This document shows, piece by piece, positions 1-64,000 of a DNA stretch of 64,000 bases. The first letter of the stretch is position 1; the number at the start of each line of letters is the position of its first letter. The stretch covers positions 6,944,001 to 7,008,000 of the forward strand of contig NZ_CP011125.1 in the NCBI RefSeq assembly GCF_000737325.1, written 5' to 3'. The position numbers were made by a program, and so were the translations under genes. Source of the DNA: Sandaracinus amylolyticus (GTDB taxonomy: Bacteria; Myxococcota_A; Polyangia; Polyangiales; Sandaracinaceae). The notes under the pieces were generated by a model. It saw only the letters and a program-made list of their open reading frames with translations. It had not been told where the DNA came from and searched no databases.

Positions 1-2
1 AG

Positions 3-476
3 GCCGCCCGGAAGCAGGCGGAGATCACGATCGGAGAGCGCATCGAGGCGCTCGTGCATCGCTCCGGCACGCGCGTCGTGGACGTCGCCCGCGCGCTCGG
101 GCTTCGCGACAACAAGCTGTACGCAGCGTTCCGCGGCACCGAGCACTTCCGCCTCGCGTGGCTGGAGCTCCTGCCCGCCACGGTCGAGAGGCTCTTCATC
201 GAAGAGCGCGCCGCCGCGCACGGGCTCGAGCTGCGCCCCGTCGCCGACGAGGACGCGCACCCGCGCTCGCTGCACGACGTCGTCGTCGAGCTCGGCGACG
301 TGCAGCGCGCGGCGAGCGAGGGCGAGCGCGACGGCCACCTCAGTGTCGACGACATCGAGCGAGAACTGCGCGAGTGGGACGACGTCGAACGCGTGCGCGC
401 CTCGCGCGTGGCGCACCTGCGTCGCCTGCTCGCCGAGCGCGGCGGCGCCGTCGGGTCGCGGAGGAAGTCGCGATGA
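3..476 (+). CDS. Small helical phage protein, probable regulator (5' partial)
   Basis: The reading frame is open from the window edge and no ATG or GTG occurs before the GTG at 54, while the upstream residues (GERIEALVHRSG) fit the following helices. The true start is therefore probably outside the window. The N-terminal half, with VVDVARALGL, resembles a helix-turn-helix, followed by acidic amphipathic helices. Its stop overlaps the next ATG (ATGA at 473). It could be a replication-region regulator like CII-type proteins, but no family is recognised with certainty. Confidence 0.6.
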   Translation, partial: AARKQAEITIGERIEALVHRSGTRVVDVARALGLRDNKLYAAFRGTEHFRLAWLELLPATVERLFIEERAAAHGLELRPVADEDAHPRSLHDVVVELGDVQRAASEGERDGHLSVDDIERELREWDDVERVRASRVAHLRRLLAERGGAVGSRRKSR

Positions 477-739
477 TGCGGCTTCGCGTCGCGCTCGCGG
501 TCACGCGCGCGCTGTGCTTCATCGCCGCCGACACGCTCGCGCACGTCGGCACGCTCCTCGAGGACTGGAACGCATGGCTCGACCGCACCGAGCGCGCGGA
601 GGTCGAAGAGCTCGACTTCGCGACGTGCGACGAGTCGGTCGTTGTGATCGGCGAATGCGTATGCCGCGCGCCGATCGTCGGCGACGGCATCTGCGCGAGC
701 TGCGAGGAGTGGGTCGCGCGTTCTGAGGTGCAGGCATGA
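473..739 (+). CDS. Small Cys-containing phage protein
   Basis: 88 aa, starting at an ATG that overlaps the previous stop. The N-terminus is weakly hydrophobic. The C-terminus has a cluster of cysteines (CVCR, later CASC) spaced like a small zinc-binding knuckle. The stop overlaps the start of the helicase gene by four bases, so it is translationally coupled in the early operon. No family is recognised. Confidence 0.6.
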   Translation: MMRLRVALAVTRALCFIAADTLAHVGTLLEDWNAWLDRTERAEVEELDFATCDESVVVIGECVCRAPIVGDGICASCEEWVARSEVQA

Positions 740-2199
740 GCCCGCCCGCGCCCGCCCCTGGGCACGCGCATCGCCGCGATCGCGCCACGGAGCAAGAGGG
801 GCAGAACGCCTCGGAGTACGAGCGCTTCCTCGCCGGCAAGCACGTCGAGGCACCGCGCTCTCCCGTGCCGCACGGCGACCTCGACGCGCGGCTCTTCCAC
901 TTCCAGCGCGACTGCGTGCGATGGGCACTCGAGCGCGGCCGCGCCGCGCTCTTCGAGGACTGCGGTCTCGGCAAGACGCGGCAGCAGCTCGAGTGGGCGC
1001 GCCACGTCGCCGCGCACGCGGGGCGCGTGCTCATCTTCGCGCCGCTCGCCGTCGCTCAGCAGACCATCCGCGAGGGCGCGAACATCGACGTGCCCGTCGC
1101 TTACGCGCGCGACATGGACGAGGCGGGCGCCGCGCCGATCGTCATCACGAACTACGAGCGCCTCGACCGCTTCGCTGCCGCGCTGCGCGCAGGCGTCTTC
1201 GCGGGTGTCGTCCTCGACGAGAGCTCGATCCTCAAGAGCTTCATGGGCAAGACGAAGCGCGCGCTGATCGATGCGTGCGCGAGCGTCCCCTACCGCCTCG
1301 CGTGCACCGCGACGCCCGCGCCCAACGATCACCTCGAGCTCGGCAACCACGCCGAGTTCCTCGGGGTGATGGCTTCGCACGAGATGATCGCGCGCTGGTT
1401 CATCAACGACACGAGCACCTTCGGCACCTACCGCCTCAAGGGCCACGCCGTCGCGCCCTTCTGGGATTGGGTCGCGAGCTGGGCGATGTGCGTCGGGCGA
1501 CCGTCGGACCTCGGGTATCCGGACGACGGATACGCGCTGCCCGAGCTGACGATCACGCCGCACGTCCTCGACGTCGATCTCGTCGCGGACCGCGGCGACC
1601 GGCTCTTCCGGATGCCCGACATGAGCGCGACCGCCATCCACAAGGAGCGGCGCCGCACCGCGACCGCGCGCGCCGCGAAGATCGGCGAGCTCGTCGCGCG
1701 CGACTACGACGAGCAGTGGCTGGTCTGGTGCGAGACCGACTACGAGGCCGACGCGCTCCGCGAGGTGATTCCCGAAGCGGTCGACGTGCGCGGCTCGCAC
1801 GCGCTCGAGCGGAAGGAGCGCGTCGCGATCGACTTCGCCGACGGGCGCACGCGCGTGCTGATCAGCAAGCCGTCGATCTTCGGGTGGGGGCTGAACTTCC
1901 AGCGCTGCGCGCGCGTCGCGTTCACCGGCGCGACGTTCTCGTACGAGGGGTTCTACCAGGCGATCCGCCGGTGCTGGCGCTTCGGCCAGCGGCGCCCCGT
2001 CCACGTGCACGTCGCGATGGCCTCGACCGAGGCGAGCGTGTGGAAGCTGCTCACTGCGAAGAGCGACGGGCACGACGAGATGCGCGTGCAGATGAGCGCG
2101 GCGATGCGCCGCGCGCAGGCGCGCGAGGCGGCGGTCCAGCGCTATCGCGCAACGACGCCGATGCGACTCCCCAACTGGCTCCGATCGGAGGCTGCATGA
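736..2199 (+). CDS. Phage superfamily II DNA helicase (SNF2/DEAD-like)
   Basis: 487 aa with the layout of the helicases phages often carry next to DNA methylases. After a low-complexity N-terminus there is a Q-like segment, a Walker A variant (CGLGKT, Lys80), a motif II written VVLDESS rather than DEAD/DEAH, motif III (ACTATP), and a C-terminal RecA-like lobe ending in motif VI (QAIRRCWRFGQ). It should act as an ATP-dependent DNA translocase or helicase in replication or genome processing. The gene overlaps both neighbours by four bases. The unusual motif II is seen in related phage proteins, so loss of activity need not follow. Confidence 0.85.
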   Translation: MSPPAPAPGHAHRRDRATEQEGQNASEYERFLAGKHVEAPRSPVPHGDLDARLFHFQRDCVRWALERGRAALFEDCGLGKTRQQLEWARHVAAHAGRVLIFAPLAVAQQTIREGANIDVPVAYARDMDEAGAAPIVITNYERLDRFAAALRAGVFAGVVLDESSILKSFMGKTKRALIDACASVPYRLACTATPAPNDHLELGNHAEFLGVMASHEMIARWFINDTSTFGTYRLKGHAVAPFWDWVASWAMCVGRPSDLGYPDDGYALPELTITPHVLDVDLVADRGDRLFRMPDMSATAIHKERRRTATARAAKIGELVARDYDEQWLVWCETDYEADALREVIPEAVDVRGSHALERKERVAIDFADGRTRVLISKPSIFGWGLNFQRCARVAFTGATFSYEGFYQAIRRCWRFGQRRPVHVHVAMASTEASVWKLLTAKSDGHDEMRVQMSAAMRRAQAREAAVQRYRATTPMRLPNWLRSEAA

Positions 2200-3089
2200 C
2201 TCACGTGCTCGATCAGGCCGAGGGCGAGAACTGGACTCTGTACCAGGGAGACTGCGTCGAAGTCGTGCGCGGCATCCCCGACGCGTCGATTGGACTGAGC
2301 GTCTACTCGCCGCCGTTCTCCAACCTCTACACCTACAGCGACTCGGAGCGCGACATGGGGAACAGCGTCGATGACGCCGAGTTCCTCGAGCACTACGCGT
2401 TCCTCGTGCGGGAGCTCCTGCGCGTCACGCGCCCCGGCCGGCTCTGCCTCGTGCACTGCAAAGACCTCGTCGACTACAAGGGCCGCGACGGCCGCGCGGG
2501 ACTGCGCGACTTCCCCGGCGAGCTGATCCGCATCCACGAGGCGGCCGGCTGGAAATACCACTCTCGCGTGACGATCTGGAAATGCCCCGTCACCGAAATG
2601 CAGAGAACGAAGGCGCACGGACTGCTCTACAAGCAGCTCCGCACCGACTCGACTTTCTCGCGTCAGGGCCTCGCGGAGTACGTCCTCGGATTCCGCCGCT
2701 GGGCGGAGGAAGGCGAGGAGGTCAGTCCGGTCACGCACACCGAAGAGAGCTTCCCGCTCGACCAGTGGCAGCAGTGGGCCTCGCCCGTCTGGATGGATAT
2801 CGACCAGACGAACGTGCTCAACGCCGCAGTCGCGCGCGAGGACGGCGACGAGAAGCACATGTGCCCGCTGCAGCTCGACCTCATCGAGCGCTGCATTCGA
2901 CTCTGGTCGAACCCGGGAGACGTCGTCCTCTCGCCGTTCGCCGGCATCGGCAGCGAGCCGCGCAGCGCGGTGAAGCTCGGCCGGCGCGCCATCGGGATCG
3001 AGCTCAAGGGCTCGTACTTCGCGCGCGCGGTTCGCGAGCTGCGCGACTGCACCAAGCAGCTCGACCTCTTCGCAAGGGCTGCGCTGTGA
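2196..3089 (+). CDS. DNA methyltransferase (N4/N6 amino-methyltransferase, beta order)
   Basis: 297 aa. The catalytic motif IV is SPPF (residues 38-41) and precedes the AdoMet-binding motif SPFAGIGSE near residue 250, the beta-class order. SPPF-type motifs are common in N4-cytosine enzymes, so m4C is likelier than m6A, but specificity cannot be read from sequence. The ATG overlaps the helicase stop. No restriction endonuclease is adjacent, so self-protection or evasion of host restriction is the likely role. Confidence 0.9.
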   Translation: MTHVLDQAEGENWTLYQGDCVEVVRGIPDASIGLSVYSPPFSNLYTYSDSERDMGNSVDDAEFLEHYAFLVRELLRVTRPGRLCLVHCKDLVDYKGRDGRAGLRDFPGELIRIHEAAGWKYHSRVTIWKCPVTEMQRTKAHGLLYKQLRTDSTFSRQGLAEYVLGFRRWAEEGEEVSPVTHTEESFPLDQWQQWASPVWMDIDQTNVLNAAVAREDGDEKHMCPLQLDLIERCIRLWSNPGDVVLSPFAGIGSEPRSAVKLGRRAIGIELKGSYFARAVRELRDCTKQLDLFARAAL

Positions 3090-3850
3090 TGCTCCCCGCC
3101 CCCGCATACGACGACGGGCGCGTGACGCTCTACCAGGGCGACTGCCGCGAGCTGCTGCCCCTGGTGCTCGAGCGTCACGGGCGCCCCGCGCATGTCTTCA
3201 CCGACCCGCCGTACACGAAGCGCACGCACGAGGGCGCGCGCACGCTGCGCGGCGGTGGCGACCCGAAGGAACTGATCGATTTCGCAAACGCGGAGATCGA
3301 CTTCGTGCGCGAGGTTTTCGCCGCTGCGCGCCCGCAGCGCTGGACGGTCGCGTCCGTCGATCACGTGCACGCGACGCTGCTCCAGCTCTCGCCTCCCGAG
3401 GGCATGCGACACGTGCGCACCGGCGTGTGGATCAAGCCGGACTGCGCGCCGCAGATGAACGGCAAGCACCCCGCGAACGGGCACGAGTCGATCGCCATCC
3501 TCCACACGCACGAGCCGATGCGCTGGAACGGCGGCGGCGAGCGCGCGGTGTGGACGCACAACGTCGAGCGGTCGATCGACTGGCACACGACGCCGAAGCC
3601 GCTCGGGCTCATCGCGCGGCTCGTCCGCGACTTCACCGACGAGAACGAGCTTCTGCTCGACATGTTCGCCGGCAGCGCGACGACGCTCGCCGCCGCGATG
3701 CAGGAGGGACGTCGCGCCGTCGGCATCGAGCTCGACGTGCATCCCAAGACCGTCGAGCGCCTCACGCGCGCGGCGCAGCAGGTTCCGATGTGGAAGCCGC
3801 ACACGGAGAAGCGGAGGACGGCCGTGCTCGACTTCGGGGGCGACTCGTGA
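3089..3850 (+). CDS. Second DNA methyltransferase (DPPY type)
   Basis: 253 aa from the ATG at 3089, which shares its A with the preceding stop (TGATG). AAGGG at 3074-3078 is a suitable ribosome binding site; a GTG at 3086 is an alternative start. Motif IV is DPPY (39-42), and motif I (MFAGSATT) lies near residue 190, again beta order, typical of N6-adenine or N4-cytosine enzymes. Both methylases begin with the same phrase TLYQGDC, suggesting descent from a common ancestor. Confidence 0.9.
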   Translation: MLPAPAYDDGRVTLYQGDCRELLPLVLERHGRPAHVFTDPPYTKRTHEGARTLRGGGDPKELIDFANAEIDFVREVFAAARPQRWTVASVDHVHATLLQLSPPEGMRHVRTGVWIKPDCAPQMNGKHPANGHESIAILHTHEPMRWNGGGERAVWTHNVERSIDWHTTPKPLGLIARLVRDFTDENELLLDMFAGSATTLAAAMQEGRRAVGIELDVHPKTVERLTRAAQQVPMWKPHTEKRRTAVLDFGGDS

Positions 3851-4494
3851 TCCGCCTCGAGGTCTTCCGATGCGCGCCGCTCTCGTGCTGGCTCACGCGC
3901 GAGAGCTGCGGCGACCGCAGCGAGACGCGGAAGCCCCTCTGCGCGACGTGCGCGGTGGGCGCGCAGCACGCGCGCGGCGAGCTGCCGACCACGTGGCCCG
4001 ACGGCGCGCCCATCGAGCTCGACGTTCGCGAGGTCGACCGGCCCGCGCCTCCGCCCGTGCCGAATGCGTCGCGTGCAACGACGTTCCAGCGGCAGACGAG
4101 AGCGCAACGCGCGCGCCGCGCTGCAGTCTCGAACGCGGTCGCCACCCAGCCGCGACGCGGCCCCGCGAACGCACGCTCGATCGCGTACGACGGGCGCACC
4201 GTCTCGCTCAGCGAGCTCGCACGGCTCACCGGGATTCACCGGGGCGCGCTCAAGCACCGCATCGAACAACTCGGCCTGTCCGCCGAGGAAGCAGTCGCGC
4301 GCGGCCGAGACACCCGGCACCTGCCGAAGCGAACGTGGCCGTTCGATGGTCGCGAGGTCGGCATCGAGGAGCTCGCGCGCGCTGCCGGCGTGACGCAGCC
4401 GACGATGCGCTACCGGCTCTACGTCCTCGGGCTGACCCCCGAGGCAGCAGTGGCGCGGAAGCGACGCGCACCGTCCAGCGGAGGCGCCGCGTGA
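3847..4494 (+). CDS. Zinc-knuckle protein with two HTH-like repeats
   Basis: 215 aa from a GTG overlapping the previous stop. The N-terminus has several cysteines including a CATC pair, suggesting a metal site. The C-terminal half has two similar units, SLSELARLTGIHRGALKHRI and GIEELARAAGVTQPTMRYRL, each followed by a LGL-EAAVA-R motif. These resemble the short helix-turn-helix modules in phage HNH-adjacent and regulatory proteins. A DNA-binding role is inferred; partners are unknown. Confidence 0.7.
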   Translation: MIRLEVFRCAPLSCWLTRESCGDRSETRKPLCATCAVGAQHARGELPTTWPDGAPIELDVREVDRPAPPPVPNASRATTFQRQTRAQRARRAAVSNAVATQPRRGPANARSIAYDGRTVSLSELARLTGIHRGALKHRIEQLGLSAEEAVARGRDTRHLPKRTWPFDGREVGIEELARAAGVTQPTMRYRLYVLGLTPEAAVARKRRAPSSGGAA

Positions 4495-5477
4495 GCTACG
4501 CGTTCGTTCGGATCGACGCGGAAGCGACGCTGCATCCGAAGCTGCTCGCGGTCGGGCCCGAGGCCGCGTGGCTGTGGGTCTGCGGCCTCGCGCACGCGAA
4601 CCGGCACACGACGAACGGGCTGATCATGAAGTCGCTCCTGCCGTCGCTCTACCCCGACGGCTCGTGGAGCATGGCGAAGCTGACGAAGCTCGCGCGCCGC
4701 CTCTGCGACGTGCGCGTGCCCGGCTCGAACAGCGGCCTGTGGCACGACGACGGCGACGTCTACCGCATCCACGACTACGAGAAGCAGCAGGAGTACGCGC
4801 TCAAGGAGAACGTCGAAGCGCGTCGGGAGTACGAGCGGTCCCGGAAGCGCGAGCAGCGCAAGGGCGCGAATGTCCCGGACACGAACGGGACAGACACCGA
4901 CCCTGTCCCGCCCATGTCCGGGACAAGTCCGGGACATTCGGCCGGGACGCCCGACGGGACACCGAGCGGAGTCCCACCGACCAATTACCGATCCCGATCC
5001 CATACCGATCCGGATCCCTCGCTGCGCTCGGGATCCGCGCGCGCACCCACGGACGGCCCCGAGCTGGTGTTCGAGGGTGGGCCGACGATCGCGGGACTCG
5101 CCGAGCAGGTGTGGGCGCAGCGCATCGGAGCGCGAGGCGGGGCCCACGTGATGCGCTCGGGCGACGCGACGCACTTCCGGTCGATCGCGGAAGCGGCGCA
5201 GCGGTGCCGCGGCGACGCGCCGCTGCGCACGGTGCTCGAGTCGTGGTTCGACGAGTGGGTCGCGACGCGCCGCTCGCAGCGCCTGCGCGTCGAGTGGTGG
5301 GCCGAGTGGTGCGTCGAGCGCGCGGCACGCGGCGGAGGTGTCGCGGGCGGCTGGGCGCCGCCGCGCGCTCCGGGCTCCTACGGGACGACGAACGAGGCGG
5401 ACTTCAACCGGACGCTCGGAGACGTGAGCGACGAGGACCTGGCGCGCGTCGAGCGCGGGCGGAGGGCACATGGCTGA
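4491..5477 (+). CDS. Replisome organiser-like phage protein
   Basis: 328 aa, GTG start overlapping the upstream stop. The N-terminal ~110 residues (HPKLLAVGPEAAWLWVCGL, then a helix-rich region ending in a basic coiled stretch YERSRKREQRKG) resemble the winged-helix domain of phage replication initiators that precede DnaC-like loaders. A Pro/Thr/Gly-rich linker (~125-185) follows, then a Trp-rich helical domain. Position immediately before the DnaC-like gene supports origin recognition or loader recruitment. The family is inferred from architecture. Confidence 0.65.
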   Translation: MSYAFVRIDAEATLHPKLLAVGPEAAWLWVCGLAHANRHTTNGLIMKSLLPSLYPDGSWSMAKLTKLARRLCDVRVPGSNSGLWHDDGDVYRIHDYEKQQEYALKENVEARREYERSRKREQRKGANVPDTNGTDTDPVPPMSGTSPGHSAGTPDGTPSGVPPTNYRSRSHTDPDPSLRSGSARAPTDGPELVFEGGPTIAGLAEQVWAQRIGARGGAHVMRSGDATHFRSIAEAAQRCRGDAPLRTVLESWFDEWVATRRSQRLRVEWWAEWCVERAARGGGVAGGWAPPRAPGSYGTTNEADFNRTLGDVSDEDLARVERGRRAHG

Positions 5478-6198
5478 GCGAGCGCCGACCACGATGCGCC
5501 CGGAGCTGCGGGCCATCTTCGAGCGGGCGGAGCCCGCCGACGAGCAGGACCTCGCAGCGCTCGAGCAGCGCTCGCAGCGCGAGGCCCGGCGCGAGCGACT
5601 CGCGCGCTCGGGGATCCGGCTGCGGCCGGACGACCGCAAGGCGCTGATGAACGACGAGCTCTACCCGACGCAGGCGCTGCGCGACGTGAAGCGCTGGCTC
5701 GCGGCGGCGACGCGCACGCCGAACCCCGGACCCAACTTCCTGTTCGTCACGGGCGGCACCGGCCTGGGAAAGACCGTCGCGGCAGCGTGGGCGCTCACGC
5801 GCCAGGGCGGCCGCTTCGTGACGATGGAGACGTTCCTGCTCGACTACGCACGGTACCTGCGCGACGTGTCGCGCGACCGCGCGGCGGAGCTCGAGCGCGA
5901 GCGGTACGCCGCGCCGGGGCTCCTGGTCCTCGACGAGCTCGGGACCGAGGCCGACGCGGTGCTCGCCCGCACGGCGCTGTCGTGGCTCGTCGACGCGCGA
6001 TGCGCGCGCCGGCGGCACCTCACCATCGTGCTCTCGAACCTCGCCGAGGCGGACGTCGTCGCGCGGTTCACGGCGGGCATCTACGACCCGCGGACGTGGG
6101 ACCGCCTGCGTCGCGACGGCGCGTTCGCGAAGCTCGACGGCGAGTCGCTGCGGCGTCCCGACTACGACGCGGCCGCGCCGCGCAGGAGCGCGCCGTGA
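5470..6198 (+). CDS. DnaC/IstB-like AAA+ helicase loader
   Basis: 242 aa. It has a clear Walker A (GGTGLGKT, 95-102) and Walker B (LLVLDELG, around 150), followed by a sensor-like segment TIVLSNL, as in DnaC/DnaI-type loaders. It should load the host replicative helicase onto the prophage origin. The gene overlaps its upstream partner by eight bases and is coupled to it. The Arg-rich C-terminus ends four bases into the next gene. Confidence 0.88.
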   Translation: MAERAPTTMRPELRAIFERAEPADEQDLAALEQRSQREARRERLARSGIRLRPDDRKALMNDELYPTQALRDVKRWLAAATRTPNPGPNFLFVTGGTGLGKTVAAAWALTRQGGRFVTMETFLLDYARYLRDVSRDRAAELERERYAAPGLLVLDELGTEADAVLARTALSWLVDARCARRRHLTIVLSNLAEADVVARFTAGIYDPRTWDRLRRDGAFAKLDGESLRRPDYDAAAPRRSAP

Positions 6199-6746
6199 CC
6201 TGCGTGTCGCTCGACACGTGCCGCGCGGAGCGGCACCCGCACGTGACCTGCAACGACTGCCCGGCGAAGCTCTGCGTGTTCGCGCTCGAGTACGAGCGAT
6301 GCCTCGACTGCATCGCGCGCCGGCTGCGCGTCGCGAGAGCGGAGGGGCGCATCGACTCGTTCGGGATCGCGACGCGGCCGGAGGCCGAGGAGCGCTTCCT
6401 CGCGGGAGACGACGGCGGACCCTGGGGAGTACTCGAGCTGCTCCCGTTCGCACCGAAGCGAAGCGAGTCGGAGCGGAGCGGAGCGAGCGCAGCTGACCCC
6501 CGTTCCCCCACGAACACGCGTGAGCGAACGGACCGCGTCCCTGCAGCGCGGCCGTCGACCGCTTCCGGCTCTCCTCGGGGGGCTACCACGTCGAGGGTCC
6601 GACCGGGCTCTCCCCCGGAGCCGCCCTATTCGAGCGCCGCGGGGACCGGACATCGCGGTGACCGGCCGTCCTTGGCATCCGCCCGTGACTTGCCGCCGGC
6701 CACCGCTGGGGATCGCGTCCCGACTGCCCGAGGGCAGCGGAGGTGA
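6195..6746 (+). CDS. Cys-rich small phage protein; C-terminal half doubtful
   Basis: The GTG start overlaps the loader stop. The first ~95 residues look coding, with cysteine pairs CNDC and CLDC suggesting a zinc site, then acidic helices. Beyond about 6480 the reading frame becomes Ser/Arg/Pro-rich with repeated GGAGC motifs and looks more like a non-coding site left open by the high GC. The real protein may end functionally near 6480. No family is recognised. Confidence 0.5.
   Translation: MTCVSLDTCRAERHPHVTCNDCPAKLCVFALEYERCLDCIARRLRVARAEGRIDSFGIATRPEAEERFLAGDDGGPWGVLELLPFAPKRSESERSGASAADPRSPTNTRERTDRVPAARPSTASGSPRGATTSRVRPGSPPEPPYSSAAGTGHRGDRPSLASARDLPPATAGDRVPTARGQRR
6455..6740 (+). other. 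Possible packaging (cos/pac) region
   Basis: This lies directly upstream of the terminase small subunit, where headful or cos sites normally sit. It begins with a run of GGAGC/GAAGC direct repeats (6455-6489) and has low coding quality in every frame. This is a positional inference only; no known cos consensus is present. Confidence 0.25.
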
Positions 6747-6748
6747 CC

Positions 6749-7294
6749 ATGCCGAAGCCGACCGGGCAGAACAAGAGCCGTGCCGAAAGGGGCCGAAACG
6801 CTCCCGGATCGTCGCCGAGCGTGGCCGCTCGGCGCGCCCGCGGCCTCCGCATGCTCCGTGAGGGCTCGCGCGTGAAGCACGTCGCCGAGAAGCTCGGCGT
6901 CAGCGTCACGACCGTGAAGCGCTGGCAGGCCGCCGCGAAGCTCGGCGAGCAGGTGAAGGCCGAGGTCGAGACCGAGGAGCAGGCGCGGCTCCGCGTCCTC
7001 GAGGAGGCGCGGACGAAGCTCGCGAAGGAGGTCGGCGACGCGGTGCAGACCGTGATCGACGTGATGCACTACACCGCGGCCGACGCGCTCGACGTCAACG
7101 AGGGCGACGTGAAGCCGAGCGAGTTCGCGCGCGCCGACTCCCGCGTCGCGAAGGTGCGGCTGCAGGCGGCGCTCGCGGTGCTCGACCGCGCAGGGCTGCC
7201 GAAGGTCAACGTGCTCGAGCACGGCGGCGATGCGCTGTCGCTCCTCACCGACCACCTGAACCGCGCGCTCGCGCAGGACGTCGACGAGACGTGA
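6749..7294 (+). CDS. terS: Terminase small subunit
   Basis: 181 aa from ATG 6749, chosen because GGAGG at 6739-6743 lies five bases upstream; a GTG at 6743 is in frame but overlaps that site. An N-terminal helix-turn-helix (VKHVAEKLGVSVTTVKRW) is followed by a long helical oligomerisation region. It would recognise the packaging site and form the ring that recruits the large terminase, whose GTG overlaps its stop. Confidence 0.75.
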   Translation: MPKPTGQNKSRAERGRNAPGSSPSVAARRARGLRMLREGSRVKHVAEKLGVSVTTVKRWQAAAKLGEQVKAEVETEEQARLRVLEEARTKLAKEVGDAVQTVIDVMHYTAADALDVNEGDVKPSEFARADSRVAKVRLQAALAVLDRAGLPKVNVLEHGGDALSLLTDHLNRALAQDVDET

Positions 7295-8910
7295 GCTCGG
7301 CGGAGCGAGCCGATCCGCGCGCGGTCGCGCGCGACGCCGCGAAGGTCCTGCGCGACCTGCGCCGGCTCGGCTCGCTCTTGCGCATCAAGACCAAGGCGAA
7401 CGGCATCGTCACGTTCGACTACTCGAAGTGGCACCCCGAGCAGCGCGCGTTCCAGCGCGACCGCACCGGGCGCGACGTGATCCTCAAGGCGCGCCAGGTC
7501 GGCTTCACCACCGAGGAGCTCGGCCGCGACGTGCAGTACGCCCGCACGCACGAGGGCGTGCAGGTGCTCATCGTCTCGCAGGACGCCGAGCTCGCCGAGG
7601 TGCTCTTCCAGGCGGCGCACCTGATGGTGCGCGGGCTCGTCGAGCTCGGGCTCTGCCCGAAGCCGAAGTACTCGACGCGCCGCGAGATCGTGTTCTCCGA
7701 CAACCACTCGGCGATCCGCGTTGTCGAGGCGGGCAGCACGGAGAAGAGCGCCGACAACAAGGGGCGGTCGGGGACCATCAACCGACTGCACGCCACCGAG
7801 GTCGCGTTCTGGGGCGCGGCGCAGAACACGATGACGGCGCTCCTCGCTGCCGTGCCCGAGAGCGGCGAGGTCGTGATCGAGTCGACCGCGAACGGGTCGC
7901 AGGGGCTCTTCTACGAGCTGTGCACCACGGCCCTCGCGGGCGGCGGTGAGTACAAGCTCCACTTCTACCCGTGGCACATGCACCCGACCTATCGGCGCGC
8001 GGTGCCGGCGGACTTCGATCTGCGACCGCGCGACCGGTGGGAAGAGCGCCTGCGCGCGGCGGGGTGCGACGACGAGCAGATCGCGTGGTGGCGCTCGCTC
8101 GTCGACAACCCCGCGCGCGGCGGGCTCGAGCGCGTGCTGCAGGAGTACCCCGTCGATCCGCAGTCGTGCTTCCGCTCGCCGGGAGGCGCGTACCTCCCGA
8201 CCGAGTGCGCCGACTGGCTCGGCGAGCAGGTGCGGAAGCCGCTCGCCCTCGAGACGATCGAGGTCACGTCGGGCGGCGCGAGCCGCAAGCTCGGCGAGCT
8301 CGTCGTCTACGAGCAGCCCGTGCCGGGCGGCAGCTACATCGCGGCCGCGGACGTCGCCGAGGGCATCGGCAAGGACGCGAGCACGATCGACGTGAGCGAG
8401 TGGCGCACGGGGCGCACGGTCGCGACGTTCGCGAGCGACACGATCGAAGCGGGCGATCACGGGCTCGCGCTCGCGTGGGTCGCCACGAAGTACAACGGCG
8501 CGCTCGTCGCGCCCGAGCGCAACAAGGACGGCGCCGCCGTGCTCCGCGTGCTCACGCGCGAGGAGAGCTCGGTCACGCCCTACCCGCGCATCTACACGCA
8601 CGACGACGGGCGCCTCGGCTGGCCGACCACGCCCGCGACGCGGCCCGTCCTCTTCGACGACTCGCGCCGCGCGATCGAGGAGCGGTGCTGGCTCACGCCG
8701 GACGCGCGCACCGCGGCCGAGGCCCGCACGTTGGTGAAGGTCGACGGCAAGCCCGTCGCGCGCGGCAAGGGCACCGCGGGCGGCGCGAAGGACGACGCGT
8801 GGGTCGCGAAGGCGATCGGCTGGCAGGTGCGCCAGCGCGCGAGCGACGAGGCCGGGACGGTCGAGACGGGTGCGACTCGCGAGACGTCGTCGCTGCAGGG
8901 CTACTGGTGA
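7291..8910 (+). CDS. terL: Terminase large subunit (ATPase-nuclease)
   Basis: 539 aa. The ATPase half has a Walker A variant KARQVGFTT (66-74), the phage-terminase form of this loop, and an acidic motif in the HATEVAFWG segment near residue 170. The C-terminal RNase H-like nuclease begins at AAADVAEG (Asp near 353). A conserved NGSQGLFYEL segment lies between the two. It pumps and cuts phage DNA at the portal. It overlaps terS by four bases. Confidence 0.9.
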   Translation: MSSAERADPRAVARDAAKVLRDLRRLGSLLRIKTKANGIVTFDYSKWHPEQRAFQRDRTGRDVILKARQVGFTTEELGRDVQYARTHEGVQVLIVSQDAELAEVLFQAAHLMVRGLVELGLCPKPKYSTRREIVFSDNHSAIRVVEAGSTEKSADNKGRSGTINRLHATEVAFWGAAQNTMTALLAAVPESGEVVIESTANGSQGLFYELCTTALAGGGEYKLHFYPWHMHPTYRRAVPADFDLRPRDRWEERLRAAGCDDEQIAWWRSLVDNPARGGLERVLQEYPVDPQSCFRSPGGAYLPTECADWLGEQVRKPLALETIEVTSGGASRKLGELVVYEQPVPGGSYIAAADVAEGIGKDASTIDVSEWRTGRTVATFASDTIEAGDHGLALAWVATKYNGALVAPERNKDGAAVLRVLTREESSVTPYPRIYTHDDGRLGWPTTPATRPVLFDDSRRAIEERCWLTPDARTAAEARTLVKVDGKPVARGKGTAGGAKDDAWVAKAIGWQVRQRASDEAGTVETGATRETSSLQGYW

Positions 8911-8923
8911 GCGGAGGATGGGC

Positions 8924-9928
8924 ATGGACGAGAAGCGGCTGAGCGAGATCGAGTGGCAGGCGCGCGAGTACGAAGGGCGCAGGCACGAGGGAAGCGCGAT
9001 GCGCGACGCGGCCATCGAGCTCGTCGCCGAGGTGCGACAGCTGCAGCTCACGCTCGCCGGCATCGCGAACCACCTACGCACGTGGGCGACGACGAGCGCC
9101 GCGGCAGCGGAGGAGGACAACGACGGCATCCAGGCGTACACGCGCCGTGATGTGCACCGCTGCCGCGCCGCGACGGTGGACGATGCGGCGTCGTTCGTGG
9201 AGACGCGCATGCGCGCCCTCGGTCTACCGCTCCCGTTTCCTCACGCGTCGGCGCACTTCGTCGAGACTCGCGCGCACCACGATCCCGCCGTCCGCACCGA
9301 GCTCGAGCGCAACGTCGACTTCGACGCGGACGGCGGTGAGTCGGTCGCTCCCGCAGCTCCCGCACCGGAGGGGAACGACGCCCGGCTCGGCGCGGACGCC
9401 GACACCGCACGCGTCGCAGACGTAGCCGTCGGGCTCCCCCACGAGCAGACCGTGGCACGCGGGCCGGAGCGCGTCGACGAGGAGCGGCCCGCGTTCGTGC
9501 CGATGGCGAGGCTCGTCGAGAACGCGATCCCGAGCCCGCCCGGCGAGATGGCTGTGCAGCTCATGCGCGCCGTCGCGCTGCACGGACCGCTGACGCGCGT
9601 CGCGCTCGAAGCGTGGCACATCGAGGCCCAGGGCGATCAGCGGCTCACCGTCGCGTGGCTCCTCGCGCGCGGCTTCCTCGAGGAGCACGCGGGGCGCGTC
9701 GACCTGCGCGGGCTCGCGGGCAAGACGCGGCCTGTGATGAGCGACGCCGAGCGGCACGCGCGCGCCGACGCGGTCGAGAGCGCGGTCCGCGCCGCGATGA
9801 TCGCGCTGAGCGCGGCGCGTCGACCGAGCGCGGCGCTCGGCACGCTCGGCGACCTGCTGCGCGAGGGCGTCCGCGGGATCGAGGCTGCGCGGCGCGCCGA
9901 CGAGGCGAAGCGGAAGGGGCGGCCGTGA
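8924..9928 (+). CDS. Hypothetical phage protein
   Basis: 334 aa from ATG 8924. GGAGG at 8913-8917 sits six bases away, whereas the ATG at 8918 directly abuts it. The N-terminal ~95 residues (ELVAEVRQLQLTLAGIANHL) are helical, and the C-terminal third (MRAVALHGPLTRVALEAW and an acidic/basic helix) looks like a folded domain. The middle, about 9224-9480, is Ala/Asp/Pro-rich and has a convincing zinc-ribbon frame on the opposite strand. Function unknown. Confidence 0.6.
   Translation: MDEKRLSEIEWQAREYEGRRHEGSAMRDAAIELVAEVRQLQLTLAGIANHLRTWATTSAAAAEEDNDGIQAYTRRDVHRCRAATVDDAASFVETRMRALGLPLPFPHASAHFVETRAHHDPAVRTELERNVDFDADGGESVAPAAPAPEGNDARLGADADTARVADVAVGLPHEQTVARGPERVDEERPAFVPMARLVENAIPSPPGEMAVQLMRAVALHGPLTRVALEAWHIEAQGDQRLTVAWLLARGFLEEHAGRVDLRGLAGKTRPVMSDAERHARADAVESAVRAAMIALSAARRPSAALGTLGDLLREGVRGIEAARRADEAKRKGRP
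9224..9442 (-). other. Antisense zinc-ribbon-like ORF (72 codons from GTG)
   Basis: Read on the minus strand from a GTG at 9442, this encodes a CxxC-14 residues-CxxC zinc ribbon (CDAC ... CGSC) followed by SDRLTAVRVEVDVALELGADG. That is a much more protein-like sequence than most shadow frames here. No ribosome binding site is visible, and it lies wholly within the + strand gene at 8924-9928. It may be a real small gene, a remnant inserted in reverse, or chance. Confidence 0.3.
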
Positions 9929-10911
9929 GCCGCCGCGTGCACCTCGACGGCACGCCCGAGGGCGGGCTCCCGCAGGCGCTCTGCGGCATCCCGGGCGGCA
10001 ACCTCTCCCGTGACGCGGCGGCGGTCACGTGCCGCCTCTGCCAGCGCCGCGCGAAAGCGCTGGCGCTCGCGATCGACCGCGAGACCGCACTCGCTATCGT
10101 CGGGCCCGAGCACCTCGATCCGCTCCCCTACACCACGCCGGGCACGGCCGAGCTCGAGCCCGCGAGCGTCGCGATCGTCGAGCGCCTCGACGCCCTCGAT
10201 CGCGGCGACGACGTCAACGTCGAGCAGGAGCCCCGGTGGTCGTCGATCGACCGGGCCGTCGAGCACCTCTTCCGGGTGCTCGACGACGGCGCGCCCGTGC
10301 GCTCCTCGTTCCGCGCCGAGGCACCCGTGCAGTCGAGCGGCGGGACCGCGAGCGCGACCACCGGGCGCGAGGACGTGCTCGCCGTGATGCGCGCAATCGA
10401 CGCCGCGTACGACACGCAGCGCGTCTTCGGCGACCTGGTGCTGAGCGTCGAGGTGCAGCGGCAGATCCTCGAGTGGCGCATGGTCGGGCGTCCCGTGGAC
10501 CAGGCGACGGCGCCGGGGCGCAAGGGCAAGATCCGCCGCCGCGTCGGCGTGACGCACGAAGAGCTCGCCGCCGCGCTCGAGCGCGAGACCGGCATGCGCG
10601 TCACCGCGCGCCACGTGCAGCTCGTCGAGGGCGCCGGGCGCGAGGCGGTCTACCAGCGCCTCGTCGACGCGGGCGAGGTGCGCGAGATGCGCGGCGACCG
10701 CATCCCGTTCGACGCGCTCGTCGGCCTCGCCGAGATCGCGAGCGTGCTCGGAGTCACGCCCGCGACAGCCGCGCGCTACGTCGACAGCGCGCCGACCCGG
10801 CGCGCGTTCCGCCGCGGGCGCGTGACGCACTGGACGCACGAGGCGGAGCTGCGCACGTGGATGGAGCGGACGCGCGGACCGTGGACGTGGGAAGTTCTGG
10901 GGGGCGCATGA
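9925..10911 (+). CDS. Hypothetical phage protein with N-terminal Cys motif and C-terminal HTH
   Basis: 328 aa, GTG start overlapping the upstream stop. Near residue 35, CRLCQRRA follows a CGIPGG segment, suggesting a small zinc site. The C-terminus contains a DNA-binding-like helix pair, LAEIASVLGVTPATAARYVD, and ends with basic and aromatic residues. A regulatory role is inferred from these features and the position between terminase and head genes. No family is recognised. Confidence 0.6.
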   Translation: MSRRVHLDGTPEGGLPQALCGIPGGNLSRDAAAVTCRLCQRRAKALALAIDRETALAIVGPEHLDPLPYTTPGTAELEPASVAIVERLDALDRGDDVNVEQEPRWSSIDRAVEHLFRVLDDGAPVRSSFRAEAPVQSSGGTASATTGREDVLAVMRAIDAAYDTQRVFGDLVLSVEVQRQILEWRMVGRPVDQATAPGRKGKIRRRVGVTHEELAAALERETGMRVTARHVQLVEGAGREAVYQRLVDAGEVREMRGDRIPFDALVGLAEIASVLGVTPATAARYVDSAPTRRAFRRGRVTHWTHEAELRTWMERTRGPWTWEVLGGA

Positions 10912-11342
10912 CGAAGCGAGAGCTCAGGCCCGACTACGTCGGAATCGATCCCGCGCGGGCTGTGCGTGTGTTCGCCGACCCGCGCATCCCCGCGGGCGTG
11001 GGGATGGTCGATGGAGCGTTCCTCTTCGACCCAACGCCGCCCGTGATGCAGACGGTGTCGAGCGCGCCGCCGCTGACGAACGAGAACGTCGAGCGCCACC
11101 TCGCGGATGCGGTCGACGCCATCCGCGCGATCGGCCCCGTGCCCGTCCGGATCGTCGCACCGGCGGAGGTGCTTGGCGCGCTCGAGCGCGCGATCAAGCG
11201 CGGCGAGATCGCGTGGACCAGCGGCCCTCCGATCGCCGCACATCTGCCGATCGAGACCGCAGCGGAGGGCGACGACCTGCCCGCGTGGACATGCCGCGTC
11301 GAGTTCTCCGACGGGTCGACGGAGCTGGTACGACTTCGCTGA
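10908..11342 (+). CDS. Hypothetical phage protein
   Basis: 144 aa, ATG overlapping the previous stop. The N-terminus has DPARAVRVFADPRIPAG and an aromatic strand; the middle is a helix (VERHLADAVDAIRAIG) and the C-terminus a beta-rich stretch ending WTCRVEFSDGSTELVRL. It appears to be a small alpha/beta protein. No motif points to a function. Confidence 0.6.
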   Translation: MTKRELRPDYVGIDPARAVRVFADPRIPAGVGMVDGAFLFDPTPPVMQTVSSAPPLTNENVERHLADAVDAIRAIGPVPVRIVAPAEVLGALERAIKRGEIAWTSGPPIAAHLPIETAAEGDDLPAWTCRVEFSDGSTELVRLR

Positions 11343-11354
11343 GGGAGGCGGGCG

Positions 11355-11540
11355 ATGCGGACGATCTCGACGACGCAGGCGGCGGCGAAGCTCGGCTACT
11401 CCGATGACACGATCCGTCGGCAGTGCGAGGCGGGGCGCATCCCAGCGGTGCGCGTCGGCCGCACGTGGAAGGTCAGCGCCGAGTGGGTCGAGCGTGCGCT
11501 GCTCAAGCTGCGCGGCGGATCGACGACCGTGACGCGGTGA
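11355..11540 (+). CDS. Excisionase/AlpA-like helix-turn-helix protein
   Basis: 61 aa with a strong ribosome binding site (GGGAGG, 11343-11348). Nearly the whole protein is a MerR/excisionase-type winged helix: STTQAAAKLGYSDDTIRRQC, then AGRIPAVRVGRTWKVS, which matches the HTH_17 pattern. Such proteins act as excisionases or transcriptional switches in prophages. Its place just before the head operon fits a late-gene regulator or excision factor, but the target is unknown. Confidence 0.8.
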   Translation: MRTISTTQAAAKLGYSDDTIRRQCEAGRIPAVRVGRTWKVSAEWVERALLKLRGGSTTVTR

Positions 11541-11802
11541 GCAGCCTCCGCTGGACGAGTCGCTGCGGCCGACGTCACCGCCGACAAGATCAAGGCGAAC
11601 GTGACGGCAGAGCTCCCGTCTCTCGAACGACGTGCACAGCCACGTCGAGAGCGGGAACGCGTGGGTGACGACGACGTCGTGGTGGAGCGCGACGCGCTGC
11701 GCACTGGAGCGCAGAGACGCGGCGCTTCTCCGCGGGTTCGCTGCGGGACTGAGCGGCGGTCGCTCCGAAATAGCGCGCGCTCGCACCCGGAATCGCGCGG
11801 AC
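11541..11802 (+). other. Gene-poor stretch with coding-like fragments in shifted frames
   Basis: There is no intact gene. One frame just after 11541 reads ADVTADKIKANVTAELPSL, and from about 11620 a frame one base on reads LSNDVHSHVESGNAW and continues into the next gene. Joined by a single-base change they would make one plausible protein, so this may be a frameshifted N-terminal part of the 11803 gene or a remnant. Confidence 0.3.
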
Positions 11803-12030
11803 ATGACGAATCGCAGTCGGACTCCCGCCCGCATCCCCAACACGATCCGCATCAAGGTCGGCAAGCACAGCGTCACCGTCGACGGCGCGGTGGCGCTTCG
11901 CGTGATGGTCGAGCTGCTCAAGCTGGTGGCGACGTTCAGCGCGTTCACCCTCGTGCTGATGGTCGTCGTCATCATCGTCTGCGACGTCGACGTCGGTGCG
12001 TGGCTCGGCGCGTGGCTCGCCCGCCGCTGA
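11803..12030 (+). CDS. Small single-pass membrane protein
   Basis: 75 aa from ATG 11803. A basic N-terminus is followed by one hydrophobic segment (TFSAFTLVLMVVVIIVC) and a short tail ending ARR. The frame stays open upstream to a GTG at 11632, so a longer form is possible. It is isolated between the HTH gene and the portal. The size and topology would allow a holin-like or superinfection-exclusion role, but nothing specific supports either. Confidence 0.5.
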   Translation: MTNRSRTPARIPNTIRIKVGKHSVTVDGAVALRVMVELLKLVATFSAFTLVLMVVVIIVCDVDVGAWLGAWLARR

Positions 12031-12252
12031 CGGCGCTCGGCCGTCGATTCCGCCGCTCTCGCCGCTCTCGCCGCACGACTGATGTTGTCGGCGGGGTTCG
12101 GGACGGGCAGAACGCTAGAGTCCGAGGTCTCGCGGGCTGGCAGGTTCGCGAGACTTCACCGGCGCGCCCGTCGTCCCCATCCCCGACGGCGCGCGCCGAC
12201 CCTCTCCGGCACGTAGGCGCTCGCGCCACGTCGCCAACGCCGACGAGCGATC
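12031..12252 (+). other. Intergenic region before head operon
   Basis: 222 bp with no convincing gene. It lies where a promoter for the head and tail operon would be expected. The segment TTGTCG ... TAGAGT around 12085-12118 is an imperfect promoter-like pair with too long a spacer, so no promoter is claimed. Confidence 0.3.
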
Positions 12253-14007
12253 ATGGCGACGACCGACGCAGCAACGCCGGCCGCGGCGCCCGAGTCGCGC
12301 CCGGCGCAGGGCACGCGCATCGTCGGGCCCGAGCTGCGCTCGCGGTGGACGACGCCGCGCTTCGGAGCGATCACGCCCGAGCGCCTCGCGTCGATCCTCA
12401 AGAGCGCCGACGACGGCCGCACCGAGGACTGGGCGAACTTCTGCGAGTACCTCGTCGAAGACGCCGACCTCTTCGGCATCTATCACACCCGCCGCAACGC
12501 GGTCGCAGGCGCGCCCTGGGATCTCGAACCGGGCTACTCGCCAGATCCGATCGCGCAGCGGTACGCCGCGCGCGCGGCCGAGTTCTGCCGCCGAGCGATG
12601 CTCGAGATGGCTGACCTCGAGCGCACGTGGCTCGACGCGCTCGACGCGATCGGAGTCGGCTGGTCGGCAGCCGAGCTCATCTGGAAGCGCGACCACGGCG
12701 CGTGGGTCGTCTCGGACGCGGAGTGGGTGCGCGCCGCGCGCCTGCGCTTCGACGAGACGTGGAAGCTCCGCCTGTACGACATGGGCGAGCACGGCTCCGA
12801 GGGCCTCGAGCTCCCGCCCGGCAAGTTCCTCGTGCACGTGCCGCGCTCGCGCGCGAGCTACCCGGTGCGCAGCGGCGAGTTCCGCACGATCGCGTGGTAC
12901 TGGCTCTTCCACCGCTGGGTGATCAAGTACTGGCTCGCCACCGGCGAGCGGCACGGCGGCCCGTTCCTCTACATGCGCGTCCCCGCCTCGACGCGCGGCG
13001 ACGTGAAGCGCGAGGGGAAGGCGATCCTCGAGCGCATGCGCAACGACGGCGTCGCCGTCGTCGACGAGGGCACCTTCATCGAGATGCTCGAGTCGGCGAT
13101 GACGGGCGCCGATGTGTTCGACACGCTGTGCGCTCGCTTCGAGCGCGGCTACGCGAAGGCGCTACTCGGCGCGACGCTCACCGTCGACGTCGGCGACAGC
13201 GGCTCGCGCGCCCTCGGCACCGAGCACGGCAAGGTCCGGCTCGAGCGCTCGCAGGGCGACGCGCGGTTCCTCGCGGGCTCGTGGCGGCGCGACGTCCTCT
13301 ACTGGCTCTGCTTCCACAACCGGCACCTCTTCGACGGCGTGATGCCGCCGGTGCCGACCCTGAAGCTCCAGCCCGAGGGCGACACTGCGACGGTCAGCGA
13401 CAAGCTGATCGACATCGGCGGCGCGACCTACGACGAGGCGCGCGAACGCGACGGCCTGCCCGCGTGGGGGCCCGGCAAGGGCGGCGACAAGCGCATCCCG
13501 GCCGTGAGCGGAAGCGCCTCCGCGCTCCCTGCGCTCCCCACTCCTGGCGCGCCGTCTGGCGTTCCGGAGGGCGGCGAGAAGGTCGCCGACGCGGCGCTGA
13601 ACGGCGCGCAGATCGACGCCCTCAAGGGCATCGTCGCGGACGTCGCATCGGGTCTCATCCCGCGCGAGACCGGCATCGAGCTGATCGTCGTCGCGTTCCC
13701 GACCATCCCGCGCGAGAAGGCGCTGGAGATCCTCGGCCCCGTCGAGGAGGGCAGCGTCACGCCCGACGGCGAGCCCGTGCAGCAGGCGCCCGCGGGAGGG
13801 GCGGCGCCGCCCCCTTTCGGAGCGAGCGGCTCGACGCCGCGCGGCTCCGGTACGCCATCTCTCGCGAGTCGGGCGAGAGCCTCGCGCGCCCTGTCCTCTC
13901 GGACGACCAGCGCGCCGCGCTCCCCGACTACGCCGACGTCCTCGCGCTCGCAGATGAGCCCGCTCGCGCGGGCGCTGCTCGGCGGATCGGACGGCCCGAA
14001 GAGCTAG
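12253..14007 (+). CDS. Portal protein, Mu gp29 (DUF935) family; 0-frame product
   Basis: 584 aa. Residues ~25-520 match Mu gp29-type portals: an N-terminal TPERLASIL region, the central ATGERHGGPFLYMRVP and DEGTFIEMLESA segments, and the aromatic RDVLYWLCFHNRHLFDG. From about 13812 the 0-frame turns into Ser/Arg/Pro-rich nonsense, while the -1 frame continues coding, including the expected helical C-terminus of this family. The 0-frame end is thus probably an abnormal or alternative terminus. The portal forms the DNA gate at one capsid vertex. Confidence 0.85.
   Translation: MATTDAATPAAAPESRPAQGTRIVGPELRSRWTTPRFGAITPERLASILKSADDGRTEDWANFCEYLVEDADLFGIYHTRRNAVAGAPWDLEPGYSPDPIAQRYAARAAEFCRRAMLEMADLERTWLDALDAIGVGWSAAELIWKRDHGAWVVSDAEWVRAARLRFDETWKLRLYDMGEHGSEGLELPPGKFLVHVPRSRASYPVRSGEFRTIAWYWLFHRWVIKYWLATGERHGGPFLYMRVPASTRGDVKREGKAILERMRNDGVAVVDEGTFIEMLESAMTGADVFDTLCARFERGYAKALLGATLTVDVGDSGSRALGTEHGKVRLERSQGDARFLAGSWRRDVLYWLCFHNRHLFDGVMPPVPTLKLQPEGDTATVSDKLIDIGGATYDEARERDGLPAWGPGKGGDKRIPAVSGSASALPALPTPGAPSGVPEGGEKVADAALNGAQIDALKGIVADVASGLIPRETGIELIVVAFPTIPREKALEILGPVEEGSVTPDGEPVQQAPAGGAAPPPFGASGSTPRGSGTPSLASRARASRALSSRTTSAPRSPTTPTSSRSQMSPLARALLGGSDGPKS
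13812..13818 (+). other. Candidate -1 ribosomal slippery heptamer C CCT TTC
   Basis: In the portal frame the codons CCT TTC are preceded by C, giving the X XXY YYZ pattern. A -1 slip would pair as CCC TTT and lead directly into the coding frame of the portal C-terminus and F domain. The alternative is loss of one C from an original C6 run, by mutation or sequencing error. Confidence 0.4.
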
Positions 14008-14897
14008 TCGCGCAGTCGGTCCTCGAGGCGCTGCGCGGGCTCGCTCCCGCGCGAGAGCAGCTCGCCACGCTCGCCGAAGAGGCGGGCACCGCGGAAGGCG
14101 CGCTCGAGCTGTGGCAGCGGTGGGCCGTCGAGCACGAGCAGGACCCCGCGCTCGTCGAGCGCATCTACCAACCCGCCCTGCAGGCTGACCTCGCGGGCCG
14201 GCTCTTCGTCGTCGAGGTCGAGCTCGAAGGCGACGCGCCGACGCGCGCGCTCGCCGACGGCGACCTCCCGCCGTTCCTCCGGATGCCCTTCCTCGAGGCG
14301 ATCGAGGAGTTCATCCGGCGCGGCACGATCGAGGGCGGCGGCCTCGGCATCCTCACGCCCGAGGAGTTCTACGCGCTCTCCGACGCGTATCGGACGCGCG
14401 CGTTCACCGCGTCGCGGCTGCTCACCGAAGAGCTCGTGCGGCGCGCCTACGACGCGCTCGTCGCCGCGCTCGAGCAGGGCGGCACGCTGCGCGACTTCGC
14501 GCGCGCGCTCGGCGCGGGAGAGGTCGTCGCGGGACCGGGCTCGACCGGCTACCTGGAGACCGTCTTCCGCACGAACATCCAGGGCGCGTACGGCGCCGGC
14601 CGCTACCGGCAGATCAAAGCGATCGCGAGCGACCCCGACCTCGCGGCCGCTCGGCCCTACGTCGAGTACCGCACGGCCGGCGACAACCGCGTGAGGCCCG
14701 CGCACGTCGCGCTCGACCGCACCGTGTACCGCGTCGACTCGGCCGCGTGGGAGCGCATCGCGCCGCCCAACGGATTCAACTGCCGATGCTCGATGGTCCT
14801 GCGCCGCGCGCGCGACGTCGACGCGCGCCGCGTGATCGACGACCCGCCGGAGCGGGCCGACGACGGGTTCGACGCACCGCCCGCACCGGAGCTCTGA
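13815..14897 (+). CDS. -1 frame continuation: portal C-terminus plus Mu F/gp30-like head morphogenesis domain
   Basis: Frame is coding from 13815 to the stop at 14897 (361 codons) but has no ATG, GTG or TTG until ATG 14283, which lacks a ribosome binding site. It is therefore probably made as a fusion with the portal. The first ~110 codons are helices typical of the DUF935 C-terminus. The remainder has the SPP1 gp7/Mu gp30 signature: EFYALSDAYRTRAFTAS, FRTNIQGAYGAGRYRQI, YRTAGDNRVRPAHVALDRTV and the final PPNGFNCRCSMV. This minor head protein is usually ejected or sits at the portal. Confidence 0.8.
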   Translation, partial: FRSERLDAARLRYAISRESGESLARPVLSDDQRAALPDYADVLALADEPARAGAARRIGRPEELVAQSVLEALRGLAPAREQLATLAEEAGTAEGALELWQRWAVEHEQDPALVERIYQPALQADLAGRLFVVEVELEGDAPTRALADGDLPPFLRMPFLEAIEEFIRRGTIEGGGLGILTPEEFYALSDAYRTRAFTASRLLTEELVRRAYDALVAALEQGGTLRDFARALGAGEVVAGPGSTGYLETVFRTNIQGAYGAGRYRQIKAIASDPDLAAARPYVEYRTAGDNRVRPAHVALDRTVYRVDSAAWERIAPPNGFNCRCSMVLRRARDVDARRVIDDPPERADDGFDAPPAPEL

Positions 14898-14903
14898 CGA
14901 CCG

Positions 14904-16184
14904 ATGCACGCCTACGACGTCCCGCGCGAGTCTGCCTCGCGCGGCGTGCGCCTCGTTGCGCGCCTCGTGATGGACGCGCGCCCCGGGCCCGCGTTCGTGC
15001 CCGAGGTCCGGCGCGCGATGGTCGCGGAGGACTCGAAGCGCTCGTGGGTGCACCTCGTGTACGAGGGCACCTGGGAGGGCCACCGCGCCGGCACGTTCAC
15101 GTTCGACGGCGACCGCTTCGCGGAGATCCTCCGCAACTTCGACGCGCAGGCGAACGAGCTCGTCTTCGACTACGAGCACGCCACCGAGATGATGCCGAGC
15201 GGCGAGCCCGTGCCGGCCGCCGGTTGGATTCACGCGCTCGCCGTCGAGGGCGACTCGCTCTTCGCGTACGTCGAGTGGACCGCGCGCGCGGCCTCGCTGA
15301 TCGAGGCGGGCGAGTACCGGTTCTGCAGCGTCGTCGTCGACTTCGCTGCGCGCGATCGAAAGACCGACGAAGAGATCGACGCGCGCCTCCTGAGCGTCGC
15401 GCTCACGAACATTCCTTTCATCGACGGGCAGGAGCCGATCCGGCTGTCCGCGCGCCCGCGAACTTCCAGCAACGGAGCGACTCAGATGGGCGCGAAGACC
15501 AAGCCGCAGCCGAAGAAGACCCGCGTGCAGCTCTCGTCCGGCGCGAAGGCGCTGCTCGACCAGATCGCGACGCTGCTGAAGATCACGCTCGCCGACGGCG
15601 ACGACGTGTACTTCAAGGTCATGGACGCGCTCGGCGCGCTCCAGCAGGCCGCGAAGGTCGAGGACATGCTCGCGACGAGCACCGAGGGCCCGGCGCTCTC
15701 CGACCGTCGCATCCGCCGCAACGACGTGCTGCGGCTCGCCCTCTCCGAGGGCACGAAGATCACGCGCGAGCAGCTGCTCACCGCGCTCGAGCAGATCGAG
15801 GGCGACGACTTCACGCGCGAGCAGCTCGCCGCGCTGATCGAGTCGGTCGCGAAGATGGCCGAGGCGCAGGACGGCGGAGGCTCCAGCGAGCCCCCGCCGA
15901 GCGAGCCGGCCGCCGCGAGCGAGCCCCCGCCGGCTCTCAGCGCCCCCGCCGGCGCGCCGCCCGCGGTGCCCCCGCACCGGACGCTCCCGCGACGCAGGTG
16001 CAGGCGGCCGAGGTCTCGCCCGAGGACGGCATCGCGGTCACGCAGGCGCTCATCGCGGCGCTCGGCGTCCCCGATGTCGCGAGCGCGCTCGCGTTCATCG
16101 ACACGCACAAGGACGAGCTCGCGGGCATGGCCAGCGCGCAGCCCGCCGACGGCACGCAGGCCGATGCCGGCGGCGCGGCGATGA
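14904..16184 (+). CDS. Mu I-like prohead protease/scaffold, 5' part (frame changes near 15970)
   Basis: The N-terminal ~185 residues match Mu gpI-type proteases: TFTFDGDRFAEILRNF, ELVFDYEHATEMMPSGEPVPAAGWI and EYRFCSVVVDF. The phrase FDYEHA precedes a likely catalytic loop. A linker and scaffold-like helical region follow. An internal ATG at 15486 with GGAG upstream could start a separate scaffold, as Mu gene Z does within I. After about 15969 this frame degenerates and coding moves to the -1 frame; the stop at 16184 is likely artefactual or premature. Confidence 0.8.
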   Translation: MHAYDVPRESASRGVRLVARLVMDARPGPAFVPEVRRAMVAEDSKRSWVHLVYEGTWEGHRAGTFTFDGDRFAEILRNFDAQANELVFDYEHATEMMPSGEPVPAAGWIHALAVEGDSLFAYVEWTARAASLIEAGEYRFCSVVVDFAARDRKTDEEIDARLLSVALTNIPFIDGQEPIRLSARPRTSSNGATQMGAKTKPQPKKTRVQLSSGAKALLDQIATLLKITLADGDDVYFKVMDALGALQQAAKVEDMLATSTEGPALSDRRIRRNDVLRLALSEGTKITREQLLTALEQIEGDDFTREQLAALIESVAKMAEAQDGGGSSEPPPSEPAAASEPPPALSAPAGAPPAVPPHRTLPRRRCRRPRSRPRTASRSRRRSSRRSASPMSRARSRSSTRTRTSSRAWPARSPPTARRPMPAARR

Positions 16185-16651
16185 GCGACCGCTCCATGCG
16201 CGCGGTCCTCGCCCAGCTCGGCGCAACGACGCGCGAGCTCACCGAGGCGCGTACGCGCCTCGCGAAGATCGACGCCGACGAGAAGGCGAAGGCCGAGGCC
16301 GACAAGATCACCGCCGCGGACCGCTTCGCCGACGAGCTCGTGACGAGCGGGAAGATCCACGACGTGACGCGCGAGCACATGCGCGCGCTGCACCTCGAGA
16401 ACCCGACGCGCGCGGTCGCTCTCGCCGACAGCCTCCCGCCCGCGGTCCCCACCACGCGCGTCACGCCGCTCGACCCGAAGGGCCCGAAGGGCAACCCGAA
16501 GGTCGCGGCGAGCGGCAACGCGTGGGCGTCGCTCGACGCCGAGGAGCGCACGCACGCCGAGGCTCTCTGGGGCACCGGCCTCTTCACCGATCGCGCGGTC
16601 GTCGCCGACAAGGCGCGCGCCGCGGTCGCCAAGGCCCGCGAGAGCGCGTGA
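15971..16651 (+). CDS. Protease/scaffold, 3' part in -1 frame
   Basis: From the C5 run at 15969-15973 the -1 frame is coding to 16651: ATQVQAAEVSPEDGIAVTQ, a helical LTEARTRLAKIDADEKAKAEA coiled segment, and the basic tail. It has no good start before ATG 16181. One added C would join it in frame to the upstream protease. Structurally it resembles the scaffold half of Mu I/Z-type proteins, guiding capsid assembly before proteolysis. Either a frameshift mutation or a sequence error is likely. Confidence 0.7.
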   Translation, partial: PAPDAPATQVQAAEVSPEDGIAVTQALIAALGVPDVASALAFIDTHKDELAGMASAQPADGTQADAGGAAMSDRSMRAVLAQLGATTRELTEARTRLAKIDADEKAKAEADKITAADRFADELVTSGKIHDVTREHMRALHLENPTRAVALADSLPPAVPTTRVTPLDPKGPKGNPKVAASGNAWASLDAEERTHAEALWGTGLFTDRAVVADKARAAVAKARESA

Positions 16652-16689
16652 TCGCGCTCCGCTGATCACACGAACAACGGAGACACGAC

Positions 16690-17118
16690 ATGGCTCTCAG
16701 CGCGAACAAGGTGCGTGACGTCTACGGCGAGGACGGCCGCCCCGAGTCCATCCCCGCGGCGGCGAACGCGGTCTGGTACAACGGCTCGATCATCGTCCGG
16801 AACTCGTCGGGCTACGGCGCGGTCGGGACGGACGCGGCGAGCGTCGAGGTGGTCGGCGTCGCGGACGGCGGCGGCAACAACACCGGCGGCGCGAACGGCG
16901 CGGTCGACATCAAGCTCCGCCACGGCCAGGTCGAGGGCTTCACCGCGCCCAACCTCGCGATCACCGACGTCGGCAAGGACGCGGTCCTGATCGACGACGA
17001 GACCGTCGCCGGCGCGACCGAGGGGACGAACGACGTTCCGGTGGGGCGCATCGTCGCCTACCGCAACAGCAAGGCGTACGTGCACGTGTGCGTCTTCCGC
17101 GGCTCGCTCGCGACCTGA
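16690..17118 (+). CDS. Capsid decoration/cement-like protein
   Basis: 142 aa directly between scaffold and major capsid genes, the usual place for a capsid cement or head-fibre gene. The sequence is beta-rich with many Gly/Asn/Asp turns (VVGVADGGGNNTGGANGAVD) and ends GRIVAYRNSKAYVHVCVFRG, resembling DUF2190-type trimeric cement proteins. No ribosome binding site better than GGAG at 16679-16682 is visible. Role inferred from position and composition. Confidence 0.65.
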   Translation: MALSANKVRDVYGEDGRPESIPAAANAVWYNGSIIVRNSSGYGAVGTDAASVEVVGVADGGGNNTGGANGAVDIKLRHGQVEGFTAPNLAITDVGKDAVLIDDETVAGATEGTNDVPVGRIVAYRNSKAYVHVCVFRGSLAT

Positions 17119-17173
17119 GCGACTGACGCGCTGAACCCAACGGCACTCACTCGCTCACGGGAGACACAGGAAC

Positions 17174-18115
17174 ATGACGGACATCGTCGACTACTCGTCG
17201 AAGTACGCCGCGGCGAACACGGCGTTCATCGCGTCGTTCGAGGCGCTCTTCGGACGCCCGGGCCAGGTCCTCTCGGACCTCATCTGCGAGAAGGTCCCGG
17301 TCAGCGGGATGACCCTCGAGGCACCCTTCCTCGGCAGCGGCAGCACGGTACGGGAGTGGGTCGGAAGCAAGCGCTTCGAGGACCTGCGCGCACACGGCAA
17401 GAGCTATCCGGTCAAGCCGTACGAGAAGAGCATCCGCCTGCCGGCGCTCCAGGTGCGGCACGACACGACCGGTGCGATCGGCCGCGCGATCGCGCGCGAG
17501 ATGGGCGGCGCCGTCGCGGGCTACTTCGAGAAGCCCGTGTTCGACATGCTCTACTCGAACCCCTCGGGCTTCGACGGCGTGGCGCTCATCTCGGGCTCGC
17601 ACCCCTACGGGGCGGCGGGCGCGACGCAGAGCAACACGACCTCGAACGCGCTCTCGCACTCCAGCTTCCGCGCCGGGATCCAGGCGATGCAGTCGTGGAC
17701 GATGGGCAACGGCGAGCCGCTCGAGATGAGCCCGACGCACCTCGTCGTCGGCGTCGACAACGAGGCGATCGCGCTCGAGATCGCCGGCATCGACAAGCCG
17801 GTCGGCGTCGCCGGCGACGGCTCGCTCGACTCGGGCACGCGCGTCGCGGCGGTCACCATCCGCAACGTGTACGAGGGCCGCGTGACGGTCGTCGTGTCGC
17901 CGCGCGTGCGCTCCGGCTGCTGGTACCTGATGGACCTCAGCAAGCCGGGCCTGCGCCCGCTCGTGCTCGGCGAGGCGCGTGCGCCGACCCCGATCCCGCT
18001 CGACGACGAGAAGACCTACTCGCGGTTCTACCGCGACGAGTGGGTGGGCTCGGTCGAGGCGGACTTCGCGCTCGGCGCCGGCCTCTGGCCGACGATCTAC
18101 GGCAAGCCGTCGTGA
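17174..18115 (+). CDS. Major capsid protein, Mu gpT family
   Basis: 313 aa, preceded by GGGAG at 17159-17163. The N-terminus with FIASFEALFG, the KPYEKSIRLPALQVRHD segment and the Ala/Gly-rich helix GRAIAREMGGAVAGYFEKPVFDML follow the gpT pattern of Mu-like prophages. The C-terminus ends with a beta-rich GLWPTIYGKPS. It has the HK97 fold by family knowledge and builds the icosahedral shell. No propeptide is obvious; the neighbouring protease would process scaffold. Confidence 0.9.
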   Translation: MTDIVDYSSKYAAANTAFIASFEALFGRPGQVLSDLICEKVPVSGMTLEAPFLGSGSTVREWVGSKRFEDLRAHGKSYPVKPYEKSIRLPALQVRHDTTGAIGRAIAREMGGAVAGYFEKPVFDMLYSNPSGFDGVALISGSHPYGAAGATQSNTTSNALSHSSFRAGIQAMQSWTMGNGEPLEMSPTHLVVGVDNEAIALEIAGIDKPVGVAGDGSLDSGTRVAAVTIRNVYEGRVTVVVSPRVRSGCWYLMDLSKPGLRPLVLGEARAPTPIPLDDEKTYSRFYRDEWVGSVEADFALGAGLWPTIYGKPS

Positions 18116-18200
18116 TCCACGCGCACGGCGGGCCTCGCGAGAGGTCCGCCCTCTGCGCTCCGCGCTCGACGTCGATCGAGCTCGGAGCGGAGGGATGACG

Positions 18201-18692
18201 ATGGAGACGGTGATCCAGCAGGCCGGCACGCAGCGCGACACCAGCGCGTACGAGACCCGCACGCGACTGCGCGTGACGGTGCGTCCGACGAACCAGGCGA
18301 TCGAGGGCGCGCTCGTCCCGCACGGCACGCACCTCGTGGACGTGCCCGCGTCGCGCGTCGTCGCGGTGCGCGCGCTCGTCGAGACGGAGGAGGATCGGAG
18401 GATCCTCGATCTCGCGCGTGCGAGCCACGAGCGCGGGCTCAAGGCGTGGGCCGAGAAGGGCCTCTCGGACAGCACGTACGGCGGCTCGGTCGAGGCCGAG
18501 TTCTACAAGATCACGCAGCGCTCGGTGCCGGTGCTCACCGCCTGCGAGGTGGTCGAGGAAGGGATCGCGCCGCCGCTCACGCCCGAGCAGCGGATGACGA
18601 ACGGCGTGCTCGCGCAGCTCGTCTCGCTGCTGAAGCAGCCGAGCGCCCCCGTCGACGAGCCCGCGTCGAAGGCGACGACGAAGAAGAGCTGA
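18201..18692 (+). CDS. Hypothetical head-module protein
   Basis: 163 aa from ATG 18201, because GGAGG at 18189-18193 directly abuts the earlier ATG at 18195 and fits this one. The first half is beta-rich (RLRVTVRPTNQAIEGALVPH), the second helical with a Lys-rich end (SKATTKKS). It lies between the major capsid and gp36-like genes, so a head-completion or capsid-associated role is likely. No family is recognised. Confidence 0.6.
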   Translation: METVIQQAGTQRDTSAYETRTRLRVTVRPTNQAIEGALVPHGTHLVDVPASRVVAVRALVETEEDRRILDLARASHERGLKAWAEKGLSDSTYGGSVEAEFYKITQRSVPVLTACEVVEEGIAPPLTPEQRMTNGVLAQLVSLLKQPSAPVDEPASKATTKKS

Positions 18693-18726
18693 GCGCGCCG
18701 CGCTCGAACGCGCGAGGAGCCCGCCG

Positions 18727-19173
18727 ATGCCCGCGTACATCGAGACCAGCTACATCGATGCGTTCATCGGCGGGCAGGCCGTGCGCGAAAGGCTCTTCAC
18801 CGACGACGGCGTGTACAACGCGGCGGCCGACGCGGTCGTGCTCGCGGCAGCGCAGGCCGTCGTCGACTCGGCGATCAGCTTCGCACTCGAGGTGAGCGTG
18901 CCGCTCTCGGGCACGATCCCCGAGGTCGTGAAGCTCGCGACGTTCGGGCAGTACGTGCTCAAGGCGCACGGCCGCAAGCGCATCGCGGTCCCCGAGCAGT
19001 GGCGCGTCGAGGTCAACCTCGCAGAGGGCATCCGCTCCGGCGCGGTCGCGATCCCCGAGCTCGCCGCGGACCTCGAGGAGGCGATCGGCGGGATCACCGC
19101 GAGCGAGAGCGACGCGAGCGTCGAGGGCAGCAAGCCGCTGCACCTCGGGATCGACAACCTCGACAGCTGGTGA
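18727..19173 (+). CDS. Mu gp36-like head-tail connector (DUF1320)
   Basis: 148 aa, mostly helical, starting MPAYIETSYIDAFIGG. The pattern and position after the capsid gene match DUF1320/gp36 proteins of Mu-like phages, which have an adaptor-like helical fold at the capsid exit. The stop is followed four bases later by the gpG-like gene. The assignment rests on order and length more than on a diagnostic motif. Confidence 0.7.
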   Translation: MPAYIETSYIDAFIGGQAVRERLFTDDGVYNAAADAVVLAAAQAVVDSAISFALEVSVPLSGTIPEVVKLATFGQYVLKAHGRKRIAVPEQWRVEVNLAEGIRSGAVAIPELAADLEEAIGGITASESDASVEGSKPLHLGIDNLDSW

Positions 19174-19177
19174 CGCG

Positions 19178-19651
19178 ATGACGCAGCTCCGCGTGACCGG
19201 CATCGACGACGCGATTCGGACGGTGCGCAGTGCAGCGGAGCGCGCGCGCGACCTGAGCCCGATCCTGCGCGTGATCGCCGAGGACACGAAGACCCTCGTC
19301 GACGACTCCTTCGACCAGTCGCGATCGCCGTCGGGTGCCCCCTTCGCGCCGCTCGCGCCGGCGACCAAGGCGCGCCGGCGGAAGGGATCGAGCAAGCCGC
19401 TCGTCGACACGGGGCGCCTGCGGAACAGCGTCTCGGCCAGCGCCGCGGGCAACCTCCTCTCGGTCGGCACGAATGTCGTGTACGGCGCGACGCACCAGTA
19501 CGGCAGCAAGCGCGTGCCGGCGCGTCCGTTCCTTCCGTTCGCCGGCGACCCGGCCGCGCCCGTCCTGGAGATGAGCGGGCCCGCCGGCGACCACTGGCGC
19601 GCCGTCGCGGAGCAGATCCGCGAATACATCATCACCGGCCGCATCACCTGA
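19178..19651 (+). CDS. Virion morphogenesis/tail completion protein, Mu gpG-like
   Basis: 157 aa with the Phage_tail_S pattern: an N-terminal helix, then SGAPFAPLAPATKARRRKG, the loop LVDTGRLRNSVSA, and VGTNVVYGATHQYGSKRVPARPFLPF. This VYGATHQYG...ARPFL motif is characteristic. It would complete the head-tail joint or tail end. ATG 19178 lies four bases after the preceding stop. Confidence 0.88.
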   Translation: MTQLRVTGIDDAIRTVRSAAERARDLSPILRVIAEDTKTLVDDSFDQSRSPSGAPFAPLAPATKARRRKGSSKPLVDTGRLRNSVSASAAGNLLSVGTNVVYGATHQYGSKRVPARPFLPFAGDPAAPVLEMSGPAGDHWRAVAEQIREYIITGRIT

Positions 19652-19661
19652 CGAGGTCGCG

Positions 19662-20201
19662 ATGGCCTACGTGCACACGGCCGCGGCGCTTCAGCGCGTG
19701 CGCGAGGTGATCGAGGACAGCGCCGGCACCCTGCGCACCACGCCGCCCGACCGCTTCGACGGCGATGCGCCCGGCGGACTGGGCGACGAGGCCATCCTCA
19801 CGCGCGCGCTCGTGCGGCCTCGCGTGGAGGCTCGCATCACGACGCAGCGCCCGTCACCTGCGTCGCCGCCAGTCGGCGGCAACATCCGCTTCTACGACGT
19901 CGTCTTCGTGGTGCGCGTGACGCGCGTCGTGACGCCGATCGAGCAGCTCAGCGACGACGATCGGGACGCTCTCTTCGCGCTCTGCGCCGAGGACGTGGAC
20001 GTGATCGCGCAGGCGCTCGGGTACCCCGGCAACCTCAGCGCGACTGAGGGCGGTACGCCGACGGACATCATGTCCGGCGTGCTCGTCCTGCAGGACTCGC
20101 AGACCGAGCCGCGCGGCGCGATCAACGACGGCGCTCAGCCCGTCGAGACGACGATCACCTTCCTCGGCCGCCTCATCTCGCGGCCGGCGATCTCCACCTG
20201 A
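19662..20201 (+). CDS. Mu gp37-like / tail terminator candidate
   Basis: 179 aa between the tail completion and tail tube genes, where Mu-like gp37 and tail terminator proteins sit. It has an N-terminal helix, a beta strand IRFYDVVFVVRVTRV, an acidic helix and a C-terminal strand with ETTITFLGRLI. The alternating fold resembles terminators that cap the tail tube. Spacing to both neighbours is ten bases or less. Name is by position. Confidence 0.6.
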   Translation: MAYVHTAAALQRVREVIEDSAGTLRTTPPDRFDGDAPGGLGDEAILTRALVRPRVEARITTQRPSPASPPVGGNIRFYDVVFVVRVTRVVTPIEQLSDDDRDALFALCAEDVDVIAQALGYPGNLSATEGGTPTDIMSGVLVLQDSQTEPRGAINDGAQPVETTITFLGRLISRPAIST

Positions 20202-20210
20202 CGAGGCCCC

Positions 20211-21446
20211 ATGTCCGTCGAGCTTCACGTCCTGCAGCGCGTGCGTGCGCTGGTCGAGTCGTCGCCTGGCGCCGACGGGACCGGCGACCTCACCGACTAC
20301 ACCGACGTTCCGCTGCGCGAGGGCACGGCGACCGTCGAGCTCCAGATGACGGAGGTCGACCCGCAGACGCAGGTGCAGTCCCGCGTCGAGTGGCGCGAGC
20401 AGATCCCGTGCAAGCGCACGGCGACGCTCACGTTCACGACGAACATCGCGCCGACGGGCACCACCGCGGATGCCGCAACGCCCGCCGTGACGAGCGCGCT
20501 CGGGCTGCTGCTCAAGGCCACGATGGGTGGCGAGCGACTCGGGCAAGGCGACACCGCCGCCTCGGGTTCGACGGCCACCGCGATCAACGTCGCGAACGGG
20601 TCGCGATGGGCGGCGGGCGGCATCATGGGCCGGATCAACAGCGACGGCGTGCCCGAGTGGCGGCCGATCGAGAGCGTCAGCGGCAACGTCGTCACGCTCA
20701 AGAAGGCCTTCAGCGCTGCGCCGCTGGACACGGAGCCGCTCTTCAGCGGGGCGACGTACTACTTCACCGAGAACCCGTCCTCGACGCTGCAGTTCCTCGT
20801 CGCCGGGCGCGAGAGCGACGATCGCTGGCTACTGCTCAACGGGCAGTGCACCGGCGCGCAGCTCTCGCTCGATCCCAGCGGCGGCGACCTGCCGACGATC
20901 GCGTGGACCTTCGAGTTCATCAACTGGATCGCGAGCGACGAGGTGCTCGAGGGCACGATCACCGGCGACATCGGCGACGCGTCGTACTCGGCCTACAACC
21001 CGATCGTCGGCTGCGGCGGTGAGATGCGCGCGTGGGTCGTGGGCACGTCGGCGCACGCGAGCAGCGACGAGGTCGACGCGAGCGCGATCGAGTTCCAGCC
21101 GTCGCTCGTGTTCACGAAGCGCACGTCGCCCACCGGTGATCGATGGGTGCCGGGTCGCGCCGGGCCGCCCGCGACGGGCTCGTTCACCGAGCCCTTCGAG
21201 GACACGAAGTGGTTCAACGCGCGGAAGAACCGCGACGACTACGCGATCTGGTACGCGCAGGGCCACGACGCCGGCGCGACGATCGTCTACGACGCGCCCA
21301 CGGTGCAGATCATCGCGCCGCAGCGCGTCGCGGGCGCCGCTGGTGAGGCCGCGCAGGCGGTGCAGTGGCAGGCCCGGCGAGACACCGACGTCGGCGGCGC
21401 GACGACCGAGCTCGCGCGCTCGCCGCTCCGCATCCACGTCGTCTGA
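20211..21446 (+). CDS. Major tail tube protein
   Basis: 411 aa, beta-rich and Ser/Thr/Gly-rich, immediately before the chaperone pair and tape measure, the standard place of the siphovirus tube protein. Segments such as IPCKRTATLTFTTNIAP and ATPAVTSALGLLLKATMGG fit a tube core. A central TATAINVANGSRW...VVTLKKAF unit looks like an inserted beta domain. The length exceeds simple tube proteins, consistent with added surface domains. No sheath gene is present, so a non-contractile tail is inferred. Confidence 0.75.
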   Translation: MSVELHVLQRVRALVESSPGADGTGDLTDYTDVPLREGTATVELQMTEVDPQTQVQSRVEWREQIPCKRTATLTFTTNIAPTGTTADAATPAVTSALGLLLKATMGGERLGQGDTAASGSTATAINVANGSRWAAGGIMGRINSDGVPEWRPIESVSGNVVTLKKAFSAAPLDTEPLFSGATYYFTENPSSTLQFLVAGRESDDRWLLLNGQCTGAQLSLDPSGGDLPTIAWTFEFINWIASDEVLEGTITGDIGDASYSAYNPIVGCGGEMRAWVVGTSAHASSDEVDASAIEFQPSLVFTKRTSPTGDRWVPGRAGPPATGSFTEPFEDTKWFNARKNRDDYAIWYAQGHDAGATIVYDAPTVQIIAPQRVAGAAGEAAQAVQWQARRDTDVGGATTELARSPLRIHVV

Positions 21447-21472
21447 CGCGGTGCGGTCAAGAGGAGGATGGG

Positions 21473-22054
21473 ATGCGACGAGGCAGCGGAAGCGGCGCCT
21501 TCAAGGTGGTCCGCACCTACGATCCGGCGCTCGATCCGGATGCGATCCCTCAGGAGCGCTGGATCCAGTTCATCCAAGAGCGCGATGTCGCGCTGCTCGA
21601 TGGCGCCGTCTTCCCTGGCGAGAAGACGACCGTGTTCCACTGCCGCCCGCTCTCGCAGGCGGAGCGCCGTGACGTGCGCGGACGTGCCGAGGCCGATCGG
21701 CACGAGCGCGCGTTCGCGCTCTGCGTGACGCGCGTCGAGCACCTCGCCGACGAGCACGGCGGGCACTCGACGTGGGTGCGCCCGAGCGAGGGCGCGAAGC
21801 CGCGTCCGCTCGGCGACCGTGAGCTCGAGGTCTTCTCCGAGGACGACATCCAGCACGTCGGTCAGGTGATCGTCGCCGCCAGTTTTTGCGCCCCCGACAG
21901 GCCGCTCTATGTGCCGCTGCTGGCTACCTGTCGGGACGCCATGACGGCAGCGGCGCTCGCATCGCAGCGCCGCCGTGCGGCGCGGACGACCGGCTCGTCG
22001 AGCTCACCCGACGCCAGCGCAGCAGCCAGGGAACCCGCGCCGGAAAGCCGCTGA
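21473..22054 (+). CDS. Tail assembly chaperone (G-like)
   Basis: 193 aa from ATG 21473, five bases after GAGGAGG (21461-21467). The protein starts basic, then has WIQFIQERDVALLDGAVFPG and an acidic-basic helical part. Its last ~35 residues are Ser/Ala/Arg-rich with poor coding quality, and a second coding frame begins under it. That overlap, and the position between tube and tape measure, is the hallmark of the lambda G/GT arrangement, in which a -1 slip makes a longer chaperone. Confidence 0.6.
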   Translation: MRRGSGSGAFKVVRTYDPALDPDAIPQERWIQFIQERDVALLDGAVFPGEKTTVFHCRPLSQAERRDVRGRAEADRHERAFALCVTRVEHLADEHGGHSTWVRPSEGAKPRPLGDRELEVFSEDDIQHVGQVIVAASFCAPDRPLYVPLLATCRDAMTAAALASQRRRAARTTGSSSSPDASAAAREPAPESR

Positions 22055-22392
22055 AGCTCGGGAAGCTCCGCGACGCTTGGGGATGCGACTGCGACGGCGA
22101 ACACCGCCAGCAGCCGCAGCACGCGCCGGAGCACGGGCACCTCGAGGCCATCGAGCGCGTCACCGGCTACCGCCCGCACACGTGCCCTTGGCGCGCGTTC
22201 TACGACGCCCTCGTCTCCGAGGTGATGCAGCTCGCGTGGGCGATCGAGGACGGGAACCTCCCGGCCCTCGTCAGCGACGACAGCCCAGCGGTCCTCGTCG
22301 ACGCGCTCGGCGTCTACCGCATGGCCCTGCTCGCGACGCGCGCCGAAGAAGCGCGACTGCGCCGCCCGAAGAAACCACCTCCACCGAAGTGA
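21886..22392 (+). CDS. Chaperone extension (T-like), -1 frame
   Basis: The frame opens at TTG 21886 inside the upstream gene, and convincing coding runs from about 21985 (ADDRLVELTRRQRSS) to 22392. No ribosome binding site is seen, so it is probably expressed by -1 frameshifting from the G-like gene. The coding part has CDCDGEH and CPWRAFYD cysteine motifs and a long helix. It ends Pro/Lys-rich, eight bases before the tape measure ATG. The exact slip site is unresolved. Confidence 0.55.
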   Translation: MRPRQAALCAAAGYLSGRHDGSGARIAAPPCGADDRLVELTRRQRSSQGTRAGKPLKLGKLRDAWGCDCDGEHRQQPQHAPEHGHLEAIERVTGYRPHTCPWRAFYDALVSEVMQLAWAIEDGNLPALVSDDSPAVLVDALGVYRMALLATRAEEARLRRPKKPPPPK

Positions 22393-22399
22393 GGGCCCG

Positions 22400-23914
22400 A
22401 TGGCCGCGGAGCAGATCGCCGTCGAGATCCGCTTCGACGGCGCCGACGATGCTGCGCGCAAAGCGGGCAAGGTCGCCGACTCCTTCGAAGAGATGGAGCG
22501 CGCCTCTCGCGCGGCCGCGACGCAGGCGATCGACTTCACGACGAAGCTCGCGAGCGCCGCGTCGGCGGTGCAGTCGCTCGCCGCGGAGTTCGGCGCGGAG
22601 GGCGGCGGGGTCGGGCTGCTCGCGAAGATGGCGCAGACCGCCGCCGCGACCGCGCAGCTCGGCAACGCCTTCGGTCCGAGCGGCGCGCTCGTCGGCGGGA
22701 TCATCGGCGCCGCGATCCCCGCGTTCGTCGCGATCGGCGATCGCCTCGGGCTCACGGCGCGCGCGCAGGAAGAGGCTGCAGAAGCTGCCGCTGCGCACGC
22801 CGAGGAGATGCAACGCCTCTCCGAGGAGGCGGAAGAGGCCGCGGAGCAGATGCGCGCGTTCAACGCGCAGGCGCTCGCGCGCGCGCGCGCGTCGGTCGGG
22901 CTCCAGGATGAGGGGCAGCTCGTCAACCGACTGCTCAACGCTCGTTCGTTCGAGACGCTCGACGAGGCGCGCACCGCGCTCGAGCTGATCGACCAGCGCA
23001 TCGAGCAGCTCGAAACGAGCGGCGGGAATCGCCTCTTCATCGAGGCGCAGATCGAGAACCTCACCGAGTCGGCCGAGCGTGCGCGCGAGGCGATCTCGTT
23101 TCTGCAGGAGCAGGAGGATCGCGACCGCGATCCCAGGCCGGAGCGCCGCAGCGGCCCGACCCGCGCAGAGATCGAGCAGGAGAACGTCATCGCGTTCCTC
23201 GAGCGCGAGCGGCAGGCGCGCGAGGAGGTGCTCCGCGTCATCGAGGAGCAGAAGCGCGCCGAGGACGAGCGACGCGAAGCGGCAGAGGAGTACTACCGGA
23301 CGGTCGCCGAGCGAGAGCACCAGAAGGCTCTCGACGACGAGCGCATCGAGCGGGAGGCCATCGCCGCCCAGCTCGAGCGCCTCGACGACTTCGTCCAGCA
23401 GCAGGACGAGGCCTCGCGGCGCGCGCAGGCCGCGACCGAAGAGCGGATCGCGTCGTACGAGACCGTCACCGGCGTCATCGTCGGCGGGCTCACCGACGCC
23501 CTCACCGCGATCATCGCTGGCGAGAAGTCCGCGGGCGACGCCTTCAAAGGGCTCCTCGCGAGCTTCCTCGAGTTCATCAGCGAGCAGGCTGCGCTCAAGG
23601 CGGCATATGAGGCGGCGGCGGCGATCGAGTCGTTCGCGACGCAGGACTACGCGGGCGGCGCGCAGCACATCGCAGCGGCGCTGGCCTACGGCGCCGTCGC
23701 CGTCGCGGCGGGTGCGGGCGCGGCCGTGCTGTCGCAGCCGAGCGCGAGCTCGCAGGACAAGCCCAGCGGCCCCGAGGAGCGCGCCGAGAGCGAGGGACGC
23801 GGCGGCGACACCGTCATCAACTTCAACTCGCCGGTCGTGACCGCGAGCACGCGCGCCGAGCTCGGGCGCGACCTCCGCTCGATGGTGCGCGAAGCCGATG
23901 CGCGGTGGTCCTGA
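22400..23914 (+). CDS. Tape measure protein (short)
   Basis: 504 aa, strongly helical. An Ala-rich N-terminus has a hydrophobic stretch GGIIGAAIPAFVAIGDRLGL (~95-115). A long charged coiled-coil (~125-350) is followed by a second hydrophobic zone AAALAYGAVAVAAGAGAAVL near residue 440. This matches tape measures, whose length sets tail length and which help DNA cross the inner membrane. It is short for the class, implying a short tail. A polar VINFNSPVV segment closes the protein. Confidence 0.85.
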   Translation: MAAEQIAVEIRFDGADDAARKAGKVADSFEEMERASRAAATQAIDFTTKLASAASAVQSLAAEFGAEGGGVGLLAKMAQTAAATAQLGNAFGPSGALVGGIIGAAIPAFVAIGDRLGLTARAQEEAAEAAAAHAEEMQRLSEEAEEAAEQMRAFNAQALARARASVGLQDEGQLVNRLLNARSFETLDEARTALELIDQRIEQLETSGGNRLFIEAQIENLTESAERAREAISFLQEQEDRDRDPRPERRSGPTRAEIEQENVIAFLERERQAREEVLRVIEEQKRAEDERREAAEEYYRTVAEREHQKALDDERIEREAIAAQLERLDDFVQQQDEASRRAQAATEERIASYETVTGVIVGGLTDALTAIIAGEKSAGDAFKGLLASFLEFISEQAALKAAYEAAAAIESFATQDYAGGAQHIAAALAYGAVAVAAGAGAAVLSQPSASSQDKPSGPEERAESEGRGGDTVINFNSPVVTASTRAELGRDLRSMVREADARWS

Positions 23915-24693
23915 TGGGCTACGTCTACCTCACCGCGTGGGATACGCGCGAGACGCCGATGAGCGTCGTCGTCGGGGGCTTCGTCTCGGGCACGGTGACG
24001 CTCTCCGAAGGGCCGATGTCGCACGCGCCCGCGGGCACGAGCGGCTGGGAGGGCGACGGCGCGATGCGGCTCGCGGAGGAGCTGCAGGCGCAGCTACAGG
24101 CCGAGCTCGACGCGTCGTTCACGGTGGGGTTCGACGCGACGCTGAAGCAGTACGAGGTCTCGGCCTCGTCGGCGTTCTCGCTCACGTTCACGGGCGAGGC
24201 GGGGCTCGCGCTTCGTCGCGCGCTCGGCTTCAGCGGGGACCTCGGCGCCGCGGACGAGCACGTGAGCGACGTGCTCCCCTACTACCTGATCGAGTCGAAC
24301 CTCGACGGGTGGAGCAAGGTGTCGGAGCCCTACGAGCCCGACGAGGACGTGGTGCAGGAAGCCGTCTCGGACGGCGGCATTCCGTACGCAGTCGCGCGCG
24401 ACACGACCGAACTCTGGTCCGACTGGACGCAGCCGATGGAACCGTACGCGCTGACGTTCGAGAGCGCGGCGAGCTCGTCGGCACCGTGGACCTGGCATCA
24501 CTTCTTCCGCCACGTCCGCGGCACGCACCGCTTCAAGGTGTACGAGGACCTCGCGGCGGGCGACTCGCTCGGCGTCTACATGCTCCGCGCCGAGGGCGCG
24601 ACCTTCTCGCTGCGCACGCGCGCACCTGTCGTCGCGGACTGGCGTGACCGCTGGGACATCACCTTCCTGACGCGCTTCATCCAGGCAGCATGA
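23914..24693 (+). CDS. Distal tail-like protein
   Basis: 259 aa, ATG 23914 sharing a base with the tape measure stop (TGATG); a GTG at 23905 is an alternative start. The sequence is beta-rich with SFTVGFDATLKQYEVSASSA and a C-terminal WDITFLTRFIQ. It sits directly after the tape measure, where distal tail proteins linking tube and tip are found. It ends four bases into the hub gene. Assigned by position. Confidence 0.6.
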   Translation: MGYVYLTAWDTRETPMSVVVGGFVSGTVTLSEGPMSHAPAGTSGWEGDGAMRLAEELQAQLQAELDASFTVGFDATLKQYEVSASSAFSLTFTGEAGLALRRALGFSGDLGAADEHVSDVLPYYLIESNLDGWSKVSEPYEPDEDVVQEAVSDGGIPYAVARDTTELWSDWTQPMEPYALTFESAASSSAPWTWHHFFRHVRGTHRFKVYEDLAAGDSLGVYMLRAEGATFSLRTRAPVVADWRDRWDITFLTRFIQAA

Positions 24694-27386
24694 CGAACCT
24701 CGCGATGCTCAAGGCGACCGGCCGCGGGACGCTGTCCGCGCGCGCGTCGATCGAGGGCCTCGGCGTGGAGTTCGTCACGCGCCCCGAGATGGCGGGCACA
24801 GCGGCCGACGGTCGTGTGCGCGTTGAGTCGCTCAAGCTCGACGGCTTCAAGACGACTGAGCGAGCACACCTGCAGCGCTCAACGCTCGAGGCCAAGGGTG
24901 CGACGATCAAGCTCGCTGACGTCGGGGGCAAGGTCACGCGCGCGCTCGCGGCCGAGCCCGAGCACACGACGTGGCTGACGCAGACCGTCGACCACGACGA
25001 TACGGCGATCGTCGTCGCGAGCACTGCGGGCTGGCCCACGTCGGGCGTGCTCCACATCGACACCGAGGCGATCCGATACACCGGCCTCGGCACCACGACG
25101 ATCGGCAGCGCCACCTACGGCACGTTCACGGGGTGCACGCGCGGCATCTGGGACACGATCGCGCAGCATCACTACGTCGGCATCGGGAGCACGCTGCGCT
25201 ATCCCGAGGTCACGTCGAGCGTCACGGTCCTGCAGGGCCGCCGCGTGCGGCTGCACCTCTACGAGCGCGGCGACGATCCGCAGGGTGACGGGACGCAGCG
25301 CTGGCTCGGCGTCGTGAGCGGCTCGCCGCGCATGAGCGGGCCGCAGTGGTCGATCATGCTCGACCCGATCTCGAGCATCCTCGACGCCGAGCTCGGGGTC
25401 GGGCTCGACCAGCAGACGGGCGCGCGCGGGATCAGGTACTCGGCGGCGGAGCCGTTCCGGCTCAGCCTGCAGCGCAAGCCAGGGAATCCAGACGTCGAGT
25501 ACACCGACCACGGCAGCGCCGCGTGGATCTGGGGCGTCGGCTCCGAGCGCCCGCTGATCGAGTTCCCGAGCGCGTCGCACGACGGCTTCTTCGAAAGCCA
25601 GGACGAATTCCTGGCGACGGTGCAGTCCGAGATCGACGCAGCGACAGCCGGATGGAACACGGCGGTCTTCATCGAGCCGTACGGCAATGCGTTCCGCTTT
25701 CGCGTGTACAGCGGTGGCAGCCCCGACGGCGTGGCGATCATCCTGAGCTCGAGCGGGAACACGTTCGGATCGCCGCGCGGTCCCGCGTGCGACGGCCTTC
25801 TCATCCCCGCGCTCTACACGAGCGACACGGCGCCGGAAGGCCTCCCCGAGACGACCATCGTCGCAGGGACCGACTACTACGCGTACTTGCACGGAAGCGT
25901 TCGAGGCGGCGGGCAGGTGCCGCGCGGCATCTTCGGCACGCCCGAGATCGCTCGCACCCACACCGCGCTCGAGGCCGACTCGCCCGCGTACCGCATCTTC
26001 CTCGGAGGCGCGGTCGCCGCGCCGCCCGCGGGCTCGACAGCGCTCGTCGAGTGGTCCGACACGGACACCGAGAAGAGCTACCGCGTGGTCGGCTCGGATC
26101 CGGCGCGCCGGGCAGTCGATCTCGAGCGCGGGTCGTCGCCCGATGATCCCGGGTTCCACTTCTTCACGCCCGAGCTCCCGGTCTCGATCCGCTTCGGCCG
26201 CTCCTACGGTGCGACGTCCACGAGCTCGGGGCTCGGCACGTTCACGTTGATGCAGGCGCTCGAGGATGAAGCGCCCGAGCAGGTGAACCTCGGCGCGCAG
26301 CCGATGATCCAGCCCGGCGACTGGAACGCTGCCGAGTGGGAGGCGGCGTACGCGGGCGCGAGCGCGCTCGCGACGCAACGCCGGTACACGACGTTCGAGG
26401 CGATCGCGCTCGCGGACCTGCTCACGCCGGACCTTCAGCTCGTCTCGCACTTCCTCGCGTTCGATTCGCAGGGACGTCTCACGATCAAGCGGCTGCGGCT
26501 CGCGTCGGCGACTGAGGCCGCGACGTTCGTCATCGACCGCGACACGCTGATCGGCTGGCCCACCTACGAGCGATCTCCGCTCGGGCAAACCAACACGCTC
26601 GCGCTCGTCGGCGGGTACGACGCGCGCGAAGGCGAGGCCGTCGGGCAGCCGTTCACCGTGCGCGACGCAGGCAGCTACGGGCGCGCGCCCGCCGCGCGCA
26701 TCCTCAAGATCGAGCCGCGCTCTGCGTACATCGGGCCTCCGATCACGCCCGATGACGTCATGGAAGTGGCGCAGACGGTCCTTGGGATCTTCTCGGGCCC
26801 CTACGCCTACGTCACGTGCGAGGTCCCGCTCACCGCAATCGACGCGCTGCTCGGCAGCACCGTCTCCTTCTCAACGCGGCATCTGCCGAACGAGAGCGGC
26901 GCGCGTGGGATGGACGGTCAGATCGGTCTCGTACTTGCGCGCGAGATCGACTGGTACGGCGCGAAGATCCAGCTGACTGTGCTTGTCGACGCGCGCCGCA
27001 TCGCGGGCTACGCGCCCGCGGGTCTCGTCACCGGGCAGACGAACACGGCCGGCACGACGTGGGCGATCACGCTCGACGCGCGCACGTTCGCGTCGGGCGA
27101 AGACGCCGCCGACCACTTCGTCGCCGGCGACGTCGTGTTCGTCCAGGAGTTCGACGACGCGAGCCCCACCGTCGTCGACGGCGAGGTAGTGAGCGCGACG
27201 GGGTACGTCGTCACAGTCGACCTACCCGGCGGATGGACGCCGGGCGCGTCGACGTGGATGCTGATCACGCGTGCCGCGACCACGCCGCCGAGCGCACGCC
27301 AGAAGCGCTACGCGTTCGTGGCTGGTTCGGACGCACGAATCGGCTTCTCGGACGGCGAGGAGTCGGCGCGTCAGTTCGCGCCGTGA
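24690..27386 (+). CDS. Tail hub/tip protein
   Basis: 898 aa, the largest phage gene in the window. It is mainly beta-rich. Residues ~120-200 with GVLHIDTEAIRYTGLG and FTGCTRGIWDT resemble a repeat seen in tail-tip proteins. From ~550 the pattern resembles baseplate hub domains (VGGYDAREGEAVGQPFTVRD). The C-terminus has two beta modules ending in FVAGSDARIGFSDG. It likely forms the tail tip that contacts the host envelope. No peptidase motif was seen. Confidence 0.7.
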   Translation: MTNLAMLKATGRGTLSARASIEGLGVEFVTRPEMAGTAADGRVRVESLKLDGFKTTERAHLQRSTLEAKGATIKLADVGGKVTRALAAEPEHTTWLTQTVDHDDTAIVVASTAGWPTSGVLHIDTEAIRYTGLGTTTIGSATYGTFTGCTRGIWDTIAQHHYVGIGSTLRYPEVTSSVTVLQGRRVRLHLYERGDDPQGDGTQRWLGVVSGSPRMSGPQWSIMLDPISSILDAELGVGLDQQTGARGIRYSAAEPFRLSLQRKPGNPDVEYTDHGSAAWIWGVGSERPLIEFPSASHDGFFESQDEFLATVQSEIDAATAGWNTAVFIEPYGNAFRFRVYSGGSPDGVAIILSSSGNTFGSPRGPACDGLLIPALYTSDTAPEGLPETTIVAGTDYYAYLHGSVRGGGQVPRGIFGTPEIARTHTALEADSPAYRIFLGGAVAAPPAGSTALVEWSDTDTEKSYRVVGSDPARRAVDLERGSSPDDPGFHFFTPELPVSIRFGRSYGATSTSSGLGTFTLMQALEDEAPEQVNLGAQPMIQPGDWNAAEWEAAYAGASALATQRRYTTFEAIALADLLTPDLQLVSHFLAFDSQGRLTIKRLRLASATEAATFVIDRDTLIGWPTYERSPLGQTNTLALVGGYDAREGEAVGQPFTVRDAGSYGRAPAARILKIEPRSAYIGPPITPDDVMEVAQTVLGIFSGPYAYVTCEVPLTAIDALLGSTVSFSTRHLPNESGARGMDGQIGLVLAREIDWYGAKIQLTVLVDARRIAGYAPAGLVTGQTNTAGTTWAITLDARTFASGEDAADHFVAGDVVFVQEFDDASPTVVDGEVVSATGYVVTVDLPGGWTPGASTWMLITRAATTPPSARQKRYAFVAGSDARIGFSDGEESARQFAP

Positions 27387-27776
27387 TCAGTCGCGCGTCC
27401 CGACGAACGTGATTGTTCGAGTGCGGCAGTCGCCCGCGCTGTAGTCGGCTCGCAGTTCAAGCGTCACGCCCGCGTCGTCTCTCGTCGAGTTCGTCACGAC
27501 GTACGCAACGCCCTCACATTCCGCCGCCTGGGCGGCGAGCGAAACGTCGCACTCGAGGAAGTCGGGCGCGGCGATAACGAGGTCGTCCTCGGTCGCAACG
27601 ACCGAAGCCGACGCTTCGTAGGTGCGCCGGGTCCACTCGCCACCGCACGGGCGCTCCGCTTCGTCGACCGTGCCGGTGTACTCGCCGACCCAGGGGTCGT
27701 CGGCGAAGGGGCCGCGCTCTTGTTCGGCGCACCCCAAAAGCGCGAGCGCAAGAGACAGTGTGATCACGCGAGACAT
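27387..27776 (-). CDS. Small secreted lipoprotein (moron)
   Basis: 129 aa from the ATG at 27776. It has an N-terminal signal ending in the lipobox LLGC, then an acidic linker and a beta-rich domain with four further cysteines that could form two disulfides. It is the only minus-strand gene in the structural region, between the hub gene (stop adjacent) and the tail-fibre genes, so it needs its own promoter. Prophage lipoproteins in such positions often block superinfection or alter the host surface; here that is inference. Confidence 0.75.
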   Translation of the reverse strand: MSRVITLSLALALLGCAEQERGPFADDPWVGEYTGTVDEAERPCGGEWTRRTYEASASVVATEDDLVIAAPDFLECDVSLAAQAAECEGVAYVVTNSTRDDAGVTLELRADYSAGDCRTRTITFVGTRD

Positions 27777-27799
27777 CCGCCAAGCGTAACAGGTGCACC

Positions 27800-28423
27800 T
27801 TGGGCGCAAGCACAGCCGAGTGGATCGGCCTCATCCGTGGAGCGTCGCTCTCCGCCGATGGCGCGCTCGACCCGATGCGCTCGCGGATCCTGCGTAGCAA
27901 CCTCTGTCACGCCGCGGACAGCTACGGACAGGTCCGCGTGTGCTGGTCGGCGAACGCGACGCTCGGCCTTCAGCCGATCACGTTCGCGCCCGACGACGAG
28001 ATTCGGCACGTCGCGACGTTTGGGCCGTGGCCCGCGCCGCTGCGGCACGACGGGCGCCCGTTCGCAATCCGCGTCGGGATCGCTCTCCACGTGGATGCGG
28101 GCGCGGTCGACGTGTATGCGTTCCTCGGTCGGCCGCGCCCCGAGCGCACTCTGAGTAGCTTCACCGCGCTCGGCGGTGCTGCGGATTCGTGGACGGGCGA
28201 GACCGCCACGAGTGCCGCGTGGATCGCCGACGCGCGCTTGCTTCGGATGAGCGCCGGGCAGGCGCGCGAGTGCATCGCCACGACCGCAACCATCGACCAC
28301 GACGGCGACCCCGCGGCCGTCGAGCAGTGCCTCGTCGCGCTCCACCTCTACGCGAGCGGAACCGCCGGCACCCTCTCGATCGACGGCGTGTCCGCGGCTG
28401 AGTGGCAGGGGGACGTCGAATGA
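27800..28423 (+). CDS. Tail tip-associated protein
   Basis: 207 aa from TTG 27800 with AGG at 27791-27793; no ATG or GTG fits, and the start overlaps nothing. The protein is beta-rich (ADSYGQVRVCWSANATLGLQ, FAIRVGIALHVDAGAVDVYA). It is followed by an overlapping, compositionally similar gene. Probably part of the tail tip or receptor-binding apparatus by position. No family is recognised. Confidence 0.6.
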   Translation: MGASTAEWIGLIRGASLSADGALDPMRSRILRSNLCHAADSYGQVRVCWSANATLGLQPITFAPDDEIRHVATFGPWPAPLRHDGRPFAIRVGIALHVDAGAVDVYAFLGRPRPERTLSSFTALGGAADSWTGETATSAAWIADARLLRMSAGQARECIATTATIDHDGDPAAVEQCLVALHLYASGTAGTLSIDGVSAAEWQGDVE

Positions 28424-29409
28424 CCGCGACGCTTCCTCGCACGCGGCCGTGGCCCGGCAAACTCCCGATGGTGATGGGGGCGCCCGTCGCGACGCGCGAG
28501 TGGGCGAACATGGGCGCGCTCGCGAACTGGCTCGCGGCGAAGGGCGCCGTGCTCGTGCCCTACTCGCGGCTCAACAACCCAGGGCTCGCCGACACCGACA
28601 CGATCACCTACCGCATGCGCGTCGACACGCGCGCGACAGCGCTTCAGCGGGTGTGGCTGATCGAGGCGCACGCGTCGGTCGACGCCGGAATCCCCCCGTT
28701 CCAGCTGCGCGTGAACGGCGGCGCGACCAGGTCCGGGGCATCGGGCTTGAACGTGATCGTCGAGGACGTCTCGAGCCCTGGCAGCGGGCTCACCGAGCTC
28801 ACGCTGCAGCTCATCGCGGGCGAGAGCGGCGCCCTCTCGCCTCGAGGCCTGACTGTCTACGAGCAGGATCGCCCCGAGCTCGACGCCGCGGGGGGTGAAG
28901 GCGTCGATACCGCGTCCCTTCGCAGCGGCCAGCCGATCGCGAGCGGCATCGCCGGCGCGAGCGTCGGCGGGATCACGGCGATGTCGATCGACGCACGCCG
29001 CGCAGGTCTCGCGCACCTGCTCTACGGCGACGCCGGCAACCCGTCGAAGAGCGGCACCGGCTACACGACGCTGACGCCTCTCCCGCTCCCGCTGCTCGGG
29101 CAGGTTGTCCGTGAGGGCGCGACCACCGCGACGGTCCGCGTGACCGCGTACGCGCGCATGAGCGCTGCCGGGACGGGGCACATCCGGCTCACGCGCACCA
29201 AGGGCGGCGCGACGACCGTCATCAACGTCAGCGGGACGACGCTCGGCTGGACCACGCCCGTCGACGTCACGATCGACGCCGACGACATGAGCACGAGCGA
29301 CGGCCTGCGCGGCGCCGCGTTCGATGGGCTGAGTGTCGCGATCGAGGGCGCAGTCGGATCGACGATCGAGGTGCAGTCGATCTCGTTCCTCGCGCCCGCC
29401 TTCGCCTGA
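28420..29409 (+). CDS. Tail fibre/tip structural protein
   Basis: 329 aa, ATG overlapping the upstream stop. Beta-rich with several Thr/Gly-rich strands: TYRMRVDTRATALQRVW, ATTATVRVTAYARMSAAGTG, GATTVINVSGTTLGW. It resembles the jelly-roll or Ig-like surface modules of tail fibres. The position after the hub and before the SGNH hydrolase supports a receptor-binding role. Confidence 0.6.
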   Translation: MTATLPRTRPWPGKLPMVMGAPVATREWANMGALANWLAAKGAVLVPYSRLNNPGLADTDTITYRMRVDTRATALQRVWLIEAHASVDAGIPPFQLRVNGGATRSGASGLNVIVEDVSSPGSGLTELTLQLIAGESGALSPRGLTVYEQDRPELDAAGGEGVDTASLRSGQPIASGIAGASVGGITAMSIDARRAGLAHLLYGDAGNPSKSGTGYTTLTPLPLPLLGQVVREGATTATVRVTAYARMSAAGTGHIRLTRTKGGATTVINVSGTTLGWTTPVDVTIDADDMSTSDGLRGAAFDGLSVAIEGAVGSTIEVQSISFLAPAFA

Positions 29410-29437
29410 TTCCTCCCCTTCCACACGAGGTGATTCG

Positions 29438-29737
29438 ATGAGCACGGCAGCGCTCCTGCGCATCAACGCGCCCGGCCCCGGGCAGACGCCGGTGACCGCG
29501 GGTGCGGCTTCGTCGGCCGCGAACGCGATCCCGTCGGGCGCGACGAAGCTCTGGCTCAAGGCCACCGCGAAAGCGCACATCCGCTTCGGCGACTCGAGCG
29601 TCGGCGCCGCGACGCCGAACGACCAATACCTCACGGCCGACCAGGACTACGTGCTCGACCTGCTCTCGGGCATCACGCACTTCCGCGCGATCCGCGGCGA
29701 CACGGCCGACGCGACGATCACCTGGGTCGCGCTCTGA
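29438..29737 (+). CDS. Small tail/head-fibre-like protein
   Basis: 99 aa, with CGAGG at 29426-29430 eight bases before the ATG. The sequence is beta-rich, with KATAKAHIRFGDSSVGAATP and a C-terminal FRAIRGDTADATITWVAL. Such short proteins are common trimeric decorations of phage fibres. No enzymatic motif is present. Confidence 0.6.
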   Translation: MSTAALLRINAPGPGQTPVTAGAASSAANAIPSGATKLWLKATAKAHIRFGDSSVGAATPNDQYLTADQDYVLDLLSGITHFRAIRGDTADATITWVAL

Positions 29738-29749
29738 GAGGGCACGTCG

Positions 29750-30505
29750 ATGTCGCGGCGACTCGGACTCAATCGGATGCGCGGGGCGCGCGGGGTCGGC
29801 GGCGGCACGCGCGAGCTCGGTACGCACTACGCCGCGGGCTGGAGCGACACGAACTACTTCCTCGGCACCGCGGGGCTCGGGCGCGGGCAGCTCGGCACGC
29901 TGCGCCTCGTCGGCTACCTCCTGTCCATCACGGCCGGCACGCGCATGCTCGCGGTGCGGAGCGACGCGGGCGGAGGCTCGCGCGGCTGGTCGATCGGCAC
30001 GGGTCTGAACGGGCCGACCGGCAGCCTGAACATGGCGATCGCCGGGCTCGGGTCGCTCCGGACGCCGCCGTTCACGTTCAGCGCGGGCGACATTGGCAAG
30101 GTCTTCGTCGCGCACTTCACGGTCACCGTGGGCGCCGGCTTCGCGCGCACGTACATCGCGGGCGAGCAGATCGGCAGCGGCACGGCGACGAGCGGCGCGA
30201 TGGTGTCGGCCGGGGGCAGCGACGTGCTGCGCATCGGGCGCTTCTACAGCAACGGCTTCGCGAACCCGAACATCGGCGTGATTGCGCTCTCGGCGTCACC
30301 CACGGAGCTCACGGCGGAACAGGTCGCGGCTGATGCCGCCGCGATCATGTCGCGCTCGTCGCGCCTCGAGTTCCCGTCGATGCCGGGGCAGGACATGCAC
30401 TTCGAGGCGAAGGACCTCGTCGGCTCGGCGGACTGGCACGACCGCGACGGCGACAACTGCACGCTGACGCGACAGGGCTCGATCACGCTCGTCGAGGTGA
30501 CGTGA
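29750..30505 (+). CDS. Lectin-like tail protein
   Basis: 251 aa, beta-rich and glycine-rich. The strand pattern GWSIGTGLNGPTGSLNMAIA, KVFVAHFTVTVGAGFARTYI and VLRIGRFYSNGFANPNIGVI looks like a concanavalin/laminin G-type sandwich often used by phages for glycan binding. The stop shares a base with the start of the SGNH hydrolase, so the two may act together on a surface polysaccharide. Confidence 0.6.
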   Translation: MSRRLGLNRMRGARGVGGGTRELGTHYAAGWSDTNYFLGTAGLGRGQLGTLRLVGYLLSITAGTRMLAVRSDAGGGSRGWSIGTGLNGPTGSLNMAIAGLGSLRTPPFTFSAGDIGKVFVAHFTVTVGAGFARTYIAGEQIGSGTATSGAMVSAGGSDVLRIGRFYSNGFANPNIGVIALSASPTELTAEQVAADAAAIMSRSSRLEFPSMPGQDMHFEAKDLVGSADWHDRDGDNCTLTRQGSITLVEVT

Positions 30506-31104
30506 TGGCGCGCTGGATCTCCGGCCGCAATCGCGTCCTTCCCGGCGGCGACAGCATCACCGTCGGCAACGACGGGCTCACGGGCGGCTGGCGCAGGCCG
30601 CTCGGCGTGCTCGCGCTCGCGGCGGGCAAGCCGATCGAGTGGTGCGGCCTCTTCTCGGATGCGACGGGTTCGCACCGCGGCCTCGCGAACGAGAGCGGCA
30701 GCAGCGGGACGCTCACCACGAACTGGCAGGCGTGGTGCGCGGGCTACGCGCCCGACGTGATCATCATCGGCTGGGGCATCAACGACGCAGCGAACGGCGG
30801 CGCAAGCGGCGCGACCATCCTCTCGATGCTCGAGACGCGCATCGATCAGGCGCAAGCGGGCGCGCCGAACGCCGCGATCTTCGTGCAGAAGATCCTGCGC
30901 AACGCGATCCCGGCGACCGCCTACAACGCGCAGATCGACATCGCGAACGCGGGTCTGCCTGACCTCTGCACGGCGCAGGGCGTGACGTTCGTCGACGTCG
31001 GCGACCCGGTGCGCTCCGACAACGTGCACCCGATCGACGGGCCGACTGGATACGACCTCATGGCCGCTGCGCTCGCGGCCGCGATCATCCCGGTGCTGGT
31101 CTGA
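30505..31104 (+). CDS. SGNH/GDSL-type hydrolase of the tail
   Basis: 199 aa. All four SGNH blocks are visible: GGDSITVG with Ser17, WCGL as the block II region, GWGINDA with the oxyanion Asn93, and the C-terminal SDNVHP with Asp172 and His175. These enzymes hydrolyse esters; in phage tails they deacetylate or trim host capsule or exopolysaccharide. There is no signal peptide, as expected for a virion protein. ATG 30505 is preferred over GTG 30502 because GAGG at 30494-30497 lies seven bases upstream. Confidence 0.85.
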   Translation: MARWISGRNRVLPGGDSITVGNDGLTGGWRRPLGVLALAAGKPIEWCGLFSDATGSHRGLANESGSSGTLTTNWQAWCAGYAPDVIIIGWGINDAANGGASGATILSMLETRIDQAQAGAPNAAIFVQKILRNAIPATAYNAQIDIANAGLPDLCTAQGVTFVDVGDPVRSDNVHPIDGPTGYDLMAAALAAAIIPVLV

Positions 31105-31147
31105 CGCGCTGATCCACGGCGCGCGCGGCGCGCAGAACGGACTCGAG

Positions 31148-31570
31148 ATGGAAGTCGCTGACCTCGCCCCCGTGCTCGGGGGATCGGGCGCGCTCGCGCT
31201 CGGCCTCGCCGCGCTGCTGCGCGTGCTCCCCGGCGCGATCAAGCGCATCTCCGACGCGCTCGCTGTGGCGTGGGAGAAGCGCTCCGCCGCGCAGCTCGCG
31301 CGCGCGGAAGCACGGCGCATCGAGGCGCAGACCGAGCGCGACGAGGTGCAGCTCGAGATCGCGCGCGAGCAGACGAACGTCGAGCTCTTCAAGCGCTACG
31401 AGGACCGACTCAAGGCGGCCGAGCTGCGCGCCGAGCGCGCGGAGGCGGAGGCGCGCGCGCTGCGTCAGTGGGCGCAGCGCGTGTTCAACGAGATGCGCCG
31501 CCGCGGGATGACGCCGCCGGAGATGCCGGAGGCGATCGAGCTGGTGCCGGCGATGCCCGGCGAGGAGTGA
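31148..31570 (+). CDS. Single-pass membrane protein with coiled coil
   Basis: 140 aa. One N-terminal hydrophobic segment (GGSGALALGLAALLRVLPGA) is followed by a long charged coiled coil (~45-110) and an acidic Pro-rich tail. This topology fits an inner-membrane spanin subunit or the DUF2730-type proteins of Mu-like phages. It opens the lysis region and ends next to a holin-like gene. Role inferred from topology and place. Confidence 0.6.
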   Translation: MEVADLAPVLGGSGALALGLAALLRVLPGAIKRISDALAVAWEKRSAAQLARAEARRIEAQTERDEVQLEIAREQTNVELFKRYEDRLKAAELRAERAEAEARALRQWAQRVFNEMRRRGMTPPEMPEAIELVPAMPGEE

Positions 31571-31575
31571 TCGAG

Positions 31576-32211
31576 ATGGACAAGATCAAGGCCCTGCTCA
31601 CGTGGCAGGCGGTGACGCTGGTGCTCGGCGGCGGCGTGCTCTTCACGCTGATCGCGATCTTCGCGCCGCCCGAGTCGCGCACGCTGCTGCTCGGCGCGAA
31701 CGGCCTCATCGCGACGCTGATCGGCATCGCGCTCCGCTCGGGCGGCGGGGACGGCGGGGCGCCTCCCGCAGCGCCCCTGCTGATGCTGCTCGGCGCGATC
31801 GCGCTCGGCGGCGTGGTGAGCGGGTGCGGGGCGTCGCCCCTGCGACAGCACGCGATCGCCGCGCGCATGACGATGGCCACGCTCGCGGGCGCCGACGTCG
31901 CGATCGAAGGCGCGACGCGCACGATGCTCGAGCGCTGCCCCGGCGACGACGGCGACGCGCGCACGCAGTGCATCGACGACGTCGAGCGGGCGATGGTGCC
32001 GGTCTCGGCCGCGCGCGACGCGCTCATCGCGCCGGCGCACGCGTACCGCGACGCCGTCCTGGCGAGCGGCGGCGAAGAGACGCCCGGTCTCGTCGACTAC
32101 CTCGACGTGATCGCCTCGTCGGTCGCGCGCGATCTCGACCCAGTGCTCGAAGCGCTCCGCGCGCTCGGCGTTCCCGTTCCATCGGTCCCGTTCCCTGGAG
32201 GTGCGCGATGA
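31576..32211 (+). CDS. Holin-like membrane protein with internal lipobox
   Basis: 211 aa from ATG 31576, ten bases after GGAG; a GTG at 31567 is also possible. Residues 11-30 and 36-53 are membrane segments like a small holin. After a Gly/Pro linker, residues 68-84 form a third hydrophobic stretch ending VVSGC, a lipobox, followed by a soluble helical domain with two more cysteines. An internal in-frame ATG (31783) could start a separate lipoprotein, perhaps an outer-membrane spanin. Confidence 0.6.
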   Translation: MDKIKALLTWQAVTLVLGGGVLFTLIAIFAPPESRTLLLGANGLIATLIGIALRSGGGDGGAPPAAPLLMLLGAIALGGVVSGCGASPLRQHAIAARMTMATLAGADVAIEGATRTMLERCPGDDGDARTQCIDDVERAMVPVSAARDALIAPAHAYRDAVLASGGEETPGLVDYLDVIASSVARDLDPVLEALRALGVPVPSVPFPGGAR

Positions 32212-32432
32212 GCCCCGACGTCGTAGCTCGTGGATTCGAGATCGGTCTCGCGGTCGCGACGCCGCTCGCGAAGATGATCGCCGAGCTGATCGAGGGCGGA
32301 GCGAGCGAGGAAGAGGCGACGCGCAAGGCGCTCGAGCGTCTCGCCGCGCAGCCCGACCTCACGCCAGTGCTCCCCAAGGTGCGCGCGATGATCGTCGACG
32401 CGCGCAGGCCGAAGAGCGAGCGCGAGCCGTGA
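32208..32432 (+). CDS. Small helical phage protein
   Basis: 74 aa, ATG overlapping the previous stop, GGAGG at 32197-32201. Helical throughout, with a hydrophobic N-terminal helix (RGFEIGLAVATPLAKMIAEL) and a Lys/Arg-rich end. No transmembrane segment is long enough to be certain. Part of a chain of small overlapping genes before the endolysin. Function unknown. Confidence 0.65.
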   Translation: MSPDVVARGFEIGLAVATPLAKMIAELIEGGASEEEATRKALERLAAQPDLTPVLPKVRAMIVDARRPKSEREP

Positions 32433-32842
32433 CCTACGAGGACGCGCTGCGGCACCTGCGCCGCATCCTCACGCACTCGCCGCAGATCGACCGCGACGCC
32501 CTCGAGGTGGTCGCGCTCGGTCCGCCGCGTGCGCCAGTCGCGCGCGAAGAGGTTGTCGTGTCGAGCCGCGACCCGCGCAGCGAGGACGCCGACGCGGTCC
32601 CGACCGAGGCGATCCGCGCGCTGCGCGAGAGCGCGACCGCGATGGAGGCGGCGAGCTCGGCGCCAGCAGCCGCATCGCGCGCCGTCTCGCACGCGACCAC
32701 CGCCGTCGCACGCATCGAGGTCCAGCGCGAGCGCGTGCGGCGGAGCTCGCAGACCATCCCGCGGGCGTGCTGCCCGCCCGGCTGCGACTGCGACGGCCGC
32801 CTCTGCCGCGACGGCACGAACCCCTGCGAGGTGCACCGATGA
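32429..32842 (+). CDS. Small protein with Cys-rich C-terminus
   Basis: 137 aa, GTG start overlapping the preceding stop. The N-terminal half is helical. The last 25 residues contain six cysteines (CCPPGCDCDG, then two more), suggesting a metal site or disulfide-linked tail. Its stop overlaps the next gene. No homologous family is recognised. Confidence 0.6.
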   Translation: MTYEDALRHLRRILTHSPQIDRDALEVVALGPPRAPVAREEVVVSSRDPRSEDADAVPTEAIRALRESATAMEAASSAPAAASRAVSHATTAVARIEVQRERVRRSSQTIPRACCPPGCDCDGRLCRDGTNPCEVHR

Positions 32843-33051
32843 GCCGTGCACGTCGAGAGCGGCGCGCGGAGCGCGCAGGAACGCCCGCGCTGCCCGCGGT
32901 GGGCACGCGGTACCGCGACGGTCACGGCGCGACCTGGCGCGTCGCTGCGACGCACGCGGACGGCACGCCGCGGGTGACCGTCGAGGCGGGCGGGCTGCGC
33001 CGCACGATGACGCTCGAGCGGCTGGCCGAGACGATGGAGCGCGTCGCGTGA
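32839..33051 (+). CDS. Small basic phage protein
   Basis: 70 aa, ATG overlapping the previous stop. A basic N-terminus (SRARRERRAERAG) is followed by a compact beta-rich part, TRYRDGHGATWRVAATHADG, and a C-terminal helix. It resembles short SH3-like DNA-associated proteins in phages, but no assignment is made. It overlaps the next gene by four bases. Confidence 0.6.
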   Translation: MSRARRERRAERAGTPALPAVGTRYRDGHGATWRVAATHADGTPRVTVEAGGLRRTMTLERLAETMERVA

Positions 33052-33245
33052 GGAGCCGGCGCCGGGGGCAAGGCGAGCGGCCGGCGCCGTGGAGCGCGTC
33101 GCATCCGCAACTGCAGCGCGTGCTCGACGTCGAGCGTCCGGCGCGGCATCGGCCGCACCTGCGCGGGCGGCTCGGCCAACTGCGGCCGCTGCTCGTGATG
33201 TGGTGCGAGCGTTGCGGCGCGGAGCATCCGCGGGTGCAGCGATGA
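33048..33245 (+). CDS. Small Arg-rich protein with CxxC
   Basis: 65 aa from a GTG overlapping the previous stop. Mostly Arg/His-rich with a C-terminal MWCERCGAEHP segment, a single CxxC that resembles half a zinc ribbon. Codon quality is modest, so it is supported mainly by the unbroken chain of start/stop overlaps on both sides. Confidence 0.45.
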   Translation: MRSRRRGQGERPAPWSASHPQLQRVLDVERPARHRPHLRGRLGQLRPLLVMWCERCGAEHPRVQR

Positions 33246-33364
33246 AGCCGCGCGCGATCGGCCTGTGGCTCGTCGTGATCGGCGGCCTGCTGCCGTGGGT
33301 CTTCGCGGGCGTGGTCGGCGCGTGGCTGATCGCGCGCGCGGCGTGGGAGGCGCTGGCGCCGTGA
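33242..33364 (+). CDS. Tiny membrane protein, lysis cassette
   Basis: 40 aa, nearly all one hydrophobic segment: IGLWLVVIGGLLPWVFAGVV, bracketed by KPR and RAAWE. The start overlaps the previous stop and the stop overlaps the endolysin start, so it is co-translated with the endolysin. A pinholin or antiholin function would fit the place and size but is inferred. Confidence 0.6.
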   Translation: MKPRAIGLWLVVIGGLLPWVFAGVVGAWLIARAAWEALAP

Positions 33365-34050
33365 ACTCATCAGCAACGCTTACCGGTTCGCGCGTCGAGA
33401 TCGTCGACTGGCGCGCGCGCCACGACGGCACGAAGGTCTCGCAGCACCGCGGCCGCGTGCTCGAGCGCGACCCGCGCGACGTCGACAGCGTCACGCTGCA
33501 CCAGACCGCGTGCGTGTTCGGGCCCGCGAGCGATCGCGAGAAGCGGCTCGCGCGCGCGATGAAGATCGGCGCGCACGCCACCGCGTTTCGCGAGGGCGTC
33601 GGCGTGCTCGCGATGCCGCTGCGGTGGCAGGGCATTCACGCGAACGCGCTCAACGCGACGTCGATCGGCCTCGAGATCGAAGGGCTCTACGCGGGGCTCC
33701 AGGACGACCCGACGACCGCGCCGCGCGAGGACCTGCGCACGACGTGGGGCCGGCCACCGCTCGAGCTGACCGAGCTCGTCGTCGAGACCGCGCGCGCGCT
33801 CCTCACGCGCATCGTCGAGCTCGCGGCCGCCGAGGGCATCGAGCTGCGCTACGTGCGCGCGCACCGGCAGGCGAGCGGCGCGCGACGCAGCGATCCCGGC
33901 GAAGGTCTCTGGCGCGCCGTCGCGCTCGAGCACGCCGTCGCGCGGCTCGGTCTGCGAGTCGAGCCCGACCGCACGTGGGTGAGCAAGTCGAGCGGCGAGG
34001 GGCGGCCGATCCCGGAAGCCTGGGGCGGCGGCGCGGGCGTCCAATACTAA
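33361..34050 (+). CDS. Endolysin, N-acetylmuramoyl-L-alanine amidase type
   Basis: 229 aa from GTG 33361. Likely zinc ligands of an amidase_2 fold are visible: His47 in VTLHQTA, His169 in AHRQASG and Asp178 in SDPGE. The segment GIHANALNATSIGLEIEG matches the central strand and acidic residue of the family. No signal peptide or SAR helix, so export would depend on the nearby holin candidates. It cuts the peptide from the glycan strand of peptidoglycan at the end of the lytic cycle. Confidence 0.8.
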   Translation: MNSSATLTGSRVEIVDWRARHDGTKVSQHRGRVLERDPRDVDSVTLHQTACVFGPASDREKRLARAMKIGAHATAFREGVGVLAMPLRWQGIHANALNATSIGLEIEGLYAGLQDDPTTAPREDLRTTWGRPPLELTELVVETARALLTRIVELAAAEGIELRYVRAHRQASGARRSDPGEGLWRAVALEHAVARLGLRVEPDRTWVSKSSGEGRPIPEAWGGGAGVQY

Positions 34051-34099
34051 CGAGAACGGAGTCGGCGGTGGGTGTCCATGCGCGCACATCTTCGATACG

Positions 34100-34510
34100 A
34101 TGGCGCGCATGGTCGCAGCGACAGGCCGAACATGCCCCCACGATTCCGCCGGTGAGCTCTTACGCGGTGTCCTCTGCACGACGCTCCGGCGCGCAGCCGT
34201 CGCGACCGTCACGCACCATGACATGGCAGACTGCGTCGAAAACCTCGCGAATGTGATCGCGCGAGGTTCTCCGACCCACTGGGAAGCCGTCCGCTTCGCG
34301 CTGGAAGACGGGTCGTGGGGCTTCCACGGGCTGCGACTCCCCGGTCCCGTCATCGTGATCACTCCGATGAAGGAGGTCTTTCGCGGGACGATCGATGCGA
34401 CCTCAAGCGCGCTGGTGTCCTACGCGTCGTTCCGGTTCGACCGCGAGCGAATGCGAATCGTGGCGGGCGCGCCTCTCGTCCCGAACGGAACGCGGGTGCT
34501 AGACTGCTGA
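34100..34510 (+). CDS. Hypothetical cargo protein
   Basis: 136 aa. Codon usage is less GC-biased than in the structural genes, suggesting separate acquisition. The sequence has two Cys in the N-terminus, a helix (MADCVENLANVIARGS), the aromatic turn SWGFHGLRLPGPVIVIT and a C-terminal strand. ATG 34112 is an alternative start. It precedes the LuxR-type gene by 19 bases and is probably cotranscribed. No family is recognised. Confidence 0.6.
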   Translation: MARMVAATGRTCPHDSAGELLRGVLCTTLRRAAVATVTHHDMADCVENLANVIARGSPTHWEAVRFALEDGSWGFHGLRLPGPVIVITPMKEVFRGTIDATSSALVSYASFRFDRERMRIVAGAPLVPNGTRVLDC

Positions 34511-34529
34511 CTGGAAAGAGCGGACGTCG

Positions 34530-35156
34530 ATGGAGCGGATCCAGGAGGCGCTTTCGGTTTTCGGCCCCGAGGGCGACAGTTCGGCGCGCGTCGTTCATGT
34601 GTTGCTCGCACGTCTCATCCTTCGAGGGACGATGGAGACGATGGAGCACCTGAAGGGCGTCGATGCGGTGCAGCTCGGCCATGAACTCAATGCACTTCTG
34701 GATAGTGTGCGGATCCGGGAGGCACTCGCCGACCCCGAGAAGCTCCAGGACGCGCTAGCGCCGCGACTCATGGACCACGTGAAAGGGGTCGCCGCGATGA
34801 TCCTCGTTCGTGAAGCGACGACCATTCGTGCGCTCCTTGGCTCAGGTAGCGCCGCGCTTCTGAGCGCGGAACTCCCGGAGCGGGCATCCCCTGGGCGGGC
34901 TGACGCCACACTGATCTCCCGCGAATCCGACACCGGAGCGATCTCGCCCAGATGGCAGTTGACGCCTGCCGAGCGTCAAATCGCCGAGCTCATCATGAAC
35001 GGTGCGCGGCGGGACGAGATCCCGCAACATCTTGGTAAGTCGGTCAATACGGTCAAGACTCTGATCCGCCGGGTCCTCCAGAAGACTGGCGCGAGCAGCA
35101 TGGCGGACCTCGCGGAACTCCTGCGCGGCGAGCGACGCCACGCGCGCACCAACTAA
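34530..35156 (+). CDS. LuxR-type HTH regulator
   Basis: 208 aa. The C-terminal ~60 residues form a typical LuxR/FixJ helix-turn-helix: LTPAERQIAELIMNGARRDE, then HLGKSVNTVKTLIRRVLQKT. The N-terminal ~130 residues are helical with no receiver aspartate cluster or autoinducer-type motif. GAAAGAG lies before the ATG. Its place at the head of the cargo region suggests control of lysogeny or cargo genes. Confidence 0.8.
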   Translation: MERIQEALSVFGPEGDSSARVVHVLLARLILRGTMETMEHLKGVDAVQLGHELNALLDSVRIREALADPEKLQDALAPRLMDHVKGVAAMILVREATTIRALLGSGSAALLSAELPERASPGRADATLISRESDTGAISPRWQLTPAERQIAELIMNGARRDEIPQHLGKSVNTVKTLIRRVLQKTGASSMADLAELLRGERRHARTN

Positions 35157-35186
35157 CGGCCAAACCCACCCACTGCACAACCGCGC

Positions 35187-35385
35187 CGTCAGTCGCCAGC
35201 AGCTTGGCCCGGCGACGGGTCCGCGCCGGCGCCAGCGACCTGCAACAGCGCGCGAACGCTGTGCAGGATGCGGTGAGCCGAGACATGCGCGCGTCTTGGG
35301 AGTCGCGCGCCTTCCCGCCCGCGCACGAGCTGCGTCGCCTGCCCGACGTGCGTCGCGGCTCACCGCGCGCGAGACGACCGACGAT
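35187..35385 (+). pseudogene. Decayed copy of the zinc-ribbon gene at 35795-36136
   Basis: Nucleotide similarity to 35758-35990 is visible in patches: CGTCAGTCGC at both starts, AGCGACCT followed later by TGCGGTGAGCC, and TGGGAGTCGCGCGC. The encoded phrase WESRAFPPAHELRRL parallels WESRAFPLSHEIRRL. About 55 bases holding the second cysteine group are missing, and no intact ORF remains. Confidence 0.6.
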
Positions 35386-35445
35386 GCCGCCCTCGCCCCT
35401 CGCGGGCCCGGGCGCTCACGCGTCGTCAGTCGCGCGCAAAGAGCA

Positions 35446-35477
35446 GGGCCCCGCCCGGCGTGCACCGGGCGGGGCCC
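35446..35477 (-). terminator. Strong hairpin, likely terminator for the 35503-35655 gene
   Basis: A perfect 13-bp stem (GGGCCCCGCCCGG with its complement) closes a 6-base loop. It lies 25 bases downstream of the minus-strand gene stop. Read in that direction it is followed by TGCTCTTTGC, only weakly T-rich. It could also stop the LuxR operon from the other side. Confidence 0.6.
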
Positions 35478-35502
35478 CTACGAGCAGTCCTGCCGCTGAG
35501 CT

Positions 35503-35655
35503 TCAGCGCGGCCGGTGGGTGTTCCAGTTCCGGATGATGTGCTCGACGAGGTGTCCCATCCCGATGGGATCCAGCCTCCGGTGGAGGCGCTCTCGTCGCC
35601 GCTGCACATCGTCCTCGTTGCTCACCCAGATCTCCACGATGCTGTCTCGTTCCAT
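35503..35655 (-). CDS. Small acidic/basic protein
   Basis: 50 aa from ATG 35655, with GGAG (minus strand) a few bases upstream. The sequence is well formed: an N-terminal strand SIVEIWVSNEDDVQRRRERL, then a helix ending GHLVEHIIRNWNTHRPR. A strong hairpin follows the stop. It could be a small regulator or antitoxin-like protein; no family is recognised. Confidence 0.6.
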   Translation of the reverse strand: MERDSIVEIWVSNEDDVQRRRERLHRRLDPIGMGHLVEHIIRNWNTHRPR

Positions 35656-35794
35656 GGCTTCTCCTGCTTTCAGAGACCCATAAAACTGCGTGAGGCTGCT
35701 TGAGACAGGGCTCGACAACCTGACGTCGGCACGGCGCGAGTCAAGAAGGTCGGCGCGCGTCAGTCGCTCGCCGACCGCGCCGACGTCGCGCCCC

Positions 35795-36136
35795 GTGCCG
35801 CTCGCGAGCGACCTCAACCCGAATCGCGCCGAGCGCTGCGCGGGCTGCGGTGAGCCCCTCGGCCTGGGCCCGTGGTGGTGCATCGAGACGCAGCCATTCC
35901 ACGAGCGGTGCGCGCCGTGGGAGTCGCGCGCGTTCCCGCTGTCGCACGAGATCCGGCGGCTGCGCTCGCTGCGTCGGAAGCTCACGCGCGCGATCGCGGT
36001 CATCGACGCGGTCGGGATCGCGCTGCGCGCGGCGGAGCGCCGGTGGCCCGACGGCGCGCTCGAGCTGCTCGCCGCGTCGCAGAAGGCGATCGAGGGACTC
36101 GACGCACGGATGCGCGAGCTCGGGTGGCGCAGGTAG
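35795..36136 (+). CDS. Small zinc-ribbon protein
   Basis: 113 aa from GTG 35795, the point where similarity to normal coding begins; an ATG at 35690 gives a longer, less convincing N-terminus. A CAGCGEPL knuckle is followed by WWCIETQPFHERC, together a Cys4/His zinc site. The rest is a long helix. A decayed copy lies at 35187-35385. Function unknown. Confidence 0.6.
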   Translation: MPLASDLNPNRAERCAGCGEPLGLGPWWCIETQPFHERCAPWESRAFPLSHEIRRLRSLRRKLTRAIAVIDAVGIALRAAERRWPDGALELLAASQKAIEGLDARMRELGWRR

Positions 36137-36200
36137 CCGGACTCGCAAGCCGGGTGGTCGCGGCGGCGAGCCCCCGCCGCGTGGGCGCTACAGTGCGGGT

Positions 36201-37343
36201 GTGCCTGCACGGAAGGATCACCACTTCGTTCCGAAGTTCTACCTACGCAACTTCGCCATCGCGGGTGAGGACCGCGTCCGGCTCTACCTCATCGACCGTC
36301 GGCGACACATCCCTGCCGCCGCAGTCTCCGGCCAATGCTACGCACCGTACCTGTATGGCAAGGACGGCGTGCACGAGCAGGGTCTCGGGAACGTCGAGAA
36401 CGTCGTCGCGCCGATCGTACGCGGAATGATCGAGGGCGAACGCGTTCCGGCGCGCGACACCGAGCCTGCCGGTTTCTTTGCGACCTTCGTCTCGCTCCAG
36501 CTCGGACGCACGCCGACGGCCGCAGCCGTGTTCGAAGAGCAGGCGACGCAGCTCATGCGCGCAACGGTGCGGTCGCATCCGGCTGCCGACGATGACGTGA
36601 AGCAGTACTTGAAGGGCGTTCGCGTCACGAGCGCCGACGCGGTGCAGTGGACGCTCACGAACGCGCTGCACTACGCAGGTTGCTTCCTGGATCTGAAGCT
36701 CAAGCTGCTGCGAAACGAAACCGCGACGGACTTCATCACGAGCGATGCGCCCGCGGCTCTCCACAACACCTGGGCGCAGCACCTCGACGAGCACCATGGG
36801 ACGATCGGGATGGCCTGCTCCGGGCTGCAGGTCTTCCTGCCGCTGTCGCCGCGTCACGTGGCGCTGCTCTACGATGATCGCGTCTATCGTGTAGGTTCGG
36901 ATCGCGCTGACGTCGTGCCGGTTCGCGACGCGCGACTCGTGAAGCAGATCAACAGCCTGCAGGTGACATTCGCGGAGCGGGCTCTCTTCTACCAACGCGA
37001 ATCGTCGGCGAAGCACATCGATGCGCTGCCCTGGGAGCTGCGGCCGGAAGCGAGCGCGCGCGTAGAGACGTGCCGATACGTCGCCGACGATGGCCGCTCT
37101 CACCTCATCAGTACCCGTCGCGTCGGATCGCGCGTGAAGCTGAAGAGTGAGATCTTCGCCGTTCGAGCCCAGTGGCTACGCGTGCCTGACACGGATCGCG
37201 TCCGCTCCTGGCGTCCGCTCGCAATGACGTTCGCAGAGCTCGTGCGCGAAGAGCGGCAGCATCAGGAGCGGTCGAAGCCGAGACCGCGACGCCCGGAGGG
37301 GCCTGACGAATCGCGACGTTTTCGACGCGTCATCGAAGACTGA
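36201..37343 (+). CDS. DUF4238 family protein
   Basis: 380 aa from GTG 36201. It opens with the family signature DHHFVPKFYLRNFA (6-19) and continues with VSLQLGRTP, the ITSDAPAALHN segment and VFLPLSPRHVALLYDDRVY, the usual order. DUF4238 proteins are scattered in mobile regions of many bacteria; their biochemical role is not established, though a stress or defence connection is often supposed. The Arg/Lys-rich tail runs into the next ATG (TGATG). Lower codon bias than the structural genes suggests cargo. Confidence 0.85.
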   Translation: MPARKDHHFVPKFYLRNFAIAGEDRVRLYLIDRRRHIPAAAVSGQCYAPYLYGKDGVHEQGLGNVENVVAPIVRGMIEGERVPARDTEPAGFFATFVSLQLGRTPTAAAVFEEQATQLMRATVRSHPAADDDVKQYLKGVRVTSADAVQWTLTNALHYAGCFLDLKLKLLRNETATDFITSDAPAALHNTWAQHLDEHHGTIGMACSGLQVFLPLSPRHVALLYDDRVYRVGSDRADVVPVRDARLVKQINSLQVTFAERALFYQRESSAKHIDALPWELRPEASARVETCRYVADDGRSHLISTRRVGSRVKLKSEIFAVRAQWLRVPDTDRVRSWRPLAMTFAELVREERQHQERSKPRPRRPEGPDESRRFRRVIED

Positions 37344-37576
37344 TGCGGCTTCGCGCAACAGCCTGCGGACTCGGCCGACACGCCAGCATGGACACCTGGA
37401 CTGTGTGGCCGCCGGACGAGCGGCATGGATGGCGCGTCGAGCTCGACAGCCGCGTGACGCCGCGCGGGTGCGCGCTCGAGGCCGAGGTGTTCCTCGAGCC
37501 AGGTGGGCGCGCATGGCTCGTCTGGGTGCTCGAGACGGGCGAGGTGATCGGCGTCGTGCCGAGCGGGGCCGCCTAG
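37343..37576 (+). CDS. Small hypothetical protein
   Basis: 77 aa if the ATG overlapping the DUF4238 stop is used; 62 aa from ATG 37388, whose sequence (MDTWTVWPPDERHGWRVELD) looks more natural. A beta-rich, aromatic little protein ending GRAWLVWVLETGEVIGVVP. It converges on a minus-strand gene four bases away, so transcripts collide here. Function unknown. Confidence 0.55.
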   Translation: MRLRATACGLGRHASMDTWTVWPPDERHGWRVELDSRVTPRGCALEAEVFLEPGGRAWLVWVLETGEVIGVVPSGAA

Positions 37577-37580
37577 CGGC

Positions 37581-38396
37581 TCAAGGATCGGCTCGATAGT
37601 GCGTGGCCCGGAGGTCATCGCGGAGGCCAGCGCTAGCGGCATGGACGATGCGCCGCCACGACCGCTCAACATCCTCGAGGGGCACGCCGCGTGCGGGCAT
37701 GTGCTCTGGAAGGGAGGCCGATGGGTCGTGGTCAAGCGTAACGTTCGTCATCGGAACGTGCCGCAGCGCGAAATCAACGGCGCGTTCACGAATGCTCTCG
37801 TGCAGCTGATTCGTCCACGAGACGTCGAACGTGCCTCCGACGGCGACGGCGCGGCGGTGCTTCGATAAATCTGTCTGCGCCTTCAGGAACCACACGTCAT
37901 TCGCGTCAGCGACGAGCGCCCGTGTGAAGCGCGGAAAGCACTGCGCGTAACCCGGCCTCGGTTGCTTCTTCGATGGAGGTTTGCCACCAAGGACGTCACC
38001 GATGGAGATGTCGCGGAGGCTGTCCGAACTCCGGACGTCACGGAAGCCCTTCGCGTCGAGCGCGAACCCCAACGCGTTCGCGGCGTAGATCAGAGTTTCG
38101 ATCGTCGACCACGCCCCAAATAGGAAGGCGGAGACGAGCGCGTCCGAGATCACCATCGGGGCTGGGACGAACACGCGCGGCAGAAGCTCGCGCACGATCT
38201 GCACCTGATACGGGTGATGCAGCGCGTACCCTGACGCCTGCGCCAACACGAATCGGGCCCAGGTCCCGCGGATGGCGGCGTTGAACTCGTAGGCGCACCC
38301 ATGCGGCGTCGTAGGCGCGCTCATGATCTCGTTCGCGATCTGCTCGGCCTCCATCAGCGCCGCGAGCGGATGGGTCGAAACGGACTCTGCGCTCAC
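37581..38396 (-). CDS. Helical cargo protein of unknown function
   Basis: 271 aa from GTG 38396, chosen because AAGGTGA lies four bases upstream. Predominantly helical with two moderately hydrophobic regions (VISDALVSAFLFGAWSTIE) and a later conserved-looking KAQTDLSKHRRAV. The combined long helices and polar RxxxH-like motif recall HEPN-type proteins, but the match is weak and no catalytic claim is made. It follows the coiled-coil gene on the same strand, 177 bases downstream. Confidence 0.65.
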   Translation of the reverse strand: MSAESVSTHPLAALMEAEQIANEIMSAPTTPHGCAYEFNAAIRGTWARFVLAQASGYALHHPYQVQIVRELLPRVFVPAPMVISDALVSAFLFGAWSTIETLIYAANALGFALDAKGFRDVRSSDSLRDISIGDVLGGKPPSKKQPRPGYAQCFPRFTRALVADANDVWFLKAQTDLSKHRRAVAVGGTFDVSWTNQLHESIRERAVDFALRHVPMTNVTLDHDPSASLPEHMPARGVPLEDVERSWRRIVHAASAGLRDDLRATHYRADP

Positions 38397-38573
38397 GAAG
38401 TCACCTTGTCCTCGTCGCCCGCGAATGTGTCGGCGTCGCATCCAAGCTCGGACCGGCCGTGCGGCCTTCGGTCTCATCGGCGAGGGATGGAATCGGCTCG
38501 GTCGTCCGCGAGCGACGTCCGTCGGCTGGGTGGACTGACGGGCGCCGCGCCGCTTGCGTTTCTACGTAGGCGA

Positions 38574-39830
38574 TCACTCGCGTGCGTTCTTCGCCGCCCG
38601 CGCGAGATCGCTGAACACAGCAAGCCCTGGGTCCGGTCCGTGATCGATCGACGCGGTGCGGCCGAATACGCAGGACGTGACGGCAGCAAGCACCGCCGTT
38701 CGCCCTTCCTCGCTGGGAGCGCTCTCGCTCAGCCGCACGTATGTCGAGAGTGCATTTACGCGATGCGTATCCGCAATCTGCGCGCGCCGATGCATCGTAG
38801 ACATGCGTGCTGACCAGATTGCACACGTTAGCGGGATGGCGATGATTAGGATTCTGGGCCCGAGCGCATGCACGAGCGCCGGCCATGCTTCGGGCGCGTT
38901 CGTCTGGAAGAACGCGAAGTAGCCCGCCGCGCACGCTGCCAGGGCGCCGAAGATCGCGGCTGCCGTGATCCAGATCGCCGCGGTCCGTCCGTGGTGGCGA
39001 GCCGACTGCCCGAAGGTCTCCTGATAATCGCGGACGGCTGTAGCGCCGGCCGTGACCTGCAGCTCCTTGAGCAGCGCCTGGACCTTCTGCTCTAGCTCGG
39101 CGATCGCGGAGCGCGCTGCCCCAGCTGCTGCCTGCTCGGCGGAGAGCTTTGCGCGAGCGTCATCGAGCGTCGCAGCGATCGTCTCGCTGTAGCCCTTTAC
39201 GATTGAGTTGTGAGGCTCAGCGATGGCGTGAAGTGCTGACCACGACATCAGCGGCGCGAGCGCCTGGGCGACATGTTCGAGTCCGTTGCGGAACGAGTCC
39301 TGATGTCGCTGCGCCTTCGCGAGCGCCGCTGAATCACTCATCGCGATTTTGAGCCAGTTCTCGATGACCCCGTCGACTTGGGCGATCTGATTGTGAAGAC
39401 CGCCGCGATGAACATGCGTCACGGACGACATCGGGGCGGAGCGCGCGGCCGTAGTGCACATCTGTGCGACACCACGCACGTGCAGCCGACGGGGCCCGTC
39501 AAGCACCTCTCCGCGTTCCGCGAACTCGGACCGTTCGAGCGTCCCCAGACGCAGTGCGAAGTTGCGCAAGCTCAGCCAGAGGGATGCGCCCTCCGATCCG
39601 GGGTGGGCCCGTGGCCACGCTACCCAGCCGTCGCCGAGATCCAACGGTGGCGTCTTAGCGTTGGCGTGCGCGTCCACGATCTCGGCAAGCTCGGAGCTGG
39701 TCCGGCGCGCGTATAACCGCAGCTGCTCGATTTCAGGACCAGCCGGCTTCGGACGCCCCTTCCAGCGGATTTCACCCGGCGCGATCTCGACGCGGATGTG
39801 GGCCTGCGCAGCGTCGCTTTCCATCGACAT
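38574..39830 (-). CDS. Coiled-coil membrane protein
   Basis: 418 aa. The N-terminal ~200 residues are soluble. A coiled coil at ~220-270 (LSAEQAAAGAARSAIAELEQ and on) precedes two membrane helices, AAIWITAAAIFGALAACAAG and ILIIAIPLTCAIWSA. The C-terminal segment after the second helix (HRVNALSTYVRL, then GRTAVLAAVTSCVF) follows a pattern found behind membrane helices in DUF6161-like proteins. Such membrane-anchored proteins occur as prophage defence cargo; a specific role cannot be read. Confidence 0.7.
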   Translation of the reverse strand: MSMESDAAQAHIRVEIAPGEIRWKGRPKPAGPEIEQLRLYARRTSSELAEIVDAHANAKTPPLDLGDGWVAWPRAHPGSEGASLWLSLRNFALRLGTLERSEFAERGEVLDGPRRLHVRGVAQMCTTAARSAPMSSVTHVHRGGLHNQIAQVDGVIENWLKIAMSDSAALAKAQRHQDSFRNGLEHVAQALAPLMSWSALHAIAEPHNSIVKGYSETIAATLDDARAKLSAEQAAAGAARSAIAELEQKVQALLKELQVTAGATAVRDYQETFGQSARHHGRTAAIWITAAAIFGALAACAAGYFAFFQTNAPEAWPALVHALGPRILIIAIPLTCAIWSARMSTMHRRAQIADTHRVNALSTYVRLSESAPSEEGRTAVLAAVTSCVFGRTASIDHGPDPGLAVFSDLARAAKNARE

Positions 39831-40087
39831 CGTGCACTTATACCGTCACTCGCGACGTCGCGCCGTCCGTCGCGTGGGTCTGCTGTCGCTCGCCGCCCCG
39901 CCGTTGCCTCGAGGACGGCCGCCGCGACCTCGAGCGCGCGCCGGCGTGCGAAGGCGAGCCGGGGATCCCCGGCTCGATCCCCGGCTACGCCTGACGGCGC
40001 GTGCTGTCAGGTGACGAATCGGATTGCCTCCCCCGCCGGGCGCCGCGGGAATCAGGTCGGTTCGTGCCTGCGCGGAACGGTCGCAGA
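39831..40087. other. Non-coding right end of the prophage
   Basis: No convincing gene in any frame. It includes a short repeated motif (GATCCCCGGCT, around 39963 and 39974) and an inverted pair CCTGAC/GTCAGG near 39990-40011. As the terminal segment next to the attachment core it may carry integrase arm sites, but no known arm consensus is recognisable. Confidence 0.4.
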
Positions 40088-40130
40088 CTTGCCAAGGTTG
40101 AAGTCGAGGGTTCGAATCCCTTGTCCCGCT
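40088..40130 (+). other. Attachment site: 3' part of tRNA-Gly(GCC)
   Basis: CTTGCCAAGGTTG is the anticodon loop and 3' stem of tRNA-Gly with anticodon GCC. It is followed by a variable region, a T arm (GAGGG TTCGAAT CCCTT) and acceptor strand GTCCCGC plus T. The upstream bases do not complete the D arm or 5' acceptor, so this is a fragment created by integration (att core), not a functional tRNA. Confidence 0.85.
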
Positions 40131-40143
40131 CTCGAGCATGAAT

Positions 40144-40176
40144 GAAGGCCGGTCGGCGAATCGCTGACCGGCCTTC
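40144..40176 (+). terminator. Hairpin after the tRNA fragment
   Basis: A perfect 11-bp stem (GAAGGCCGGTC with its complement) with an 11-base loop, followed by GAGCTTTCTG. This is probably the original terminator of the tRNA-Gly gene, now left beside the attachment site. It could also serve the minus-strand kinase gene ending at 40209. Confidence 0.65.
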
Positions 40177-40208
40177 GAGCTTTCTGCGCCCACGCGTTCG
40201 AGGGCCGG

Positions 40209-41879
40209 TCATCCGCCGCTCGCGTCGGGACGGTCATCGCTGAGCGGGAGCACCAACGTCACCGTCGATCCCACGCCGGGCTCGCTCGAGATCCCGATGC
40301 GCCCGCCGTGCATCTCGACGATGTACCGCGCGATGTAGAGACCGAGACCCAGCCCGCCGTAGTGCCGCGACGACACCGCGCGCTCGAAGCGCTGGAAGAG
40401 CCGTCCCATGCGCTCCGGCGGGATCCCCATCCCGCGATCCTTCACCTCGAGGAGCGCCGACGCGCCCTCGTCGGTCAGATCGACCAGCACGTCGACCGGC
40501 CGTCCGCGCCCGAACTTCAGCGCGTTCGACAGCACGTTCGTGACGACCTGATCGATCCGCGATCGGTCCCAGCGCCCGATCACCGCACCTCGGGCGTGCA
40601 GCGCGATCTCGGAGCCCGAGCGCGCACGCTCCTCGGCGAACCGCGCGATCACGTCCTGGCACACGACGACCAGATCGACGTCCTCTCGCTCGAGCTGCAG
40701 CGGGCCCGCCTGGATGCGCGAGACGTCGAGCAGCTCGTCCACCAACCGCGCGAGCCGCCGCGTCTGACGCTCGACGTTCTCGAGCAGCTGCAGCGCGCGC
40801 TGCGGCGGCATCTCGACCCCGCGGTCGTGCGCGGATCGCAGCGCCTGCACCACGAGCTGCATCGACGTCAGCGGCGTGCGCAGCTCGTGCGACGCGACCG
40901 ACAGGAACTCGTCGCGCGCGCGGATCGCGTCCTCCGCGGCCTCGCGCGCGGCGCGCTCGGTGTAGAACAAGCGCTCGCGCTCCGCCTCGGCGCGCTTCCG
41001 CTCCGTCACGTCGACGAAGTACACGCCGCGCCCGTAGTGCACTCCGCCGCGGCTCCGCACCGGCACGCAGCGCACGTCGATCACGCGCTCGTCGACGAGG
41101 TGCAGCTCGAGCCGCACCTCCGACTCCACGTTGCGCTCGTTCTCCCGGACCGAGCGCAGCAGCACCTCGGGCTCGCGCAGCTGCCCCGCGATCGCCTCGA
41201 CCACTCCGTCGCGCGAGTGGCTCGCGATCGACGCGTCGAGCCCCCACATGTCGAGGAGCCGCTGGTTCCAGAAGAGCAGCTCGCCGTTCGCGCCGAACAC
41301 CACGATGCCCACGTTCGACGCGTCGCCGATGCGCTCGAGCAGCGCGGATCGCTCGTCGAGGCGGCGCTCGCTCGCGATCGTCCGCGCGAAGAGCTCGCGG
41401 TGCATCAGCACCGTCGAGAGGATCCGGCACAGCCGATCCACCATCCCGCGGTACTGCACCGGCATCCGCGCCGCGCCGTCGAAGTAGACGAGCAGGCACG
41501 CACGATTGCCCACGGGCGACACGTCGATCGGGAAGCGCCACGCCACGAGGTCGGCTCGCGAGAGCTCGTCGTACGGCAGCTCCGGCTCGCTCGCGCCGGC
41601 CGCGATCGCGTCCAGCGTGGCCTCGGAGATCGGCAGCGCGCGCGAGCTCGCGCCGATCCCGCTCGCGCCCGCGACGAGCGCGCGACCGGGCAGCCGCACC
41701 TCGAAGAGCAGCGCCGCGTAGCCCCCGAGCCGCTCCACGAGACGATCGAGGAACACGTCTGCCGAGCGGCTCGGATCGAACAGCTCGAGCGCCGCGACCG
41801 TGAGCTCCTGGAGCACGCTCGCGAGCGCCAGCCCCGCGCCACCCCGGGGGCCGGCGGCGCGCCCTTCGCTCACGTCCAT
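40209..41879 (-). CDS. PAS-domain sensor histidine kinase
   Basis: 556 aa, soluble. Residues ~30-170 resemble a GAF-type domain. A PAS domain spans ~178-300 (GIVVFGANGELLFWNQRLLD), ending in YFVDVTERKR. The HisKA H-box is FLSVASHELRTP with His331. The ATPase domain has N box SNALKFG, G1 VKDRGMGIPPE and G2 GGLGLGLYIA. Its ATG lies inside the end of the FIST gene, so the two are coupled; FIST proteins often feed signals to such kinases. No response regulator is adjacent. Confidence 0.92.
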   Translation of the reverse strand: MDVSEGRAAGPRGGAGLALASVLQELTVAALELFDPSRSADVFLDRLVERLGGYAALLFEVRLPGRALVAGASGIGASSRALPISEATLDAIAAGASEPELPYDELSRADLVAWRFPIDVSPVGNRACLLVYFDGAARMPVQYRGMVDRLCRILSTVLMHRELFARTIASERRLDERSALLERIGDASNVGIVVFGANGELLFWNQRLLDMWGLDASIASHSRDGVVEAIAGQLREPEVLLRSVRENERNVESEVRLELHLVDERVIDVRCVPVRSRGGVHYGRGVYFVDVTERKRAEAERERLFYTERAAREAAEDAIRARDEFLSVASHELRTPLTSMQLVVQALRSAHDRGVEMPPQRALQLLENVERQTRRLARLVDELLDVSRIQAGPLQLEREDVDLVVVCQDVIARFAEERARSGSEIALHARGAVIGRWDRSRIDQVVTNVLSNALKFGRGRPVDVLVDLTDEGASALLEVKDRGMGIPPERMGRLFQRFERAVSSRHYGGLGLGLYIARYIVEMHGGRIGISSEPGVGSTVTLVLPLSDDRPDASGG

Positions 41880-43051
41880 GCGCCGGCTCGCGGCAGCGCC
41901 ATCACGACCGCCGTCTTGTTCTGGAACTGCGGCGTGGTCGTCGCACCGAGCGCGCCGACCTCGCCCAGCGTGAGGCAGCCCATCATCGGGATTCCTCGCC
42001 CGATGCCCTCTTGGATCGCTTCGAGCTCACGCTCCATCGCGCTGCCGAGGATCAGTGCGCGAGACACGCAGTCGAACACCAGCGCGCCGGCCGGGGTGCG
42101 TCCCGGGCCGCGCGCCGCGGTCGCCGCTTCGTGCGCGGCCGCGAGCAGGTCGTGGCGATCCCCGTGCATCACGCGCACCATCGCGCCCTCGGGCACCTCA
42201 CCCACGCAGCGCAGGCTCCCGTCGGGACGCACCTCGAGCGGATCGCGGATGACGTGGTCTCCGTCGGCCTGCGGGATCCCGAGCGGATGCGTCATCGCGA
42301 ACGCCGCGAACCGCTGCTCGTCGACCTCGTCGCCGTTCTCCGCGGCGGTCCGCCGGTAGATCTCGAACGCGCTCTGGTACTCGAGCTCGACGACCGTGAC
42401 GCCGCGCGCGCTGGTGACCGTCGTCGGCGGTCCGTAGGGCTTCCACCCGTGCCGGCTCCCCACCGCGATCGGCTCCGCGCTCTCGATCACGACGGCGACG
42501 ACGCTGTCGTGCCACGCACGACCGCGCGCGAACTGCGCGGTGCGCACGAAGCGCAGGTTGTCGCCCGCGCCTCCGCCCGCCCACGCCGCGCCCGCGCCCG
42601 ACTGTTGCACTGCGCCCCGGATCACCTCGGCGGCGTTCCCGGTGAGCGCGTCCGGGAAGAGCAGGAAGCTGCGGTGCGCCCGCCCGTTCCCTCGGCGCGC
42701 CGCGGCGAGCGCGTCGTGCACGGCCGCGATCCCCGCCGCGCGCGGATCCGCGCTGATCGGCCCGCCCACGCCGACCGCGAACGACACGTCGTCGCCCTCG
42801 AGCACCCCGACCACGACGCCCTGCCGGACGAGCTTCGTCCCGGCGAACACGCCCGCGCTGCAGCAGCCCGCCCACGGCACCTCGACGAGCTCACGCGTGA
42901 CCGCGCTCGCGAGCGCGTCCGCGTCGTACGCGTCGGTGCAGAACGCGAGCGCGAACGCCGGCGAGCTCGCCTGCGACCGCGCCTCTCGCACGGCCTCGCG
43001 CGCGGCCCGATCGACGTCGGTCGCAGCGCTCATCGCGATGTGCAGCTTCAT
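41870..43051 (-). CDS. FIST N/C domain sensory protein
   Basis: 393 aa from ATG 43051, preceded by GAGGTG. The N-terminal FIST part contains VPWAGCCSAGVFAG and the FLLFPDALTGNA segment. The C-terminal FIST_C part has HPLGIPQADGDHVIRDPLEV and ends with IPMMGCLTLGEVGALG and QFQNKTAVVMAL. FIST domains are proposed small-ligand sensors coupled to two-component signalling. It overlaps the kinase gene by ten bases. Confidence 0.9.
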   Translation of the reverse strand: MKLHIAMSAATDVDRAAREAVREARSQASSPAFALAFCTDAYDADALASAVTRELVEVPWAGCCSAGVFAGTKLVRQGVVVGVLEGDDVSFAVGVGGPISADPRAAGIAAVHDALAAARRGNGRAHRSFLLFPDALTGNAAEVIRGAVQQSGAGAAWAGGGAGDNLRFVRTAQFARGRAWHDSVVAVVIESAEPIAVGSRHGWKPYGPPTTVTSARGVTVVELEYQSAFEIYRRTAAENGDEVDEQRFAAFAMTHPLGIPQADGDHVIRDPLEVRPDGSLRCVGEVPEGAMVRVMHGDRHDLLAAAHEAATAARGPGRTPAGALVFDCVSRALILGSAMERELEAIQEGIGRGIPMMGCLTLGEVGALGATTTPQFQNKTAVVMALPRAGAWT

Positions 43052-43163
43052 CCTGTCCGCACCTCGTCTCGTATAGAGCCGACGTGGGAACGATCGGAGT
43101 CGCGCGACGAGCGGCTCGGGCCGCGTGACCCGATCACCGCCCCGCTCGACACTGCGTGACCCG

Positions 43164-44375
43164 ATGGATTCCACCACGCCGCACGATCGCGCTCGCGCGA
43201 CGGTCATCGCGACCCTGATCACCGCGCTCGTCGTCGGATGCGAGGGTGAGCTCAGCGATCCCGACGAGGCCCGCGACGCCGCGGTGCCCACGCGCGACGG
43301 CGGCCCATCCACCGACGCCGCGATCCCCGCCGACGATGCCGCGACCGACCCGGACGACGCGGGCGAGCGCATCGACGAGCTCCGCCCCGACGTCGTCGCG
43401 ATCCAGATCACGAATGCCGCCGGCGGCGCGCCGGCGAAGGGCGACACGCTGCGCGTGACCCTCACGGTCGAGAACCACGGCGACGTCGCGGGCCGCGTCG
43501 CGCTCGTGCCGCACCTCACCAGCGCGCGCTTCGCCGACTTCACCGACGTGCCGCTCGGCACCGTCGAGATCGATCTCGGCGCGCGCGCTCGCGCCGACGC
43601 GACCCTCGAGGTCGGTCCCTTCCTCCACGACGCGGCACGCGGCGATCGCTTCGCGCTCGGCCGTGGCGACTACACGGTCTCGCGCGTCGACGTGAACGGC
43701 GCGAGCGACACCGAGCACACCGGCGGCGCGCTCTCGATGGCCGCGAGCAACGCCATGTTCGTCGCGGTCGTGTACGACCCCGTCTACTTCGATCGCCTCG
43801 GGTACTCCGGCACGCCCGAGGCGTTCCTGCGCGACGCGTTCACCCGCGAGACCGAGGTGTTCGATCCCTCGAGCCCCGGCTCGAGCGCGGGCACGTACCA
43901 GTCGTTCCCCGGCGGCTTCGACGAGATGATGAACGTGCGGCAGCTCTTCCACGTGCTGCCCGGCCTCGCGGCGAACGACGCGGGCGGCGGCTACTGCGAG
44001 CAGGTCGGCGCCTACGCGCGCGCCCAGCTCGGCCTCACGCGCGACTGGGACGTCGACGAGCGCCGTCCCGGCCGCACCGATCCCGATCACCACGGCTTCG
44101 ACATGCTCGTCGGGCTCACCCAGGAGATGGGCGGCGGCGCGGCGTGCGGCTGGCTCGACGTGCAGGTGAGCGGGCTCTTCGACTTCGATCTCTCGCGCGA
44201 CCGCGCGCAGATCATCCTCGTGCACGAGACGGGGCACCTCTTCGGCGCGCCGCACTGCGACCCGCTGCAGGGCTACGTCATGTGCGCGGGCGAGCAGCAC
44301 CAGCGCTACCGCGATCGCGGCGTGTTCGTGTGGCACCGCGTGTCGCTCGACGCGATGACGAACCGCTGGGACTGA
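43164..44375 (+). CDS. Secreted lipoprotein metalloprotease (HExxHxxGxxH)
   Basis: 403 aa from ATG 43164, chosen because it gives a signal peptide ending in the lipobox LVVGC. An Asp/Ala-rich linker follows. Residues ~80-180 form a beta-rich CARDB-like domain (LRVTLTVENHGDVAGRVALV). The catalytic domain has HETGHLFGAPH, zinc ligands His354, His358, His364 with Glu355, as in metzincin-type peptidases. It is probably anchored outside the cell and divergent from the FIST gene. Substrate unknown. Confidence 0.85.
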   Translation: MDSTTPHDRARATVIATLITALVVGCEGELSDPDEARDAAVPTRDGGPSTDAAIPADDAATDPDDAGERIDELRPDVVAIQITNAAGGAPAKGDTLRVTLTVENHGDVAGRVALVPHLTSARFADFTDVPLGTVEIDLGARARADATLEVGPFLHDAARGDRFALGRGDYTVSRVDVNGASDTEHTGGALSMAASNAMFVAVVYDPVYFDRLGYSGTPEAFLRDAFTRETEVFDPSSPGSSAGTYQSFPGGFDEMMNVRQLFHVLPGLAANDAGGGYCEQVGAYARAQLGLTRDWDVDERRPGRTDPDHHGFDMLVGLTQEMGGGAACGWLDVQVSGLFDFDLSRDRAQIILVHETGHLFGAPHCDPLQGYVMCAGEQHQRYRDRGVFVWHRVSLDAMTNRWD

Positions 44376-44380
44376 CGCGC

Positions 44381-44896
44381 TCAGAGCGCGTGCAGCGCGC
44401 GCGTCGGCGGTGCGCCTCGCGCCGCCGCGATCGCGTTCCTCAGGTCCCCCGGCGTGCACGCGCGCGTGCCGATCGACGACACGTGCGGCGCGAGCCACGC
44501 CATCGCGGTCAGCTCGTCATCGAACACCCGCGAGGGCGCGCGCGTCGCCGACGTCATCTGCAGCCCCGCGAGCATGCTCCGCACGATCGACGCGACGAAC
44601 CCCTTGCTCGACACCACGAGCGCGGCCGCGACCAGGTTCGGCGCGAGCTCGCGATCCCGCGCGACCATCTCGCTCCGCACGTCCTGCGGCACCGTCTTCA
44701 GCGCGGGCACCTGCACGCTCGACACGAGGCACACCCGGTTGCCCGGCGCGCGATCCACGATGCGCCGCGAGACCGCGCGCACCACGCGGAAGTGCTCGAT
44801 CGTCCCCTCCGCCGACCACAGCTCGAGCATCACGTCGCGCCACGCCGCCACGCAGAGCACGTCGTCGCGATGGAAGATCGTCGGTGCCTCGTTCAT
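44381..44896 (-). CDS. Conserved-type hypothetical protein
   Basis: 171 aa. Alternating strands and helices (DDVLCVAAWRDVMLELWSAE, then LVAAALVVSSKGFVASIVRS) resemble the STAS/SpoIIAA-like proteins common in large myxobacterial genomes, which bind or relay signals. No catalytic residue is evident. Convergent with the metalloprotease, five bases apart. Confidence 0.6.
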   Translation of the reverse strand: MNEAPTIFHRDDVLCVAAWRDVMLELWSAEGTIEHFRVVRAVSRRIVDRAPGNRVCLVSSVQVPALKTVPQDVRSEMVARDRELAPNLVAAALVVSSKGFVASIVRSMLAGLQMTSATRAPSRVFDDELTAMAWLAPHVSSIGTRACTPGDLRNAIAAARGAPPTRALHAL

Positions 44897-44957
44897 CGTC
44901 GCCCCCCCGGTGACGACGACGACATAAGGCCTCGATCACATCACGACGCGTCCGGCG

Positions 44958-45524
44958 TCAGGGCACCACGATCTCGAAGTCACCGCGCGGCTTCGGCTCG
45001 TGCCACGCCTCGAACGATCGCTCGAAGCGCACGCGCGCGCCCGACGCGACCTCGTGACGCGCGAGGCAGTAGCGCGTGACGAGCCGCACCTCCGCGCCCG
45101 GCGCGATCACCCACCGCGACGGCGATGGGTACACCTCCGGCGCCTGGAACGTCGACGGCTCGCGCCCGACGCGCCACGCCGGCTCGGGCAGCGGCCGCAG
45201 CGCGAGCGGGTTCGACGAGAGCCCCGACACACCGCCGGTCAGCACGTCGACGTGCTGCGCGCTCGCGCTCCGGTTCACCAGCGCCGCGCGCAGCGTCACC
45301 ACGCCGTCGTGCACCTCGGGCGTCCCGCGCACCTCGAACGCGACCTCGGGCGGCATCGGTCGCGCTTGGTCCGACGTGATCACGTCGGGCGTCGTCAGCG
45401 CGCCCGGCGCGTGCTCGATGTCGAGCGTCGCGACCCATCCGTCCGGCGCCGCGCACGCGGGCTCGTGCTCGACGCGACTGCCACACGCGCTCGCGACCAG
45501 CGCGATCGCGAGCACCGAGCGCAT
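44958..45524 (-). CDS. Secreted lipoprotein
   Basis: 188 aa, signal peptide with lipobox ASAC (Cys14). The mature part is beta-rich (TLRAALVNRSASAQHVDVLT), resembling an Ig-like fold, with a second Cys pair possible. The ATG overlaps the aminotransferase stop by four bases, so the two are cotranscribed, though a functional link is not obvious. Confidence 0.75.
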   Translation of the reverse strand: MRSVLAIALVASACGSRVEHEPACAAPDGWVATLDIEHAPGALTTPDVITSDQARPMPPEVAFEVRGTPEVHDGVVTLRAALVNRSASAQHVDVLTGGVSGLSSNPLALRPLPEPAWRVGREPSTFQAPEVYPSPSRWVIAPGAEVRLVTRYCLARHEVASGARVRFERSFEAWHEPKPRGDFEIVVP

Positions 45525-46573
45525 CACACCGGCACGCGCCAGCCGAACGGATCGTCCGCGACGCCCTGCTGGATCGCCTCGAGGCCCGCGCGCAGCGTGG
45601 TCGCGACCTCGCCCGGCGCGCGCAGCTCGATCACGCCCGCTGCGCTCCCGATCGCCGCGATCGGCGCGACGATCGCCGCGGTGCCCGTCCCGAACGCCTC
45701 GGTCAGCGCGCCGCGCTTCGCCGCCTCGTGCACCTCGCGCAGCGAGATCGGCGCCTCCTCGCACTTCACGCCGCGCGCGCGCAGCAGCGCGAGGCACGCG
45801 TCGCGCGTCACACCGGGCAGGATCGTCCCGTCGAGCTCGGGCGTGCGCACCGCTCCGTCGATCACCACGAACACGTTCATCGTGCCCGCCTCGGCGAGCC
45901 GATCGTGATCGTGCGCGTCGAGCCACAGCACCTGATCGAAGCCGCGCTTCTTGGCGCGCTCCGCCGCGTGCAGCGACGCCGCGTAGTTCGCGCCGGTCTT
46001 CGCGTCGCCGAGCCCACCGGGCGCCGCGCGCACGTGCTCGGTCTCGGCCCAGAGGCGCAGCGGCGAGCTGTAGAACGCGTCGACCGCGCTCACCACGATC
46101 GCGAGCTGGTGCGTGCGCGACGGACGCACACCGAGGAACTCCTCGGTCGCGTAGAGCGTCGGGCGCAGGTAGAGCGAGCCCTTGCCGTGCGCCGGGACCC
46201 ACCCCTCGTGCGCCTTCACGATCGCGCGGCACGCATCGAGGAACGCGGCCTCGGGCAGCACCGGCATCGTCAGGCGCTCGCTGCTCTTCGCGAAGCGGCG
46301 CGCGTGGGGCTCGGGGCGCCAGAGGTGCAGCGCGCCGCTCGGTCCGCGCAGCGCCTTGAGCCCCTCGAACACCGAGAGCGCGTACTGCACGCTCGCCGCC
46401 GACGCGACCGTCGTCGCCTCCTCGCGCCGGACGATGCGCGCGCCGTGGAACCCGCGCTCGGGATCGTGATCCGCGACCAGCGCGAACGGGCCGAGCACGC
46501 GACCGAAGCCGAGCGGTGCCGGAGGAAGCGCGGGCAGCGAGCCCGGCGCGCGGAGCGCGAGGAGGTCGAGCAT
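45524..46573 (-). CDS. ilvE: Branched-chain amino acid aminotransferase
   Basis: 349 aa, class IV PLP enzyme. The PLP lysine is Lys192 in GGLGDAKTGANYAAS. Other family landmarks are VFEGLKALRG (~68), SLYLRPTLYATE, and the C-terminal GTMNVFVVIDG and EAFGTGTAAIVAPI. It transfers the amino group between glutamate and 2-oxoacids of valine, leucine and isoleucine in the cytoplasm. Start at ATG 46573 gives the usual length. Confidence 0.93.
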   Translation of the reverse strand: MLDLLALRAPGSLPALPPAPLGFGRVLGPFALVADHDPERGFHGARIVRREEATTVASAASVQYALSVFEGLKALRGPSGALHLWRPEPHARRFAKSSERLTMPVLPEAAFLDACRAIVKAHEGWVPAHGKGSLYLRPTLYATEEFLGVRPSRTHQLAIVVSAVDAFYSSPLRLWAETEHVRAAPGGLGDAKTGANYAASLHAAERAKKRGFDQVLWLDAHDHDRLAEAGTMNVFVVIDGAVRTPELDGTILPGVTRDACLALLRARGVKCEEAPISLREVHEAAKRGALTEAFGTGTAAIVAPIAAIGSAAGVIELRAPGEVATTLRAGLEAIQQGVADDPFGWRVPV

Positions 46574-46642
46574 GCGTGGGTTGTTGCTCGGGGGGTGCCC
46601 CGGCGACAAGGGGACACGCCGCGCGCTGTGAGTGGACGCGCG

Positions 46643-46755
46643 GTCAGCCCAGCTGGAGTGCTCGCCGCCGGAGGGCCCGCACGGGAGCGTGCGGAGCACG
46701 CGGACGGAAGGGACCGGAGCCGGCGAGCCGATGTGCGCCGTCAGCCCAGCTGGAG
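46643..46755. repeat. 16-bp direct repeat in the region upstream of ilvE
   Basis: GTCAGCCCAGCTGGAG occurs at 46643-46658 and again at 46740-46755, 97 bases apart, in the 203-bp gap between two minus-strand genes. Each contains the palindrome CCAGCTGG. They could be regulator sites for the aminotransferase gene or duplicated filler. Confidence 0.5.
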
Positions 46756-46776
46756 CCGGCGAATTCGACACGCGCG

Positions 46777-47367
46777 TCAGCAGGCGCAGACGGCGCTTCG
46801 CGGGCAGCCGCGCGACTGGCAGTGCGACGCCATGCAGACGCCGTTCGACGTCGACGGGTCCTCGTTGATCCCGCCGCCGAACGCGCGACGGCAGTAGTAG
46901 CCGTCCTCGGTGCGGCAGTCGTCGTCGGACTCGCAGCCGCGGAGGCAGAGGCCGTACTCCTCGCGGAACGGCACACAGAGCGCGCCGTCGGGGCAGTCGC
47001 CCTGCTCGAGCGCGGCGCCGTCGACGATCGCGGGCGGAGGCGCGCAGGGCGTCACGCAGTAGCCGTTGGTCCACGCGTTGCCGTTGTTGAACGGCGTCGG
47101 TCCGCCGAGGCACTCGGGGAGCTCGTCGCCGAGGTCGTCGGGGTAGCGGCACGCGTCGTCGTCGACGCACGGCTCGCCGATGTCGGCGCCCTCGGGGCCG
47201 GTGTCGGGCGGCGTGCTCGCGTCGACGGTCGCGTCGGTGCCCGCATCGACGGCGGGGGCGGCGGCGTCGACGCCGGCATCGAAGGAAGACGCGTCGGGCT
47301 CGGTGAGCCGACTGGTGCTGCAGGCGGCGAGGAGGAGCGCGAAGCAAGCGAGCGCACGAGACGGCAT
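46777..47367 (-). CDS. Cys-rich secreted lipoprotein
   Basis: 196 aa from ATG 47367. Signal peptide with lipobox LLAAC (Cys16), then an Asp/Ala/Thr-rich spacer typical of myxobacterial lipoproteins. The remaining domain has about sixteen cysteines (EPCVDDDAC, CESDDDC, YYCRR) in a repeated pattern like the small disulfide modules of myxobacterial surface proteins. No enzyme motif. Confidence 0.8.
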   Translation of the reverse strand: MPSRALACFALLLAACSTSRLTEPDASSFDAGVDAAAPAVDAGTDATVDASTPPDTGPEGADIGEPCVDDDACRYPDDLGDELPECLGGPTPFNNGNAWTNGYCVTPCAPPPAIVDGAALEQGDCPDGALCVPFREEYGLCLRGCESDDDCRTEDGYYCRRAFGGGINEDPSTSNGVCMASHCQSRGCPRSAVCAC

Positions 47368-47434
47368 GCGACGAGCGTACGCGGAAGCAGAGCGGAGCAG
47401 GAAGCAGCCGGCCGAAGAGCGCCGCCCCGGGCCA

Positions 47435-47565
47435 CGACCCAGCGACCTGCTGACGTCGACCCAGCGACCTCCTGACCTCGACCCAGCGACCTGCTGACCT
47501 CGACCCAGCGACCTGCTGACCTCGACCCAGCGACCTGCTGACCTCGACCCAGCGAGTGCCTGACC
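47435..47565. repeat. 22-bp tandem repeat, five units plus a partial
   Basis: A 22-bp unit starting CGACCCAGCGACCTGC repeats at 47435, 47457, 47479, 47501 and 47523, with a partial diverged copy from 47545. Units three to five are identical. It sits in the 313-bp divergent gap between the Cys-rich lipoprotein gene and the Lys-rich protein gene. There are no spacers, so it is not CRISPR. Confidence 0.9.
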
Positions 47566-47680
47566 CCGGGGTATGGCGATCGGTGAGTGGGGGGTCAGCG
47601 ATCGACTAACCCCGTTCGCGGATGTCGCAAACGCCCGGAAAAGCTGGGCAGAATCGCGTTTCGAGGAGGCTCGAACGAGC

Positions 47681-48148
47681 ATGGCGACGAAGAAATCGAG
47701 CAAGAAGAGCGCGAAGAAGACATCGAAGAAGCGCGCGACCCGCAAGCGCGAGCCCGTTGTTCGGCTCTCCGCCGACGAGAAGCAGCGGATGCTGAAGGCC
47801 GGCGACGATCTCGACGACATGATCAGCGAGCTCGAGACCGCGTGGCGCGCGGTGTCGCGCAAGGTGAAGGTCCCGGGCGTCACGCCCGCGTCGCTCGCAG
47901 CGGTCGGACGGCGCGCCGCGCAGGCGCGTGCGAAGGAGGTCGCGCTCGAGACGAAGCTGCTCGCGAAGCTCGCGCCGCTCCGCGATGCGCGCATGCGCGC
48001 GGGCCACGAGGCGCTGAGCGTGCTCTACAAGGTGCGCAAGATCGCGCACGCCATCGGCGACGGCGATCCCGAGGTCGCCGAGGCGTTCGAGCGCTTCGAC
48101 GCGCTGTTCAGCGAGCGCCACCAGGGCGATCGCAGCGGGCCGAGCTGA
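47681..48148 (+). CDS. Lys-rich basic protein with helical domain
   Basis: 155 aa from ATG 47681 with GAGGAGG at 47663-47669. The first 25 residues are a Lys/Ser/Ala/Arg tail (ATKKSSKKSAKKTSKKR), like histone H1 or DNA-compaction tails. The rest is a helical bundle with many charged residues. Binding of DNA or RNA by the tail is likely; the helical part is unassigned. An upstream in-frame ATG (47573) gives a poor N-terminus. Confidence 0.75.
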   Translation: MATKKSSKKSAKKTSKKRATRKREPVVRLSADEKQRMLKAGDDLDDMISELETAWRAVSRKVKVPGVTPASLAAVGRRAAQARAKEVALETKLLAKLAPLRDARMRAGHEALSVLYKVRKIAHAIGDGDPEVAEAFERFDALFSERHQGDRSGPS

Positions 48149-48208
48149 CACGGGCGGGACGAGCGACACACGACGCGTGCGCCTCGATCGAGCTCGTCCC
48201 GTGCTCCG

Positions 48209-49231
48209 CTACGCCAGCAGCCGCGAGATCACCAGCTCGATCACGAACGCCATCGCCGCGCTCAGCGGGAGCGTCAGCACCCACGCGATCACGATGTTCG
48301 TCGCGACGCCCCAGCGCACCGCGCTGATCCGGTTGCTCGCGCCGACGCCCATGATGCACGCGTTGATCACGTGCGTGGTCGAGACCGGCACGCCCGCGTG
48401 GCTCGCGACGAGGATCGTCGCCGCGCCCGCCGTCTCCGCCGCGAAGCCCTGCAGCGGCGAGATGCGGATGATCTTCGTGCCCATCGTCTTGATGATGCGG
48501 CGCCCGCCCGCGGCGGTGCCGAGCGCGATCGCGGTCGCGCACGTGTAGATCACCCAGCGCGGCACCTCGTCGCCCACCGGCATCATCCACTCGGGCACGC
48601 CGGCGCCGCCGTTCGCGACGAACGCGACGAGCGCGAGCGTGATGATGCCCATCGCCTTCTGCGCGTCGTTCGAGCCGTGCGAGAACGCCATCATGCACGC
48701 GCTCACGAGCTGCAGGCGCCGCGACGCGCGGTGCACCGTGCCCGGCCGCGCGCGCCGCACGACCCAGAGCAGCGCGACCATCAGGAAGAACGCGGCGACG
48801 AACCCGAGCGTCGGCGAGACGACCAGTGGGACGAGCACCTTCTTCACCAGCGTCGCCCAGTGGAACGCGCCGGCGCCCGCGTGCGCGACGACCGCGCCCG
48901 CGAGCCCGCCGATCAGCGCGTGCGAGCTCGACGACGGGATGCCGTACCACCACGTGATCAGGTTCCACGCCGACGCGCCGAGCAGCGCGCTGAGCACGAC
49001 GGTCTGATCGACGATCTCGGCGTCGGCGAAGCCGGTCGCGATCGTGGTCGCGACCGCGGTGCCGGTGGTCGCGCCGACGAAGTTGAAGATCGCCGCGATG
49101 ATCACCGCGGTGCGGAGCGGGAGCACGCCGGTCGAGACGACCGTCGCGATCGCGTTCGCGGCGTCGTGGAAGCCGTTGATGTAGTCGAAGACGACGGCCG
49201 CGACGACGACCGCGATCAGCAGGCTAACCAT
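48209..49231 (-). CDS. pit: PiT-family inorganic phosphate transporter
   Basis: 340 aa, about ten membrane helices. The family signature appears in each half: FDYINGFHDAANAIATVVST with the GANDxAN-like motif, and FSHGSNDAQKAMGII. The segment GIPSSSSHALIGGL and its repeat GVPVSTTHVI complete the PiT pattern. It takes up phosphate, probably with protons or sodium. It follows the PhoU-like gene on the same strand by five bases. Confidence 0.93.
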   Translation of the reverse strand: MVSLLIAVVVAAVVFDYINGFHDAANAIATVVSTGVLPLRTAVIIAAIFNFVGATTGTAVATTIATGFADAEIVDQTVVLSALLGASAWNLITWWYGIPSSSSHALIGGLAGAVVAHAGAGAFHWATLVKKVLVPLVVSPTLGFVAAFFLMVALLWVVRRARPGTVHRASRRLQLVSACMMAFSHGSNDAQKAMGIITLALVAFVANGGAGVPEWMMPVGDEVPRWVIYTCATAIALGTAAGGRRIIKTMGTKIIRISPLQGFAAETAGAATILVASHAGVPVSTTHVINACIMGVGASNRISAVRWGVATNIVIAWVLTLPLSAAMAFVIELVISRLLA

Positions 49232-49236
49232 GCTCG

Positions 49237-49875
49237 CTAACCATGTTTGACGGCGAGGTTCGCGAGCGTGTGCGCGACGCGCTCGCAGCGATCGATCGCG
49301 TGCTCGAGATCCTCGAGCACCTCCTTCTCGCGGAGGATCTCCTTCGCGTCGACGCCCTCGTCGTGGAAGAGGCGCGAGAGCTCCTGGCGGAAGATGCGGT
49401 CGGCGTCCTTCTCGAGCTGGCGGATGGTGCGGCTCGCCGTCATCAGCGCCGCGTAGTCGTGCTTGCCGAGGCGCGGCAGCGCGGTCTCGAGCACCTCGGT
49501 GCACTGGATGAGCACCGCGATCAGCTTCTTCATCGGCTCGGTCGGCGTGGACACGCCGAAGAGCAGGCACGCGCGGGTCGCGCTGTTCGTGAGATCGAGC
49601 ACGTCGTCGAGCTCCGACGAGAGGTGCTGCAGATCCTCGCGATCGATCGGCGTGACGAACGTGCGTTCCAGCGCTTCCTCGAGCTCGTGGACGACCTTGT
49701 CGCCCTCGTGCTCGCAGATCTGCACGGCGGATTGGACGTCCTCGATGCGTTTGCCGTTCGCGAACTCGCCGAGGGCGCGAGCGCCCTTGTGCGCGGCGGC
49801 GGCCTGCCGCTCGAGGAACTCGAAGAAGTGCTGCTCGCGAGGGATCAGCCAGCGAACGAGGTCTTGGAGCGCCAT
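49237..49875 (-). CDS. PhoU-like DUF47 protein, Pit accessory
   Basis: 212 aa, all-helical. Patterns such as ICEHEGDKVVHELEEALERTF and EKEVLEDLEHAIDRCERVAH fit DUF47 (TIGR00153) proteins, which resemble PhoU and bind metals with conserved Glu/Asp clusters. The gene lies immediately upstream of pit, the usual arrangement, and probably regulates transport. Confidence 0.9.
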   Translation of the reverse strand: MALQDLVRWLIPREQHFFEFLERQAAAAHKGARALGEFANGKRIEDVQSAVQICEHEGDKVVHELEEALERTFVTPIDREDLQHLSSELDDVLDLTNSATRACLLFGVSTPTEPMKKLIAVLIQCTEVLETALPRLGKHDYAALMTASRTIRQLEKDADRIFRQELSRLFHDEGVDAKEILREKEVLEDLEHAIDRCERVAHTLANLAVKHG

Positions 49876-49964
49876 CGCGGGCGCCGTTTACGCGGCACGA
49901 GGTGCGGGCGTCAAGGCGATCGGGCAATTGCCCTCCGCGAGCCGCTCGGGTAGAGGCCACGTCG

Positions 49965-50168
49965 ATGAGCGAGAGCGCGTTCCTGATGATGCTGGTCCTC
50001 GCGCCCGCGGGCATCGCGATCGTCTCGCTCGCGCTCGCGGTGTACCTGTTCTCGCAGGCGCGCCACACCGACGGGGTCAAACCGACGCTGTTCCGCGTGA
50101 TCGCGATCTTGCTGACGCTCGTCGGGCTCGGCATCGGCGCGTGCTACGCGACGCTCTTCGTCGGGTGA
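49965..50168 (+). CDS. Small two-helix membrane protein
   Basis: 67 aa with two membrane segments, APAGIAIVSLALAVYLF and FRVIAILLTLVGLGIGA, joined by a short polar loop. It is four bases upstream of the radical SAM gene, thus the first gene of a three-gene operon concerned with lipid-like chemistry. Likely a membrane partner or anchor; no family is recognised. Confidence 0.7.
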   Translation: MSESAFLMMLVLAPAGIAIVSLALAVYLFSQARHTDGVKPTLFRVIAILLTLVGLGIGACYATLFVG

Positions 50169-50172
50169 TCAC

Positions 50173-51636
50173 GTGGCGCACCGAGCCCGCGACTACCTCT
50201 TCTACTCCGCGACGCGCGCGCTCTGCGGGACGTGCCTGCGCGTGGTCGACGCGAAGGAGCTCATCGAGGGCGACCGCGTGTGGCTCTGGAAGCGGTGCCC
50301 GGAGCACGGCATCCAGCGCGTGCTGCTCTCGGACGACGCCGCGTACTTCCGGCGCGGGCGCGAGGTGTTCCTGAAGCCGCCCGAGCAGGTGGCTCGCTAC
50401 AACACCCCGCACGAGCACGGCTGCCCGTACGACTGCGGCATCTGCCCCGATCACGAGCAGCACGGGTGCGTCTCGATCCTCGAGATCACCGATCACTGCA
50501 ACCTGCGCTGTCCGACGTGCTACGCGAGCAGCGGTCCGGAGCGGCTCGCGCATCGTCCGCTCGACGTGATCGAGCGGATGCTCGACCGCATCGTCGCGAA
50601 CGAGACCGAGCCCGACGTGCTGCAGGTCTCGGGCGGCGAGCCGACGACGCACCCCGACTTCTTCGCGGTGCTCGACGCGTGCCGCAGGCGGCCCGTGCGG
50701 CACCTGATGCTGAACACGAACGGCATCCGGATCGCGAAGGAGGACGGGTTCGCGGAGCGGCTCGCGAGCTACGCGCCGCGCTTCGAGGTGTACCTGCAGC
50801 TCGACTCGCTGCGCAGGAGCGCGCACCTCGATCTGCGCGGCGCGGACCTGCGCGCGATCCGCGAGCGCGCGCTGGAAAAGCTCGACGCGCTGAACCTCTC
50901 GACCACGCTCGTCTGCACGGTGAAGCGCGGCGTCAACGACGACGAGCTCGGCGATCTGCTGCGCTTCGCGTCGCAGCACCGCGCGGTGCGCGGCGTGACG
51001 TTCCAGCCGGTGCAGGACGCGGGGCGCAACGAGACGTTCGATCCCGGCGAGCACCGGCTCACGCTCTCCGAGGTGCGGCGGCGCATCACCGAGCAGTGCG
51101 ATCTCTTCGCGCCCGAGGATCTGCTGCCGGTGCCGTGTCACCCCGAGTGCCTCGCGATGGCGTACGGGATCAAGAGCGAGGACGGCACGCGCATCACGCC
51201 GCTGACGCGCTACGTCGATCCGCGCGTCCTGCTCGACGCGGGCAGGAACACGATCGTGTACGAGGGCGATCGCGACCTGACGCGCGCGATCTTCTCGACG
51301 TTCAGCACGGCGCACGGGCCGGAGTCGGCGGCGGGGTCGCTGCACGACCTGCTCTGCTGCCTGCCGCGCGTCGAGGCGCTGCCTTCGCTCGGCTACGACC
51401 GCGTGTTCCGCGTGATCATCATGCAGTTCCTCGATCGGCACTCGATGGACCTGCGGAGCGTGCGCAAGAGCTGCGTCCACATCGCGCATCCCGATGGAAC
51501 GCGCGTGATGCCGTTCGACACGTACAACGTGCTCTATCGCGATCACCTCGAGGCCGAGGTGCTCGCGCCGCTGCGCGCTGCCGTCGGCGGACAGGGCGTG
51601 CCGAGCGCGCGCAAGCACGCGCTGCGGACGGTCTGA
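50173..51636 (+). CDS. Radical SAM protein of the tetraether-synthase (MJ0619/Tes) family
   Basis: 487 aa, GTG start. The radical SAM cluster motif is CNLRCPTC (Cys109, 113, 116). Just before it lies a second CPYDCGIC (Cys84, 88, 91) plus Cys99, and an N-terminal CGTC with CPEHG, the pattern of MJ0619-type (COG1964) proteins with auxiliary clusters. The archaeal member joins lipid chains by C-C bonds; bacterial members are suspected in membrane-spanning lipid synthesis. Downstream is an Lgt-like gene. Substrate here is inferred, not shown. Confidence 0.82.
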   Translation: MAHRARDYLFYSATRALCGTCLRVVDAKELIEGDRVWLWKRCPEHGIQRVLLSDDAAYFRRGREVFLKPPEQVARYNTPHEHGCPYDCGICPDHEQHGCVSILEITDHCNLRCPTCYASSGPERLAHRPLDVIERMLDRIVANETEPDVLQVSGGEPTTHPDFFAVLDACRRRPVRHLMLNTNGIRIAKEDGFAERLASYAPRFEVYLQLDSLRRSAHLDLRGADLRAIRERALEKLDALNLSTTLVCTVKRGVNDDELGDLLRFASQHRAVRGVTFQPVQDAGRNETFDPGEHRLTLSEVRRRITEQCDLFAPEDLLPVPCHPECLAMAYGIKSEDGTRITPLTRYVDPRVLLDAGRNTIVYEGDRDLTRAIFSTFSTAHGPESAAGSLHDLLCCLPRVEALPSLGYDRVFRVIIMQFLDRHSMDLRSVRKSCVHIAHPDGTRVMPFDTYNVLYRDHLEAEVLAPLRAAVGGQGVPSARKHALRTV

Positions 51637-51643
51637 CGCGACG

Positions 51644-52357
51644 ATGCTCTACGGCGCCTTCGTCGCGCTGGGGATCGTCGCGGGGCTCGCGGCGACGAGG
51701 CACGCACCGCCCGACGGCATCCCCGCGCCGGTCGCGAAGCGCGTGAAGGCGTGCGCGCTGATCGGCGCGGTGATCGGCGCGCACCTCTTCGAGCTGCCGG
51801 CGGACCTCTTCGGGTGGGCGGCGCCGGTGCCCGGGCACGAGGGCTCGCCGGTGCTCGGGCGCACGGTGCTCGGCGGGATCCTCGGCGGATGGGCGGGCGT
51901 GGAGCTCGCGAAGGCGAGCGTCGGGTTCCGCGGCGCGACGGGCGATCGGTTCGCGGCGCCGCTCGCGATCGCGCTGGCGTTCGGACGGCTGGGCTGCGTG
52001 ACGACCGGGTGCTGCCCGGGACGCGCGATCGAGCCCGGCTCGCCGTGGGCGGCGCTGTCGATCGTGCATGCAGATCCGCCGCGCTTCCCGGCGACGCTCG
52101 TGGAGGCGTACTTCCACGCGGGCGCCGCGCTCGCGCTGGTGCTCGCGGCGCGCGCGCAGTGGCTCCCGGGACGACGGCTCGCGGTCTATCTCGCGGCGCT
52201 CGCGGTGCTGCGGTTCGTGCTCGAGCGCTGGCGCGACAACCCGGAGGTGCTCGGCGGGCTGACGTACTACCAGTGGCTCTGCGTGCCGCTGTTCGTGATC
52301 TCGGTGGGCACGATCGTCGCGCGCAGCCGCGCGCCGCGGGCTAACGACGCGCGCTGA
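51644..52357 (+). CDS. Lgt-like membrane protein (diacylglyceryl transferase family)
   Basis: 237 aa, about six membrane helices. The motif GRTVLGGILGGWAGVELAK corresponds to the HGGxxGG region of Lgt, and AFGRLGCVTTGCCPGR to the FxRxGNxxNGE region, with a distinctive double cysteine. It lacks several residues essential in true Lgt, so it may act on lipid rather than on lipoprotein. It lies seven bases after the radical SAM gene. Confidence 0.78.
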   Translation: MLYGAFVALGIVAGLAATRHAPPDGIPAPVAKRVKACALIGAVIGAHLFELPADLFGWAAPVPGHEGSPVLGRTVLGGILGGWAGVELAKASVGFRGATGDRFAAPLAIALAFGRLGCVTTGCCPGRAIEPGSPWAALSIVHADPPRFPATLVEAYFHAGAALALVLAARAQWLPGRRLAVYLAALAVLRFVLERWRDNPEVLGGLTYYQWLCVPLFVISVGTIVARSRAPRANDAR

Positions 52358-53219
52358 GCGTCTCGAGCAGGAAGTCGCGGAAGACCGCGACACGTCGCGG
52401 GACGTAGCGCGCGCTCGGATACACGAGGTGGAACGGCGCACCGGGCGCGCCGTAGCGCGGTAGGACGCGCACGACGTCGGCGCCGGTGATGCCGTCGAAC
52501 GCGGGCAAGAGGCCGATGCCCGCGCCCGCCGCGACCGCCTGGTGCGCGAACGAGAAGTCGTCGGCGTTCACCACGCCGCGGACCTCGACGCTCTCCTCTC
52601 CGCGCGGTCCGGTGAGGGTCCACGTCGCGCGGCCGCGCACGCCGCGGAAGAGCACGCAGCGATGCTGCGCGAGCTCGGCGACGCGCTTCGGCGTGCCGTT
52701 CGCGTCGAGGTACGCGCGCGACGCGACGAGCGCGAAGTCGACGCGCGGCAGGCGGCGCGCGACCAGCGTGTCGTCGCGGATCGGGCCGGCGCGCAGCGCG
52801 AGATCGATGCCCTCTTCGCCGAGATCGACGACGCGACCGGTGAGCACGACGTCGACGAGCACGTCGGGGTGCTGCGCGACGAACGCGCCGACCACCGGCG
52901 CGAGCAGCCAGACGCCCGCGTCGACCGCGGTGGTGACGCGGATCGGGCCACGGAGCGTGGCCTCGAGATCGACGACCGCCTCGCGCGCCTCGGAGAGCGC
53001 GGCGAGGCCGCGCGAGGCGCGCTCGTAGAACGCGGCGCCGGCCTCGGTGAGCGCGACGCTGCGGGTGGAGCGGCGAAGCAGGCGCGCGCCGAGCTCCTGC
53101 TCGAGCAGCGCGACCGCGCGGCTCACCGAGGACTTGGGGAGATCGAGCGCGCGCGCGGCGGCGGTGAAGCCACGCTCGTCGACGACCTTCACGAAGATGG
53201 CGGCGCGGTGGAGATCCAT
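52341..53219 (-). CDS. LysR-family transcriptional regulator
   Basis: 292 aa. The winged HTH (TAAARALDLPKSSVSRAVAL) occupies residues 19-38 and is followed by the linker helix and LRRSTRSVALTEAG. The effector domain begins near residue 90 (GPIRVTTAVDAGVWLLAPVV). It is divergent from the YceI gene and probably regulates it, through the palindrome at 53232-53248. Its 3' end overlaps the Lgt-like gene convergently. Confidence 0.92.
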   Translation of the reverse strand: MDLHRAAIFVKVVDERGFTAAARALDLPKSSVSRAVALLEQELGARLLRRSTRSVALTEAGAAFYERASRGLAALSEAREAVVDLEATLRGPIRVTTAVDAGVWLLAPVVGAFVAQHPDVLVDVVLTGRVVDLGEEGIDLALRAGPIRDDTLVARRLPRVDFALVASRAYLDANGTPKRVAELAQHRCVLFRGVRGRATWTLTGPRGEESVEVRGVVNADDFSFAHQAVAAGAGIGLLPAFDGITGADVVRVLPRYGAPGAPFHLVYPSARYVPRRVAVFRDFLLETLSARR

Positions 53220-53231
53220 CGTTCGAGATCC

Positions 53232-53248
53232 GCGAACGAAGCGTTCGC
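53232..53248. promoter_or_regulatory. Palindrome GCGAACG-AAG-CGTTCGC, likely LysR site
   Basis: A perfect 7-bp inverted repeat with 3-base centre in the 102-bp gap between the LysR gene and yceI, 13 bases upstream of the regulator ATG. Related half-sites CGTTC (53220) and GAACG (53251) flank it. Position and symmetry suit an autoregulatory operator. Confidence 0.55.
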
Positions 53249-53321
53249 TGGAACGACTCTAGTGCGCACGGGAGCAACGATCCATCGTGTGGCCATCTCG
53301 AACGGAACAAGGAAGACGACC

Positions 53322-53882
53322 ATGACGACCGCAGCCACCCAGACCACCGCGCAGCCGAGCCGCTGGACCCTCGACGCCTCGCACTCGAGCGTCGGCTTCA
53401 GCGTGCGCCACATGATGATCACGAACGTGCGCGGAGAGTTCCAGAAGGTGTCCGGCGAGGCGGTGTTCGATCCCGCGACGCCCGAGGCGTCGAAGGTGAC
53501 CGCGACGATCGACGTGGCGTCGATCAACACGCGCGAGGAGAAGCGCGACGGGCACCTGCGCAGCGCGGACTTCTTCGACGCGGAGAAGCACCCGACGATC
53601 ACGTTCGAGTCGAAGCGCGTGCGCCGCGCGGGCGACGGCTACGAGGTGGTCGGCGACCTCACGATCCGCGGCACGACGCGCGAGGTGACGCTGACGGTCG
53701 AGGACGTGACGGCCGAGCACGCGGATCCGTGGGGCAACCGCCGCATCGGCGCGTCGGCGCGCACGAAGGTGCGCCGCTCGGACTTCGGGATGACGTGGAA
53801 CTCCGCGCTCGAGGCGGGCGGCGTGCTGGTCGGTGACGAGATCTCGATCGCGATCGAGGTGTCGCTGATCAAGCAGGGCTGA
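53322..53882 (+). CDS. YceI-family lipid/isoprenoid-binding protein
   Basis: 186 aa with the YceI signature: SRWTLDASHSSVGFSVRHMM, then GEAVFDPATPEASKVTATID, REEKRDGHLRSADFFDAEKH and the C-terminal EISIAIEVSLI. YceI folds as a lipocalin-like barrel that binds polyisoprenoids. No signal peptide is present, so it is probably cytoplasmic. AAGGAAG lies before the ATG. Divergent from the LysR gene. Confidence 0.92.
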   Translation: MTTAATQTTAQPSRWTLDASHSSVGFSVRHMMITNVRGEFQKVSGEAVFDPATPEASKVTATIDVASINTREEKRDGHLRSADFFDAEKHPTITFESKRVRRAGDGYEVVGDLTIRGTTREVTLTVEDVTAEHADPWGNRRIGASARTKVRRSDFGMTWNSALEAGGVLVGDEISIAIEVSLIKQG

Positions 53883-53894
53883 CCGCCGAAACGA

Positions 53895-54067
53895 CCGTGC
53901 ACGAGCACGTGGCACGTGCACGTGTACGAGTCACGACGCGGCGCCGCGACATCGCGAGCGCCGCGTCTCCGCTTCCAGCGCCTCGGGTGATGCGGAGCTC
54001 GGCCGGACCAGCCGCTCGAACCACGCCGTGAATCGTCCACGTGCACGTGTCACGTGCTCGTGCACGG
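53895..54067. repeat. 173-bp element with 30-bp near-perfect inverted repeats
   Basis: The left arm (53895-53924) and right arm (54038-54067) are reverse complements with one mismatch in 30. Each arm is built from CACGTG and GTGCAC palindromes. The spacer is 113 bp with no gene. No target-site duplication is obvious. It could be a MITE-like element, a paired regulatory site, or a structured RNA between yceI and hemW. Confidence 0.75.
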
Positions 54068-54148
54068 CTGTTCCAGCGCCAGCGATCTCGATGGCGCGCC
54101 CGCCCGCGTTGACTTGCGCGGGCCGAGCCCCACGATCCGCGGCCCTCG

Positions 54149-55303
54149 ATGACCGCGACCAGCGTCTACGTGCACTTCCCGTGGTGCCTCAAGAAGTGCC
54201 CGTACTGCGACTTCAACTCGTACGGGACCGCGCGCGACGACGTGCCGCACGACGCGTACGCGGACGCGGTGCTGCGCGAGCTGGACGCGCGTCGCGCGCA
54301 GCTCGAGGGCCGCACGCTGGTGTCGATCTTCGTCGGCGGTGGGACTCCGTCGCTGTGGGATCCGCGCGCGCTCGGGCGCGTGCTCGCGGGCATCGAGGGC
54401 GCGTTCGGCGCGCGCGTCGACGACGTCGAGGTGACGGTCGAGTGCAACCCGACCTCGCTCGATCGGGCGCGCGCCGCGGCGATGCGCGAGGCCGGCGTGA
54501 ATCGGATCTCGATCGGCGTGCAGTCGCTCGACGCGTCGCGGCTGAAGTTCCTCGGGCGCTTGCACGATGCGCCGATGGCGCTGAGCGCGGTGCGCGAGGC
54601 ACGCCGCGAGATCACGCGGGTGAGCGCGGACCTGATGTTCGGGATGCCCGGGCAGAAGGCGCAGGACTTCGAGGCGGAGCTCGATCGCGTGCTCGAGACA
54701 GGCGTCGATCACGTGTCGGCGTACGCGCTGACGATCGAGCCGGGGACGCAGTTCGGCGAGCTGCACAAGAAGGGTCGACTGCCGGTCGCGCCCGACGACG
54801 ACTACGCCGAGACGTTCCTCGCGGCCGAGTCGATGTTCGCGTCGCGCGGGCTCGAGCACTACGAGGTCTCGAACTACGCGCGGCCGGGGCAGGAGGCGCG
54901 TCACAACCTGCACTACTGGCGCGGCGGCGACTACGTCGGGCTCGGCGCGGGCGCGGTGGGGTGCCTCGGCGATGGGCGCGGCGGCGCGCGGCGGTGGCGC
55001 GACGAGGCGCTGCCCGCGAAGTACCTCGAGTCGAGCGGCGAGCTCGCGCGCGTCGAGTCGTGGGAGGAGTCGCTGAGCGCCGAGGATCGCGTGCGCGAGG
55101 CGCTGATGCTCGGGCTGCGGACGCGCGAGGGCGTGGACCTCGACGCGCTGGAGGCGCGCACCGGCGTCGACGCGCGCGTCGGGCGCGAGCGCGCGATCGA
55201 GCGGCGCGTGGGACGCGGTGAGCTGGTGATGGAAGGCGCGCGGATGCGCGTGCCCCACGCGTCGTGGCTCGCGCTCGACGCGATCGTGACCGACCTCTTC
55301 TGA
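54149..55303 (+). CDS. hemW: HemW-type radical SAM heme chaperone
   Basis: 384 aa. The cluster motif FPWCLKKCPYCDFNSY gives the C-x3-C-x2-C with Cys13, 17, 20, and the sequence continues with GGGTPS, the ECNPTSLD segment and GVQSLD. These are HemW landmarks; the true oxygen-independent HemN has a longer N-terminus. HemW is thought to carry heme to respiratory complexes. The coproporphyrinogen oxidase activity should not be assumed. Confidence 0.9.
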   Translation: MTATSVYVHFPWCLKKCPYCDFNSYGTARDDVPHDAYADAVLRELDARRAQLEGRTLVSIFVGGGTPSLWDPRALGRVLAGIEGAFGARVDDVEVTVECNPTSLDRARAAAMREAGVNRISIGVQSLDASRLKFLGRLHDAPMALSAVREARREITRVSADLMFGMPGQKAQDFEAELDRVLETGVDHVSAYALTIEPGTQFGELHKKGRLPVAPDDDYAETFLAAESMFASRGLEHYEVSNYARPGQEARHNLHYWRGGDYVGLGAGAVGCLGDGRGGARRWRDEALPAKYLESSGELARVESWEESLSAEDRVREALMLGLRTREGVDLDALEARTGVDARVGRERAIERRVGRGELVMEGARMRVPHASWLALDAIVTDLF

Positions 55304-55422
55304 GCACGACGTGTCCGGCGCGACGCGCATGCGTTGCAGTCGGGACGCGGCTTCGGCGTGAACGGCGTGAAAATGCGAGGCGCGAGCGCGCCGGCACGGG
55401 CATTGTTCTGCGCGCGCGCCTC

Positions 55423-56424
55423 ATGTCTCGATATGCACTCTTCTTCGTGCTCGTCGCGCTCTCGTCGTGCGGGCACGCGGCTCCGACCTCCCCTGCCACG
55501 ACCTCCACGGCCACGTCCGACGCGACGCCATCGATCGACGCGCGGGCGCGCGAGGTGATCGACGGCGAGATCGCGCGCGCGTTCGCCGAGCCCACGACGC
55601 GCGCGATGTCGATCGTCGTGCTCGATCCCGCGACCGGGCGCGTCGTCGCGACGAGCGGACGGCGCGGCGACCGCGTCGATCCCGAGATCCCCGCGCGCGA
55701 TGCGGTGGTGCACGGCTCGGTGGGCAAGACGTTCACGATCGCGCTCGCGCTCGAGCGCGGTGTGATCACGACCGCGGACTCGGTCGACGGTGGCGGCGGT
55801 CGCGCGCAGATCGGCGCGATCGAGATCCATGACGCGTCGCCGCACGGCGCGATGTCGCTCGAGGACGTCGTCGCGTTCTCGTCGAACGTCGGCACGGCGC
55901 GCGTGATGGAGCGCATGGGCCGCGACGCGTGGCTCGAGGGGATGGCGCGGCTGCACCTCGATCATCGCGTGCCGGAGAGCGCGCGGAGCGACGATGGAGA
56001 GGCCATCCGCGCGGCGATCGGCGCGGGCCTCGCGCCGACGCCGGTCGAGGTCGCGGCGTCGTTCGCGGCCGTGGTGAACGGCGGGACGTATCGCGCGCCG
56101 TGGCGAGAGGGCGAGCCCGCGTCGAGCGGCGAGCGCGTGCTGAGCGAAGCGACGTCGGCGACGATGGTCGCGCTGCTCGAGCAGTCGATCGTGCGCGAGG
56201 ACGGCACGGGGCGCGGGGCGCGCGTCGAGGGTCGGCGCGTCGCGGGCAAGACGGGCACGGCGCGTCTCGAGGACGGCGCGTCGTACGCGGCGTTCGTCGG
56301 TGTCGCGCCGCTCGAGGCGCCGCGCTTCGTGATCGTGGTCGGCGTCGAGACGGTCGCGGAGGGCTACACCGGCGGGACCGTCGCAGCGCCCGCGTTCGCG
56401 CGGATCGCGAGCGAGCTGCTGTAG
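55423..56424 (+). CDS. Lipoprotein penicillin-binding transpeptidase, stand-alone
   Basis: 333 aa from ATG 55423. Signal peptide with lipobox LSSC (Cys16). The transpeptidase domain has all three active-site motifs: SVGK (Ser99, Lys102), SSN (153-155) and KTG (276-278). It lacks the dimerisation and PASTA parts of FtsI/PBP2, so it is a minimal domain anchored by lipid instead of a membrane helix. It may cross-link peptidoglycan or be a specialised D,D-peptidase. It sits between hemW and ccmA. Confidence 0.85.
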   Translation: MSRYALFFVLVALSSCGHAAPTSPATTSTATSDATPSIDARAREVIDGEIARAFAEPTTRAMSIVVLDPATGRVVATSGRRGDRVDPEIPARDAVVHGSVGKTFTIALALERGVITTADSVDGGGGRAQIGAIEIHDASPHGAMSLEDVVAFSSNVGTARVMERMGRDAWLEGMARLHLDHRVPESARSDDGEAIRAAIGAGLAPTPVEVAASFAAVVNGGTYRAPWREGEPASSGERVLSEATSATMVALLEQSIVREDGTGRGARVEGRRVAGKTGTARLEDGASYAAFVGVAPLEAPRFVIVVGVETVAEGYTGGTVAAPAFARIASELL

Positions 56425-56476
56425 CCCGGACGCTTCGTCGCGGCTCCGATCTGCGGGCTGCTAAGCTGCGGCCCGC

Positions 56477-57154
56477 GTGACGATCGACTTCGAGCGCGTG
56501 GACGCGCGCGGGCTGGTGAAGACCTTCGGGCCGACCCGCGCGCTGGCGGGCGTGGACGTCGCGCTGCGCGCCGGGTTGGTCACGGTGATCGAAGGGCCGA
56601 ACGGATCCGGCAAGACGACGCTGCTCGGCATCCTCTCGCTGCTGGTGCGACCGACGCGCGGCACGGTCCGCTTCGGATCGCACGACGCGCTCGCGAGCGC
56701 CGACGCGCTGCGCGCGACCATCGGCGTGCTCGCGCACGCGGCGATGGTCTATCCCGATCTCACGGGCGCGGAGAGCCTCGCGCTCGCGGCGAAGCTGCAC
56801 GGCGTGCGCGATGCCGATCGCCGCATCGCCGCGCTGCGCGAGCGCTTCGAGATCGGGCCGTTCGGCGAGCGACCGACGCGCACGTACTCGCGCGGTCAGC
56901 TGCAGCGCATCGCGCTCGCGCGCGCGCTGATCCACGAGCCGCGGCTGCTGCTGCTCGACGAGCCCTCGACCGGGCTCGATCCCGCGTCGGTCGATCGGCT
57001 GATCGCGGCGGTGCGCGTCGAGCGCGCGCGGGGCGCGATCGTGGTCCTGGTCACGCACGACGTGCCGCTCGCGGAGGCGATCGGGGATCGCCGGGTGCGC
57101 CTGTCGCGCGGGCGCGTGGAGCAGGACGAGCCTCTCGCGGGAGCGACGACGTGA
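56477..57154 (+). CDS. ccmA: Heme exporter ATP-binding protein
   Basis: 225 aa, GTG start. ABC motifs: Walker A GPNGSGKTT, signature YSRGQLQR, Walker B LLLLDEPSTGLD and the His switch VTHD. With CcmB overlapping by four bases it forms the ATPase part of the cytochrome c maturation system I, which recycles CcmE-bound heme. The downstream TlpA/ResA-like gene supports this pathway; ccmC and ccmE are not in the window. Confidence 0.88.
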   Translation: MTIDFERVDARGLVKTFGPTRALAGVDVALRAGLVTVIEGPNGSGKTTLLGILSLLVRPTRGTVRFGSHDALASADALRATIGVLAHAAMVYPDLTGAESLALAAKLHGVRDADRRIAALRERFEIGPFGERPTRTYSRGQLQRIALARALIHEPRLLLLDEPSTGLDPASVDRLIAAVRVERARGAIVVLVTHDVPLAEAIGDRRVRLSRGRVEQDEPLAGATT

Positions 57155-57828
57155 GCGTGCTGCGCGCGGCGGCGCTGCTCGCCGGGAAGGATCTGCGCAT
57201 CGAGCTGCGGACGCGCGAGATCACGGTGAGCACGGGGCTCTTCGCGGTGCTCGTCGTGGTGCTCACGTCGCTCTCGTTCTACGTGGACGACGTGATCGCG
57301 CGGCGCATCGCGCCGGGCGTGCTGTGGATCGCGATCGCGTTCGCGGGGGTGCTCGCGATCGGGCGCACCTGGGGCCGGGAGCGCGAGAACGACGCGATGC
57401 GCGGGCTCTTGCTGTCGCCGATCCCGCGCCCCGCGATCTTCGCGGGCAAGGCGGTGGGGACGTTCGCGTTCCTGATCGCGATCGAGATGATGCTGGTGCC
57501 GCTGGTCGCGGTGCTCTTCCACCTCGACCTCGTCCCTGCGCTGCCGCTGATGATCCCGACGCTGCTGCTGGGCTCGTTCGGGTTCGTGCTGACCGGGACG
57601 CTCTTCGGCGCGATGACGGTGCGCACGCGATCGCGCGATCTGATGCTGAGCGTGGTGCTGTTCCCGCTGGTGACGCCGGCGCTGCTGGCCGGCGTGGTCG
57701 CGACGCGCGGGATCCTCGGCGGCGATCCGCTCGAGGAGACGCTGGCGTGGCTGCGGATCCTCGGCGCGTACGACCTGGTGGTCGGCGTCTGCGGCTGGTT
57801 CCTCTTCGGCCCGCTGGTGAGCGACTGA
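57151..57828 (+). CDS. ccmB: Heme exporter membrane protein CcmB
   Basis: 225 aa, six membrane helices. The N-terminus KDLRIELRTREITVSTGLFA and the segment GRERENDAMRGLLLSPI match CcmB. The GTG overlaps the ccmA stop. It forms the membrane part of the CcmAB exporter-like complex. A hairpin-containing repeat follows the stop and probably terminates the operon. Confidence 0.9.
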   Translation: MSVLRAAALLAGKDLRIELRTREITVSTGLFAVLVVVLTSLSFYVDDVIARRIAPGVLWIAIAFAGVLAIGRTWGRERENDAMRGLLLSPIPRPAIFAGKAVGTFAFLIAIEMMLVPLVAVLFHLDLVPALPLMIPTLLLGSFGFVLTGTLFGAMTVRTRSRDLMLSVVLFPLVTPALLAGVVATRGILGGDPLEETLAWLRILGAYDLVVGVCGWFLFGPLVSD

Positions 57829-57884
57829 GCTTCCGGGGAGGGGTCTTGGACGACCCCCCGACGCGAACGCTGCGCGCGGGGCAC
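57825..57884 (+). repeat. Interspersed hairpin repeat, copy A
   Basis: The stretch from the ccmB stop to 57884 shares long patches with the reverse complement of 63496-63572: CTGAGCTTCCGG, TCTTGGA and GCGAACGCTGCGCGCGG. It includes the hairpin GGGGTC-TTGGAC-GACCCC (57840-57857), which may end ccmAB transcription. Confidence 0.75.
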
Positions 57885-57955
57885 CAGCCCGCTTGCTCCG
57901 TCGCGCGCCGAGTGGCTTGCCGGTTCCGCGCGGGCACCGCACAGTCCGGCTGCCC

Positions 57956-58564
57956 ATGCGGCGCGCAGAGATCCTCGCCGGCCTCGCCGTGCTCCTGATC
58001 GGAGCTCCGCTCGCGTTCATGTTCGCGAGCGCGCTCGCCGACGGCGAGGTGCGGCGCCAGGAAGCACCGCTCCGCGGGATCCTCGGCAGCGACGCGTTCG
58101 AAGCGCTCGCGCGCGGCGAGCAGAGCGATCAGCACTATCTCGGCAACGATCGGCTCGCGCCCGACTTCACGCTGCAGGATCGCGAGGGGCGTCCGTGGCG
58201 CCTCTCGGATCATCGCGGGCAGGTGATCGTCCTGAACTTCTGGACGATCACCTGCCAGCCGTGCGTCGAGGAGATGCCGACGCTCGAGGAGCTCGCGCGC
58301 ATCGTCGCCGAGCGCGACGACATCGAGCTCGTGACGATCTCGACCGATCGCACCTGGGATCAGGTCTCGACGGTGGTCGCACCGACGTCGCCGCTCACGG
58401 TGCTGCTCGATCCCGACAAGGCGGTGGTGCGCGATCGCTTCGGGACGCGGCTCTACCCCGAGACCTGGGTGATCGATCGCGACGGCGTGATCCGGCTGCG
58501 GGTCGACGGACCGCGCGAGTGGTCGAGCGCGATCGCGGTCGACGCGATCGAGAGCTTCCTGTAG
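57956..58564 (+). CDS. TlpA/ResA-like membrane-anchored thioredoxin
   Basis: 202 aa from ATG 57956. An N-terminal membrane anchor (ILAGLAVLLIGAPLAFMF) is followed by a thioredoxin fold with the active site TCQPC and the family element APDFTLQDREGRPWRLSD. These periplasmic thiol-disulfide reductants reduce apocytochrome c or similar substrates, consistent with ccmAB upstream. GTLYPETWVIDRDG-like segment holds the expected cis-proline region. Confidence 0.88.
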   Translation: MRRAEILAGLAVLLIGAPLAFMFASALADGEVRRQEAPLRGILGSDAFEALARGEQSDQHYLGNDRLAPDFTLQDREGRPWRLSDHRGQVIVLNFWTITCQPCVEEMPTLEELARIVAERDDIELVTISTDRTWDQVSTVVAPTSPLTVLLDPDKAVVRDRFGTRLYPETWVIDRDGVIRLRVDGPREWSSAIAVDAIESFL

Positions 58565-58571
58565 CCCGCGC

Positions 58572-59057
58572 TCAGCGCGGCCAGGCGATCGGATCGTCGA
58601 CCACGGGCGGGCGCACCACGCGCCCCGCGATCACGAGGTGCGCGCCGCGCTCGTCCTCCGCGACCAGCGGCTCGAGCTGCATCGCCGCGTGCACGTCGAA
58701 GCGCGCCGCGAGCGCGCCGCCGCGCACCTGACAGTGGAGCGCGCCCTCGCGATCCTCGCGCAGCGTCGACGCATCGAGCGCCTCGCGACGGCCGTCCGAC
58801 AGCTGCAGCCACACGACGTCGCCCTCGCGCTCGATCGAGCGCACGAAGACCGGCGCGCCCTCGATCGTGACGTACGCCCAGTTGATGTCGTTCTTGAGGC
58901 AGTAGCGACCATCCTCCGCGCGGTCGATCCACGCGTCGAACGCCTGCGTCAGCAGCACGTGATCGATCGGGTCGAGCCCGTCGAACCAGCGGCCGCGGGC
59001 GTCGCGTCGGATCTTCGTCTCGCGCGTGCGGCCGGCGAGCAGCGCGTTCGGGTCCAT
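58572..59057 (-). CDS. DUF1285-like protein
   Basis: 161 aa from ATG 59057. The segments ARGRWFDGLDPIDHVLL, EDGRYCLKNDINWAYVTIEG and APVFVRSI match the DUF1285 pattern, a small beta-rich cytoplasmic protein of unknown role. It is divergent from tamB and convergent with the thioredoxin gene, eight bases away. Confidence 0.65.
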   Translation of the reverse strand: MDPNALLAGRTRETKIRRDARGRWFDGLDPIDHVLLTQAFDAWIDRAEDGRYCLKNDINWAYVTIEGAPVFVRSIEREGDVVWLQLSDGRREALDASTLREDREGALHCQVRGGALAARFDVHAAMQLEPLVAEDERGAHLVIAGRVVRPPVVDDPIAWPR

Positions 59058-59214
59058 CGCTCCGTGTGTAGTCCCTCGCGCGCGTCGCGCCCAGCCGTCG
59101 CGCACATCGCGGGTGAACAGAGAGGCGCGCGCACGCGTCGCACATCTCGTGCCGGTTACGCGCGCCACGCGAGGACCTCGTGCTAGCCTCGACCGTCCTT
59201 CCGGGACTATTCGC

Positions 59215-62200
59215 GTGGGCCGTGGGATCGCGTTTCGCCGGTGGCGCAAGTGGGCGGTGGTCCTCGCGGTCTTCGCGATCGGGATCCCGGTCACGGCTGC
59301 GCTCACGATTCGCTCGTCCGAGGCGCACACGCGGCTGCGCGCGCTGCTGATCGACACGATCCGGCAGGAGCTCGGGATGAGCGCGTCGCTCGGGCCGGTG
59401 CAGCTCCAGCTCTCGCCGTTCGCGATCGTGGCGCGCGACATCTCGCTCGCGGATCCCGTGTACGGGCGCGTCGCCGATGCGGCGCGCATCGCGGTGCGGC
59501 CGTCGGTCGGCGCGCTGCTGCGCGGGCAGGTCGACCTCGAGGCGATCGAGCTCGACGGCGCGAGCGTGCACCTCGTCATCCGCGACGGACAGCTGCGCAA
59601 CCTGCCGCGCATCGAAGGCGGCGGGGGCGGCGGCGAGATGACGCTGCCGTTCGGCGAGCTGGTGATCCGCGACGCCGCGCTCACCGTCGACGCGGAGCCG
59701 ATCGCGAGCGGCGCGCTGCACGTCGACGAGATCACGGTGCGCGGCGAGCGCGGCGGCGTGATCGACGTGACCGTCGTCGACGGCACCGGATCGATCACGC
59801 GCGAGGGCACGGAGCACGCGCTCGAGCGGCTCGAAGGTCACGTCGAGATCGCGTCCGACGCGCTGCGCGTGCAGGAGCTCGCCGTCGCGCTCGGCCCGCT
59901 GCGCGCGGAGATCGGCGAGGGCTACGTGCCGCTGCCGCCGCCCGATCCGCGCGTCGAGGGCGCGCGCGGGTACGTGGGCCAGATCGCGGTCGACTACGAG
60001 CTCGAGCACCTCGCGTCGCTCGCGCTGCCGATCACGCTGCCCGCGATGTGGGGCCACGCCGCGATCCGCGCGCGGCTCTCGCACGACGGCGCGCACGGCC
60101 AGCGCGCGACGGGCACCGTGCGGCTCGATCACGGGCGCATCACCGAGTTCGGCATCGGCGACGTCGCGCAGATCGCGTTCGAGGCGACGCCGCAGCAGGT
60201 GCGCATCACGAGCGGCGAGGTGCAGGTCGTCGGAGGCGGCGGGACGCTCACGCTCGGCGGCACGCTGGGCCTCACCGAAGAGCTCCCGCTCGACGTGACC
60301 GCGGAGCTCCACGCGTTCTCGTTCGCGCACCTGATGGATCAGCTCTCGGTCTCGCAGAATTCCATCGTCGAGTGGATCTTCGAGGGCTCGATGGTGCTGC
60401 GCGGATCGCTGCGCGACCTCGACCTCTCGGGGCCCGTCGATCTGCGCACCCACGACTTCACGGTGAGCGCGAACGCGTACCACGAGCGCCCGCTGCGCAC
60501 GGTGATCGCCATCCCGCGCGGGCACTTCCGCGGCGAGTGGTCGATCCGCGACGACGCGATCCGGTTCACCGATCTCGTCGCCGATCTCCCGCACAGCCGG
60601 CTCTACGCCGACGTGCTGCTCGGCTTCCGCAACGAGCTCCGCGTGAGCGCGCGCGCCGATCCCGCGGACCTGCGCGACGTCTCACCGCTCACGCGCTTCC
60701 AGCTCGCGGGCATCGGCACCGCGACGTGCGAGATCGACGGCTTCTACCAGGCGCCGCGCGTGACCGGTCACGTGCGGATCCAGGACTTCGTGTTCGACTC
60801 GTTCCGCCTCGGGAACGTCGACAGCGACGCGGTGCTCGACTCCGACGGCATGGGCGTCACGTTCCCGCACATCGTCGCGGTGAAGAACGAGAGCCGCTAC
60901 GAAGGGCACGACGTCTATCTCGATTTCCATCGCGACGCGTTCCGCATGTCGGGCCGGCTCGCGCTCGAGCGGATGGAGCTCGCGGACTTCTATCACGTGT
61001 TCGGGTTCGAGGCGGACGAGCGCTTCACGCCGTACCAGGGCGTCGCGCACGGCGAAGCGGAGATCGACTACACGAACGGCTACCCCGGCGACTCGCCGAG
61101 CGGGACGCTCCACGTCGGCATGCGCCTCGCGCTCTCGTCGATGACGGTCGACGAGTATCGCTTCGACCGCGGGCAGCTCGAGGGCCGCTTCCGCTGGCTC
61201 GACTGGTCGCGCGGGATCAGCGGCGCCGAGCTGCTGATCGATCACGCGAGCCTCCACAAGGGCGAGGGCACGGTCGCGCTGCAGGGCACGATGGACGTCG
61301 GCGGCGCGCTGCGGATGACCGCGGCCGCCGACGCGCTCGCGCTGAGCGAGATCGAGGGCATCGGCGATCGCTTCCCGGGGCTCGACGGAGTCGCGAGCGC
61401 GACCGCGCAGGTGGGCGGCACGCCGGACGCGATGCGGATCGATCTCGACGTCGGGCTGACGAACGTCGTCTACGCGGGGCGCGCGATCGGGGATGCACGC
61501 GCGTACGTGCGGCAGACGCACCAGGACGACGCGTGGATCCAGGACGCGCTCGCGTGGGAGGGACGGCCGCCGGAGCACGAGGACTGCGCGCTCGCGCGCA
61601 CGGGCCTGGCGCGCGCGAATTGGCCGAACGATCCGCCGCTGCGCACGGTCGACGGTCTCCAGCCGCGCCTCTCGCGCGCGAGCGCGTTCGTGATCTGCGG
61701 GACCGCGCTCGACGGACGTCTGACGGTCGACCTCGCGGTGGGCCGGACGCAGCAGTACCCGCTGCGCGGGCGCATCGCGCTCGACGGGCTCGACCTCGCG
61801 GCGTTCATGCCGGCGCCCTCGCCGGGCGCGCCTGCGTCGCGCGGCAAGATCAGCGCGGAGCTGGTCCTCGAGGACGGCGGGCTGCGCGATCTGTCGACGC
61901 TCGCGGGGCAGCTCGAGGTGAGCGATCTCGAGCTCGCGCGCGGCGACGTCGCGTTCACGAACCGCGGGCCCCTGCTCTTCTCGCTCAAGAACGGCGTCGC
62001 GAGCGTCGATCGCGCGCGCCTCGTCGGGCCCGACTCGCGCATCCGGGTGCGCGGTCAGTACGCGCTGCCGGTGCCGGGCGACGACGGTGGGCTCGCGCTG
62101 CAGATGGACGCGCGGGTCGATCTCGGGCTGCTCGCGCGCGTCACGCCCGCGGTGACCGAGGCCGACGGAGACATCGTCGCGCGCCTCGCGATCAGCGGGC

Positions 62201-63444
62201 CGATCTCGGATCCCGAGATCTACGGCGACGCGCGGCTCGAGGACGGCTCGCTGCGCGCCGCGGCGCTGCCCACGCCGGTCGAGGGGCTCGACGCGCACGT
62301 CACGTTCAGCGCGCGCAGCATCCAGATCGACGAGCTGCGCGCGCGGCTCGCGGGCGGGACGATCCGCGGCAACGGCGAGGCGCAGCTCGCGGACGGTCGG
62401 CTCTCGCGCTGGAACGTGCGGGTGCACGGCGAAGGGCTCGAGCTCGCGCCCGCCGAGGGCATGGATCTCGCGCTCTCGGCGGACGTCGAGGTCGGCTGGA
62501 CGCGCGGCGAGCGACTGCCCACGGCGCGCGGCGAGCTGCGCGTCGGACGCCTCGCGTTCACGCGCAACATCGATCTCGGCACCACGCTCGGCGAGCTCTC
62601 GCGCACGCAGCGCGCGGAGACGGAGCGCTACGATCCCGACGCCGATCGCGTCGCGCTCGATCTGCGCATCGTCGACGAGCAGCCGTTCGTCGTGCGCAAC
62701 AACCTCGTCGAGGCGGAGCTCGCGATCGACGACACGCAGCGCCCGTTCCGCATCGTCGGCACCGATCAGCGCTTCGGCGTGCTCGGGAGCATGCAGTTCA
62801 CGCGCGGTCGGATCTTCTTCCGCAACGCGGTGTTCGATCTGCGCGCTGGGTATCTCTCGTTCGACGACGAGACGCAGATCGATCCGACGTTCCAGCTCGG
62901 CGCGGTCACCGAGGTGCGGCGCAGCGGCGACCTGACCGCGGCGCGATGGCGCATCCTGCTCGACGCGCGCGGCTCGATGGGCTCGTTCGAGATCGCGACC
63001 AGCAGCGACCCCGATCTGCCGCAGGAGGACATCCTGATGCTGCTCGCGGTCGGCATGACGCGCGGCGAGTTCGAGCAGCTCCAGACCGGCGACGTGACGA
63101 GCACCGTCGCGCTCGAGGCGCTCACGCAGATCACCGGCGTCGACCGCGAGGTGCGGCGCGCGGTGCCGCTGATCGACGACTTCCGCATCACGAGCGCGTA
63201 CTCGCTGCGGAGCGGGCGCACCGAGCCGCAGATCTCGGTCGGCAAGCGCATCGCGGATCGCGTGCGGCTCAGCGCGACGACCGGCGTCGGCGCGGGCGAT
63301 GCGCGCGACTTCCGTGCGCTCGTCGACGTGCAGCTGGACGACACCACCGGCGTCCAGTGCAGCTACGACAACTTCACGCAGGGCAGCGCGACGTCGTTCG
63401 GCAACGTCGGGTGCGACCTCCGATGGCGTCTGGAATTCGAGTGA
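59215..63444 (+). CDS. tamB: TamB-like translocation/assembly protein
   Basis: 1409 aa from GTG 59215, the first start giving a sensible N-terminus (AFRRWRKWAVVLAVFAIGIP, membrane anchor). The body is a long series of beta-strand repeats forming the hydrophobic groove of TamB/AsmA-like proteins. The C-terminal ~350 residues are the DUF490 domain: LGSMQFTRGRIFFRNAVFDL and SDPDLPQEDILMLLAVGMTR. It bridges the periplasm with an Omp85 partner, here encoded directly downstream, and is linked to phospholipid transport or outer-membrane protein assembly. Confidence 0.92.
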   Translation: MGRGIAFRRWRKWAVVLAVFAIGIPVTAALTIRSSEAHTRLRALLIDTIRQELGMSASLGPVQLQLSPFAIVARDISLADPVYGRVADAARIAVRPSVGALLRGQVDLEAIELDGASVHLVIRDGQLRNLPRIEGGGGGGEMTLPFGELVIRDAALTVDAEPIASGALHVDEITVRGERGGVIDVTVVDGTGSITREGTEHALERLEGHVEIASDALRVQELAVALGPLRAEIGEGYVPLPPPDPRVEGARGYVGQIAVDYELEHLASLALPITLPAMWGHAAIRARLSHDGAHGQRATGTVRLDHGRITEFGIGDVAQIAFEATPQQVRITSGEVQVVGGGGTLTLGGTLGLTEELPLDVTAELHAFSFAHLMDQLSVSQNSIVEWIFEGSMVLRGSLRDLDLSGPVDLRTHDFTVSANAYHERPLRTVIAIPRGHFRGEWSIRDDAIRFTDLVADLPHSRLYADVLLGFRNELRVSARADPADLRDVSPLTRFQLAGIGTATCEIDGFYQAPRVTGHVRIQDFVFDSFRLGNVDSDAVLDSDGMGVTFPHIVAVKNESRYEGHDVYLDFHRDAFRMSGRLALERMELADFYHVFGFEADERFTPYQGVAHGEAEIDYTNGYPGDSPSGTLHVGMRLALSSMTVDEYRFDRGQLEGRFRWLDWSRGISGAELLIDHASLHKGEGTVALQGTMDVGGALRMTAAADALALSEIEGIGDRFPGLDGVASATAQVGGTPDAMRIDLDVGLTNVVYAGRAIGDARAYVRQTHQDDAWIQDALAWEGRPPEHEDCALARTGLARANWPNDPPLRTVDGLQPRLSRASAFVICGTALDGRLTVDLAVGRTQQYPLRGRIALDGLDLAAFMPAPSPGAPASRGKISAELVLEDGGLRDLSTLAGQLEVSDLELARGDVAFTNRGPLLFSLKNGVASVDRARLVGPDSRIRVRGQYALPVPGDDGGLALQMDARVDLGLLARVTPAVTEADGDIVARLAISGPISDPEIYGDARLEDGSLRAAALPTPVEGLDAHVTFSARSIQIDELRARLAGGTIRGNGEAQLADGRLSRWNVRVHGEGLELAPAEGMDLALSADVEVGWTRGERLPTARGELRVGRLAFTRNIDLGTTLGELSRTQRAETERYDPDADRVALDLRIVDEQPFVVRNNLVEAELAIDDTQRPFRIVGTDQRFGVLGSMQFTRGRIFFRNAVFDLRAGYLSFDDETQIDPTFQLGAVTEVRRSGDLTAARWRILLDARGSMGSFEIATSSDPDLPQEDILMLLAVGMTRGEFEQLQTGDVTSTVALEALTQITGVDREVRRAVPLIDDFRITSAYSLRSGRTEPQISVGKRIADRVRLSATTGVGAGDARDFRALVDVQLDDTTGVQCSYDNFTQGSATSFGNVGCDLRWRLEFE

Positions 63445-63495
63445 GAGGCCGTCGGTCGATCGGAACCTGCGCGAACGGGAGCGAGCGGAGGTGGG

Positions 63496-63572
63496 GCCCC
63501 GCGCGCAGCGTTCGCGGTGCCGGCTCCGCGGGTCGGGTGGAGGGATCTTCCAAGACTCCTCCGGAAGCTCAG
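63496..63572 (-). repeat. Interspersed hairpin repeat, copy B
   Basis: Reverse-oriented relative of 57825-57884, with extra bases between the conserved blocks. Read on the minus strand it contains an imperfect hairpin (GGAGG ... CCTCC around TCTTGGAAGA). It lies between tamB and the Omp85 gene. A third copy was not found in this window. Confidence 0.7.
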
Positions 63573-63586
63573 CGCGGTACGACGCC

Positions 63587-64000
63587 GTGGTGATCGTTCG
63601 CTGGTCGCTCCTCGCCTGCGTGTTGCTCGCGTCGGTGCTCGTCGCGCCGGCGCGCGCCGACGTGCCTTCGAGCCTCGCGGGACAGCCGATCGCCGAGCTG
63701 ACGGTCGAGGGCGGCGCGACCGAGAGCGAGCTCGCCGCCGCGGGCCTCACGCGCGGCGAGCGGCTCGACCGGCGGCGCATCCGCGACGTGATCGCGCGGC
63801 TGCTCGCGTCGGGCCGCTGGGCCGACGTGCAGATCGACGCGACGCGCACCGACCGAGGCGTGGCCGTCTCGGTGCGCCTCACGCCGCGCATCGTGATCAC
63901 GCGCATCGAGCTGCACGGGAACTCGGCGATCGACGACGACGAGCTGCGCGCGGCGCTGCGCGTGCGCGAGGGCGGCGAGCTCGAGCCGGGCGAATTGCCC
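63587..64000 (+). CDS. Omp85 (TamA/BamA-like) protein, 3' cut by window edge
   Basis: 138 codons visible from GTG 63587 (GTG 63590 also possible). The N-terminus is a signal peptide (LLACVLLASVLVAPARA, cleavage before Asp). The next segment, QPIAELTVEGGATESEL, begins a POTRA domain, and a second starts at VITRIELHGNSAIDDDEL. This order, directly after tamB, indicates the outer-membrane partner TamA or a BamA paralogue. The barrel lies outside the window. Confidence 0.85.
   Translation, partial: MVIVRWSLLACVLLASVLVAPARADVPSSLAGQPIAELTVEGGATESELAAAGLTRGERLDRRRIRDVIARLLASGRWADVQIDATRTDRGVAVSVRLTPRIVITRIELHGNSAIDDDELRAALRVREGGELEPGELP

Follow-up and report, generated by a model that had tools for sequence, protein, structure and literature searches.

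Programmed frameshifting in tailed phages has been documented mainly in tail chaperones and in extensions of coat and tail-tube proteins. The portal, the DNA gate at the unique vertex, is a different kind of gene, and the F/MuF head protein associated with it is a toxin carrier in some phages. In phage SPP1, gp7, the MuF protein, attaches to the portal protein gp6 and enters the procapsid in a few copies; gp7 is dispensable and aids infection (PMC6316719). In Escherichia coli, the sequence C_CCU_UUC gives high-level frameshifting, H_HHU_UUY motifs are among the best slip sites, and Shine–Dalgarno (SD)-like elements located 6 to 17 nt upstream stimulate frameshifting (PMC4066793).

Here we analyzed a 64,000-nt stretch of the genome of the myxobacterium Sandaracinus amylolyticus (the window), in which a Mu-type prophage portal gene is joined to an F/gp30 coding region in the −1 frame. 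Comparison with related loci indicates that the junction is very probably a conserved programmed −1 ribosomal frameshift with an upstream SD-like stimulator in the portal gene.

Results

A slippery heptamer lies at the frame change in the portal gene

A prophage head-tail module surrounds the portal gene (Table 1). The 0 frame, which extends from an ATG to the stop codon at 14005–14007, matches the Portal_Mu profile with 240 bits (curated cut-off, 23.9), and the −1 frame matches the Phage_Mu_F profile with 61.8 bits (curated cut-off, 29.6). According to a preliminary description of this locus, the portal is in frame up to C CCT TTC and coding then moves exactly to the −1 frame. Direct reading of the sequence confirmed the heptamer in the context GGGAGGGGCGGCGCCGCC-CCCTTTC-GGAGCGAGCGG. 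A codon of the portal ORF starts at position 13813, which gives the register C CCT TTC, and a codon-usage HMM trained on 68,427 codons of the host genome located the change to the −1 frame at 13821, no more than 3 bases from the heptamer. The claim that the −1 frame has no start codon for more than 450 bases also held: the first ATG, GTG, or TTG past the heptamer is an ATG located 471 nt (157 codons) downstream.

The bare 7-mer CCCTTTC is unremarkable in the window (3 copies vs. 1.55 expected). In the shift register, C CCT TTN has only two occurrences in a 1.06-Mb sample of host coding sequence, and C CCT TTC is the sole in-register X XXY YYZ across the 1.39 kb in which both frames are open.

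Table 1. Features of the portal/F junction and of the surrounding prophage module (positions in the window)
Feature	Position	Strand	Evidence or remark
Terminase	7291–8907		
Mu-type portal gene, 0 frame, 584 aa	12253..14007	+	PF06074, E 6e-71; phrog_113; frame HMM
SD-like GGAGG, probable stimulator, 12 nt before the heptamer	13795..13799	+	14 of 19 lineages; anti-SD in host 16S rRNA
Slippery heptamer C CCT TTC (−1 slip: CCC TTT)	13812..13818	+	Kept at all 49 loci
−1 frame part of the putative fusion, 361 aa, accessible by slip only	13812..14897	+	Frame HMM; no start before 14283
Possible stem-loop right after the heptamer	13819..13848	+	−20.6 kcal/mol for 40 nt; Fisher p 0.07
Helical domain (corresponding to the portal C-terminal domain in separate-gene relatives), −1 frame	13956..14222	+	hhalign; L168/L181 alignment; AlphaFold
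Phage_Mu_F/gp30/MuF head morphogenesis domain, −1 frame	14451..14795	+	PF04233, E 1.3e-16; phrog_220, E 1.8e-39
Protease	14904 on		
Major head protein	17174–18112		
Neck	19178–19648		
Tape measure	22400–23911		
Baseplate	24690–27383		

Elsewhere in the module, just upstream of the tape measure gene (21473–22392), two genes overlap by approximately 170 nt in a −1 relation. The overlap contains T_TTT and C_CCC tetramers and a TTG start at 21886, and a canonical heptamer is absent; this pair is possibly a tail chaperone frameshift of a nonstandard type. The host genome also encodes a second, distant Mu-type portal (G000:C1:3713088-3714044, L002) approximately 3.2 Mb away, which suggests another prophage.

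The slip site precedes the C-terminal helical domain of the portal

The two predicted products share an N-terminal part of 522 aa, slip codons included. Past these codons, the 0-frame product has a 62-aa tail of shadow-frame character. Where relatives encode portal and F as separate genes, a helical segment of the type 'LLARAMFMADLFGR' closes the portal and 'PLPPEEAIxFF' opens F; the −1 frame of the window contains both elements. When the early −1 region was compared by hhalign with the portal C termini of the separate-gene relatives, an E value of 2e-4 and a probability of 44% were obtained, which is moderate if taken alone. In the relatives L168 and L181, the same-frame alignment runs across the portal stop codon into F. 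AlphaFold modeling of the −1 part revealed a helical domain (residues 48–136) and an F domain (from residue 159) at a mean pLDDT of 80, and a search of PDB folds with the −1 part gave no match at E under 0.001. A link between portal and F through the stop codon in L168 and L181 was considered and rejected, the two being neighboring genes in which an ATG adjoins the stop.

Thus, the slip site is located upstream of the portal's own C-terminal helical domain. Judging from sequence, the 0-frame product most likely lacks the last domain of the portal, and the −1 product is most likely a complete portal plus F. The truncated and fused portals anticipated earlier would therefore correspond to one portal that is shortened and one that is complete and carries F/gp30 as a fusion.

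The heptamer and the frame change are conserved in 19 lineages

A scan of viral contigs with the alignment of both F parts yielded 35 contigs containing both halves, and 12 more were obtained when the helical domain served as query; viral scans in which only the portal sequence or only the protease was used found no relatives. Together with a genome that belongs to the same order but to another family, these 47 contigs make up 48 further loci with the same portal/F junction. In that genome (G149, L058), the portal is approximately 31% identical, F follows at −1, and CCCTTTC is the sole in-register heptamer. The 49 loci, window included, represent 19 lineages at under 75% identity in the −1 part.

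In all 49, the portal continues into F in the −1 frame and a canonical in-register heptamer is present at the join. By locus, the heptamers are CCCTTTC (34), CCCTTTA (8), CCCTTTT (4), and CCCAAAA (3); by lineage, the counts are 8, 4, 4, and 3, respectively. Two additional contigs that are cut before the portal also carry the heptamer, and a third is cut too near the site to be scored. Elsewhere in the portal frames, any X XXY YYZ was detected at only 5 of 4075 codon positions. In the L116 lineage, all seven heptamer bases are invariant over 19 distinct sequences, with variable neighboring bases, and the most variable codon position shifts at the heptamer from portal-frame position 3 to position 2. 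This shift in the phase of substitutions indicates that the −1 frame is the one under selection downstream. Conservation of the −1 frame past the site sets in at about codon 40.

These data bear on the possibility that RNA polymerase, rather than the ribosome, slips: transcriptional slippage at the C run would yield an edited mRNA joining the frames, and a fusion would result as well. Transcriptional slippage is known in bacterial mobile elements. The runs at the junction, however, comprise only 3 to 5 bases, and what is conserved is the heptamer pattern alone (CCCTTT or CCCAAAA), a signature of tandem tRNA slippage. We consider an origin of the fusion by RNA editing of this kind highly unlikely for the clade. 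In a distant genome of the same class (L097:4744-4755), the portal joins F at −1 through a run of ten A residues that could use such slippage. This junction is possibly an independent slip site or a site of transcriptional slippage; since it is a homopolymer in a draft genome, it is a lead only.

Sequencing error and prophage decay do not account for the frame change

The preliminary description had pointed out that an undercalled or lost C in a C6 run would explain the same data as a slip site. If one C had been lost through a sequencing or assembly indel, a truly continuous portal–F fusion would appear split. The location of the slip site within a C run, the occurrence of in-frame portal–F fusions in other clades, and a frame break that is not conserved, located at a second C5 run 2.1 kb downstream, are in line with this explanation. 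The run at the slip site, however, is C5 (13810–13814) and not C6, and the 47 viral contigs and the other genome share the frame change with C runs of differing length, often CCC, and even with CCCAAAA. The conservation of this slip site in dozens of distantly related environmental phages marks it as a real genetic signal.

The quality of the host genome was also considered. The 10.33-Mb genome of S. amylolyticus DSM 53668 was assembled from PacBio P6C4 reads at about 85× and polished with Quiver (PMC5010890); it consists of 10,327,335 bases in one contig. We scanned 60 evenly spaced 20-kb stretches (1.2 Mb) for frame breaks. None of the 483 coding C/G runs of five or more was located at a frame break, and only three weak break candidates were detected in this sample, none near a homopolymer of five or more. 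A random undercall is thus unlikely, and with the comparative data an indel as the cause of the portal frame change becomes very improbable. Of the two readings left open in the preliminary description, the slip site is the one backed by the comparison. Homologues with a continuous ORF and no heptamer, which had been named as evidence against slippage, were not found within the clade, where 49 of 49 loci keep both the heptamer and the frame change.

The downstream break mentioned above lies in the Mu-type protease/scaffold gene, where a −1 frame change occurs near 15970 at a C5 run (15969–15973). A second programmed site at this position (GTG CCC CCG CAC) was rejected: there is no heptamer, and in 15 of 15 relatives the gene is one continuous ORF of 467 to 673 aa. 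The break is thus a lone indel in the S. amylolyticus copy or consensus and not a second signal. The broken protease gene would be in keeping with decay of the prophage, in which case the portal frame change could be a true one-base deletion in this copy. But the portal frame change is common to the whole clade, and selection is maintained on both sides of it; of all the explanations considered, a deletion by decay is the one to which we assign the lowest probability. The S. amylolyticus prophage copy may be defective, though the frameshift signal is intact.

Portal and F are arranged in several ways outside the frameshift clade

In a portal tree, the carriers of the frameshift junction form one clade (100/100). 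Outside it, in-frame fusions, in which one polypeptide contains both PF06074 and PF04233, are present in L100, L107, and L156, at two separate positions among phages with separate genes. The L156 fusion (L156:3291-6104) comprises portal, F, and a PBECR2 nuclease-like domain in a single ORF. In L151 and L153, a helical domain of the portal C-terminal type opens a separate F gene, showing that the gene boundary has moved relative to the domain order.

An SD-like element is conserved upstream of the heptamer

A GGAGG motif is located within 25 nt upstream of the heptamer in 14 of the 19 lineages, against an expectation of 0.28 (P of approximately 5e-22 with a floor of 1% for each lineage), at a spacing of 7 to 19 nt. 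It occurs in two codon phases, indicating that the nucleotides and not merely the encoded peptide are conserved. The 3′ end of the host 16S rRNA, ...GGATCACCTCCTTTCT, contains CCTCC and a few more bases and is complementary to GGAGG. A perfect GGAGG is absent from five lineages, namely the three with CCCAAAA and two others. Its absence from the former would fit a stronger slip site that needs less help, three lineages being too few for a claim.

A strong SD sequence just upstream of the junction could alternatively serve as the ribosome binding site of a separately made F, the heptamer being incidental. Such internal initiation would find parallels in L151 and L153, where the helical domain and F form a gene with its own start, and in L112 and L113, two of the few relatives with nearer start codons, located 4 to 10 codons past the site. 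The window, however, offers no ATG, GTG, or TTG for 157 codons, yet the −1 frame is conserved from far upstream of that point. The positions of the first start vary even inside the L116 lineage (56 to 106), and an in-register X XXY YYZ in 19 lineages is not expected from an initiation site. Internal initiation is therefore scarcely probable, and the GGAGG is best regarded as a probable stimulator of −1 slippage.

A hairpin 4 to 10 nt past the site can be formed in most lineages, with a plausible position in several, but over 12 lineages it did not reach significance. A downstream hairpin is a possible additional stimulator.

Discussion

The aligned sequences show the change to the −1 frame, the heptamer, the SD-like element, and the selection that acts on the −1 frame past the site. 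For the event itself, we propose the following course. The GGAGG would pair with the anti-SD of the 16S rRNA in the elongating ribosome, which would pause while its P site holds CCU and its A site UUC, and the two tRNAs would re-pair one base back, on CCC and UUU. Ribosomes that do not slip would produce a portal without the C-terminal helical domain, ending in a short tail for which no conserved function is evident. After a slip, the portal core, the C-terminal domain, and F/gp30 would be made as one chain. Because the window contains a complete F part without a usable start of its own, the slip is the only evident source of F.

The efficiency of slippage would set the share of F-bearing subunits available for the portal ring, likely a minority. 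It is an evenly balanced question whether the ring is a deliberately mixed dodecamer in which the slip rate determines the number of subunits, out of twelve, that bear the helical domain and F. If so, slippage would set stoichiometry in a symmetric ring and anchor a few F domains covalently in the capsid, and a low F copy number may be its purpose. The continuous fusions show that all twelve subunits can be fused in some phages, which weakens a strict need for a low ratio; the fact that this clade has long conserved the slip suggests that two products are wanted there. More generally, the arrangement suggests a route by which a ring whose subunits are identical in all other respects could receive a few copies of the internal protein F/MuF. 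It also opens the number of MuF copies and their attachment to direct testing. A practical consequence is that automatic annotation would, in this clade, divide the gene into a wrongly ended portal and an F that is startless or cut at its N terminus.

The frameshift mechanism itself is known; its location at a portal/F junction, adding the portal to the phage genes that use it, is provisionally new. In excerpts of a review of frameshifting that describe coat, tail, and chaperone cases (PMC5009743), the word portal was not found, and no report of a frameshift at a portal/F junction was found in the open-access literature searched. Since that search was confined to open papers, the novelty is provisional.

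With the E. coli dnaX and IS3/IS911-type −1 signals, which combine an SD-like element, an X XXY YYZ heptamer, and a hairpin, the portal site shares the upstream SD-like element and the in-register heptamer, and its SD spacing falls within or close to the range shown by experiment to be stimulatory (PMC4066793). It differs from them in its location in a phage portal gene, in the use of C CCU UUN instead of A AAA AAG, and in that a hairpin is not established. The longer product is the −1 product, as in the IS elements and opposite to dnaX.

The tail assembly chaperones (lambda G/GT, SPP1 17.5/17.5*) are likewise phage morphogenesis genes in which a −1 slip yields a C-terminally extended minor product at a fixed ratio. 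Their proteins are unrelated to the head and portal proteins considered here, and their product is an assembly chaperone, whereas the portal fusion would be a virion ring component joined to an internal head protein. In T3/T7 gene 10, Lactobacillus phage A2, and Listeria phages A118, A500, and PSA, two forms of one structural protein can also share a virion; there, abundant coat or tail proteins are extended, often with Ig-like domains, whereas here the portal is extended with MuF. The in-frame fusions of L100, L107, and L156 have no frame change, so that every subunit is fused, unlike in the frameshift clade. In SPP1, finally, gp6 and gp7 are encoded by separate genes and bind as separate chains without a frameshift. 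A covalent fusion produced at the rate of slippage would, by analogy, carry a few F copies into the procapsid by construction, as the SPP1 portal does.

Follow-up and report, generated by a model that had tools for sequence, protein, structure and literature searches.

We found that a set of three linked genes recurs in nearly the same form across several bacterial phyla. The genes encode a radical SAM (rSAM) protein with the predicted fold of archaeal tetraether synthase (Tes), a membrane protein of the Lgt diacylglyceryl transferase family and a small two-helix membrane protein. This pattern suggests a route to lipid-modified membrane proteins that has yet to be described. The computational analysis established that the three genes form a unit and that this unit recurs, predicted the fold of the rSAM protein, identified which residues are retained and which are lost, and showed how charge is distributed in the small proteins and that one clade has exchanged its partner. 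The window, meaning the whole 64,000-nucleotide stretch of Sandaracinus amylolyticus DNA that was analysed, carries the set at positions 49965-52357, as the initial annotation had described; the three ORFs lie on the + strand with intergenic gaps of 4 and 7 bases. The 67-aa small protein is read from an ATG (49965-50168; ORF call and relatives beside other cassettes), the 487-aa rSAM protein from a GTG (50173-51636; profiles, alignment and predicted fold) and the 237-aa Lgt-family protein from an ATG (51644-52357; Pfam and alignment to Lgt). The oppositely oriented neighbours on the - strand, assigned by ORF and Pfam, are a PhoU_div/DUF47 gene (49237-49875) and a LysR gene (52341-53219), and the gap between the divergent genes (49876-49964, + strand) is, from its position, the presumed promoter region of the unit.

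The rSAM protein was compared with Tes by motif, profile and structure. The motifs CGTC (residues 18-21), CPEHG (42-46), CPYDCGIC (84-91) and CNLRCPTC (109-116), from which a likeness to Tes had been proposed, were all located in the translation. The protein scored 78.6 bits against PF04055 and 54 bits against PF23545 (HMPTM zinc ribbon), and matched PDB entry 7tol (GDGT-MAS/Tes) with an E-value of 3.6e-62. Because both Pfam scores and that of the Lgt-like protein for PF01790 exceed the curated cut-offs, and given the 7tol match, the ORFs and motifs of the set are not attributable to chance. A VIA-align comparison of the predicted model with 7tom gave a Z-score of 45.2 over 418 residues at 30% identity (next-best entry outside Tes, Z 19.5), and Foldseek matched the model to Tes with an E-value of 1.4e-37 and a TM-score of 0.77. 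The whole length of the protein is accordingly predicted to adopt the fold of archaeal Tes (7tol/7tom), and its place in this fold family holds by both sequence and predicted structure.

Three of the metal sites named for Tes in the accessible text of PMC9433317 are present, namely the rubredoxin-type CX2C..CX2H site (C18, C21, C42, H45), the N-terminal auxiliary CX3CX2C cluster (C84, C88, C91) and the CX3CX2C radical SAM cluster (C109, C113, C116). The C-terminal auxiliary region (C322, C326, M417, C434, D449) has some positions kept and others changed. Tes Cys338, Cys438, Cys455/456 and Cys470, whose cysteines are putative ligands, align with C326, I416, S433/C434 and D449, and the labile Met439 named in the same accessible text aligns with M417. 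In a 77-row alignment that left out L077, L079, L080, L083 and L084, the Cys470 column holds Asp or Glu in 73 of the 77 bacterial rows and the Tyr459 column, Ile437 in the window, holds Ile in 68. That tyrosine is strictly conserved among 1,000 archaeal Tes homologues yet is not essential for activity (PMC9433317, accessible text). That the protein is Tes itself is not supported, given the changes at Cys470 and Tyr459 and a score of 252.5 bits against NF045702 (curated cut-off 450). The best-scoring NCBIfam model was TrsS (NF045646; 301.5 bits over residues 13-454, curated cut-off 490), so that by the curated cut-offs a simple assignment to either Tes or TrsS was rejected.

The Lgt-like protein belongs to PF01790 (74 bits, gathering score 24.9) and falls below the Lgt equivalog TIGR00544 (29 bits, cut-off 118.9) and the other Lgt equivalog cut-offs. 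Its single-sequence structure model was poor (pLDDT 48.6) and was set aside, so the fold assignment rests on Pfam. The initial annotation had described the protein as missing the usual Lgt residues, and this stood in part. The equivalents of E. coli Arg143, Glu202 and Arg239 are kept as R115, E154 and R190 (the last placed via a neighbouring column) and are retained in 19 of 19 Lgt-like rows, whereas His103 of the HGGL motif and Asn146 are lost, and the protein departs from the Lgt signature GRLGNFINGELWG. The His103 position is L76 in the window and V, L, I or T in all 19 rows; the Asn146 position is C118 and Cys in all 19, and E87, K90 and C118 are among the invariants across the 19 relatives. 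In E. coli Lgt, Arg143 and Arg239 are essential for transfer and so is His103, which is thought to bind the lipobox, according to the residue roles in the accessible part of PMC4728403. The double-Cys motif GCVTTGCC, also pointed out earlier, is present at residues 117-124 but is no special trait. The genome holds four further Lgt homologues (L089, L090, L093, L094) with GC...GC or GC...GCC, and the motif was rejected as a novelty of this protein; in other phyla, many of the partners carry GC but not CC. The idea that this gene is the sole Lgt of the Sandaracinus genome was likewise discarded, since L091 has a canonical-type motif with the histidine.

We assessed how consistently the two larger genes occur together. 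At 53 of the 80 related loci, which span several phyla, an Lgt-like gene adjoins the rSAM gene on the same strand, upstream or downstream. This sample came from a scan with window-protein peptides, is biased to near relatives and includes near-duplicates (L037/L039) and two loci apparently from one genome (L019/L111). The matches at L077 (92 bits) and L080 (70 bits), both counted among these 53, are weak or partial, and in the 53-row alignment no motif could be read for L018 and L083, whose ORFs are long or shifted. L013, scored as having neither partner, shows a partial opposite-strand match (42 bits) at a contig end, and L020 and L087 have long flanks with no linked Lgt-like gene and an unlinked one elsewhere in the genome (196.6 and 184.8 bits). 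In newly fetched samples drawn by rSAM homology alone, the gene lay within 1.5 kb at all 7 close loci of the Terracidiphilus family and all 3 loci of the Chitinophaga family, so the check for a conserved neighbourhood came out in favour of the pairing. The rSAM and Lgt-like identities correlate across loci (r = 0.89, 48 rows, inflated by common descent; L018, L025, L077, L081 and L083 left out). A second, divergent set was found in the same genome, comprising an Lgt-like gene (one of the four GC-type homologues), a 63-aa protein ending FLTCSGH and an rSAM gene.

The linkage was weaker in the Myxococcota sample than in the other samples. An rSAM homologue was found in 10 of 95 sampled genomes, and the nine besides the window's own yielded eleven fetched loci (L106-L116). 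Only one of the six close loci outside the own genome (L111) has an adjacent, same-strand Lgt-like gene. The gene is convergent with the rSAM gene at L113, lies about 3.6 kb off on the other strand at L114, and was absent at L112, L115 and L116, with L112 and L116 beginning near a contig end. None was found at the remaining five loci (L106-L110), whose members are more distant, including the clusters of two or three Tes-like genes at L106-L108, where an Lgt link was specifically sought.

A methyltransferase occurs instead of the adjacent Lgt-like gene in 19 of the 80 loci, 12 of which also carry DUF547; a representative scored 158.5 bits against NF045667 (cut-off 155) and is of the DVU_1556 type. 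No locus of the 80 holds both partners on the same strand as the rSAM gene, and at L073 and L088 a methyltransferase that clusters with these by similarity is found on the opposite strand, at distances of about 2 and 1 kb. Ten genomes of this clade were searched for an unlinked Lgt-like gene. Eight of them, Pseudomonadota records, hold only Lgt homologues that have Asn at the Cys118 place (nine matches), and the L028 and L046 genomes hold one low-scoring GC-type homologue each, probably their ordinary Lgt. The rSAM product thus does not always depend on this transferase. The clade is nested within the main Lgt-paired clade in a quick tree that has some long branches and labels L151 as having no partner despite an Lgt-like piece.

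The new feature here is the presence of Cys-ended, lipoprotein-signal-like small membrane proteins with many cassettes, often in arrays. The initial annotation's third, two-helix membrane protein proved real, since relatives adjoin cassettes in L010, L018 and L083 and all four proteins share an identical LGIGACY; these Myxococcota loci have one such gene per cassette. No Pfam family exceeded its cut-off for the window protein, nor for any member in a scan of ten small proteins. Its second helix ends LGIGAC(60)YATLFVG, with the Cys60 codon at 50142-50144, and the cysteine lies seven residues from the C-terminus in a lipobox-like context (preceding residues I-G-A). In the Bacteroidota family one Cys and one Gly are invariant (27 of 27), two to five divergent copies occur in several loci, with five in L058, and one weak member (L063, 7370-7678) lacks the Cys. 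The Terracidiphilus family has several small candidates around or between the two genes, some judged lipobox-like by eye (LAAC, MSAC, LSSC). The cysteine is N-terminal in some of these; in the window and Bacteroidota proteins it does not close an N-terminal signal peptide and ends the last helix near the C-terminus.

The helix-and-Cys motif, which was defined after inspecting the sequences, has a density of 0.318 per kb close to Lgt cassettes, compared with 0.038 in the far flanks of these cassettes and 0.051 close to methyltransferase cassettes. In its strict form it lies beside 34 of 60 cassettes; of its 50 hits, some were judged by eye to be internal or unrelated. Lys and Arg make up 101 of 816 residues before the helix (0.124) and 10 of 425 after the Cys (0.024) across 46 loci or sets with one protein each, where helix and Cys partly served as selection criteria. 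The proteins thus show the arrangement that marks lipoproteins, a positive side, a hydrophobic helix and then Cys after small residues. This charge pattern would place the cysteine on the outer (periplasmic) side, in lipobox topology. The typical motif, F/L/I/H-S/G/A-A/T/S/L/V-C-(L/F/W/Y)-G, is not a canonical lipobox, in keeping with the absence of the histidine of HGGL.

We tentatively propose, at somewhat less than an even chance, that the Lgt-like enzyme lipidates the cysteines of the small proteins, while modification of the lipid tail falls to the rSAM enzyme. That the three genes form a dedicated lipoprotein-type modification module is held as plausible but short of probable. The Lgt-like enzyme would take diacylglyceryl from phosphatidylglycerol through its Arg/Glu/Arg site and place it on the helix-ending cysteine (Cys60 in the window). 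The Tes-like enzyme, judging from its fold, would abstract hydrogen from a tail of the lipid, while this still belongs to phosphatidylglycerol or once it has been anchored, and a C-C (tail-to-tail) or C-S bond could form at the C-terminal auxiliary cluster. Against the module reading, some loci pair the rSAM gene with a methyltransferase or have no linked Lgt-like gene, linkage in the Myxococcota sample is weak, the transferase has lost a residue that is essential to E. coli Lgt, the small protein was not found beside every cassette, and the rSAM enzyme would act from the cytoplasm with the cysteine outside, so that only lipid tails would meet mid-membrane. A variant of the proposal, highly improbable in our estimate, is a trans-bilayer staple in which the diacylglyceryl anchored on the periplasmic Cys is welded by its tail to an inner-leaflet phospholipid mid-membrane; the result would be a protein-linked membrane-spanning lipid in ordinary bacteria.

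Free membrane-spanning lipids, the product first suggested, are less likely and appear doubtful, as the family is patchy and the Cys-ended small proteins point to protein lipidation. Coupling of phospholipid tails by the rSAM enzyme into membrane-spanning or macrocyclic lipids, with the Lgt-like protein shuttling diacylglyceryl between lipids, would suit the whole-length Tes fold and the retained arginines acting on phosphatidylglycerol. We consider it unlikely, since Tes C470 and Y459 are changed and the small proteins and their arrays are left unexplained. Any rSAM homologue (E<=1e-40) occurs in 13 of 50 Terracidiphilus-family genomes, with close ones in only 8, although iso-diabolic acid is regarded as general in that group. 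Homologues also occur in 4 of 78 genomes of the Chitinophaga family sample and in Shewanella, Bacillus and Chitinophaga records, and we know of no membrane-spanning lipids of that kind in these three. Bacterial Tes homologues are on record with function unknown (PMC8941075, PMC9433317, PMC11868695, accessible portions), and two of these papers discuss a possible role for them in making branched or membrane-spanning lipids; Zeng et al. proposed them for branched tetraethers (PMC8941075), but the accessible part of PMC11868695 calls their activity unconfirmed.

The occurrence next to an rSAM gene of small, repeated and divergent proteins that share a conserved Cys also recalls a RiPP-like maturase that would modify the small protein (e.g. 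by forming a C-C bond or a thioether close to the Cys) while the Lgt-like protein lipidates or holds it, and RiPP-lipoprotein hybrids exist (PMC12636315, accessible text). This seems quite unlikely, as no SPASM or other peptide-maturase domain was reported in the Pfam scan, the closest fold acts on lipids, and the Cys lies at a membrane-helix end, which the charge pattern places on the outer side. Redox or small-molecule chemistry of the TrsS type, with a small product and the other proteins as anchors, would accord with the best NCBIfam model and with the DVU_1556-type methyltransferase, often with DUF547, in one clade. The TrsS cut-off is not reached, Lgt pairing spans much of the main clade with the methyltransferase clade nested inside, and catalytic arginines would be odd in a mere anchor, leaving this reading distinctly unlikely. 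Finally, the small protein could be a structural subunit of either enzyme with its Cys as a ligand or redox residue, as the single gene per cassette in L010, L018 and L083 and the invariant Cys and Gly of the Bacteroidota family might indicate; the divergent Bacteroidota copies, the several Terracidiphilus-family candidates and the lipobox-like topology and context of the Cys make this very unlikely.

If the protein-lipidation proposal is true, the cassette would represent a lipoprotein-type pathway that has both a transferase and a tail-modifying enzyme of its own. The conserved partners suggest a different, testable job for one large clade, and a Tes homologue in bacteria should be treated with caution as a marker of tetraether lipids. 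No description of the Tes-like rSAM and Lgt-like pairing was found in the largely open-access literature that was covered, judged by titles and abstract openings. The window protein shares with Tes/GDGT-MAS (MJ0619, 7tol/7tom) the whole fold and the cysteines of the rubredoxin-type, N-terminal and radical SAM sites, but is bacterial, has Asp449 for Cys470 and Ile437 for Tyr459, and is encoded beside an Lgt-like protein and small membrane proteins of the Cys-ended type. It resembles the TrsS radical SAM (seleno)protein over most of its length, whereas its gene reads through without a stop, its partner is Lgt-like and its score is below the cut-off; TrsS has a table entry in PMC13188914. Compared with E. 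coli Lgt (5azb), the transferase keeps the PF01790 family and the Arg143, Glu202 and Arg239 equivalents, with invariant E87, K90 and C118 instead of the lost His103 and Asn146. The predicted Skillet-1 Lipocone lipidation likewise combines a dedicated enzyme with an unusual lipobox-like protein in one operon, but uses another enzyme superfamily and Ser for Cys, with no radical SAM partner seen in the accessible text of PMC12419801. The DAG-RiPPs (DybA/DybH) similarly join a metalloenzyme and the lipoprotein pathway in one biosynthesis; as set out in the accessible part of PMC12636315, theirs pairs an MNIO with a proposed ordinary Lgt, whereas the cassette described here has a dedicated Lgt homologue and an rSAM protein with a predicted Tes fold.

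The three plus-strand genes encode a 67-residue small membrane protein (49965-50168), a Tes-like radical SAM (rSAM) protein (50173-51636; Radical_SAM and HMPTM zinc ribbon domains in Pfam) and an Lgt-like protein (51644-52357; PF01790). As proposed in the initial annotation, they form one unit at 49965-52357, with open reading frames separated by 4 and 7 bases and flanking genes oppositely oriented on both sides, and the cysteine motifs cited there were all found in the window sequence. It was noted that a transporter-like ORF and a PhoU_div/DUF47 gene (48209-49875, minus strand) adjoin the cassette; the two probably make up a phosphate pair of the PiT type, a label that comes from reading the sequence rather than from a family search.

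Among solved proteins, the top match of the rSAM protein was the archaeal tetraether synthase (GDGT-MAS/Tes; E 3.6e-62). A structure model built from a 20-row alignment (pLDDT 82.4, pTM 0.85) matched 7tol/7tom along its length in Foldseek (TM 0.77, E 1.4e-37) and with VIA-align (Z 45.2, 418 residues, 2.5 A), where the second-best entry reached Z 19.5. The best NCBIfam models were TrsS, a radical SAM (seleno)protein family (301.5 bits; cut-off 490), followed by Tes (252.5 bits; cut-off 450). Because both scores fall below their cut-offs while the predicted fold matches, the protein is modelled as having the Tes fold without belonging to either curated family; the earlier Tes assignment therefore stands for the whole fold but not for the NCBIfam profile. 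Cluster residues were compared across 77 bacterial rows (the window protein, its own-genome paralogue and 75 of the 80 loci described below), and residues of the rubredoxin-type site, the N-terminal cluster and the radical SAM cluster were kept in 76 or 77 of them. In the C-terminal auxiliary region, the equivalent of Tes Cys456 (window C434) was kept in 76 rows and an extra cysteine (C322) was invariant. The Tes Met439 position was M in 50 rows and V in 22, the Tyr459 position was Ile in 68, and the Cys470 position was Asp in 43, Glu in 30 and Cys in only 3, including the own-genome paralogue. Judging from this alignment, an acidic residue may serve as ligand in place of a cysteine at the C-terminal auxiliary cluster.

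We scanned bacterial and archaeal genomes with the window rSAM protein and kept 80 loci (37-77% identity). A profile search placed a same-strand Lgt-like gene within 1.4 kb of the rSAM gene in 53 of these, upstream in most and downstream in L010, L012, L014-L018, L083, L085 and L086. Eight loci had neither an Lgt-like gene nor a methyltransferase: six are located close to the end of a contig (L011, L013, L045, L070, L079, L084), and the profile search found neither gene linked at L020 and L087, which have no contig end near and whose genomes each contain an unlinked Lgt-like gene. Further samples were picked by rSAM homology alone. L078 is a Terracidiphilus record, and of 50 genomes from its family 13 had an rSAM homologue and 8 a close one; the newly fetched close loci carried a same-strand Lgt-like gene within 1.5 kb in 7/7 cases, in one of them (L151) as a fragment where the contig begins, and the eighth was L078, already in the first set. 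L067 is a Chitinophaga record; four of the 78 genomes from its family had a homologue, and the Lgt-like gene was directly upstream in 3/3 newly fetched loci, the fourth being L067. In the Myxococcota sample, 10/95 genomes had a homologue. Among six close Myxococcota loci outside the own genome, the Lgt-like gene was adjacent on the same strand in one, convergent in one, on the other strand 3.6 kb away in one and absent in three, and five loci with distant rSAM members had none in the fetched stretches; linkage in this sample is weak.

It was also noted that a FA_hydroxylase-type gene (about 7775-9040, minus strand) is convergent with the rSAM-Lgt pair in the Myxococcota loci L014, L015, L016 and L017. 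Two or three Tes-like rSAM genes are clustered in the Myxococcota loci L106 (7468-12091), L107 (3041-10765) and L108 (2137-5057), with no Lgt-like gene within the fetched stretches. In the L106 genome, one Tes-like gene contains a single in-frame TGA, which would be consistent with a selenoprotein of the TrsS type.

A methyltransferase lies beside the rSAM gene in 19/80 loci, 12 of which also have DUF547, and one representative is of the DVU_1556 type (158.5 bits; cut-off 155). None of the 80 loci combined it with a same-strand Lgt-like gene. The rSAM-DUF547-methyltransferase arrangement is an alternative three-gene set, found in this order in L022, L024, L027, L028, L031-L033, L038, L042-L044 and L046; some of its DUF547 proteins begin lipobox-like. 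A 78-row tree built with a quick method placed the methyltransferase loci and L070 in a single clade nested within the main, mostly Lgt-linked clade, and therefore the partner was probably exchanged once. Ten genomes of the methyltransferase clade were searched: in eight (Pseudomonadota records) every Lgt homologue had Asn at the place of Cys118, and the other two had one low-scoring GC-type homologue each.

The window Lgt-like protein scored 74 bits against PF01790 and 29 bits against the Lgt equivalog TIGR00544. R115, E154 and R190, invariant among 19 aligned relatives, align to E. coli Lgt R143, E202 and R239 (the last two placed via adjoining columns; PDB chain numbers are the paper's plus one). 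R143 and R239 are reported as essential for diacylglyceryl transfer, and the lipobox peptide is proposed to bind the HGGL motif with H103 (PMC4728403). All 19 rows have V, L, I or T at the H103 position and Cys at the Asn146 position. With the essential arginines kept and H103 lost, the enzyme looks like one with its donor side kept and its acceptor side altered. The own genome has seven Lgt homologues from eight matches, two of which share one frame; L091 has a canonical-type GN motif and His, and the others have GC at that place.

Small membrane proteins with a helix-closing Cys recur next to rSAM/Lgt cassettes. LGIGACY occurs unchanged in the small protein of the window and in its three relatives. 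The Bacteroidota proteins form one family with one Cys and one Gly invariant in 27/27, up to five copies per locus (L058) and a weak extra member without the Cys (L063, 7370-7678). Read by eye, Terracidiphilus-family loci have several candidates between and around the rSAM and Lgt-like genes, and some of these candidates have lipobox-like ends (LAAC, MSAC, ASSC, LSSC). A helix+Cys motif, defined after the sequences had been inspected, had a density of 0.318 per kb in the neighbourhood of 60 Lgt cassettes versus 0.038 in their far flanks; 34/60 were positive, and some of the 50 matches appear internal or unrelated. Near the 19 methyltransferase cassettes it was 0.051 per kb, with 3/19 positive, two of these at DUF547 genes. 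With one protein from each of 46 loci or sets, Lys and Arg made up 101/816 residues before the helix versus 10/425 after the Cys, a predicted charge orientation that is that of a lipoprotein signal. Across 71 proteins (48 loci or sets), position -2 to the Cys was S or G in 57, position -1 was A/T/L/S/V in 63 and position +2 was G in 43.

A divergent second set in the own genome (L105; C1:7258000-7274000) comprises an Lgt-like gene, the gene of a 63-residue protein with FLTCSGH at its C-terminus, one gene that matches no Pfam family, and a Tes-like rSAM gene. It adjoins P450-ferredoxin, ERG2/Sigma1R-like isomerase and fatty-acid-hydroxylase (FA_hydroxylase) genes; S. amylolyticus is reported to make cholesterol (PMC12004948).

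Our best, tentative reading is that the Lgt-like enzyme would lipidate the helix-ending Cys of the small protein and the Tes-like rSAM enzyme would modify the lipid tail. The two chemistries are suggested by the enzyme families, and we infer both the substrate and the order of the steps. Bacterial Tes homologues have been reported without an assigned function, numbering 456 in one study (PMC8941075) and occurring in 281 MAGs in another (PMC11868695). The titles and abstract openings surveyed contained no description of a Tes-like rSAM protein linked to Lgt-like and lipobox-like proteins. The component families are known, and their combination appears undescribed.
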